NCBI GenBank assembly: GCA_018399555.1
Contig: JAGYOL010000009.1
Coordinates: 1 to 37,694, forward strand
Direction: 5' to 3'
From: Kiritimatiellia bacterium
GTDB lineage: Bacteria; Verrucomicrobiota; Kiritimatiellia; RFP12; UBA1067
Length of the DNA: 37,694 nucleotides
In this document: in pieces, positions 1-37,694 of the stretch
How the letters are laid out: each line of letters begins with the position of its first letter
How positions within the stretch are numbered: position 1 is the first letter of the stretch
Position numbers and translations under genes: made by a program
Notes under the pieces: generated by a model
Seen by the model: only the letters and a program-made list of their open reading frames with translations
Database searches by the model: none
What the model was told of the DNA's origin: nothing

Positions 1-146
1 TTAAAATCAATGCCTATTAGCAGTAACTCACTTTGGAATTAAATTATTGTCTGTCACTAATTTATTTTTACTCTGGATTTACATTGGCTTTTGTGGTTAT
101 CATAACGAACGTTGGTTTAATCAAGAAGGGCTAAATAACCCGGGTT

Positions 147-1442
147 ATGATGCAGAAAAAGATTCATATAGTGGGAGTGGGTGGTGTGGGAATGAGCGCC
201 ATTGCTCAGGCTTTGCTTGATACAGGAGAGAAAGTCAGTGGCTCTGACCGGTTGTTTGACGGAGGCGGCAGTTCGTCGGTTTTAGCCTGTCTTGCCCGGC
301 AGGGGGTTGAGCTTTTCCCGCAAGACGGCAGCGGCATAGATGCTACGACTCGCCGGGTGGTGATAAGCTCTGCGATTGAGGCGGATAACCCGGATCTACT
401 GCGGGCAAACACATTGGATTTAGAGGTTGAACATCGCTCAAAGGCGTTAAAAAGAATTGTGGCTGGCCGTGAACTGGTGGCTGTTACAGGAACCTGTGGC
501 AAGAGTTCCGTCACAGCAATGCTTGGTGTGATACTTGAGGGTTGCGGTTTTGATCCGCTGGTTGTTAACGGAGCGGCTGTGACCGGCTGGGACAATAACG
601 GCCAAAGGGTTGGTTCAGTGCGCAAAGGTCCGGGGATTGCTGTTATTGAAGCTGATGAATCGGATAAATCGTTGATGATTTTCAATCCTGAACATGCGAT
701 TGTAACGAACGCATCTGCTGATCATTTTGATTTGACGGAGACACTGCGACTGTTCGAGGATTTCAAGTGCAGGGTTAAGGGGCATCTGGTTGACGGCATG
801 TCAGATGATCAGGCGGTTATGAGTTTTAAGCCGGAAGGGCTTTCGGGGAATTTCAAGTTGGGTGATAGGCGTTATTTTGTGCCGGTGCCTGGTTTGCACA
901 ATTTGTATAATGCACTGCATGCGGTGAAGATGGCGTTGGTGCTGGGTGCCCGACCTGCATCGGTTGCAGCTGCGTTGAAGGAGTATAAAGGTGTTGAGCG
1001 TCGGCTTCAGCTTATGGGCAGGTGCGGAGACGCATTTGTTTTTGATGATTATGCGCATAATCCGGAAAAAATCGGTGCGGCATGGCGAACGTTGGCTCGG
1101 GCATTTCGGGGAGGTCTTTGTTGTCTATGGCGTCCTCATGGCTATGCACCCTTACGTAAGATGATGACAGAGTTGGAACGCACATTTAAGGTGCTTTCCC
1201 GAACAGAGGACTTTTTGATACTATTGCCGGTTTACGATGCGGGAGGGTGTGCGGATCGAAGTGTTTGCAGTGAAGATTTGGCTTTTAAATTGAGTAGTGG
1301 AGGTGTTAAAGTTGAAGTAGTGGCGGGGTTGGAAGAGGCTGAAGAGAGGATGCGTGAGATGGCTCGTGACCACGCTGTTTTACTTTGTTGCGGTGCGCGT
1401 GATCCGGGTTTGCCTGAGCTGGCGGCCCGACTTGCGGAATAG
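147..1442 (+). CDS. Mur ligase family protein, UDP-N-acetylmuramate--L-alanine ligase (MurC)-like
   Basis: N-terminal IHIVGVGGVGMSAIAQ..G..VSGSD dinucleotide-like motif, P-loop-like GTCGKSSVT, EADESDKS, and DDYAHNPEKI C-terminal motif typical of MurC/Mpl. P-loop is GTCGKSS rather than the usual GTHGKTT. Confidence 0.85.
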   Translation: MMQKKIHIVGVGGVGMSAIAQALLDTGEKVSGSDRLFDGGGSSSVLACLARQGVELFPQDGSGIDATTRRVVISSAIEADNPDLLRANTLDLEVEHRSKALKRIVAGRELVAVTGTCGKSSVTAMLGVILEGCGFDPLVVNGAAVTGWDNNGQRVGSVRKGPGIAVIEADESDKSLMIFNPEHAIVTNASADHFDLTETLRLFEDFKCRVKGHLVDGMSDDQAVMSFKPEGLSGNFKLGDRRYFVPVPGLHNLYNALHAVKMALVLGARPASVAAALKEYKGVERRLQLMGRCGDAFVFDDYAHNPEKIGAAWRTLARAFRGGLCCLWRPHGYAPLRKMMTELERTFKVLSRTEDFLILLPVYDAGGCADRSVCSEDLAFKLSSGGVKVEVVAGLEEAEERMREMARDHAVLLCCGARDPGLPELAARLAE

Positions 1443-1465
1443 AATTGAAAAATTTTAAGGAAAGT

Positions 1466-2488
1466 ATGGCTCTAAAATATACTCCAGGCAATATTTTATT
1501 TGGTGAGGAAAGTGTTGTCCGACAGGCATTTCAGCAACTTAATAATCAGGAAATTGATCTTGCCCGTTTTTGTGAGGATGCTGAAGGATATTCATGCAAA
1601 CGCACAACTATCGGGGGGGAGTGTTCGGTGGCTGGGCGTGGCACGTTTCAGGGACGGCGTCACAGCACACTTATTTTCAAACCATCGACTCAACCGGGCT
1701 GGTGGATTGAGCGTTCCGATCTGCAGGAGCAGTTGATGACACCGGTTTCTATTCGCAATGTCTGGACGACAGCGCGGAATATTGTTTTAAGAAGCGGCAA
1801 TCCTCACAACTATCTGCGTATGGTTGAGCATATTGTGGCTTTAAGGCTGGGGATGGGTATTGACGATCTGGTTATCAGCACCGACACCGGTGACCCGCCA
1901 CTTTTCGATCGCAGTTCATTGGAGATGGTTGAGAAGATTGATCAGGCGGGAATCGTGGAGCTGGATGAACCGGCAAAGTACGTCACGGTCAAGGAGCAGG
2001 TCACTTTCGGAGGATCACGCGGTGATTTTTTATCATTTATTCCGGCTGAAGCGGGGCGGAGGGGCATCCGCATTGATTGCGCTATCGATTTTGCATCTGT
2101 TATTGGGCGACAGAGGGTTGTTTTTGACCTGACACCGCAGCTTTTCAAGGAAACATCTTTTGCCAGAACCAACGCATCTTTTGCGAAGATGATGATGGTT
2201 AAGCTGATAGGGTGGACAATGGCTGACACACGAAATCTGGGCTACACGCCGGATAACATTTTGATTCACGGCAAGAAAAAGTTTTATGGTGAACCGCGAT
2301 TTATTCATGGAAGCAAAGCTTTGGAACCGGTTTGGCACCGAGCGGTGCTGGATTTGCTGGCTGCGGTGGCTCTGATTGATGTCGGAAGGTTTTGCGGCAC
2401 CATTGTTTCGTATCGTGCCGGGCATACTCTGGATTGTCGGGCTATCGTGCAACTTTATCTCAGGCATCTTCTGCGCATTGTGGACTGA
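1466..2488 (+). CDS. Divergent LpxC-like UDP-3-O-acyl-N-acetylglucosamine deacetylase
   Basis: VEHIVALRLGMGIDDLVI, PLFDRSSLEMVEKIDQAGI, VWHRAVLDLLAAVALIDVG and SYRAGHTLD match the positions of the LpxC zinc ligands (EH, HxxxD, GH). ATG at 1466 preferred over upstream TTG (AAGGA upstream). Confidence 0.72.
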   Translation: MALKYTPGNILFGEESVVRQAFQQLNNQEIDLARFCEDAEGYSCKRTTIGGECSVAGRGTFQGRRHSTLIFKPSTQPGWWIERSDLQEQLMTPVSIRNVWTTARNIVLRSGNPHNYLRMVEHIVALRLGMGIDDLVISTDTGDPPLFDRSSLEMVEKIDQAGIVELDEPAKYVTVKEQVTFGGSRGDFLSFIPAEAGRRGIRIDCAIDFASVIGRQRVVFDLTPQLFKETSFARTNASFAKMMMVKLIGWTMADTRNLGYTPDNILIHGKKKFYGEPRFIHGSKALEPVWHRAVLDLLAAVALIDVGRFCGTIVSYRAGHTLDCRAIVQLYLRHLLRIVD

Positions 2489-2568
2489 AGGATTTTGAAA
2501 CAGCCGGGATCCTATTTAAGCTTGTCATTTCGAGTTGATTATGCGTTAATACAAAGCTTTGTGAAATT

Positions 2569-2609
2569 CCCGCAGAACAGGACAGCGTGATTTAACGTTA
2601 TCCTGCGGG
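2569..2609 (+). promoter_or_regulatory. Candidate leader hairpin upstream of ilvC
   Basis: CCCGCAG (2569-2575) complementary to CTGCGGG (2603-2609), flanked by GAAA/TTTC that extends the pairing; lies in the 200-nt leader before ilvC. Confidence 0.35.
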
Positions 2610-2690
2610 TTTCAGTCGCGGTGAAGCTGAGTTTGAATCACTTGACATTAACGGCTGAAATATCGTTAAAACAAATAGGAGTATCAGACC

Positions 2691-3791
2691 ATGGCAAGGA
2701 TTAATTTCGGCGGTGTTAAAGAGACCGTTGTCACTCGCAAAGAGTTCCCTTTAGAAAAGGCGCAGGAGGTCCTCAAGGATGAGGTTATTGCTGTAATCGG
2801 TTACGGTGTTCAAGGGCCGGCGCAGTCGCTTAACATGCGCGACAACAAGTTGAATGTGATTATCGGACAGGACAAGGGTTTTGCGCAGGACTGGAAGCGT
2901 GCTGAGGCTGACGGATGGAAACCGGGCAAGACGCTTTTTGATATAGAAGAGGCTTGTGAAAAGGCGACGATCATCATGATTTTGGTTAATGATGCGGCGA
3001 TAAAATATGTCTGGCCGCGCATCAAGCCTCGTCTGACTGCTGGCAAAGCCCTTTATTTTTCGCATGGGTTCGGTTATGTGTACAATTCGCTGACCAAGGT
3101 CAAGCCGAGTGATGACGTGGATGTCATCATGGTCGCACCCAAGGGTTCGGGCACATCGGTGCGTCGCAACTTCCTGAACGGTGTAGGTATCAACTCTAGC
3201 TTCGCGGTGGCTCAAGATGCGACTGGCAAGGCATTACAGCGCACCAAGGCGATTGGTATCGGTGTTGGTTCGGGTTATCTGTTTCCGACTACTTTTGAGC
3301 ATGAGGTGACCTCCGACCTGGTTGGAGAGCGCGGTGTTCTGATGGGTGCCTTGGCGGGTATCATGGAAGCTCAGTATGATGTGTTGCGCAAGAACGGCCA
3401 CTCGCCTTCGGAGGCGTTCAACGAGACAGTTGAAGAGCTGACTCAGAGTTTGATTCGTCTGGTGGATGAAAACGGCATGGACTGGATGTATTCCAACTGC
3501 TCTGCCACAGCTCAGCGCGGAGCCCTTGATTGGCGGCCAAAATTCAAGAAGGCCACTTTGCCGGTATTTAAAGAGCTTTATGAGTCGGTAGCCTCGCAGA
3601 AAGAGGCGCGTCGTGTGATGCGAGTTTGCGGAGCCAAGGATTACAAGAAAAAACTGGATGCCGAGTTGAAAGAGATGCGCGACTCCGAAATGTGGAAGGC
3701 TGGCGCCGCAGTGCGCAAGTTGCGTCCGCATGAAGACATCAAGCAGGGAGCTGAGAATGCTGCCGGTGTTCAGGGACGCGGCAAAAACTGA
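2691..3791 (+). CDS. ilvC: Ketol-acid reductoisomerase
   Basis: IAVIGYGVQGPAQSLNMRD, APKGSGTSVRR, FEHEVTSDLVGERGVLMGALAGIMEAQYDVLRKNGHSPSEAFNETVEE. AGGAG ribosome-binding site upstream of ATG. Confidence 0.95.
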   Translation: MARINFGGVKETVVTRKEFPLEKAQEVLKDEVIAVIGYGVQGPAQSLNMRDNKLNVIIGQDKGFAQDWKRAEADGWKPGKTLFDIEEACEKATIIMILVNDAAIKYVWPRIKPRLTAGKALYFSHGFGYVYNSLTKVKPSDDVDVIMVAPKGSGTSVRRNFLNGVGINSSFAVAQDATGKALQRTKAIGIGVGSGYLFPTTFEHEVTSDLVGERGVLMGALAGIMEAQYDVLRKNGHSPSEAFNETVEELTQSLIRLVDENGMDWMYSNCSATAQRGALDWRPKFKKATLPVFKELYESVASQKEARRVMRVCGAKDYKKKLDAELKEMRDSEMWKAGAAVRKLRPHEDIKQGAENAAGVQGRGKN

Positions 3792-3894
3792 TAAGCTTTC
3801 GTTAGATCGGAGGTGGGTGGGGTGTACAGATGTCATGTGTCGGCATTCCGTCTACTACCCGGTTGAATGTCGAGTTCAGAGATTGGCATGTTGG

Positions 3895-3933
3895 GAGGCT
3901 CGTTGTGATGAAACAACGGGCCTCTTTCATTTT
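3895..3933 (+). terminator. Rho-independent terminator after ilvC
   Basis: GAGGCTCGTTGT-gatgaa-ACAACGGGCCTC, a 12-bp stem with one G-U pair and 6-nt loop, followed by TTTCATTTT. Confidence 0.85.
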
Positions 3934-4063
3934 AGCGGCAGAATGCACATCTCCGATAACATGGCGGTCGGTTGTTTTTTAAACAGACGCTGTTGTTTTT
4001 CAATTGCTAATCGGGATACAAGCGCATATTATAGACTGAACATTTACACCTTGTATATTCACG

Positions 4064-6553
4064 ATGAATTCTTTATTGAAAAAATACGTATTTTTTACTT
4101 TCGGTCTGTGTGTTTTTTGTGCGGAGCTCAGAGGCGACGCGCTTGATGTGGCGCGTGAGGCGTTACGGGATAAACTTTACCGTGTGGCGCAAATGAATGC
4201 AGAGAAGGCACTTGATGAAGAGGGCCTTGGCGATCGTATCAGGGCACTTGAGATTTTGTTGGAATCGCTAGCGCGGCAGCACAAATACATGGAGATGCTG
4301 AGAGCTCTGGAAAGCAATGGAGACGCGGTGATTGATGCTCCGGAGAGTGAATCGCTGCTTTATTGGAGGGTGTTGGCACTGTTTAACACCGAACAGCTGG
4401 ATGATGTTGCCAACATCATTAATTCCGGCAGAGTGGGCACTAATACCGCCTTCGGGGTAACGACTCTGCGGATTGGTGCGCGCACACGTGAATTAACCGG
4501 TGATGTGCCCGGAGCGATTGAGCTGTACAAACTGGTCGATTCGGTTTTTATCAATGAGGCTATACGCAGTGCCAACGCATATGAATGGGCGGTATTGCTG
4601 AACGAGCATGGACGTTATGAAGAAGCGCTTGATGTGCTCAAGAGTTTAGCGCAGATGGAGCTGAACAACGATAATGTCCATGACGGCGCACTTCTGCGGG
4701 GGCGAATACTGATGAGACTGGGGCGGGATGATGAGGCGGCGCGGGTGATGGATGCGCTTGCGATGAATGAGCGGGTGGCGGAAGTACCGCGTGTCGAGGC
4801 TCTTGTTGAAATGAGTGTTTACAAGCTGGATTCTGCGCTCACTAATGAGGCTGTCGCCTACGCACGCTCGGCTTACAGTCGTGCGCAGCTGCCGCAGACC
4901 CGCAGGCTGGCCGGTTATTGGCTGGGTGATCTGCTGTGTCACTCTGGGCAAACTGTCAATGAGGGAGCTCAGCTGATAAAGAATCTGGTTCGTGAATTTC
5001 CGGAAGAGGAAGAGTCGCGCAAAGCGCACCTGAAGCTGGCCGATTCTTTTCTGAATTTAAGTATGCCATCTGAAGCTGCTGCGGAATATCGTATTTTTCT
5101 TGAGACGTATCCTTCATCCACACTTGACAATCGGGTCATGAGGGGGCGTGGATGGGCGCTGTTCCAGTTAAAGCGTTATACAGAGGCGGGGGTTGCTTTT
5201 GCGAAGGCGGCTGAGTTGTCGGTTGATCCTGAGGAGAAAGCGCAGTGTCTGTTTAAAAAATGCGATGCACTGATGGCGGAAAACCGTTTTGTTGATGCTG
5301 CAAGCTCCTATTTGGAAATTAACGCACAGCTGCCTGACACTTCTTTGGCGGGGTTAGCACTTTTCCGCAGTGCAGAGGCATTGGAGCGTGAGAATCTTCT
5401 GAATGATGCGCTGACGCGCTATCGTGAGACAGCGCGGCGTTATCCGCACAGGGATGTGGCGGCTGAAGCCTTGTTGCGCGTGGCCGCCATACAGGCGGAT
5501 GATCGGGAGATCGATCAAGCGATTGACACCTACGGGCAGATTATCGGCAAATTCACCAATACGATGTTCGTCGCACAGGCTCACATGGGGCGGGGTCGTT
5601 CTTATTACAGCAAATATCAGTTTGAAAATGCAATGCAGGAATTTGCCGCGGTAGCTGAGATTGATCCCGGTAGAGTTGATGAAGCCCGCTATTTTCTGAT
5701 TCTCTGTCTGTACGGGCTTGGGCGCGAATCGGAGGCGTTGCAGGCAGCTGAGAAGTATATTATTGATTTTCCTTCATCAGAGTTTTATGCGGACATGTTG
5801 CTTTGGATTGGCAAGTTTCATTTCAACAGAGGAGATTTCAGCTCGTCAATCAAATATTTTGATAACTACGCAAAGAGTTTTCCGGATCGGGTGTGGGCGG
5901 ATGCTTCACTGGTCTGGGTGGCGCGTGCGATGTTTAACAAAGGTGATTTTACAGCTGTTATTGAAACGGTGACTCGGCTGGTCAAGGCATACCCGGAAAG
6001 TTCTCGGTTATCCGAAGCCAGATTTGTTCAGGCCGAGGCTTTGATTGAGTTAGCCCGTTTTGATGCGGCGATCCTGTTACTTGACAATATTCTTGAAAAT
6101 GATCCTGAGAGTCGTTGGGGCCAGATGGCGCTTCTTCGTAAAGGCAACTGCCTTTTTGCTTTGGGAGCCGGTAATCCGTTACGTTATGAAGAGGCGCTGG
6201 CAGTTTATCTGAGGATTGCGCAAGGCGAGGGATTGACATCGGCGATGCTGATTGAAATTTATTATAAAATTGGGCGTTGTCTGGAAAAGCTGGAACGTTT
6301 TGATGATGCTGTGAACACTTACTATTCAGAAGTGCTGCTGCGGTATATAAAGGATCGCTCTTCCGGTACATGGTATGATGAAAGCACACTCAGTCTGGTT
6401 GTACGGGGAGCGTTCAGTGCGGCTGAGATATTTGAACGGCAGGGTCGTTATGAGCAGGCTGTGGGCGTGTTAAAGCGGATTGCAAGGTCTGACAGCGGTG
6501 CTGCTGATGAAGCCGAGAGGCGCATCGATGTGATAAAAAAAATCAGGGATTGA
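4064..6553 (+). CDS. Secreted/periplasmic tetratricopeptide repeat protein
   Basis: N-terminal signal-peptide-like MNSLLKKYVFFTFGLCVFCAELRG, then many TPR-type A/Y/F-rich helical repeats (e.g. AEALLRVAAIQADDREIDQAIDTYGQIIGKF). Confidence 0.88.
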   Translation: MNSLLKKYVFFTFGLCVFCAELRGDALDVAREALRDKLYRVAQMNAEKALDEEGLGDRIRALEILLESLARQHKYMEMLRALESNGDAVIDAPESESLLYWRVLALFNTEQLDDVANIINSGRVGTNTAFGVTTLRIGARTRELTGDVPGAIELYKLVDSVFINEAIRSANAYEWAVLLNEHGRYEEALDVLKSLAQMELNNDNVHDGALLRGRILMRLGRDDEAARVMDALAMNERVAEVPRVEALVEMSVYKLDSALTNEAVAYARSAYSRAQLPQTRRLAGYWLGDLLCHSGQTVNEGAQLIKNLVREFPEEEESRKAHLKLADSFLNLSMPSEAAAEYRIFLETYPSSTLDNRVMRGRGWALFQLKRYTEAGVAFAKAAELSVDPEEKAQCLFKKCDALMAENRFVDAASSYLEINAQLPDTSLAGLALFRSAEALERENLLNDALTRYRETARRYPHRDVAAEALLRVAAIQADDREIDQAIDTYGQIIGKFTNTMFVAQAHMGRGRSYYSKYQFENAMQEFAAVAEIDPGRVDEARYFLILCLYGLGRESEALQAAEKYIIDFPSSEFYADMLLWIGKFHFNRGDFSSSIKYFDNYAKSFPDRVWADASLVWVARAMFNKGDFTAVIETVTRLVKAYPESSRLSEARFVQAEALIELARFDAAILLLDNILENDPESRWGQMALLRKGNCLFALGAGNPLRYEEALAVYLRIAQGEGLTSAMLIEIYYKIGRCLEKLERFDDAVNTYYSEVLLRYIKDRSSGTWYDESTLSLVVRGAFSAAEIFERQGRYEQAVGVLKRIARSDSGAADEAERRIDVIKKIRD

Positions 6554-6581
6554 CAATCCCTTAACTTAGCGGAGATTAAAT

Positions 6582-7205
6582 ATGTTGGCCAGTTATGGAG
6601 GAGTTGTTTTTATCATCCTGCTACTGCTGGAAGCGGTCACGATCTTTGTATTCTTTGAGAGGCTGCTGCATCTCAGACGAGCTCAGGTTGATCATGCCGA
6701 TTTTATAAACGGAGTCTGTAATGTCTTGGATCGTGATAATGTCAGTGAGGCACTGATGCTTTGTGAGGACACTCCCGGTCCGGTGGCTGCGGTTGTGCGT
6801 ACTGCGATACGTCATAAGGATGGTAGTCTGGATGCTTTACGTGATGCCGTACACAACACGGGGCTGGCGGAGATTTCGCGATTGGAAAGGCGCGTCGTGG
6901 CGCTGGCGGTCAACTCACAGGTTGCACCTCTGCTTGGGTTGTTGGGTACGCTCCTCGGGGTTATAGATGTTGTGATTCTGATAAACAATCAGGCTCCTCT
7001 GATTCAGACTACCGCTTTGGCGGGAGGGTTGATGAAGGCTCTGGTGACAACCGTAGCGGGTCTTATAGTAGCAATCACCGCCTATACGATGTATACAATG
7101 CTGATGATTCGCATTGAACGTGTTGTGTTGGATATGGAGGCGGCTGCTTCGAGTATTGTGGCTTATTTCACGCCTAACGGCATGCGTGTGCCGGAGGATG
7201 ATTGA
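6582..7205 (+). CDS. MotA/TolQ/ExbB proton channel family protein
   Basis: VAPLLGLLGTLLGVIDVV and LAGGLMKALVTTVAGLIVAITAYTMY signature transmembrane segments. Confidence 0.93.
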   Translation: MLASYGGVVFIILLLLEAVTIFVFFERLLHLRRAQVDHADFINGVCNVLDRDNVSEALMLCEDTPGPVAAVVRTAIRHKDGSLDALRDAVHNTGLAEISRLERRVVALAVNSQVAPLLGLLGTLLGVIDVVILINNQAPLIQTTALAGGLMKALVTTVAGLIVAITAYTMYTMLMIRIERVVLDMEAAASSIVAYFTPNGMRVPEDD

Positions 7206-7699
7206 TGAATCCGAGTAAAGAGCACTGGGGTGAAATGATTCGCAGGCGCCGGTCGGTGCATGCGCGTTTCGACAAGAAATGGTTTTTTAATTTTCGTAAC
7301 ATTCACTGGATTGATGCTTTGGTAATTACGGTTTTGCTGTTGTTTGTCAACAGCCGCATGACGATCACCCCCGGCATGGTTTTTGATTTGCCGGAGGCAC
7401 CTTTGAGGGGCGGCGCACATATTACAGCTTTAACTGCTGTGATGATACCGGTTGTGCGGGATGTCAGCAGCGGGAGTGAAACACTTGTTTTTTTCGATGA
7501 TGAGCGTTTTTCGATGATTGATGAGAATTGGGAACAGCGTTTAACCGCAAAGGTGCGGGATAGAATCCAGGCGAGCTCCAAGCGGGATATGCTGTTGTTG
7601 GCCGATAAAAATATTCCGCACGGCGATGTAATACGTTTGGTCAATGTTGTTAAAGAGGCTGGGGTTCATCGGGTGAACGTCGGTGAGAAACCGGAATAA
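7205..7699 (+). CDS. ExbD/TolR family protein
   Basis: Single N-terminal TM with Asp (HWIDALVITVLLLFV), FDLPEA, and C-terminal LLLADKNIPHGDVIRLVNVVKEAGVHRVNV. Start ATG overlaps the stop of the exbB-like gene (TGATG). Confidence 0.87.
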   Translation: MNPSKEHWGEMIRRRRSVHARFDKKWFFNFRNIHWIDALVITVLLLFVNSRMTITPGMVFDLPEAPLRGGAHITALTAVMIPVVRDVSSGSETLVFFDDERFSMIDENWEQRLTAKVRDRIQASSKRDMLLLADKNIPHGDVIRLVNVVKEAGVHRVNVGEKPE

Positions 7700-7739
7700 A
7701 AAAAGCCGCATTGTTGCCGCTTATTGAAGTTTTTACGCA

Positions 7740-8450
7740 ATGAGAAAAGAACAATACAGTGCTAGGGCGGCCCGCAAACCACTACAATTCTGGCTTCAGC
7801 CATTTGCGCTTTTGCTGCTGATCGGAGTGCTATGGTATCTTGTACCGGCTTCGGCTCTGTTGTTTAAAACACGCATTGTACAGCCACTGCCGGATGCTCG
7901 GGTGAGTTATGTGAAAATCGATTCTGTTTTTGCGGCAGAGATCCTGCGTGTTTCAATGCAGGCCTGGCGCAGATCAGCCTTTGGCGGCGGAAGTACAGAT
8001 GACGGAATAATAATGAGCGTGATTGAACCTTATGTACCGCTTGGGCCTCCTGTATTCCTGTCGAGAAGCTGCGGCTACTCAGCAAACTGGGTTCCGAGTG
8101 AGGTCCAGCCTTTGCAAAGAAAGCTACCCGACCTGCTGTGTACGTTTGACCGGGCTGAGAGTATTTACCAGATGCCGCCTCTCTCCGGTTCACAGGGTGT
8201 ACGCATAGTTATGGATGAGGATCTTGAAGATGCCTCGTTCAAGTTTGTCGGGAAGCGGCTCTCCGATTTACGAAAATCCGGCAGCTGCCGCGTATATGTT
8301 GAGACTGAGGACGACGGCAGTGTAGCGCATGTTCTTATCCTGGAATCCAGTGGTGAAGATCACCCTGCTGAGATAGAGAGAGCACTGAGTATGGGACAGG
8401 CAGAGAGAGCCGCAAAGGGTCAAATTGAAATCAGTTGGAGGAAACAGTGA
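7740..8450 (+). CDS. Membrane-anchored protein with TonB-like C-terminus (tentative)
   Basis: N-terminal TM anchor (FWLQPFALLLLIGVLWYLVP); C-terminal CRVYVETEDDGSVAHVLILESSGE...ISWRK resembles TonB-type energy transducers; position immediately after ExbB/ExbD genes. Confidence 0.55.
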   Translation: MRKEQYSARAARKPLQFWLQPFALLLLIGVLWYLVPASALLFKTRIVQPLPDARVSYVKIDSVFAAEILRVSMQAWRRSAFGGGSTDDGIIMSVIEPYVPLGPPVFLSRSCGYSANWVPSEVQPLQRKLPDLLCTFDRAESIYQMPPLSGSQGVRIVMDEDLEDASFKFVGKRLSDLRKSGSCRVYVETEDDGSVAHVLILESSGEDHPAEIERALSMGQAERAAKGQIEISWRKQ

Positions 8451-9541
8451 GAGCGTTGGTGGTTATAATTTGCGGTATCTTCTTTTTTTCAGGATGCCGG
8501 GATCGCTTCAGCGGTGAAGCGGGCGGAGAGACTGCTGAAGTTTTTGAATTAAAGGTTGTCCGCCGGTTTTCGGCGCAGAGTGAACTGACACTTCCGGTCG
8601 AGTCGGGAGATTTACTGATTTTCGCCGATATGAACGGCAGCGTAAGCGCACTGGGAGCCGATTGGAAGCCGCGCTGGAATATTAAAATAGCGGATGGAAA
8701 GCGGCGATTCACTGCCGGGGGTGCTCTTGCGGGGGATATGGTATGTCTGGCCTCGTTGGAGGGCACTGTTTACGCCTTTGACACTCTGTATGGTTCTGTT
8801 ATCTGGCGGAGCGATCGCGATGCGGTATTTGAGCACAGGCCGCTGTACGGGTCGGTGGGTGACAGAGCGATGTTGTGGTTGTTGTCGGCATCTGATGGTG
8901 TGATACACGCATTTGATGCGACCGACGGTGAATTGTTGTTTGAAAGTGAGCCGACCAATCGTTCAGACGGTGGCGCGGTCGTCTGGAAAAATGTAATCGC
9001 CTATGGTAACTGCGACGGGGCGGCTCATTTTTTCAACGCTGCTGACGGAAGCAGGCTTGCGTCAGTGGCCGTGGGTGACACTGACCAGATGGCTGGCACG
9101 CCGCTGGTCGGGGAAGAGGGTATGCTTTTTATCGGGACGCGATCCGGCAAGCTGGCGGTTATCGATTTACAGAGGATGAAACTTATCACAACCCTTGAGA
9201 TTTCCCAGGCAGAGGCATTTGTCGAGCCTGTGAAGGCATTTGACGGTTGTGTTGCCATGGGAACGGATGAAGGTGATCTGCTGTTATGCAGCCTGGTCGG
9301 GTCAACACTGGAGATTCTGCGGCGAGTTAATACTGAGGCACCGGTTGAGCGGCTTGCTTTTCATGATGATATACTGTACGTTCTCTCCGGTGGTGATCTG
9401 GTGGCTTACAACCGCGACTTGGAAAAACTCGCTCTTCTCAACGTGGCTGACCGTACTGGGGGAGTGATGGTCACTTCACAAGGCTTGATTGTGATTAGAG
9501 CCTCAAACACTCTGATCGGAATTGAAGGAGGGTGGCGATGA
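8447..9541 (+). CDS. PQQ-like beta-propeller repeat lipoprotein
   Basis: GTG start with GGAGG upstream, overlapping the previous stop (GTGA). Lipobox-like IFFFSGC. Repeated VYAFDTLYGSVIWRSD / IHAFDATDGELLFESE / AHFFNAADGSRLASV propeller blades. Confidence 0.82.
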   Translation: MRALVVIICGIFFFSGCRDRFSGEAGGETAEVFELKVVRRFSAQSELTLPVESGDLLIFADMNGSVSALGADWKPRWNIKIADGKRRFTAGGALAGDMVCLASLEGTVYAFDTLYGSVIWRSDRDAVFEHRPLYGSVGDRAMLWLLSASDGVIHAFDATDGELLFESEPTNRSDGGAVVWKNVIAYGNCDGAAHFFNAADGSRLASVAVGDTDQMAGTPLVGEEGMLFIGTRSGKLAVIDLQRMKLITTLEISQAEAFVEPVKAFDGCVAMGTDEGDLLLCSLVGSTLEILRRVNTEAPVERLAFHDDILYVLSGGDLVAYNRDLEKLALLNVADRTGGVMVTSQGLIVIRASNTLIGIEGGWR

Positions 9542-10218
9542 ACGGAGCGTCGGTTTCGGTTTCAAAGATTGAAAAGGTTTTCAGCGGTGCCGGTCCGCAG
9601 CCGCTCAAGGTTCTGCGCGGGATTTCGTTTGAGGTGCAAGCTGGCGAGAGTTTATCGGTCACCGGTCCTTCCGGATCGGGCAAATCCACATTGCTGCACA
9701 TTATTGGAGCGTTGGATTATCCGACTGCCGGGTCAGTTTTAATCGATGGTCGTGATATAAGTGCCCTGGATGAAAGCTCACGGGTTGAATTTCGCAATCG
9801 TAAGGCCGGTTTCATCTTTCAGTCGCACTATCTTCTGCCTCAGCTGACGGTGATTGACAATATTCTTGTGCCAGCCTGGAACAGTCGTCGTGATTGCGAA
9901 GAACATATTGAACGTGCCTATCTGTTGCTGCGTCGTGTGGGACTTTCCGCATTTGCCAAACGTCTGCCGGGTCAGCTTTCAGGTGGTGAGCGTCAGCGGG
10001 TGGCTGTTGCACGAGCTTTACTAATGCGTCCCGCTCTGGTGTTGGCTGATGAACCGACTGGTGCGCTCGACCGGGAAAACGCCGCCGCTCTGATTGAGTT
10101 GATGTTGGAGATGAACTGTATGGAAAAGACGACCTTGCTGATGGTGACGCACTCAGAATATTGTGCCGAAAAAATGGAACGCCGGATTGAAATTCTGGAT
10201 GGAATGATCAGCGGTTAG
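9538..10218 (+). CDS. ABC transporter ATP-binding protein, LolD-like
   Basis: Walker A GPSGSGKST, Q-loop FQSHYLLPQLTVIDNI, signature LSGGERQRVAVARAL, Walker B VLADEPTGALD. ATG overlaps the previous stop (ATGA). Confidence 0.92.
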   Translation: MNGASVSVSKIEKVFSGAGPQPLKVLRGISFEVQAGESLSVTGPSGSGKSTLLHIIGALDYPTAGSVLIDGRDISALDESSRVEFRNRKAGFIFQSHYLLPQLTVIDNILVPAWNSRRDCEEHIERAYLLLRRVGLSAFAKRLPGQLSGGERQRVAVARALLMRPALVLADEPTGALDRENAAALIELMLEMNCMEKTTLLMVTHSEYCAEKMERRIEILDGMISG

Positions 10219-10341
10219 TTTTTATTGAACTGATAGTTGAGTCGGCAAGTTCTGCCGGTCCGGCACAGTTTCTGATGATTAAGCCTGGCTGGCGAAAATT
10301 ATCCGGCAGCCTCCGGCAGACGGAAGTTGAAGGGAGAAGAA

Positions 10342-10914
10342 ATGACGGAACATGATATAGTTAACACATTGCAGGAGACAGGTGCGCTTTTGACCGGTCA
10401 CTTCGAATTAAGATCAGGTTTGCACAGCAACCGTTTTTTTCAATGTGCAAATTTGCTGCGTTATCCGAGAATTGCGGGAAAACTGTGTCAAGAGCTGGTT
10501 GTACGATCGGGCGCGGTTGTTGATTTAAGTTCATCGACGGGGGTGATTTCCCCGGCGTTGGGCGGTATTCTCGTCGGTCACGAGGTCGCACGTTCTCTGG
10601 ACCGGCAGTGTATTTTTGCGGAGAAGCAGGATGACCGGCTGGTAATGCGGCGTTTCAGTATCAAGCCAGGAGAGCTCTACATTGTTGCCGAGGATGTGAT
10701 AACGCGTGGCGGGCGGGTTGCTGAGACGGTTGAGCTGGTGCGGTCGGCCGGTGCGGAAGTACTTGCGATTCTGGTGATTGTTGACCGCAGTGCGGGGAAA
10801 GCGCACTTTGATCAACCGCTCTTTTCACTTTTGAAGATGGCACCTGAGGTCTGGGAACCGAAAGACTGTCCGATGTGTGCCCGGCAGGAGCCCTTTGTTC
10901 ATCCCGGTTCATAG
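10342..10914 (+). CDS. pyrE: Orotate phosphoribosyltransferase
   Basis: GALLTGHFELRSGLHSNRFFQCANLL, FAEKQDDRLVMRRF, YIVAEDVITRGGRVAETVEL (PRPP-binding motif). ATG at 10342 preceded by GGGAGAAG. Confidence 0.93.
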   Translation: MTEHDIVNTLQETGALLTGHFELRSGLHSNRFFQCANLLRYPRIAGKLCQELVVRSGAVVDLSSSTGVISPALGGILVGHEVARSLDRQCIFAEKQDDRLVMRRFSIKPGELYIVAEDVITRGGRVAETVELVRSAGAEVLAILVIVDRSAGKAHFDQPLFSLLKMAPEVWEPKDCPMCARQEPFVHPGS

Positions 10915-11727
10915 TTGGCATGATCGGTCGGAGAGCATCGGCAGCAGGTGTTTTCGGCAGGCTGCGTGGATATGACCGTTGGTGGCTAGAAAAGCCATAC
11001 GGTGTTTGGGATATTGACACAGTGTTTCAGTCTCTCCGCCGGCGCGTTCCACAATCAAAGCCGCAGCGGCCATATCCCAGGTGTAAATTCCGGACTCAAA
11101 ATAACCATCCATACGTCCGCAGGCCACCATACACATGTCGACGGCGGCGGCACCCAGAATGCGGGGGCGTTGAGCCATTTCGGAGACCTTTTTCATGAAA
11201 CGGAACGAGCGTTTGTCGAGGTCCCATTTGTCGGCTCCGGTGGCAATCATTGCCAGAGATAAATCCGAGGTTGAAGAGACCTTGATCGGCCTTCCGTTGA
11301 AGAGAGCTTCGCCATCGCAGACCGCTTCAAAAAGCATGTTTAATTCGGGAAGGAAGACCGATCCGGCCACTGTTGTCCCTTTGTAACGTGCGGCGACACT
11401 GCAGCACCACCAGGGCAGACCGTGAAAAAAGTTGATGGTGCCGTCGATCGGGTCGATAATCCACAGCCAGTCAGCGGTGGCGGTTGGCTTTCCGCAACTT
11501 TCCTCACCGAGAATATCATGCTCCGGAAAGACATTCATGATCACGCTTTCGGCGACCTGCTGGGCTTCGATATCCAGTTTATGTTTCACATCGTTGCGCA
11601 GATTGGAGTTACAGTCGCCGCGGCGCTCCAGGTTGTTCATGACATGTTCTCCGGCGCGCCGGGCGGCCAGCGTTGTGAGTGCCTGTATCTGTAAAGGTGG
11701 CAGGGGAAGATCGAGTGGGTTTTTCAT
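10909..11727 (-). CDS. suhB: Inositol monophosphatase family protein (SuhB-like)
   Basis: ILGEESCG, WIIDPIDGTINFFHGLPWWCCSVA, GIYTWDMAAAALIVERAGG motifs. Confidence 0.9.
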   Translation of the reverse strand: MKNPLDLPLPPLQIQALTTLAARRAGEHVMNNLERRGDCNSNLRNDVKHKLDIEAQQVAESVIMNVFPEHDILGEESCGKPTATADWLWIIDPIDGTINFFHGLPWWCCSVAARYKGTTVAGSVFLPELNMLFEAVCDGEALFNGRPIKVSSTSDLSLAMIATGADKWDLDKRSFRFMKKVSEMAQRPRILGAAAVDMCMVACGRMDGYFESGIYTWDMAAAALIVERAGGETETLCQYPKHRMAFLATNGHIHAACRKHLLPMLSDRSCQL

Positions 11728-11767
11728 GGTTTTAATCTTAGATGCAGCGTTCGGCGCAGGCAAGCGT

Positions 11768-11804
11768 AAAAAAAAGGCGGCTTCCCGCAGGAGCCGCCTT
11801 TTTT
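11768..11804 (-). terminator. Rho-independent terminator after the hydrogenase operon (symmetrical, potentially bidirectional)
   Basis: AAAAAAAAGGCGGCT-tcccgcagg-AGCCGCCTTTTTT: 7-bp GC-rich stem flanked by A and T runs, directly downstream of hndD on the minus strand. Confidence 0.9.
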
Positions 11805-11817
11805 GAATGGTGAGCGT

Positions 11818-13569
11818 TTATTTTGAATAAACTTTGCGCTCATGATAATGGTTATGTAGCAGTTTATGTGCTTTCTCGCTGAGCGGGGCTCCCAGATATT
11901 CGTCGTATACCTTTTTAATCTGGGGATTCTGGTGTGACATACGCAGCACACAACTCTTGTCATCGCGGTAGATACCGGCAATGCGTTTTTCGCGTACTTC
12001 GTCGGTGGCACCCAGAGGCTGACCGCCGCCGCTGATACATCCGCCGCGGCACGCCATGACCTCGATGAAGTCCCAACGGGGTTTGACCCCGTTTTTACGA
12101 TCTTCGCGGACAGCGTCAAGAACCTGCTCGACGTTCCCCATCTGATGCGCGACGGCGACATTCACCTTGGTGCCTTTGATATCGATCTCAGCCGACTTGA
12201 CACCTTCCATTCCGCGTACAGCCATGAACTCGATCGACGGCGGCTGTTCATCGCCTGTTACCAGGCAGTAGGCGGTACGCAGGGCGGCCTCCATAACACC
12301 GCCGGTCACACCGAAGATCGTTCCCGCGCCGGTGTAGTCACCCATGATGTTATCCGGTTCCTCTTTGGGAAGATTGAGGAAGTCGATGCCGGAGCTTTTG
12401 ATCATGCGGGCCAGTTCGCGTGTGGTCAGCACCACATCGATATCCTGGTAGCCGCTGGCGAACATATTCTCGCTGCGGGTTATTTCAAACTTTTTGGCGG
12501 TGCACGGCATAATTGAAACCATGAAAATTCTGGCTGGATCAAGGCCCATGCGTTCCGCATAGTAGGTTTTAGCCATTACGCCGAGCATCTGCTGCGGTGA
12601 TTTTGCCGAAGAAAAGTTATCGATGAAATCACTGGCATACTTCTCCATCCAGTCAGTCCATGCCGGACAGCAGGAAGTTATCAGCGGCAGGGTTCCTCCT
12701 TTAGTGAAACGTTCGACAAACTCATTGCCCTCCTCCATGATCGTCAGGTCGGCGCTGAAATTTGTATCGAAGACAGCGTCGAAACCTAGTCTTCGCAGAG
12801 CTGCGTAGGTCTCTCCTGTCATGATTTCTCCGGGTTCTCTGTCAAACGCTTCGCCGATTGCGACACGCACTGCCGGGGCTATCTGTACTACGCAGTATTT
12901 CTCATCGTCACAGAGCGCGTCCCAAACCGGGCGGGTGTGATCATGCTCATAGATTGCGCCGACCGGGCAGTGGGCTGAGCACTGTCCGCACTTGATGCAG
13001 GGCGAGTCGTTGAGCGAAACATCGGCGGCAGGTGCGATACGCGTGTTTTCGCCGCGTCCGATGAATTCAAGTGCCCAGACATTCTGCATCTCCTGGCAGA
13101 CAATTGCGCAGCGTCCACACTTGATGCACTTCTCCGGATTCAACACAATTGACGGGGTTGACCGGTCAACCGGAATCGTGGGAACTTCGGCAGGGAATGG
13201 TATCTCGCGGATACCGAAATCGGCGGCGATGTTCTGCAGCTCACAATTTCCGCTGCGGGGGCATTGCAGACAGTCGTTGGGATGATTAGCCAGAATCAAT
13301 TCGAGCACAGCGCGCCGCACTCTGACGATGTCTGAATCATGGGTTTTGATTTTCATGCCGGGGGCAACCTCTGTGGCGCAGGCGCGCAGCAGTTTGGCGG
13401 AACCCTCGTTGCGTACCACGCAGATACCGCAGGCGGCCCAGGGGCGCAAATCCGGATGATAACAGAGAGTTGGAATCTTAATCTGAACCGACTTAGCCGC
13501 TTCCAGAATAGTTGTCCCTGCGGGGACTTCGACGGGTATATTGTTAATTTCTAGTTTCACCATAGACAT
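11818..13569 (-). CDS. hndD: NAD(P)-linked [FeFe]-hydrogenase catalytic subunit
   Basis: 2Fe-2S N-terminus (CYHPDLRPWAACGICVV), NDCLQCPRSGNCELQ, two CxxCxxCxxxC ferredoxin clusters, H-cluster motifs TSCCPAWTDW, MPCTAKKFE and VMACRGGCISGGGQP, then C-terminal small-subunit-like tail. Confidence 0.95.
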   Translation of the reverse strand: MSMVKLEINNIPVEVPAGTTILEAAKSVQIKIPTLCYHPDLRPWAACGICVVRNEGSAKLLRACATEVAPGMKIKTHDSDIVRVRRAVLELILANHPNDCLQCPRSGNCELQNIAADFGIREIPFPAEVPTIPVDRSTPSIVLNPEKCIKCGRCAIVCQEMQNVWALEFIGRGENTRIAPAADVSLNDSPCIKCGQCSAHCPVGAIYEHDHTRPVWDALCDDEKYCVVQIAPAVRVAIGEAFDREPGEIMTGETYAALRRLGFDAVFDTNFSADLTIMEEGNEFVERFTKGGTLPLITSCCPAWTDWMEKYASDFIDNFSSAKSPQQMLGVMAKTYYAERMGLDPARIFMVSIMPCTAKKFEITRSENMFASGYQDIDVVLTTRELARMIKSSGIDFLNLPKEEPDNIMGDYTGAGTIFGVTGGVMEAALRTAYCLVTGDEQPPSIEFMAVRGMEGVKSAEIDIKGTKVNVAVAHQMGNVEQVLDAVREDRKNGVKPRWDFIEVMACRGGCISGGGQPLGATDEVREKRIAGIYRDDKSCVLRMSHQNPQIKKVYDEYLGAPLSEKAHKLLHNHYHERKVYSK

Positions 13570-13587
13570 GGATAGACACCTTTCCGG

Positions 13588-15375
13588 TTAAGAACGTGAG
13601 ACAGCCTGGAATTTGCAGACTTCAAAACACTGTCCGCATTTGATACAGAGTTCCTGATCAATGACATGAGCCTGTTTGCGCTCGCCCTGAATGGCCTGTA
13701 CAGGGCAGACTCTGGCACAGGCGGTGCATCCAACACACTTGTGCGGGTCAATGATGTATCTAAGCAGGTTCTTGCATTTTCCGGCACGACATTTTTTGTC
13801 GTCGATATGCTCGATATACTCATCCATAAAGTAACGCAGGCTGGAAGTGACAGGATTTGAAGCGGTCTGTCCGAGTCCGCAGAGGGATGCACGGCACATA
13901 GCCTCGCTGATATCCTTCATGTTCTGGATATCCTCGGCGGTTCCTTTGCCATCACAGATTTTGGTCAGATAGTTGAGCAGCTTGCGTCCGCCGATACGGC
14001 AGGGTGCACATTTACCGCACGACTCATCCACGGTGAAATCCAGATAGAATTTCGCTACATCCGGAATGCAGTCATCCTCATCCATAACGATCAGACCGCC
14101 GGAACCCATGATCGAGCCGATTTTAGTCAGGCTTTCGTAATCGATTGGCGTATCGAGAAATTTTGGCGGGATCATGCCGCCCGAGGGGCCGCCGGTCTGT
14201 GCGGCTTTGAACTCTTTGCCGTTTTTAATGCCGCCGCCGATATCGAAGATAATTTCGCGCAGGGTAGTTCCCATGGGAACTTCAATCAGACCGGAGTTAT
14301 TGACTTTGCCGGTCAGAGCGAAAACTTTGGTTCCCTTGGTTGTTGCGGTGCCGATCTTGTTGAACCAGTTGGCGCCTTTGAGCATGATAACCGGAACGTT
14401 GGCCAGGGTTTCAACATTATTGATAACCGTCGGACGTCCCCATAAGCCTTTGACTGCCGGGAAGGGCGGTCGGGGTGCCGGCATACCACGTTTACCTTCA
14501 ATTGAAGCCAGCAGCGCAGTCTCTTCGCCGCAGACAAAAGCACCCGCACCGAGGCGCAGTTCAATCGTGAATGAAAATCCGCTGCCCAGAATGTTTTCAC
14601 CCAGCAAACCGTAATCGGTTGCCTGTGCAATCGCGTTTTCAAGCCGGTCAATCGCCAGCGGATACTCGGCTCTGATATAGATGAACCCCTTGGAAGCACC
14701 GATTGCGTAGCCAGCGATAGCCATGGCTTCGAGGATGCTGTGAGGGTCGCCCTCCAGCGTGGATCGGTCCATATAGGCTCCCGGGTCGCCCTCATCGGCA
14801 TTGCACACCATGTATTTCTGTCCATCCGGCTGGGCCGCCGCAAAAGACCATTTGACGCCGGTGGGGAAGCCTGCGCCACCGCGACCACGCAAACCGGAGA
14901 TCTTGAGTTCTTCAATGACATCTTCGGGTTGCATTTCAAAGAGGACCCTTTCAAGTCCCTTGTAACCGTCACGGGCGATATACTCGTCAATCTTATCAGG
15001 ATCGATCACGCCGCAGTTGCGTAGCACAATGCGAAACTGCTTCTGATAAAAGTCTATCCCGTCGATTGCGACATTACCTTTGCTTTGGGCGTTATCATAC
15101 AGCAGACGGCTGACGACGCGCCCCTTGATGATGTGTTCCTGGATGATCTCGGAGGCGTCCTCCGGACGAACTTCGACATAGAAGGTGTCTTCGGGCAGAA
15201 TTTTGACGATAGGTCCTTTTTCGCAGAATCCCAGACAGCCGGTGCGGACAATCTGAACGTCGTTGATCAATCCGTTCTCTTCAACTTCCTTTTTCAGTGC
15301 GTCAACCAGGGCGATTCCCCGATTGGATTCGCAGGCTGTGCCGCCGCAGACCAGAATGTATTGTTTATATGCCAT
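13588..15375 (-). CDS. hndC: NuoF-like flavoprotein subunit of NADH/NADP-dependent hydrogenase
   Basis: N-terminal thioredoxin-like 2Fe-2S domain, LRGRGGAGFPTGVKWSF, CNADEGDPGAYMDR, ESCGKCAPCRIGG, C-terminal 2x[4Fe-4S] (CVGCTACARVCP, CIKCGQCFEVCK). Confidence 0.95.
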   Translation of the reverse strand: MAYKQYILVCGGTACESNRGIALVDALKKEVEENGLINDVQIVRTGCLGFCEKGPIVKILPEDTFYVEVRPEDASEIIQEHIIKGRVVSRLLYDNAQSKGNVAIDGIDFYQKQFRIVLRNCGVIDPDKIDEYIARDGYKGLERVLFEMQPEDVIEELKISGLRGRGGAGFPTGVKWSFAAAQPDGQKYMVCNADEGDPGAYMDRSTLEGDPHSILEAMAIAGYAIGASKGFIYIRAEYPLAIDRLENAIAQATDYGLLGENILGSGFSFTIELRLGAGAFVCGEETALLASIEGKRGMPAPRPPFPAVKGLWGRPTVINNVETLANVPVIMLKGANWFNKIGTATTKGTKVFALTGKVNNSGLIEVPMGTTLREIIFDIGGGIKNGKEFKAAQTGGPSGGMIPPKFLDTPIDYESLTKIGSIMGSGGLIVMDEDDCIPDVAKFYLDFTVDESCGKCAPCRIGGRKLLNYLTKICDGKGTAEDIQNMKDISEAMCRASLCGLGQTASNPVTSSLRYFMDEYIEHIDDKKCRAGKCKNLLRYIIDPHKCVGCTACARVCPVQAIQGERKQAHVIDQELCIKCGQCFEVCKFQAVSRS

Positions 15376-15389
15376 TGTAATCTTCCTGC

Positions 15390-15779
15390 TTAGCGAATGA
15401 TATCCATCGCGGGTTTGTCACAGATGTGGTTATCGATCAGCTTTCTGCTGATGACATGCCGATTGATAATCTTCCTGGCCAGTTCGGTGTCGACATTGCC
15501 GTAGATGACGGCGGGCATTCCCTCCACAATCACCTCCACGGTCGGCTCCGAGTGGCAGAACCCCATGCAGCCGGTTTGACGAACCAGCACATTGGAGATG
15601 TCCCGGGCGGTAAGCTCCTCGATTATCGTGTTGAAGGTCTCTTTCGCGCCGGCTGCGATTCCGCAGGTGCCCATGCCAACTATGATCTGTGCGCTTTTGT
15701 TCTCGGGATCGCGCATATTCATAGCTTTCTGTTTCTCATCGCGCAGTTTGCGCAGGTCGTCAAGTGTCAGCTTTGCCAT
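15390..15779 (-). CDS. hndB: Thioredoxin-like [2Fe-2S] subunit (HndB-like)
   Basis: IIVGMGTCGIAAGAKET..., VRQTGCMGFCHSEPTVEVIVEG cluster ligands; located between hndA/HATPase and hndC. Confidence 0.9.
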   Translation of the reverse strand: MAKLTLDDLRKLRDEKQKAMNMRDPENKSAQIIVGMGTCGIAAGAKETFNTIIEELTARDISNVLVRQTGCMGFCHSEPTVEVIVEGMPAVIYGNVDTELARKIINRHVISRKLIDNHICDKPAMDIIR

Positions 15780-15788
15780 ATTATCTCC

Positions 15789-16331
15789 TTACTGTAATAA
15801 ATTCTCTTCCTGTGCTTTTATAAAATCTTTGGTCAGAGCAATGTTTGTGATCTGTTCCAGTGAACCCAGCGTTTCAATCAGTTCTGAACGTGATATTCTG
15901 TATTCGTCCTTCAAACTCTTTCTGATCACCTTCAGCTCATAGTCACCCTCGAAAGTCAGCAGCCCCGTCAGGGTCAGGGCGATATCGCCGGGCGGCGGGG
16001 TATCCAGGTGTCGTCGGTCAAAGCTGAACCCGACCTCAGTGCCGTGTTCCGGCTGCGAAGTGATCTTCATGCTGCCGTTGACCGCTTCAGCGGTCTGTTT
16101 CAAAAGGGCCAGTCCCAGCCCGACCCTGCGATGATCGTGTTTGCCGGCCTCCGTGAAGAAGGGATCAACCGCCGACCGCAGGGTCTCGCTGTTCATTCCC
16201 TTGCCATTGTCTGAAACCGCAACTTCAATTTTTTCCGGGAGCGTGCTGATTTCAAGTGTGATCAGTGACGCACCTGCTTCAACGGAGTTCTGCACGAGGT
16301 CGGCAATGTAGTCACAGACAGTAGCGTGCAC
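15789..16331 (-). CDS. HATPase_c-domain ATP-binding protein (histidine-kinase-like ATPase without a kinase core)
   Basis: N-box DLVQNSVEAGAS, G1 box VSDNGKGM, GLGLALLKQTAEAVNGSMKI G2 box. No phospho-acceptor His/dimerisation domain seen. GTG start at 16331 (AGAAGG upstream) is the probable start. Confidence 0.82.
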   Translation of the reverse strand: MHATVCDYIADLVQNSVEAGASLITLEISTLPEKIEVAVSDNGKGMNSETLRSAVDPFFTEAGKHDHRRVGLGLALLKQTAEAVNGSMKITSQPEHGTEVGFSFDRRHLDTPPPGDIALTLTGLLTFEGDYELKVIRKSLKDEYRISRSELIETLGSLEQITNIALTKDFIKAQEENLLQ

Positions 16332-16335
16332 AACA

Positions 16336-16830
16336 TCAGACCTTCTTGATATCGGCAATAATCGCGTGCAAGTCCTGTGGCTGAACCTTGCCGTAAACCT
16401 TGCCGTTGATCACCATCACCGGAGCCAGTCCGCAACAGCCGATACACCGAACCGCTTCAACCGAAAACTCACCGTCGGGTGTAACTGTGTTCAGCCCTAC
16501 ACCTAAAATCCCCTCGATTTCCGCGATGATGTCCTCTCCGCCCTTCAGATAACATGCCGTTCCCATGCAGACCTGAATCTGATTGCGACCGGGTTTTTTG
16601 AGTTTGAAGAAGTTGTAAAAGGTCATAACCCCGTATATCTTGGCCAGCGGCACATCCAGTCGGTCGGCAACTTCAAACGCGATCTTACGCGGTATATACC
16701 CGAACTCCTGCTGTACTCTGTGCAACACCATAATCAGGTTGCCCGGCTTAGTTTTCCATTCGGCTATAAATTCAATCAGCTCTGGCGTCAGAGTCTCAAC
16801 CTTTTCCACCGGGGTAGTTTCGGAACTCAC
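16336..16830 (-). CDS. hndA: NuoE-like [2Fe-2S] subunit
   Basis: LHRVQQEFGYIP, GVMTFYNFFKLKKPGRNQIQVCMGTACYLKGG, VRCIGCCGLAPVMVING. GTG at 16830 with GGAGGTG upstream looks like the best start; an in-frame ATG exists at 16863. Confidence 0.92.
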   Translation of the reverse strand: MSSETTPVEKVETLTPELIEFIAEWKTKPGNLIMVLHRVQQEFGYIPRKIAFEVADRLDVPLAKIYGVMTFYNFFKLKKPGRNQIQVCMGTACYLKGGEDIIAEIEGILGVGLNTVTPDGEFSVEAVRCIGCCGLAPVMVINGKVYGKVQPQDLHAIIADIKKV

Positions 16831-17013
16831 GGTTTCACCTCCATCGATTTTTAATATTGCCACCAGCCCAGCTGAGTGGTCGAAAAATTGCGCAAAATTA
16901 TGTCAAATAGGACGCATTTCTGCAAAGTAATAATCGCAAAAATTTAAAAATACCGGGTTTTAATGCTGTTTTCCGTCCAATTGATACAGTTTTATCGATA
17001 TTTAGAGTTCATT

Positions 17014-17256
17014 TCAGTTCTTTGACCTCTTTTTGCCGGCGGAGCGAATGCCGAAATGTTCGGAGTCATGGTTGATACCGCGGGTTGTCATAATGCCGTA
17101 AACATACTTTTTGTGGGCGGCGCACTCTTCCAGTAAGAGGTCAATAGCCTTAATGTCCGGGTTGTGTTTTTTTGAAGAGTATTCAAAGGCAAAGATTGAA
17201 TTGGGGGAGATGTGTTTTTTTACCGTGATTTGTGTCTTCGCCAATCCGGTGAGCAC
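17014..17256 (-). CDS. Small hypothetical ORF (80 aa), possible gene remnant
   Basis: Open frame with plausible composition (NPDIKAIDLLLEECAAHKKYVYGIMTTRG); no family recognised. Confidence 0.28.
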   Translation of the reverse strand: MLTGLAKTQITVKKHISPNSIFAFEYSSKKHNPDIKAIDLLLEECAAHKKYVYGIMTTRGINHDSEHFGIRSAGKKRSKN

Positions 17257-17352
17257 GCTGGCAGTTCACTTCTGCTGTAACACCGGGAAAAACGAACAAT
17301 CGGTCAAAAGGACTTCGATGAGCTTCGGTAAACTGCTATACTGGCAGCCACA

Positions 17353-19263
17353 ATGAAAATTATATCTTTACTCTATTGCATGGGTGTGATGATTGCCTGC
17401 GGGTCAAATCTGATTGATAATTCCGGATTTGAAGAGATTTTGCCGGATGGTGCGACAAAAGGCTGGCAGGAACTGAGACCGACCTACCGTATTGAAAACG
17501 GAGCCGGACGCAACGGCAGTCGCGGTCTGGTTTATGAAAACGATGATCCCGATATCTATCGTCTGGTCAGTCAGAAGGTCGATTTGCAGATCGATTGTCT
17601 CTATCGTTTTTCGGTATGGGTGCGCACCGAGAGTCTGGAAGGTGCTGAGAACGGCGCGACTGTCTGTTTGCAGTGGCATGACAGAGCGGGGAAGTGGCTG
17701 GGAGGGTCGTTTCCCAAGGGTGTCAAGGGCACGCACGGCTGGCATAAGATTGAGGGTTCGGTTAAGATACCAGAGGGTGCTGCTGTTGTCAGTGTAACAC
17801 CTTATGTCCGTAAGGGAATGACCGGCAAAGCTTGGTTTGACGATCTGGAACTCGTCAAACATATTCCTCCGCCGGTCGGGGTTATCTGTTCATCCGCATA
17901 TCGTGACACGGTGGCGGCGCATGAGTGTTCGTACTTTGTTGAACTGGCACTTGCAGCCAACGATTTGTGTGCACAGGATGTTGAAGCGATATTCACTCTG
18001 CGCGCGCATACAGGAGAGGTCGTGTTTACACGTGCTGCCGACAGTATTAAAGAGGATCATGCCGTAATCACGATCGACACTGCGCGGATTGCGGAGGGTT
18101 GCTACGACGTCGAGTTTGTGCTGCGCACTGTGGCGGGTGAAGAGCTCGGGTGCTGTGCCGGCCGGATGAAGCGCGTGGCTCAGATGCCCGAGCGTAAGGT
18201 ATGGATTGATGCCCACAAGCGCGTCATCGTTGACGGCAGACCGTTTTTTCCTCTGGGAATGTTTTTTTCGGGGATCAAAAAAGATCAACTGAAAATCTAT
18301 GCTGCCGGTCCGTTCAACTGCCTGATGCCATATGTTATGCCGAGTGCGGAACAAGTGGATATGGTTCATGAGGCTGGCTTAAAGATCATCTATTCCCTCA
18401 AGGATATTTATTATGGTACGTGTTACGCGCCCAAGGCCCTGAAAAGCGAGGCTGATGAGGCTGAGTTTGTACGAGTCCGAGTGGAGAAATTCAAGGATCA
18501 TCCGGCATTGTTGGCCTGGTATGTGAACGATGAATTGCCGCCGGATATGATCGGGCGGCTGAGTGCGCGGCAGACACTGATGAGAGAGCTTGATCCTGAT
18601 CATCCGACCTGGGTGGTGCTCTATCAGTACAACCAGGTACGCACATACATACCTAGCTTTGATATTGTCGGTACAGACCCGTATCCGATTCCGGGAAAGA
18701 GCGCCGGCATGGCGCTGACATGGAGCAGAGTTACGCGTGATCAATGCTGGAATGCCAGGCCCTTCTGGCAGGTGCCGCAGGTTTTCGACTGGGCCGGTTA
18801 TGGGGAGGGAGCGGATAAGGCGGAGCAGCGTGCGCCCACCCTGGATGAGATGCGTACCATGGCCTGGCATTGCATCGCCGCCGGCGCCAACGGATTGATT
18901 TTTTACTCATTTTTCGATCTGGTGAAAATGGATGAGAAGGATCCCTTTGAAAAACGTTGGCGGGAAGTCTGTGAGATGGCCACTGAAATCAGAGGCTACC
19001 TGCCGGTGCTGCTCTCTGCGGAGAGTGTCAGCGGGATTGAATGTGCTGGTGGCGACCAGATTGAATATCGCGCTTGGTCATACAACAATGCGCATTATCT
19101 CCTGATTGTGAACGGCAGTCGGCAATCGGCGGGGGCGATTGTTAAACTTGCAGCCCGCCCCGACAGGATTGCAACCGAATTCGGTGAAGCACCGGTTGTC
19201 AGTGCCGATGGCGAACTGCAATTTAAGATTGACCCGCTTAAACCGGTTTTGATCCGGTGGTAA
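17353..19263 (+). CDS. Secreted glycoside-hydrolase-like protein with N-terminal carbohydrate-binding-like domain
   Basis: Lipoprotein/signal-like N-terminus, NLIDNSGFEE...GWQE CBM-like module, then TIM-barrel-like VDGRPFFPLGMFF, HPALLAWYVNDELP, DIVGTDPYPIPG, MAWHCIAAGANGLIFYSFFDL. Confidence 0.78.
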   Translation: MKIISLLYCMGVMIACGSNLIDNSGFEEILPDGATKGWQELRPTYRIENGAGRNGSRGLVYENDDPDIYRLVSQKVDLQIDCLYRFSVWVRTESLEGAENGATVCLQWHDRAGKWLGGSFPKGVKGTHGWHKIEGSVKIPEGAAVVSVTPYVRKGMTGKAWFDDLELVKHIPPPVGVICSSAYRDTVAAHECSYFVELALAANDLCAQDVEAIFTLRAHTGEVVFTRAADSIKEDHAVITIDTARIAEGCYDVEFVLRTVAGEELGCCAGRMKRVAQMPERKVWIDAHKRVIVDGRPFFPLGMFFSGIKKDQLKIYAAGPFNCLMPYVMPSAEQVDMVHEAGLKIIYSLKDIYYGTCYAPKALKSEADEAEFVRVRVEKFKDHPALLAWYVNDELPPDMIGRLSARQTLMRELDPDHPTWVVLYQYNQVRTYIPSFDIVGTDPYPIPGKSAGMALTWSRVTRDQCWNARPFWQVPQVFDWAGYGEGADKAEQRAPTLDEMRTMAWHCIAAGANGLIFYSFFDLVKMDEKDPFEKRWREVCEMATEIRGYLPVLLSAESVSGIECAGGDQIEYRAWSYNNAHYLLIVNGSRQSAGAIVKLAARPDRIATEFGEAPVVSADGELQFKIDPLKPVLIRW

Positions 19264-19307
19264 CAGCGCTCCCGGCAGAGTGAGGCTCTCTGTTTCCCGT
19301 CTGTTCG

Positions 19308-19418
19308 GCAACAGGCAAAACCCGCTGTTGCTGCCGCTGTCGTAAAAAACAAGGAATGGTGAAAAGGCAGCACTGCTCCACTTGTTTTCGGTTACGTCGG
19401 CTTGGTTCGGTTCCGGAT
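19308..19418. repeat. Intergenic repeat copy 1 (hairpins plus 17-bp core CTGTCGTAAAAAACAAG)
   Basis: Core at 19337-19353 is identical to 26202-26218. Hairpin GCAACAG/CTGTTGC (19308-19314/19325-19331) and AAAACAAG/CTTGTTTT (19346-19353/19381-19388). Followed by CTTGGTTCGGTTCCGG. Confidence 0.5.
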
Positions 19419-19574
19419 GTAAACTGTGTTATTTGTTTAAATTTACAATCAGAGTGTTTGAAAACGCAATGGACGGATTTTCTGTTTTACTGCAACATAG
19501 TGATTTTATACCTTGTTTGTGCGCACGATGTTTGTGCGCATACGTTGTTATGAATTATATACAGAGGAAGTGTT

Positions 19575-19853
19575 ATGAAACATGTTGTAAAACTTCAGCT
19601 TACGGTGATTGCCTCACTGTTATTTTGTAATTTATCTGCGATAAAGGCCGATTCGGTTGAGGACTTTACCCAGCCGAACGCCCGTATTGAAATGGCGGCG
19701 GACCGCTATCCTGATCTGACCAATCTGACGCTCTCGGTCTGGATCAAAACCGATACTAAACCGGGAAATTATGCAGCGATCGCCGGATGCGGCTATCTCG
19801 GTGTAATGAGTTGTAAAAATGATACTATTGGCTTTATTAAAAAGGGGGGGTAA
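19575..19853 (+). pseudogene. Truncated LamG/concanavalin-like secreted protein fragment
   Basis: Signal peptide then DSVEDFTQPNARIEMAADRYPDLTNLTLSVWIKTDTKPGNYAAIAGCG, the start of a LamG-type domain, ending abruptly after AAAAAGGGGGGG at a TAA. Confidence 0.6.
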
Positions 19854-19854
19854 G

Positions 19855-21186
19855 ATGCGGATTGCGTATTTACTGATGACAGGCATGGTTTTTTTACAGG
19901 TATCAGGGGGGAGCGCTCAGGATGGGCGGGGCGCAGTGAATGGTGCTGAAACCGGCACGCAAAATATTCTGAGTTTCGGGGCGGATCGCAGCGGCAGAAC
20001 CGATTCATCCGCAGCCTTTGAAAAATTGATGCGCAAGGTCGGGAATGATCGTCACATAAAGATCGTCCTGCCTCCTGGTAGTTATCGTTTAAACAGCCGG
20101 GTCGTGCTGCGGGCGGCGGGAAACAACAGCTACTATGGATTGCACCTGCAGGGAGCCGGTGAAAATGTAACCGAACTGATTGTTGACAACGCGGCGGGGG
20201 GTGTGGCTTTTGAAGGCCGCAGTATTTCGCGTTTGAGTGTGATCGTCTCAGACTTGGCGATTGTGGCCGCACGTTCAGATGCGGGCACGGCACTCTCCTT
20301 TGATATTCCCAATCCCGGTGTGGAAAATATGCGTCAGTTCAATGTGCGCAATGTTTCAATTCGCGGTACCCGTTTTGATCAGGGCTTTTTCAACAGGGGG
20401 GTGTATGTGCGAAATGCCTGGTACGCCCTGCTGCGAAATGTAAATATCACCCAGCAATATGAGGGCGGACTTGGGGTGGATAAATATGCGATGGAATACG
20501 GCTTCCTGCTGGAAGATTGCTACAGTCCGAGTATCATCGACTGTCGTGTTGCCAATGGACGCTACGGCTTGGTGCAGCGGGCGCGGAAAACCTTTCCCGA
20601 GGACGGCATTATCCGCGGTTCATACTTTGTCGGGAATGTCGAATGTATTGTGCTTGATTTCAATAAGAGCGACGGCGGCTGGGCTGAACCGGGATTTCAT
20701 ATCGACAACTGTCATATAAACTATCGCGACCGCGGTATTGTTGTGCGCGGTCTGCGTCAGGCCAACATAAGTCAGAGTCTCTTTTACTGTCACGACCGCA
20801 GCGGTACACGCTGGTTCCGGAATGAGTTTGCCGAGGTGCCGGGCGGAGACGAGAAAAACCGCCGCGAGTATGAGCCGCGTGATATCGATCTTGATCTCTC
20901 ATCCGATATTATCATCAACAACAACATCTTTACCGAACCAGCCAATAGCGGACGGGTGGGGGTGCGGATCGGTCCGCAGGCCGGGCATATTCTGATTTCA
21001 GCCAATCAGTTCAATATGAGTGGAGTGGCGATTAAAAATGAATCGCGGGAGCCCAGCTACGCCACCGGCAATATTTTCACCGGGAGACCGGGGTGGCACC
21101 AAGCGTTGACCACCTATCAGGATGTTGCCGGATCACTGCGTCACTATGATTTCAAAGTGGACTCAGAAAAGGAGAAGAACAGATGA
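19855..21186 (+). CDS. Secreted pectate-lyase-like right-handed beta-helix protein
   Basis: Signal peptide MRIAYLLMTGMVFLQVSGGSAQ; NILSFGADRSGRTDSSAAFEKLM...IVLPPGSYRLNSRVVL (Pectate_lyase_3 / GH28-like N-terminus); repeated I/N-rich turns. Confidence 0.82.
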   Translation: MRIAYLLMTGMVFLQVSGGSAQDGRGAVNGAETGTQNILSFGADRSGRTDSSAAFEKLMRKVGNDRHIKIVLPPGSYRLNSRVVLRAAGNNSYYGLHLQGAGENVTELIVDNAAGGVAFEGRSISRLSVIVSDLAIVAARSDAGTALSFDIPNPGVENMRQFNVRNVSIRGTRFDQGFFNRGVYVRNAWYALLRNVNITQQYEGGLGVDKYAMEYGFLLEDCYSPSIIDCRVANGRYGLVQRARKTFPEDGIIRGSYFVGNVECIVLDFNKSDGGWAEPGFHIDNCHINYRDRGIVVRGLRQANISQSLFYCHDRSGTRWFRNEFAEVPGGDEKNRREYEPRDIDLDLSSDIIINNNIFTEPANSGRVGVRIGPQAGHILISANQFNMSGVAIKNESREPSYATGNIFTGRPGWHQALTTYQDVAGSLRHYDFKVDSEKEKNR

Positions 21187-22628
21187 AGAAAAATATTAAT
21201 TGGTTTGTAACGGCACTTAGCACCATGTTGCTGTGGATGTTGTTGGTTGCAGATGTTTGTGCGGCACAGGGTGAAGAAGGAACATTGCTTGCCGGCGCGG
21301 CGGTTGCCGATATTACCCCCGAAAAGGGTGTCAGCATGAAGGGCTCTGTGGGCGGCAACGGCATTGTCAACGAGGTGCACGATCCGCTGCACGCACGCTG
21401 TGTGGCGCTGCGCAACGGTGAGACAACGCTGGCGATCTGTGTGGTGGACGCAACCAGCTTCTGGGCTGAGGGGATGGAGAGGGCCAAGACGATGGTGCAT
21501 AAGCGGATCGGGCTGCCAGTTGAGCGTATCCTGATATCCGCCACTCACTCTCACGCGGCGATACGGGTGCGCGGTATCAGTACCGAGCCGATTGATATGA
21601 AATACTATGCTCTGGTCGAGGAAGGGGTGGCCGACGCCATCTGTCAGGCGGTGCGCAATCTGGCACCGGCGGAGGTGGCTTATGGTGTCGTGTCGAAGCC
21701 GGAGTATGTCAAGGGGCGCCGCTGGCGCATTGAAGCCGGTTCCTGTGGGCCGAATCCATTCGGCGAACGTACCGATCGCGCCTGGATGTATCCCAGGGTT
21801 AGAAACCGCCTTGACCCCGAGCCTTTGGGTCGCAGTGATCCATCGCTTTCGATTCTCAGTTTGCGGCATGTGGACGGCACACCGCTGGCAGTGCTGGGCA
21901 ACTATTCCATCCACTATGTCGGCGGATTCAAGCGCAATTGCGTGAGTGCCGATTATTTCGCCAGCTTTGCCGAGGAGCTGGGCAAGGTGCTGGATGCGGA
22001 GAATTCAACCGGCGATCATCCGTCCTTTGTCGGCATTATGTCCAACGGCAACAGCGGCAATATCGCGCCGGGGCAGGGGGTGCGCGGCTATGACGGCATG
22101 CGCAGGATCGGACGTGATCTGGCGGAAGCGGCCGCTGATATCTGTCGTAACGGCCCGTATCTGCGCGATGTTCCGCTTGCGATGGTGGAGGAACGGCTGG
22201 AACTGCAAGTCCGTAAGCCCGATGCACAGCGCATTCAATGGGCCCGGGATGTGCTGGCCGGCAAGTGGAAGATCAAACCGATGCACGGCTGGACCCATAC
22301 CTATGCGCAGGGCACTCTGCAACTGGCTGAGTATCCGGATACGGTCTCACCCAGATTTCAGGTGATCCGCATCGGAGCTCTGGCCATAGCCAGTAATCCC
22401 TGCGAGATGTATGCCGAAACCGGACTGGCGATCAAAGAGGCCAGCCCCTTCAAAGTTACATTCAATATCGAGCTGGCCAATGGACAGAACGGCTATCTGC
22501 CGCCGCCGGAGCAGCATGAGCTCGGGGGCTATAGCACCTGGCCGACAATCTCCAGCTATCTCGAGGTCAACGCCTCCGAAAAAATCAAAGCCCATCTGCT
22601 TGAGCTGCTGGCCAGGGTCGCGGGATGA
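21183..22628 (+). CDS. Neutral/alkaline non-lysosomal ceramidase-like secreted protein
   Basis: Signal peptide; LLAGAAVADITPEKG, DPLHARCVALRNGETTLAICVVDA, RILISATHSHAA, NYSIHYVGG, VGIMSNGNSGNI. Overlaps the upstream gene by ATGA. Confidence 0.82.
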   Translation: MKKNINWFVTALSTMLLWMLLVADVCAAQGEEGTLLAGAAVADITPEKGVSMKGSVGGNGIVNEVHDPLHARCVALRNGETTLAICVVDATSFWAEGMERAKTMVHKRIGLPVERILISATHSHAAIRVRGISTEPIDMKYYALVEEGVADAICQAVRNLAPAEVAYGVVSKPEYVKGRRWRIEAGSCGPNPFGERTDRAWMYPRVRNRLDPEPLGRSDPSLSILSLRHVDGTPLAVLGNYSIHYVGGFKRNCVSADYFASFAEELGKVLDAENSTGDHPSFVGIMSNGNSGNIAPGQGVRGYDGMRRIGRDLAEAAADICRNGPYLRDVPLAMVEERLELQVRKPDAQRIQWARDVLAGKWKIKPMHGWTHTYAQGTLQLAEYPDTVSPRFQVIRIGALAIASNPCEMYAETGLAIKEASPFKVTFNIELANGQNGYLPPPEQHELGGYSTWPTISSYLEVNASEKIKAHLLELLARVAG

Positions 22629-22706
22629 CGCACCCCAGTTGCAGTGAGTGCAGATGGGTGTGATTCAATTTAGTTCAAGCGACACGACTCTCTGTGCGCA
22701 GTGCGG

Positions 22707-25106
22707 ATGAGTGCGGTTGAAATCGTCAATTCGGGCTTTGAAACCCCTGCTTTCACGCCGGGTGACTGGCTAAAAATATCCGCAGAGTCCGATCCTACCG
22801 ACGGATTGGTCGGCGGCTGGACTTTTTTTAATAACTCCGGCATTGGCAACAACGGTTCTCCCTGGGTTAACACGGCGCCGGAGGGTGTTCAGGTGGGTTA
22901 TGTCAAAGATGACAGCAGTATTGAACAGGATTTTGAGATCACCAGTCTCGGATCATACCGTCTAAATTTTTTGGCGGCGCATCGTCCCAACTATCCGGCG
23001 ACACATCTGCGGGTGCTGATCGACGATTTGGAAGTCGCTTACTGGGCATCGAGTGAGATCATGGACAATGAACAGTTCGCCACCTACTCTGTATATCTTG
23101 GTTTTCTGCCACAGGGTACCCACACCCTTACCTTTGAGGGCATCAAACCCGGTGCAGACTCCGCCACCGCTTTTGACGATGTGCGGATAGAGATAGAGGT
23201 TGAAGCCTACTATTGGAATCCGGCTCCGCTGTCGAGCAATTGGAACGCCACTGTCTGGTCGCTGATCAACGGTGATCCGGGCACCTTGAGTTGGGGGCCG
23301 GGAAGCATTGCTGTTTTTAATCAACCCTCTGCTTACACCGTCAGCATCGACACCTCTCAGAGTGCGGAAACCCTTTATGTGGATGCCGGAGATGTAACTT
23401 TTGACGGCGTAGCCACGGTTTCGTTCGCGGACATGCGTATCGCCTCAGGCGCAACTCTCAGCGGTGCCGGAGAACGCTATCTGAAGGTGGGCGACACACA
23501 GCTGATTCTAGATGGCACTCTCGAAGTGAGCTCGTTGACCGACCCCGGTCGCACGTTGGAGCTGGTCAGCGGCACCGGTTCGCTGGTTCTCGCTGCGGAT
23601 ATCGCCGTGAGCGGCAGACCCTATTTCAGCGGATCAGTGAGCGGCAGCGGCGGTCTGACCAAGATCGGCGCGGATGAGCTGAGAGTTGATAACTCCTTCA
23701 CCGGGGCGGCGACGGTGGAGAGCGGTTTTCTTGTGTTGAAAAACGCCCTTGCCGGCAGTGTGAGTGTTGCGGCGGATGCCGGTGTGGCCTTCGAAACGCC
23801 TGCGGCACTGGTAGCCGCTCTGAATGACAGTGGTAATAATTTCGCCAACGGTAGCATGGCTGGTCTGTATAATGCCGCTACGCTTGTAAATCCTGATCTC
23901 TCGGCTGCTGACTTTGGCAGTGTCAGGTTTCTTAAACTGGGTGCCGGAGTGCTGGAAATAAACAATGCGACCGCTCTTTCAGAAGCAACCAACGGTGTGG
24001 TTATCGCTGGTGGTAATTTTCTCTATAAAAACGCATCGGCCATCCCTGTCGGCACACCGATTACGGTGCGGAACGGTGCCATTCTAAGCTTCAATTATAG
24101 TGCGCTAATGACGATCGACCACCCGCTGACGCTTTCGGGCAACTACGATGAGACCGACAGTAAAGGCTCGCTTTTTATGCAGTGGGGTAATTCCACAGTT
24201 GATATCAACGCGCCGATAACCCTGGCGGATGATACCAAGATTCAGGCATATGCTTCCCAAGAGACGGTTAATTTCAATGCGCCGATCATCGGTACCGGCA
24301 ATCTGATTATCGAAGGTGACGGCGCGGCTAACGACCATCTGAAAATTTTTAACTTTAATGTGCCGTTCACCTATGAAGGAAACACAATTCTGCGCAATGA
24401 AGGAGGCTCCAGCGCGGAATTCTACTGGGGTGCGGATAACATTCTGCCGACCAACTATGTCTTGAGAGTCAGCGGTGAGAATGTCAACCATTATACGCAT
24501 CTGGATTTTAAGGGCTTTTCACAGCAGATCGCCGGACTCAACAACGGTGAATTAAATTACTCGGCGCGCATGATAACCAACAGTGCCGCTACCACATCGG
24601 TGCTGACAATCGATGTCGCCGCCAATCGCAGTTACAGCTTTTCCGGTGCGTTTGCCGGAGAGATCAGGATTGTTAAAGATGGCCCTGGTTCGCAGAATCT
24701 TTCCGACGGTGACGGCAGTATGCGTTCAGGTGATGTCCAGGTGCGTCGGGGAACACTGCTGTTGGATGAGAGTTACCTGCTCAAGGGTGGCACGGTAGAG
24801 GTGTTGCGCGATGCCAGACTTGCTCTGAGGGATGCGGAAGGCATCGAGCCGTCAACCGCACAGACCATCCTCTACGCCGGGGTTGACAAGTCGACACATG
24901 GTGATTCACCCGTAATTGAAATTCCGGATGGTGTTAATGTGACTGTGCGGCACTTTGCGATTGAAGGGGTGTTCAAGTCCTCCGGTACCTGGGGCACAGC
25001 GATCAGTGGTGCCGAGCATATCGACAACACGGTGTTCTACGGCGGGGGCACGCTCACTGTGCTGGAAACCGGTCCGCTCAGTGCCACAATCATGCTGATC
25101 CAGTAA
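22707..25106 (+). CDS. Autotransporter-type beta-strand repeat protein with N-terminal CBM-like domain, lacking a recognisable signal peptide
   Basis: VEIVNSGFETPAF...GWTFFNNSGIGNNGSPW domain, YYWNPAPLSSNWNATVWS, then GSGSLVLAADI / GGLTKIGADELRVDNSFTGAATVESGFLVLKN repeats. GTG alternative start at 22701. Confidence 0.75.
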   Translation: MSAVEIVNSGFETPAFTPGDWLKISAESDPTDGLVGGWTFFNNSGIGNNGSPWVNTAPEGVQVGYVKDDSSIEQDFEITSLGSYRLNFLAAHRPNYPATHLRVLIDDLEVAYWASSEIMDNEQFATYSVYLGFLPQGTHTLTFEGIKPGADSATAFDDVRIEIEVEAYYWNPAPLSSNWNATVWSLINGDPGTLSWGPGSIAVFNQPSAYTVSIDTSQSAETLYVDAGDVTFDGVATVSFADMRIASGATLSGAGERYLKVGDTQLILDGTLEVSSLTDPGRTLELVSGTGSLVLAADIAVSGRPYFSGSVSGSGGLTKIGADELRVDNSFTGAATVESGFLVLKNALAGSVSVAADAGVAFETPAALVAALNDSGNNFANGSMAGLYNAATLVNPDLSAADFGSVRFLKLGAGVLEINNATALSEATNGVVIAGGNFLYKNASAIPVGTPITVRNGAILSFNYSALMTIDHPLTLSGNYDETDSKGSLFMQWGNSTVDINAPITLADDTKIQAYASQETVNFNAPIIGTGNLIIEGDGAANDHLKIFNFNVPFTYEGNTILRNEGGSSAEFYWGADNILPTNYVLRVSGENVNHYTHLDFKGFSQQIAGLNNGELNYSARMITNSAATTSVLTIDVAANRSYSFSGAFAGEIRIVKDGPGSQNLSDGDGSMRSGDVQVRRGTLLLDESYLLKGGTVEVLRDARLALRDAEGIEPSTAQTILYAGVDKSTHGDSPVIEIPDGVNVTVRHFAIEGVFKSSGTWGTAISGAEHIDNTVFYGGGTLTVLETGPLSATIMLIQ

Positions 25107-25229
25107 TATCTTGTCTGAAGCATCTTGCCCGAGTAATCAAGCAGGGACCGACCGGTAATATGCGAAACTGTGATTCAGCATTCCCAGGCGGTCAGGACGG
25201 GAGCTTTGGCGGCATGCTTTCGCAGATTC

Positions 25230-25248
25230 ATCCGGTTGGAAACCGGAT
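25230..25248. other. Perfect inverted repeat in the convergent intergenic region
   Basis: ATCCGGTT-gga-AACCGGAT, 8-bp stem; no strong T-run. Confidence 0.35.
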
Positions 25249-25335
25249 TTACGGGGGAGATTCAAAGCGGGAAGATCAGGCGACACTTATCCCTCGGAGT
25301 GTCAATTATTCTGTACGCTCGGGGTATCAGTGCTT

Positions 25336-25968
25336 TCAGCGCGTTGCCAGCTTTTCCAGCCACACTGCCGCGTTTTGACTGTTTACAGCAACTTCGGAGG
25401 GACGCTCGGCTTTATCAAACGCAACCGCTGCCGCTTCACAGGCATCTGCCGCCATCTGGATGGCCTCGTCGCCACGCAGTTTCATGTTGGTTGAGTAGCT
25501 CTCTGCTTTTTTCTGTTGCGCCACTTTGTCCATACTTTTGCTCAGTTTGGCGACCATCGAGCGGTTAGCTGAAGCCTTGTCAAAATTGGCCGCCGCTTGA
25601 CCGTACAGGTTGGCCGCCGCCTTGCGCATGCCACCGGCACGTGCCATGCGTCGTGTGTAGTCAGACAACGCTTCATCGCTCTGGCCATGTTCCAGATCGG
25701 CGGCCTTCTCCTCCATCTCCTGCGCATGTGACACCTGGGTCAATGCCGCAAGTTCGCGGTTGGCGGCCGCATGTTCTAATATCTCCATCTTGCGTTCCTG
25801 AGTCGCATGGCCTTCAACCGTTACAGCAGCACTGGTGCGCCTTATACCTTTCTGCTTTGCAGCAGAAGGGGCGCCTTTTGAAGATTCCGCCGCAGTCAAA
25901 TGGGCCGTCAATCCTGCGGCAACATAAACCACCAGCGAAAAAATAATATATTTAAGCTGCTTACTCAT
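25336..25968 (-). CDS. Secreted Ala-rich coiled-coil hypothetical protein
   Basis: Signal peptide MSKQLKYIIFSLVVYVAAGLTAHLTAA; Ala/Lys/Glu-rich helical sequence. Confidence 0.65.
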   Translation of the reverse strand: MSKQLKYIIFSLVVYVAAGLTAHLTAAESSKGAPSAAKQKGIRRTSAAVTVEGHATQERKMEILEHAAANRELAALTQVSHAQEMEEKAADLEHGQSDEALSDYTRRMARAGGMRKAAANLYGQAAANFDKASANRSMVAKLSKSMDKVAQQKKAESYSTNMKLRGDEAIQMAADACEAAAVAFDKAERPSEVAVNSQNAAVWLEKLATR

Positions 25969-26159
25969 AACGCATCGTCGTATTATTGCAAAAATGTAAT
26001 GAAATTACAAGCAGTAATGATGCCACACTCCGGCTATGGGATTTCAAATAGATAAGAGGTTTAATGAAAGGGGTTTAAGGCAAGACAGTAAGTTGTATCC
26101 GGCACTTGATGTCTTTACTGAGTGCGTACAGTTGAACACACCCTGCAAGCTGACCGCTG

Positions 26160-26252
26160 GTTTGCGGGCAAAGCCAGTTTTAGTCGCTGCAATTTTAGTT
26201 TCTGTCGTAAAAAACAAGAATTTACGCTTGGTTCCGGCTACGCTGGTTTAGG
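26160..26252. repeat. Intergenic repeat copy 2 (17-bp core CTGTCGTAAAAAACAAG)
   Basis: Core 26202-26218 identical to 19337-19353; CTTGGTTCCGG follows the core, as in copy 1; upstream GGCAAA-CC-G segment resembles copy 1. Confidence 0.5.
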
Positions 26253-26286
26253 TTAAACACACTTGAAAAGGGTGTGGTGCCGTCAG

Positions 26287-28122
26287 TCAGGGGTTGTTGC
26301 GGGGACGTTTGCTTATCAGAAAAAGGTCGCGGATCTCGCGATGATTGCGAGCCATACTCCAACGTTCCTCAAAGTCTTCGGCCTGCACAACCTGTGCGAT
26401 CGCCGCCAGTGCGCGCAAGTGAAGCCGGCGCATATCTTTGGTTCCGATCAGCACAAAAACGGCTTTGACCTGCGGATTTTCATCTGAGAAAAAGATGCCT
26501 TCCGGTGCGCGGATAAGCAGAATTTTAAAGTCGCCGGCACCTTTTGAGATAATATGCGGCACCGCCACAAACTGGCTGATGGCGGTGGTGCCGTCCCGCT
26601 CACGTTCACGCAGCAACTCCGATATTTCATCGGCTGAGAGTCCCGGCAGGGATTCATGCAGCTCCGCAGCGATGATCTCCCACAGCTGCGAGAGGTTAAG
26701 AGGTTTAACAATTTCCAGAAAATGTGATTGCTCAACCATCAGGTCGAATTCATCGCGCACTATGTTGTCCCGGTTTTCAACAATGTCGCGCAGTTCCACG
26801 GAGAGATCACCGGTAACCAGCTCCTTGTTAGTGATGCGTTGCACGAGATGCAGCAGCGCAGGCGGCACAGAATCTGTTTTTTTCTGACGCAACAGATAAA
26901 GTAGAACGCCGGAAGCGATAAAGACGAGTGTGATAATCATAGGCTGCAAGCCTGTTTCGAACAGCAGAAACAGGAATGCGGCAATGCCGCCGATCTGAAG
27001 CCATGGATAAAGAGGGGCTTTGAAAGTTGGGCGATAGCTTACAATTCTGCTTTCACGCATCACAATCACCGAGAGATGCGCGAAAATGTTGGATACCAGA
27101 ATAACCGCCGAGGCCGCTTTGACCAGCAGATCCAGCTTGAGTATGACTGCGAGAGCGATTAGTGTGCCGGTAGCCAGAATGGCCACAAAGGGTGTTGATT
27201 TAACCGTGCTGGTTTTGGCGAAAAATCTGGGCAGCATATCATCTTTGGTCAGTGCCACAGGGTAATGTGATGCGGTGAGAATCCCTCCGTTGGCGGTAGT
27301 GACAAATGCCAACAGAGAGCCGATCAGCACCGCGACGTACATGAAAGCACCCAGGCTGCTTCTGGCTGCTGAGGCAATCGGAGTCAGACTTCCACGCAGT
27401 TCCTCAGGCGGCAGCAATCCTACTACCGTAAATGTTATCAGGGTGTAGAGCAGTGTGACAGCGATCGTTGAGGCGATCAGTCCCAGCGGGATATTGCGTG
27501 CGGGATTTTCCACCTCTCCCGCTACGCTTGCGGTTGTCAGCACGCCACCGAATGAGACAAACACAAAGCCTGCGGTTGCGAAGAGTGATGCGACCCCGTT
27601 GCTGATAAAGGGCTTAAAATGCTGAACCTCCATATGCGGCATCCCCAGAACAAAAAAGGTGAGCAGCACGCCAATCAGTGCAAAAACCAGAATGATCTGG
27701 AAACGGACCGCCTCCTTGACGCCCCTCAGGTTGATGCCGGTGAAAAGTGCGGTGAAAAGCAGAGCTGCGAGTGAAAGATTGATGCCGATGGCGATATGCG
27801 CCAATTCCGCCAGGCCGATAATCGCGAAGGCGCTTTTCAGGGATAGAGCCAGCCAGCTCAGCAGACCAGAGACAGTTCCGAAAAGCTGGCCGAAGGTACG
27901 CGAGACGTAAAAGTAGTCACCGCCGGATTTGGGCATTGCGGTGATCAGCTCTGAAAGACTGAGCACCGTTGTTAGTGCCACCATGCCGGCAATCAGGTAG
28001 GCTAGGCAGACCGCCGGACCGGCTTTGCTGAAAGCCAGACCAGGCAGAACAAAGAGCCCCGAGCTGATCATTGCACCGGAGGAGATGCAGAAAATACTGG
28101 TGAATCCGATTGTCTTTCTCAT
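26287..28122 (-). CDS. APC-family amino-acid permease fused to a C-terminal PTS EIIA-like domain
   Basis: SGAMISSGLFVLPGLAFSKAGPA, PKSGGDYFYVSRTFG, SFGGVLTTASVAGEVENPARNIPLG; C-terminal QFVAVPHIISKGAGDFKILLIRAPEGIFF..PQVKAVFVLIG matches the EIIA (Fru/Mtl) phospho-His region. Confidence 0.88.
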   Translation of the reverse strand: MRKTIGFTSIFCISSGAMISSGLFVLPGLAFSKAGPAVCLAYLIAGMVALTTVLSLSELITAMPKSGGDYFYVSRTFGQLFGTVSGLLSWLALSLKSAFAIIGLAELAHIAIGINLSLAALLFTALFTGINLRGVKEAVRFQIILVFALIGVLLTFFVLGMPHMEVQHFKPFISNGVASLFATAGFVFVSFGGVLTTASVAGEVENPARNIPLGLIASTIAVTLLYTLITFTVVGLLPPEELRGSLTPIASAARSSLGAFMYVAVLIGSLLAFVTTANGGILTASHYPVALTKDDMLPRFFAKTSTVKSTPFVAILATGTLIALAVILKLDLLVKAASAVILVSNIFAHLSVIVMRESRIVSYRPTFKAPLYPWLQIGGIAAFLFLLFETGLQPMIITLVFIASGVLLYLLRQKKTDSVPPALLHLVQRITNKELVTGDLSVELRDIVENRDNIVRDEFDLMVEQSHFLEIVKPLNLSQLWEIIAAELHESLPGLSADEISELLRERERDGTTAISQFVAVPHIISKGAGDFKILLIRAPEGIFFSDENPQVKAVFVLIGTKDMRRLHLRALAAIAQVVQAEDFEERWSMARNHREIRDLFLISKRPRNNP

Positions 28123-28180
28123 CTGAGACCTTTACTGTATTCGGTGGCAGTATTATAAAGAGGTGTGCTGTGATCGGCAA

Positions 28181-29485
28181 TTAAAAACTGTTGCGGAAAC
28201 GTTGCATGCGCTTTCTGATTGTATCTTCATATCCGCGTTCCACGGGACAGTAATAGGTTTTGTCGATCGGGATATAGTCTTGGGTCACCTGCGTGTCTTT
28301 ATAGTCATGCGGATATTTGTAATTCTCAGCCGCTGCATTTTTGCCTTCCGATTTGATGTGCATATTTTTGAGGTGTTCCGGCACTGCCATCACGCGTCCG
28401 GAGCGGACATCAGCGAGTGCCGCGTCGATAGCTTTGTATGATGCGTTGCTTTTAGGGGCGGTAGCCAGATAGGTTGTTGCCTGTGCCAGGGTGATACGCG
28501 CCTCCGGCATACCGATAAAAGCAACGGCCTGCATGGCCGCCACCGCCAGGGTCAAGCCGCGCGGATCGGCGTTGCCGATATCCTCCGATGCCAGAATAAT
28601 CAGCCGCCGCGCGATAAAACGGGGGTCTTCTCCCGCTTCCAGCATTTTCGCCAGCCAGTAGATTGCGGCATCCGGATCGGAACCGCGGACCGACTTTATA
28701 AACGCTGAGATTGTATCGTAATGGCCATCTTCATCGCGGTCGTAAAGCACCATTTTACGCTGCACGCAATCCTGCATGATCGCGACGCTGATTTGGATGG
28801 TTCCGTCACTTTCGGCCGGAGTCGAGCGAACTGCCACCTCGAGTGCGGTCAGGGCACGCCGGGCGTCACCTTCACAGATTGTGGCCAGAAAGCCGGCGGC
28901 CTCCGCACTGATCAGAGCATTCATATCGCCGAGACCGTTGGTTTTGTCATTCAGGGCGCGGTTTAAAAGCGCGATAATATCCTGCTCATCCAGCGGCAGC
29001 AGCTCGAAGATCAGAGAACGTGAGGTCAGCGGCGAGTTGACAAAGATATTGGGGTTGTGGGTGGTTGCTCCGATCAGTGTTACCGTGCCGTCTTCGACAT
29101 AGGGCAGCAGGGTGTCCTGCTGTGCTTTGTTGAAACGGTGGATTTCATCGATGAACAGCACTGTTGACTGACGATCCCTGAACAACCTGGCTCCTTCACA
29201 TATTTTGCGCAGCGTGGCGACATTCGAAAGAACCCCGCTTGAGCGTTCAAAACGACACTTTGTAACTTTGGCGATAACCTCAGCCAGTGTTGTTTTGCCG
29301 CAGCCGGGGGGACCGTAGAAAATCATGTTGCTCAGACGGTCGGCTTCGATCACCCGCCGCAGCAGTTTGCCGGGGCCCAGAATATGCCGCTGGCCGACAA
29401 TCTCGTCGAGGGTTGTCGGTCGCATGGTTGCCGCCAGCGGTGCACCGCTGGAGCCAGCTTCAAAAAACAGGTCATTCCGGCTCAT
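28181..29485 (-). CDS. rarA: Replication-associated recombination protein A (RarA/MgsA AAA+ ATPase)
   Basis: MRPTTLDEIVGQRHILGPGKLLRR, FYGPPGCGKTTLAEVIA, VLFIDEIHRFNKAQQDTLLPYVEDGTVTLIGATTHNP. Confidence 0.95.
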   Translation of the reverse strand: MSRNDLFFEAGSSGAPLAATMRPTTLDEIVGQRHILGPGKLLRRVIEADRLSNMIFYGPPGCGKTTLAEVIAKVTKCRFERSSGVLSNVATLRKICEGARLFRDRQSTVLFIDEIHRFNKAQQDTLLPYVEDGTVTLIGATTHNPNIFVNSPLTSRSLIFELLPLDEQDIIALLNRALNDKTNGLGDMNALISAEAAGFLATICEGDARRALTALEVAVRSTPAESDGTIQISVAIMQDCVQRKMVLYDRDEDGHYDTISAFIKSVRGSDPDAAIYWLAKMLEAGEDPRFIARRLIILASEDIGNADPRGLTLAVAAMQAVAFIGMPEARITLAQATTYLATAPKSNASYKAIDAALADVRSGRVMAVPEHLKNMHIKSEGKNAAAENYKYPHDYKDTQVTQDYIPIDKTYYCPVERGYEDTIRKRMQRFRNSF

Positions 29486-29493
29486 ATTATCGG

Positions 29494-29883
29494 CTATTCG
29501 CTCTCTTTATACGGGTTGAATCTGGCAAGCAGGAAAATTATGGCAGCGGCGATCAGAGTGCCGCTCAGATTGGCTGCCATGTCCCATATCTCCATCGACC
29601 GGGTTTCGGTGAAGCAGAGCTGCATGATCTCCATCAGCAATCCGTAGAGGGAGACTGCCGCCGCCAGCATAATCAGGTGGCGGGGTCTTGTTCTGAGCTT
29701 CGGTGGCAGAGCCAGGCTCCAGGTGAAGGTGAGCAGCGCATATATGCAGAGGTGCGCTGCTTTGTCAACGCCTGCAAAATCAAGCGAGCCGCTGTCGGGA
29801 AGATATTCGGGATCAACCAGCGAGAGCAGCGGAATCAGCAGAGTGAAGATTAGTGCGGGGATATATTGTTTCACGGAATTCAT
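29494..29883 (-). CDS. VanZ-like membrane protein
   Basis: DKAAHLCIYALLTFTWSLA, GLLMEIMQLCFTETRSMEIWDMAANLSGTLIAAAI. Confidence 0.82.
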   Translation of the reverse strand: MNSVKQYIPALIFTLLIPLLSLVDPEYLPDSGSLDFAGVDKAAHLCIYALLTFTWSLALPPKLRTRPRHLIMLAAAVSLYGLLMEIMQLCFTETRSMEIWDMAANLSGTLIAAAIIFLLARFNPYKESE

Positions 29884-30779
29884 GTAAGTACAGCCTGTAG
29901 GGTAGCACCGACCGTAATCATTTCGCCAGGTTGAACCGTAACCGCCTGCTGTGGAATCATCACCGGTGCTACGGTCAGCATGCCGGTGTATTCATCATCG
30001 CCGAAATCGGGTATGGCTACGGCCTGTTCCCGTCCGGGATTCCATACGACCAGATGTTGCATGTCATGGTATTTCAACAGGATGTCACGCCGCAGAGCGG
30101 TATCGCGAATGGCGACAGCATGATCAGGTGCATCAAAGAGCGCATATTTGAATTCATCGATTGTCAGATTGCCCCGCAGAACTTTATCTTCTTTGTCGGC
30201 TCCCTCGGTATAAGTATGGCCATCCAGTCCGTGAACGGCGACACCTGCGATATCACGTACTTTGAAGTAGGGGTGAATCGACTGTGAAATGCGGAAAGGA
30301 TGCTTATCACGGTTGTACGAGGAAACCTCGATTGTCAGATTGTCACTGAGGGCGATACGCTGAACCAGTTCAAAGCGGTGTGGCCAGAGAGTGAGGGTCT
30401 GATCGCTGTAGATTAGTCCCAACGTGATTTCCGAAGTGGAACTGTCATAGGTTGTGGAGAGCACCTCCCATTGTGAGAGTCGTGCGAAACCGTGCCGTGG
30501 CAGCTCCGGTTCGCCGGCCTCGCCGAACCATGGCCAGCAGAGTGGAATGCCGCCGAATATTCGTTTGCCTCGCTCGTGAGCACTTGCCCGGCTGTTGAAA
30601 AGTGTTGGTGCGTGCCCCATCGGGCGATAGTTGAGTACTTGTCCGCCATACAGAGATATTTCGCAGTGACCGTGGGTATTGACCAGTACCGCCTCCGGCA
30701 GACCGCAAGGTGATTCGCGAAAAGCAATTCTTCCTGTGGCTCCGAATTTTCGATTCATTTCATGTAAGTCTGACATCAT
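29880..30779 (-). CDS. D-hexose-6-phosphate mutarotase / aldose 1-epimerase-like (YeaD family)
   Basis: CEISLYGGQVLNYRP, IFGGIPLCWPWFGE, LPRHGFARLSQWEV, ISQSIHPYFKVRDI, VVWNPG. Confidence 0.88.
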   Translation of the reverse strand: MMSDLHEMNRKFGATGRIAFRESPCGLPEAVLVNTHGHCEISLYGGQVLNYRPMGHAPTLFNSRASAHERGKRIFGGIPLCWPWFGEAGEPELPRHGFARLSQWEVLSTTYDSSTSEITLGLIYSDQTLTLWPHRFELVQRIALSDNLTIEVSSYNRDKHPFRISQSIHPYFKVRDIAGVAVHGLDGHTYTEGADKEDKVLRGNLTIDEFKYALFDAPDHAVAIRDTALRRDILLKYHDMQHLVVWNPGREQAVAIPDFGDDEYTGMLTVAPVMIPQQAVTVQPGEMITVGATLQAVLT

Positions 30780-30847
30780 ATGAAGTTGTTCTCTTTTCCG
30801 TCGCTGTTATCGAAATTAAGTAAGAGTTTGTAATCAGTCGGTAAAAA

Positions 30848-31750
30848 CTATGATTTAGCAAGCATGGTCTGAATGGAATTACGGGCTCGAGATGCAATTG
30901 GCTCCGGCACCTGAACTACACTGCGCATCTCCTGTAGCGACCATAAAAGCTTTTCCAGTGTGATTTTTTTCATGTTGGGGCAGATTGCCCGGTCGTGAAG
31001 CGGCACAAACTGCTTATCAGGGTTTTCCAGTTTCAGACGGTAAAGGATACCAACCTCGGTTCCGACCACAAACATTTTTCTGTCGCTTTCCCTCGCAAAG
31101 CGGCACATGCCGCCAGTTGAGAGCACCTGGTCGGCGGCATCACGCACCGGTTTGGGGCTCTCCGGATGCACCATGACAACTGAATCCGGGTAGCGGTGCC
31201 GGGCACCCTGAATCTGTTCCTCCATCAACCGGGCATGTGTGGGACAGAATCCCGGCCAAAGAATGAATTTCCGTTTGAGCTGTTCGGCGGTATAGGCACC
31301 CAGATGCCGATCCGGCACAAAAATAATCTCCTGTTCCGCCGGATATGAGGCTGCAATCGCGATTGCGTTGGAAGAGGTGACACAGCAGTCGCTCTCCGCT
31401 TTGATCTCAGCGGTACTGTTGACATAACAGAGCACCTTGGCCTCGGGGTGTTGCTTCTTGAGATCGCGCAGCTGATCGGCATTGATCATATCCGCCATCG
31501 GGCAGCCGGCTCCGGCATCAGGTATAAGAACCGTTTTGTCCGGATTGAGGATCGCAGCGGTTTCGGCCATGAAATGCACCCCGCAGAAAACAATCACCTC
31601 CGCAGTGACCTCACTCGCTTTACGTGCGAGTTCAAGTGAGTCGCCGGTGAAGTCGGCGATGTCCTGAATCTCATCGATCTGATAGTTATGAGCCAGTATG
31701 GTAGCGTTCTTCTGGCACTTGAGTTTTAAGATTTCTTCCGCTATCTGCAT
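30848..31750 (-). CDS. nadA: Quinolinate synthase A
   Basis: ILAHNYQIDEIQDIADFTGDSLELAR, FCGVHFMAETAAILNP, LIPDAGAGCPMADM, TSSNA, HPESP, STGGMCRFA. Start at the internal ATG (MQIAEEIL). Confidence 0.93.
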   Translation of the reverse strand: MQIAEEILKLKCQKNATILAHNYQIDEIQDIADFTGDSLELARKASEVTAEVIVFCGVHFMAETAAILNPDKTVLIPDAGAGCPMADMINADQLRDLKKQHPEAKVLCYVNSTAEIKAESDCCVTSSNAIAIAASYPAEQEIIFVPDRHLGAYTAEQLKRKFILWPGFCPTHARLMEEQIQGARHRYPDSVVMVHPESPKPVRDAADQVLSTGGMCRFARESDRKMFVVGTEVGILYRLKLENPDKQFVPLHDRAICPNMKKITLEKLLWSLQEMRSVVQVPEPIASRARNSIQTMLAKS

Positions 31751-32134
31751 AATTCTCCGTGCTGATTGCAATTAAATTTTTTAAATCAGCGCGATTATAA
31801 CGTTTTTTTCCGCAGCAATCCATTCCGAATCTCATGTCGCTGTTTTTAGGGAGGGCAATCCTCTGTTGCCACCTGTGCACAATATGTTTACGGGCAGTAC
31901 CTTCCTGACGTGATTTGCTCTTATCCTATTCTACGGCAAAATGGCAACTGCCGTTTTTAGGCTTATCCGGGGTACGACAAAACAGCGAAACTTGACAATA
32001 GCCCGGTGGATGTCTGAAACCTGAACGTAACTCCTTGTTATTTGGGCTGCGCATAATGTGACAGTCAGTCCAAAGGGGTTCTCTCGCACAAGCATCATAC
32101 GCTGAACCGAAACTCTGAAATACGTCATTACACT

Positions 32135-33042
32135 TCATCGGACAATAATTGACAAGCCTTGCACCAGCTCAACTCTGATCTCACCGAGGATATTGTCATA
32201 GGCGACACGCCATAAAGACTTATCGCCCAAATTCGTGTTTACAAAGGGCGAAACCAAAGTTTTCGGTTTAAACCTGGCAATAACATATTGCGTCGGAGGA
32301 TTCAGCAGAGCGGTGTTTTGAATCTGGAGTGAAAGACTGGAAACATCCAATGCGTTCGGAACAACAAGTGTGTCACAACTGCCGTCCATTGCGATATTTA
32401 TGAGTAGCGTGCCTGCCAGGGTTGATTCTGATGCGATTGTCAGGGTTCCCACTGAATCTATACCACCTGGAGCAATCAGCCCGTTGACAGTCAAGGTTCC
32501 ATTTGTGACGAGTCCGCCACCACTGAGTGAAGTCAGGCTTTGGGTATGCCCGTTTAAGTCCAGAATTGCTCCCGTGGCCACAGTTGCCTCCGAATTGGAT
32601 GGCATGATGTCGGTTAAACCGCCGTGCCCTGAATATATAAGTTCGATTCGATCAATCCAGGTTGCAGAGTCTTTACCGATTTGGGTTCCTCTCAGTTTCA
32701 GTGTGTGTGTGCCTGCTGTTATATAGGCTGTGCCGGTAAAGGTGTCGCCTAGTTTCGTAAACGCTGTTGAAGGGATGCTGAACTGCGTTTCTTCGTCGAT
32801 TCGTATTGCTAATGCCGATGCCTTATAATTAGGACGATTGCCGGCAAGAAACGAAAAGATGCAAAGACCTGAAGTTGGCGCGGTGAAGGTGGTGACCAAT
32901 TGGTGCTGTTTGTATCATCCAGCCAGATGCCCGAACCATCCTGCGCACCAGATATGCCGGTAACTGCGTCCCATGTATTAGTCACCGCTTGCGCCTAAAT
33001 GCCCACTGCTGAAAGCACTGAGGTAATCGAAAGTTTGACCAC
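32135..33042 (-). pseudogene. Decayed autotransporter-associated beta-strand protein gene (in-frame stop plus frameshift/deletion)
   Basis: GTG at 33042 encodes VVKLSITSVLSAVGI, TAG at 32997-32995, then in the same frame AQAVTNTWDAVTGISGAQDGSGIWLDDTNSTNW. Reading then shifts frame into ORF 32899-32135 (TTFTAPTSGLCIFSFLAGNRPNY...LDLNGHTQSLTSLSGGGLVTNGTLTVNG). Confidence 0.75.
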
Positions 33043-33071
33043 TTTTCGCTCAATGTTTGATCTCCCTGCGC

Positions 33072-33386
33072 TCAGTCAGCGTGAAACATCTCGGGCATTG
33101 GCACGCACACCGGCGAACGGTCGGGGTTGGTCTCCATGATGTCCGCCATATGTTCCCACCATTGGCGCACCACTGGATTTTGTGGCAGCCGGTCGGCCGT
33201 ATTGTTGTCGGACAGTTTCTGCACGGCGAACAGGATGAGCGATTCCTGATCGAGAAAGATTGAGTAATCGCAGACGCCTGCATCACTAAGGATACGCGAC
33301 AACTCCGGCCAAATTTCGTCGTGTCTTTTCTTGTATTCGGCCTCGCATCCGGCTTTCAACTTCATTTTGAATGCTACTCGTTTCAT
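33072..33386 (-). CDS. rhaM: L-rhamnose mutarotase
   Basis: MKRVAFKMKLKAGCEAEYKKRHDEIWPELSRILSDAGVCDYSIFLD...WWEHMADIMETN. Confidence 0.92.
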   Translation of the reverse strand: MKRVAFKMKLKAGCEAEYKKRHDEIWPELSRILSDAGVCDYSIFLDQESLILFAVQKLSDNNTADRLPQNPVVRQWWEHMADIMETNPDRSPVCVPMPEMFHAD

Positions 33387-33624
33387 GGTGCCTCGCTTCG
33401 ATTGAATTTCACACATTGTTTCACACATTGTTCCTATTATTAACCTAACTGTAAAGAAGATTTACACAAATTAAAAATGCCCAATTCTTTTAAGTTATCC
33501 GGCCATTTCAGGAACGGACGGCTTTTGAATCTATTTTTCATTCACTATTTGATGTCTGTTAATAACTCCCGTTGTTAAAAGGACTTCTTTGTGTTAAACT
33601 GTTCCCTAAATAAAACAGCCCCGC

Positions 33625-33663
33625 CAAGCGGCATCGCTTGCCTACGTGCGTACACGCACAGGC
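33625..33663. other. Two adjacent hairpins in the leader of the tetrapyrrole operon
   Basis: CAAGCG-gcat-CGCTTG (33625-33640) directly abutting CCT-ac-GTGCG-taca-CGCAC-AGG (33641-33662). Outer inverted repeat ACTGTTC (33598-33604) / GAACAGT (33712-33718). Confidence 0.6.
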
Positions 33664-33774
33664 AGGTAACCAAACTGAGACTGTGTTAAGAGCGTAAGCC
33701 AGTTAACAAAAGAACAGTAGAGTTTTAAGCATCGTTGTTTTTATTGGAAAATTTGAGTTTATAGCGACTAATTT

Positions 33775-35259
33775 ATGAGATTTGAAAGACCTAAACGAAA
33801 AACATTTCCGTTAAACGCCATGTTGGAAGACCGCAAGGTGGTGGTTGTCGGAGGGGGACGCGTCGGGCAGCGCAAGGTGGAGCTGCTGCTTGATGCCGGT
33901 GCTGATGTGACTTTAGTTTGCCCTGACTGTGTGGCTGAACTGGGTGAGCTGGCCGTATCGGGAGCTGTTAAATGGTTGTCGAAGCGTTTTGAGGATGGTG
34001 ATCTTCAGTCGGCGGCGATGGTTTTCGCATGTACCGATGACAAATATGTTAACCGCCATATTCTGGAGGTTGCCAAATCGGCGCACGTGCCGTGCTGCTG
34101 CGCCGACGGTAACTGGCCGGACGGTGATTTTGTCACACCGGCTATTTTGCGTGACGGACAGGTGCTGATATCGGTTTCAACCAGCGGTAAATCCTGTCGG
34201 CAGTCACGCCTGATCAAAGACAACCTCAGCAAGCATCTCAGTTCAATTGCCAGCTCGGATCTGCTGGTTCTGGGAATCAGTCACGAACAGGTCGCCATGG
34301 AGGCGCGTGTTGCGTATCACCAGCTGTGGCGAGAACGCGAGACGCTGGGAGCTATGATCTCGCAGGTCTGGGGCGTGCATGAGTTTTTTCTTCTGAACAC
34401 ATGCAACCGCGTGGAACTGGTGGCGGCGATCGCCAGAGAGTCGGCCACGAGCGGTATTCTGCGGCGGATTATGCGCTTTGATGAGCTTTGGCCGGATCAG
34501 TACTACATGAAATTCGGTTATGACGCCTACGAGCATGTCTGTAATGTCACCGCCGGTATTCGCTCGCAGACACCCGGTGAGTTTCATGTTGTTTCGCAGG
34601 TCAAGGAGGCGGTGGATGAAGCCTGTGCCAGAGGTTGGGGCGGTTCAATCATCCGTGAGCTGTGCGACACCATGTTGAAAGTTTCACGGGAAATTCGGCG
34701 CACTGTCGAACCGCTGTTGGATGTGACCGAGATTGAAGAGGTCTGTATGCGGTATATGCTCAGAGATATCAGAGCACTATCGCAGAAAACCGTACTCGTG
34801 GCCGGAACCGGAGTAGTAGGACGGGGATTGATTGATGGGTTGCATCGTCGCGGTGTATGCTGCATCTGGGGCTATCACGCCAATGCTCCTGCAGATCCCC
34901 CTGATGATCTGCAGGGCTTAATTCAGTTTGATGAACTTGATCGGGTGTTGCCTGATGTGGATGTGGTCGTCAGCGCGGTGGATGTTGAATCACCGCTGAT
35001 CAGCCATGACAACCATCAGGATTTACTCAAAAGAGACTCTCCGGTGACATTGATTGATCTGGGTATGCCACGTAATATTGATCCGGCTCTCGGACGTGAA
35101 ATAAAAAATGTGGAAGTAGTTGATCTGGATATGCTCAAAAACTGGCATCGTGAATCAACCGGGACTCTTGAGAAAGTGATGAATCTGTGCGCCGAAGTTG
35201 TTGAGCGTAACCGCAGTGCTTACGAGCGGATTCGCGACAGCATGCAGGGGGAACTCTAA
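33775..35259 (+). CDS. Fusion protein: precorrin-2 dehydrogenase (SirC/CysG-N-like) + glutamyl-tRNA reductase (HemA)
   Basis: N-terminal FPLNAMLEDRKVVVVGGGRVGQRKVELLLDAGADVTLVCP ... SVSTSGKSCRQSRLIKD; from about 34250 LLVLGISHEQVAMEARVA, FFLLNTCNRVEL (catalytic Cys), GEFHVVSQVKEA, DLGMPRNIDPAL. Confidence 0.9.
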   Translation: MRFERPKRKTFPLNAMLEDRKVVVVGGGRVGQRKVELLLDAGADVTLVCPDCVAELGELAVSGAVKWLSKRFEDGDLQSAAMVFACTDDKYVNRHILEVAKSAHVPCCCADGNWPDGDFVTPAILRDGQVLISVSTSGKSCRQSRLIKDNLSKHLSSIASSDLLVLGISHEQVAMEARVAYHQLWRERETLGAMISQVWGVHEFFLLNTCNRVELVAAIARESATSGILRRIMRFDELWPDQYYMKFGYDAYEHVCNVTAGIRSQTPGEFHVVSQVKEAVDEACARGWGGSIIRELCDTMLKVSREIRRTVEPLLDVTEIEEVCMRYMLRDIRALSQKTVLVAGTGVVGRGLIDGLHRRGVCCIWGYHANAPADPPDDLQGLIQFDELDRVLPDVDVVVSAVDVESPLISHDNHQDLLKRDSPVTLIDLGMPRNIDPALGREIKNVEVVDLDMLKNWHRESTGTLEKVMNLCAEVVERNRSAYERIRDSMQGEL

Positions 35260-35320
35260 CAGGCAGACAGGCGGCTGAAAACAGCTTCAAGGTGAAAAAG
35301 AAGCATCAGGAAAAAGAGTT

Positions 35321-37423
35321 ATGAATTTAAGAGTCGGTACCAGAGCAAGTGCGTTGGCACTCATTCAGACCAGGGACGCCCTGCGAAGGTTGCGCGAGCT
35401 CTTTCCGCAACTGAATTTTGAGGAAGTCCTTCTCGAAACCCCCGGTGATCGTGATCTTGAGAGCGATCTGCGTCAGGCACCATCGGATTTTTTCACTCGC
35501 GACTTGGATGATGCCGTCAGAAACAAGGTTGTCAACCTGGCGATTCACAGTGCCAAGGATTTGCCGACCGAGGTGGCGGATGATCTGGACTGGTTTTGGC
35601 TGCCCTGGTGTGAGGATCAGCGGGATGCCTGGGTGCTTGCCGCCGGTGGCACGCTCTCCGAACTCCCCGCCGATCCGGTTATAGGTGTTAGCAGCGATCG
35701 ACGTGCCGAGTATGCCGTCCGACGTTTTCCCGCCGCCCGTCTGCATTCAGTCCGGGGCTCAATTGTGCAGCGCCTTGAACAGCTGGACCACGGTTATTTT
35801 GACGCAGTCATCATGGCTGGCGCGGCGATCATCCGTCTCGGCCTTTGTGATCGTGTGACGGAGTGGATACCGCGCGGCGAGCTTGATGTTCCGCCCGGTC
35901 AGGGTTACCTGGCCGTGACGTTTGCGAAGAATGATGAGCGAATGTGTGCGTTGCGTCGCTATTTTGTCAAAGCGGTACGGTTTGTCAGTGCGGGAGTCGG
36001 AAGTGCCGATTACTGCACCTGCGGCGGAATCAGTGATCTGCAGGCGGCGGATATCTGTCTGTATGACGTGCTGATGGATGATGCGCTGTTGAAACATCTG
36101 CCTGCAAAAGCGGAACGTATTTTTGTCGGTAAACGTTGCGGAGCGCACAGTCTGCAGCAGAGCAGCATCACAAAGATGATTGCGGACTATGCACGTGCGG
36201 GCCGCAGAGTTGTGCGTCTGAAGGGTGGCGATGCCGGTCTGTTCGGCAGACTGGCCGAAGAAACCGCACTGTTGGATGAACTGGACATTCCTTATCATGT
36301 CAGGGCGGGGGTCAGTGCGCTGGCCGTGGCGACAACCGCAACCGGGATGCTGCTGACGCGTCGCGGGGTCTCCCGGGGGTTCTGCGCGCTTACCCCGCGG
36401 GCTGCTGAGGGAGAGGTGACCGGAATTGCGTTCGAAACCCGTGCGGCTTTGCCGCTGGTTCTTTTTATGTCGATTAAGGTGGCGCCCTCCATGGCACAAC
36501 AACTGCTTGCCGAGGGGTGGGCGGAATCAACTCCTGCCGCTGTTGTTTTCAATGCCGGCGGCGATGATCAGCGTGTTGTATCGCTGAGTCTGGCTGAGTT
36601 GCAGGATGAACCCCCGGAATTAAAGGACTCCGCACCCGGTCTGCTGGTTATCGGCAGTGCTGCAAAGTCGCTCTTTAAACAGAAGCGTGGAGTTCTGCAG
36701 AGCAGGCGGGTGTTGCTGACATGCAGCGAGGGCATCATTGAGAAAGCCGTACGTGCCGTAATTGACTGCGGGGGTGTACCGATTGCCATGCCTATGATCC
36801 AGCTGCGTCCCTGTGAGCAGACAGCTGCCAGATTGGCCGCTCTGCGGGACTATGAGTGGGTTGCACTGACCTCCCCCGCATCCGCCAGGATATTCATGCA
36901 CGCCGTGCTTGACGCGGGCGTTGATCTGCGGCAGCTGCCGCGCATTATGACCTGCGGTGCCGGCACCTGCGCTGCACTTGCGCCTTTCGGCATCCGTCCG
37001 GATATCACTCCACCCATGATCTACAGTGCCGCCGGATTGATCGATGCACTGCAGGATACCAATTTTGAAGGTGTCCGCGTGCTGCGCCTGCGCTCTGAAA
37101 TTGCCGGAACATTGCTTGCCGATGTTCTGCGCGAACTGGGGGCACAGGTTGATGACGTGATTCTCTACCGCAATCATCACGTTGAGTATCAGAAAATACC
37201 GGATTTCGATATTGTCTTCTTCGCCAGCGCTTCCGCAGTCGAATCTTTCACTGCTCAGCACAATCCCGGGACATTGGCTGATAAATATGTTCTTGCAATC
37301 GGAGAGCCGACGTCCGATTATCTCGAAGAGCGTGGTATCCGGTGTGATTGCGTTGCCGAACGGGCAACCGTCGAGGGAGCGATTGACACATTGGCGCGCC
37401 GTTTCACTCTTCCATCCGGGTGA
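35321..37423 (+). CDS. Trifunctional fusion: domain-3-less hydroxymethylbilane synthase (HemC) + uroporphyrinogen-III C-methyltransferase (CobA/SUMT) + uroporphyrinogen-III synthase (HemD)
   Basis: HemC part (about 35321-35970): RVGTRASALALIQT, IHSAKDLPTE, GVSSDRRAEY, HSVRGSIVQRL, VPPGQGYLAV. SUMT part (about 35971-36680): AGVGSADYCTCGG, ICLYD, AERIFVGKRCGAHS, RRVVRLKGGD, LTRRGVSR. HemD part (about 36690-37423): RRVLLTCSEG, WVALTSPASARIF, CGAGTCAAL, VRVLRLRSEIAGTLLADVLRELGAQVDDVILYR, DIVFFASASAVESF. Confidence 0.88.
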   Translation: MNLRVGTRASALALIQTRDALRRLRELFPQLNFEEVLLETPGDRDLESDLRQAPSDFFTRDLDDAVRNKVVNLAIHSAKDLPTEVADDLDWFWLPWCEDQRDAWVLAAGGTLSELPADPVIGVSSDRRAEYAVRRFPAARLHSVRGSIVQRLEQLDHGYFDAVIMAGAAIIRLGLCDRVTEWIPRGELDVPPGQGYLAVTFAKNDERMCALRRYFVKAVRFVSAGVGSADYCTCGGISDLQAADICLYDVLMDDALLKHLPAKAERIFVGKRCGAHSLQQSSITKMIADYARAGRRVVRLKGGDAGLFGRLAEETALLDELDIPYHVRAGVSALAVATTATGMLLTRRGVSRGFCALTPRAAEGEVTGIAFETRAALPLVLFMSIKVAPSMAQQLLAEGWAESTPAAVVFNAGGDDQRVVSLSLAELQDEPPELKDSAPGLLVIGSAAKSLFKQKRGVLQSRRVLLTCSEGIIEKAVRAVIDCGGVPIAMPMIQLRPCEQTAARLAALRDYEWVALTSPASARIFMHAVLDAGVDLRQLPRIMTCGAGTCAALAPFGIRPDITPPMIYSAAGLIDALQDTNFEGVRVLRLRSEIAGTLLADVLRELGAQVDDVILYRNHHVEYQKIPDFDIVFFASASAVESFTAQHNPGTLADKYVLAIGEPTSDYLEERGIRCDCVAERATVEGAIDTLARRFTLPSG

Positions 37424-37694
37424 TCAGCGCAGCCCTATACGCTCGCTGTGGATGTGCTCTGTTGCTCTGTTCAGGGCAGTTTCATCTGGGTAACACATAT
37501 TCAACGTAGTAAAGGTTGCTGCGCGATTTGAGTGGACGCAGAGAATTGTTTTTGCTATAGCAGCGACATGAAAAAAATATCGCCGGTCCGTGTTCACTCC
37601 GGGCGTTAGCGCTTGGGGATCTTTTTGAACGTTTCAGGCAGTTAAAAAGGACACGTCGGGGGCACGGCATGCAGCACAGCCAGGCATTTGTGCT

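Follow-up and report, generated by a model that had tools for sequence, protein, structure and literature searches.

The window analyzed here, by which we mean the whole stretch of 37,694 nucleotides, encodes a fusion of hydroxymethylbilane synthase (HMBS, HemC), uroporphyrinogen-III C-methyltransferase (SUMT), and uroporphyrinogen-III synthase (HemD) in which the HemC part consists of domains 1 and 2 only and has lost domain 3 along with the cysteine that holds the dipyrromethane cofactor. The type is shared by a large set of relatives that keep the binding pocket and, in several single-contig genomes, have no other HemC. On balance, we think it probable that this is an active HMBS-SUMT-UROS enzyme with a noncanonical way of priming the chain, most likely without a fixed thioether in the sequences of the window type (group 1) and most likely with the anchor moved to the position of E. 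coli residue 172 in a second, diverged group (group 2).

Few metabolic enzymes are as conserved as HMBS, and to our knowledge, every HMBS studied has domain 3. A thioether-linked dipyrromethane on an invariant loop cysteine of that domain is the accepted basis of both priming and translocation, the covalently bound cysteine on its mobile loop drawing the chain, as it grows, past the catalytic Asp (PMC8561815, PMC7907807). In the open-access literature, we found no report of an HMBS without domain 3 or of the consequence of such a loss.

Architecture of the fusion and the missing domain

The reading frame is open throughout and contains all the motifs that the sequence-only reading of this DNA had listed, and the HemC-SUMT-HemD fusion proposed there was confirmed by the ORF, Pfam, and fold prediction (Table 1). 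PF01379 (Porphobil_deam) covers window residues 3 to 208 (model positions 1 to 205 of 207; E = 4.9e-47), PF00590 (TP_methylase) covers residues 221 to 427, and PF02602 (HEM4) covers residues 479 to 688 (E = 1.5e-39) and identifies the HemD part; all three score far over their cutoffs. The middle domain has the TP-methylase fold and the invariant SUMT residues D249 and M383 (alignment A1) of SUMT/CobA enzymes, and it reaches 183.3 bits against TIGR01469, whose cutoff of 185 is exceeded by the relative L006.

Table 1. Features of the window discussed in the text, with positions counted from its first nucleotide
Feature	Position	Strand	Basis
Operon gene upstream of the HemC fusion: precorrin-2 dehydrogenase (SirC type) and glutamyl-tRNA reductase in one protein	33775..35259	+	Pfam, NCBIfam
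HemC(domains 1+2)-SUMT-HemD fusion gene, 700 aa	35321..37423	+	ORF, Pfam, AlphaFold2
HemC domains 1 and 2, residues ~1-215	35321..35965	+	PF01379, phmmer, Foldseek
Lid of the active site (residues 44-60), with altered sequence in two-domain HemCs	35450..35500	+	Alignment
HSAKD, residues 76-80; Asp80 = E. coli catalytic Asp84, 100% conserved	35546..35560	+	Alignment
SSDRR, residues 124-128; Arg127/128 = E. coli cofactor-site Arg131/132	35690..35704	+	Alignment
Ala168 = E. coli Ala172; Cys in 23/23 group 2 sequences	35822..35824	+	Alignment
SUMT domain, residues ~218-450	35972..36670	+	PF00590, TIGR01469
Cys232, first Cys of CTC; 69/95 full-length group 1 proteins	36014..36016	+	Alignment, tree
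Cys246, second SUMT strand; 79/95 full-length group 1 proteins	36056..36058	+	Alignment, tree
HemD domain, residues ~459-694	36695..37402	+	PF02602

The loss of domain 3 and its anchoring cysteine, likewise claimed from the sequence, was upheld by Pfam, AlphaFold2, and Foldseek. The window protein has no match to PF03900 (Porphobil_deamC), the family of domain 3, even at an E value of ≤1; only positions 1 to 210 of the 293 in the NCBIfam hemC model TIGR00212 align to it; and phmmer pairs its HemC part with residues 6 to 212 of E. coli HemC (1PDA), ending ahead of domain 3. The AlphaFold2 model (62-row alignment; pLDDT of 92.0 and pTM of 0.91) likewise matches only domains 1 and 2 of the PBGD fold in E. 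coli HemC (1PDA/1AH5) over 207 columns at an rmsd of 1.9 Å. The invariant C242 that holds dipyrromethane in the E. coli enzyme sits in the missing domain and has gone with it. Domain 3 needs about 90 residues, while the chain passes from HemC to SUMT after about residue 215, with about 10 residues between the end of HemC domain 1 and the first SUMT strand; since this junction is too tight and the three matched domains fill the chain, domain 3 has not been relocated within the protein. For the SUMT part of the model (residues ~218 to 450), Foldseek aligned about 238 columns to solved SUMTs at an rmsd of about 13.8 Å, against 1.9 Å for the HemC part, and the SUMT lobes seem to be placed differently from those of the solved enzymes, through either rearrangement or prediction error.

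The genome is derived from a metagenome, lies in 274 contigs, and is 82% complete, and an in-frame deletion of domain 3 might therefore have been an artifact of this one assembly. That explanation is refuted by the same architecture in a genome of the same genus (61% identity; L006) and in about 100 homologues, and by the same junction in about 120 homologues, some of them in single-contig genomes.

Short HemCs have been cataloged already, as the length of NCBIfam NF002202 (PRK01066; hydroxymethylbilane synthase, 241 positions) shows, a family that is likewise too short for domain 3 and that we take to be chlamydial. It is unfused, in contrast to the window protein, which scores 152.6 bits, under the curated cutoff of 251, and so falls outside it; the group 2 protein L080 scores 176.9 bits against NF002202 and 157.7 bits against the full-length model. 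CobA-HemD and HemC-(CobA-HemD) fusions combine the same three activities in one chain, and the parts of PMC11237513 that deal with them report two HemC-(CobA-HemD) events in Euryarchaeota and describe no loss of domain 3. The siroheme synthase CysG has a SUMT half with the same invariant residues, but the fusion partners of SUMT here are HemC and HemD; the gene next door joins the dehydrogenase, of SirC type, to glutamyl-tRNA reductase.

Distribution of two-domain HemC in the phylum

HemC was found in 188 of the 289 genomes of our phylum sample, and these were sorted by hand, from the result rows and retrieved sequences, into 85 with two-domain fusions and 103 others. Two-domain HemC is common across the class of the window and is present also in the class of G230. 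The protein of G230 has alignment values identical to those of L004 from Lentisphaerae bacterium GWF2_49_21, and the two genomes are very probably one and the same. No occurrence was found on viral contigs, and the HemC matches on plasmids were all below 60% identity, those listed being mostly annotated hemC.

Group 1 comprises 100 HemC-SUMT-HemD sequences and group 2 comprises 23 diverged ones, of which four (L069, L070, L075, and L080; Pfam was run on L080) are HemC-HemD proteins without SUMT. In a HemC tree built by a quick method, a branch with an SH-aLRT value of ≥95 separates the two groups jointly from the canonical HemC sequences of this phylum, and further branches that reach the same value set off each group on its own. 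One group 2 sequence of 241 amino acids (L125/L153, genome G513), which adjoins cysN-, cysD-, and cysH-like genes, looked like a two-domain HemC standing alone but was rejected as such: SUMT and HemD pieces continue in other frames, and the frame breaks are probably sequence errors. Two genomes hold two genes each, with a group 2 HemC-HemD (L069) and a group 1 fusion whose HemC part has a gap (L082) in G163 and two group 1 fusions (L137 and L138) in G300.

In genus g4 of the window's own family, a HemC-SUMT-HemD fusion (L076, genome G204) has domain 3 and its cysteine, although the family otherwise has the two-domain form. Its SUMT part is just 34% identical to that of the window. The gene seems to have been fused independently or to be a replacement, and the HemC matches in further g4 genomes are similarly distant. 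As this fusion keeps domain 3, fusion and domain loss are separable.

In the window's own genome, the fusion is the single PF01379 gene, there is no canonical hemC, and the best PF03900 match is at chance level (E = 0.27). PF03900 was found in none of the 85 two-domain genomes and in 95 of the 103 with an ordinary HemC, a comparison among related genomes for which a Fisher value is merely descriptive. The eight canonical genomes missed put the sensitivity of PF03900 in this phylum at about 92%, and a very divergent free domain 3 is for that reason still conceivable. A partner protein, one of the options in the sequence-only reading, might supply domain 3 in trans and would be the least radical fix, given the general knowledge that all studied enzymes have this domain. 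With the family missing at useful E values from the window's own genome and from every two-domain genome searched, we consider such a partner very improbable. In each of five single-contig genomes (G081, G342, G187, G150, and G117), the fusion is the only PF01379 gene; four of these genomes (G081, G187, G150, and G117; 93 to 98% complete) are also without PF03900, and G342 lay outside the PF03900 sample.

The binding pocket and the pathway context

Measured against canonical HemC (TIGR00212, PF01379 plus PF03900; 1PDA and 1AH5), the two-domain family shares the fold of domains 1 and 2 and almost every cofactor- or substrate-binding residue; it differs in the absence of domain 3 with its Cys242 loop and in changes to the lid and to Met82. 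With E. coli HemC as the reference (sequence identical to 1AH5), R11, S13, Q19, D46, F62, H80, S81, K83, D84, S128, S129, R131, R132, R149, R155, A170, R176, Q198, and G199 are kept in 99 to 100% of the 100 group 1 sequences. This set includes the catalytic Asp and the cofactor-site Arg and Lys residues (R11, K83, R131, R132, R149, R155, and R176). In both groups, Met82 has become Ala in 100% of the sequences, G173 is mostly Ala, and the lid has lost Lys59, has Asp in place of Gly60 (95%), and has gained a conserved Asp, D45. Group 1 additionally has Val or Ile for T127, and more than half of the group 2 members have lost R131.

Gene order points to tetrapyrrole synthesis. In relatives, the operon reads sirC-hemA, hemC-SUMT-hemD, and hemB, with hemB directly after the fusion gene in L003, L004, and L145; the window contig ends after the fusion gene. 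The upstream protein, which in L003 and L004 lies at positions 4425 to 6026 and 4406 to 5917, respectively, matches the GlutR_N and NAD domains of glutamyl-tRNA reductase and has no match to the GlutR dimerization family, its C-terminal (dimerization) domain being missing. Two enzymes of one operon, HemC and glutamyl-tRNA reductase, have each lost their third domain.

In G150, the fusion lies within a cobalamin cluster with hemL, hemB, cbiL, cbiK, cbiC, cbiD, and btuR, together with a CbiE/T-like gene, a TP-methylase/CbiG fusion, and CbiH-like, cbiA-like, and cobQ-like genes. In G081, it stands beside ahbB and ahbC (above the cutoff) and an ahbD-like gene, and in the group 2 genome G187, a cysH-like gene, cysD, and cysN are immediately upstream. 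Of 16 fusion genomes searched for the siroheme reductase family PF01077, 13 have it, among them two from the window's genus. In the window's own genome, at its 82% completeness, neither this family nor PF17805 (AhbA/B type) nor corrin methylases were found, and the only further TP-methylase is RsmI-sized. A multisubunit [FeFe]-hydrogenase cluster elsewhere in the window (positions 11818 to 16863, minus strand; an Fe_hyd_lg_C large subunit with Nuo51-like and thioredoxin-like 2Fe-2S subunits) is consistent with a fermentative anaerobe.

With the fusion as the sole HemC in complete genomes that carry genes for B12, siroheme, and Ahb-type heme, those pathways need it to work, and together with the conserved residues this gene context makes the fusion very probably active. 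The sequence-only reading had allowed that the protein might not be an active HMBS. A dead HemC part, with hydroxymethylbilane made by some other, unrecognized enzyme, would fit the loss of a residue that is otherwise held invariant in HMBS. Such a part would hardly be expected to keep its catalytic Asp and cofactor-site Arg and Lys residues almost without exception in 100 sequences, or to be the only PF01379 gene in single-contig genomes with these pathways, and we think this explanation most doubtful.

Cysteines, priming, and what the family may tell us

If the enzyme is active, as the context strongly suggests, then noncanonical priming follows, since without the mobile cysteine loop the holding and translocation of the chain must differ from those of known HMBS. 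The CTC motif at the junction had been offered as a candidate anchor, and its distribution does not support this role: the first cysteine, Cys232, is absent from 26 of the 95 full-length group 1 proteins, with at least seven changes on the tree, and Cys234 was not present in the other homologue rows inspected. Cys545 is present in 67 of the 95. No cysteine at any position is universal among these proteins, and seven group 1 members have no cysteine at all in the HemC part (residues 1 to 215). A fixed thioether anchor in group 1 therefore appears unlikely from the alignment, and the primer would most likely be held without one.

It could be that group 1 has a relocated covalent anchor as well, one that replaces the domain 3 loop with Cys232 or with Cys246 or Cys248 of the SUMT N-lobe, depending on lineage. 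Cysteine occurs at position 232 or 246 in 93 of the 95 full-length proteins, and the two exceptions (L139 and L140) have Cys248 together with Cys73, so that every full-length group 1 protein examined has a cysteine at one of the three positions. The pTM of 0.91 also indicates a defined packing of HemC against SUMT, and group 2 shows that a fixed cysteine can arise elsewhere. Against this, the three positions were chosen after inspection of the data, none of them is universal, Cys232 is repeatedly gained or lost, and Cys246 does not compensate for it (opposite-direction changes in 0.1 of 5 independent pairs); Cys246 and Cys248, moreover, lie on the SUMT strand by the invariant Asp249 and not obviously in the HMBS cleft. 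We regard an anchor in the SUMT N-lobe as rather unlikely. Cys73 and Cys232 showed a weak opposite trend that was not significant.

Group 2 presents a different picture. All its members have a cysteine where E. coli has A172, and in nine of them, it is the sole cysteine of the HemC part. In Table 1 of a molecular-dynamics study (PMC3945110), A172 contacts the polypyrrole chain at the P4M to P6M stages. This cysteine is a strong candidate for a relocated anchor.

The reading that we prefer, an active fusion with noncanonical priming, would work as follows. Four porphobilinogens would be polymerized by domains 1 and 2 of HMBS, and cyclization by HemD would then give uroporphyrinogen III. SUMT would methylate this compound to precorrin-2, a substrate that could be oxidized to sirohydrochlorin by the SirC half of the neighboring protein. 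In group 1, a dipyrromethane might be gripped noncovalently by the intact Arg/Lys pocket, or the chain might be begun directly on porphobilinogen; the acidic lid residues D45 and D56 would, speculatively, suit a chain that keeps its aminomethyl end. In group 2, the thioether anchor would have moved to the cysteine at E. coli position 172. The stricter proposal that group 1 makes hydroxymethylbilane with no covalent dipyrromethane at all, through either a noncovalent primer or a porphobilinogen start with a final deamination of aminomethylbilane, while the group 2 anchor has moved into domain 2, we put forward tentatively.

If true, the lack of a covalent dipyrromethane in group 1 would break the rule that tetrapyrrole assembly depends on a self-made, thioether-linked cofactor. 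A large bacterial lineage without the anchor separates chemical need from historical accident, and priming, counting to four, and translocation can be tested in a natural two-domain enzyme, with group 1 (no fixed cysteine) and group 2 (Cys172) as a natural experiment. A compact enzyme leading from porphobilinogen to precorrin-2 may also help B12 or heme production in engineered cells. For these uncultured bacteria, the findings point to a fusion with a two-domain HemC as the source of the ring at the core of vitamin B12, siroheme, and heme.
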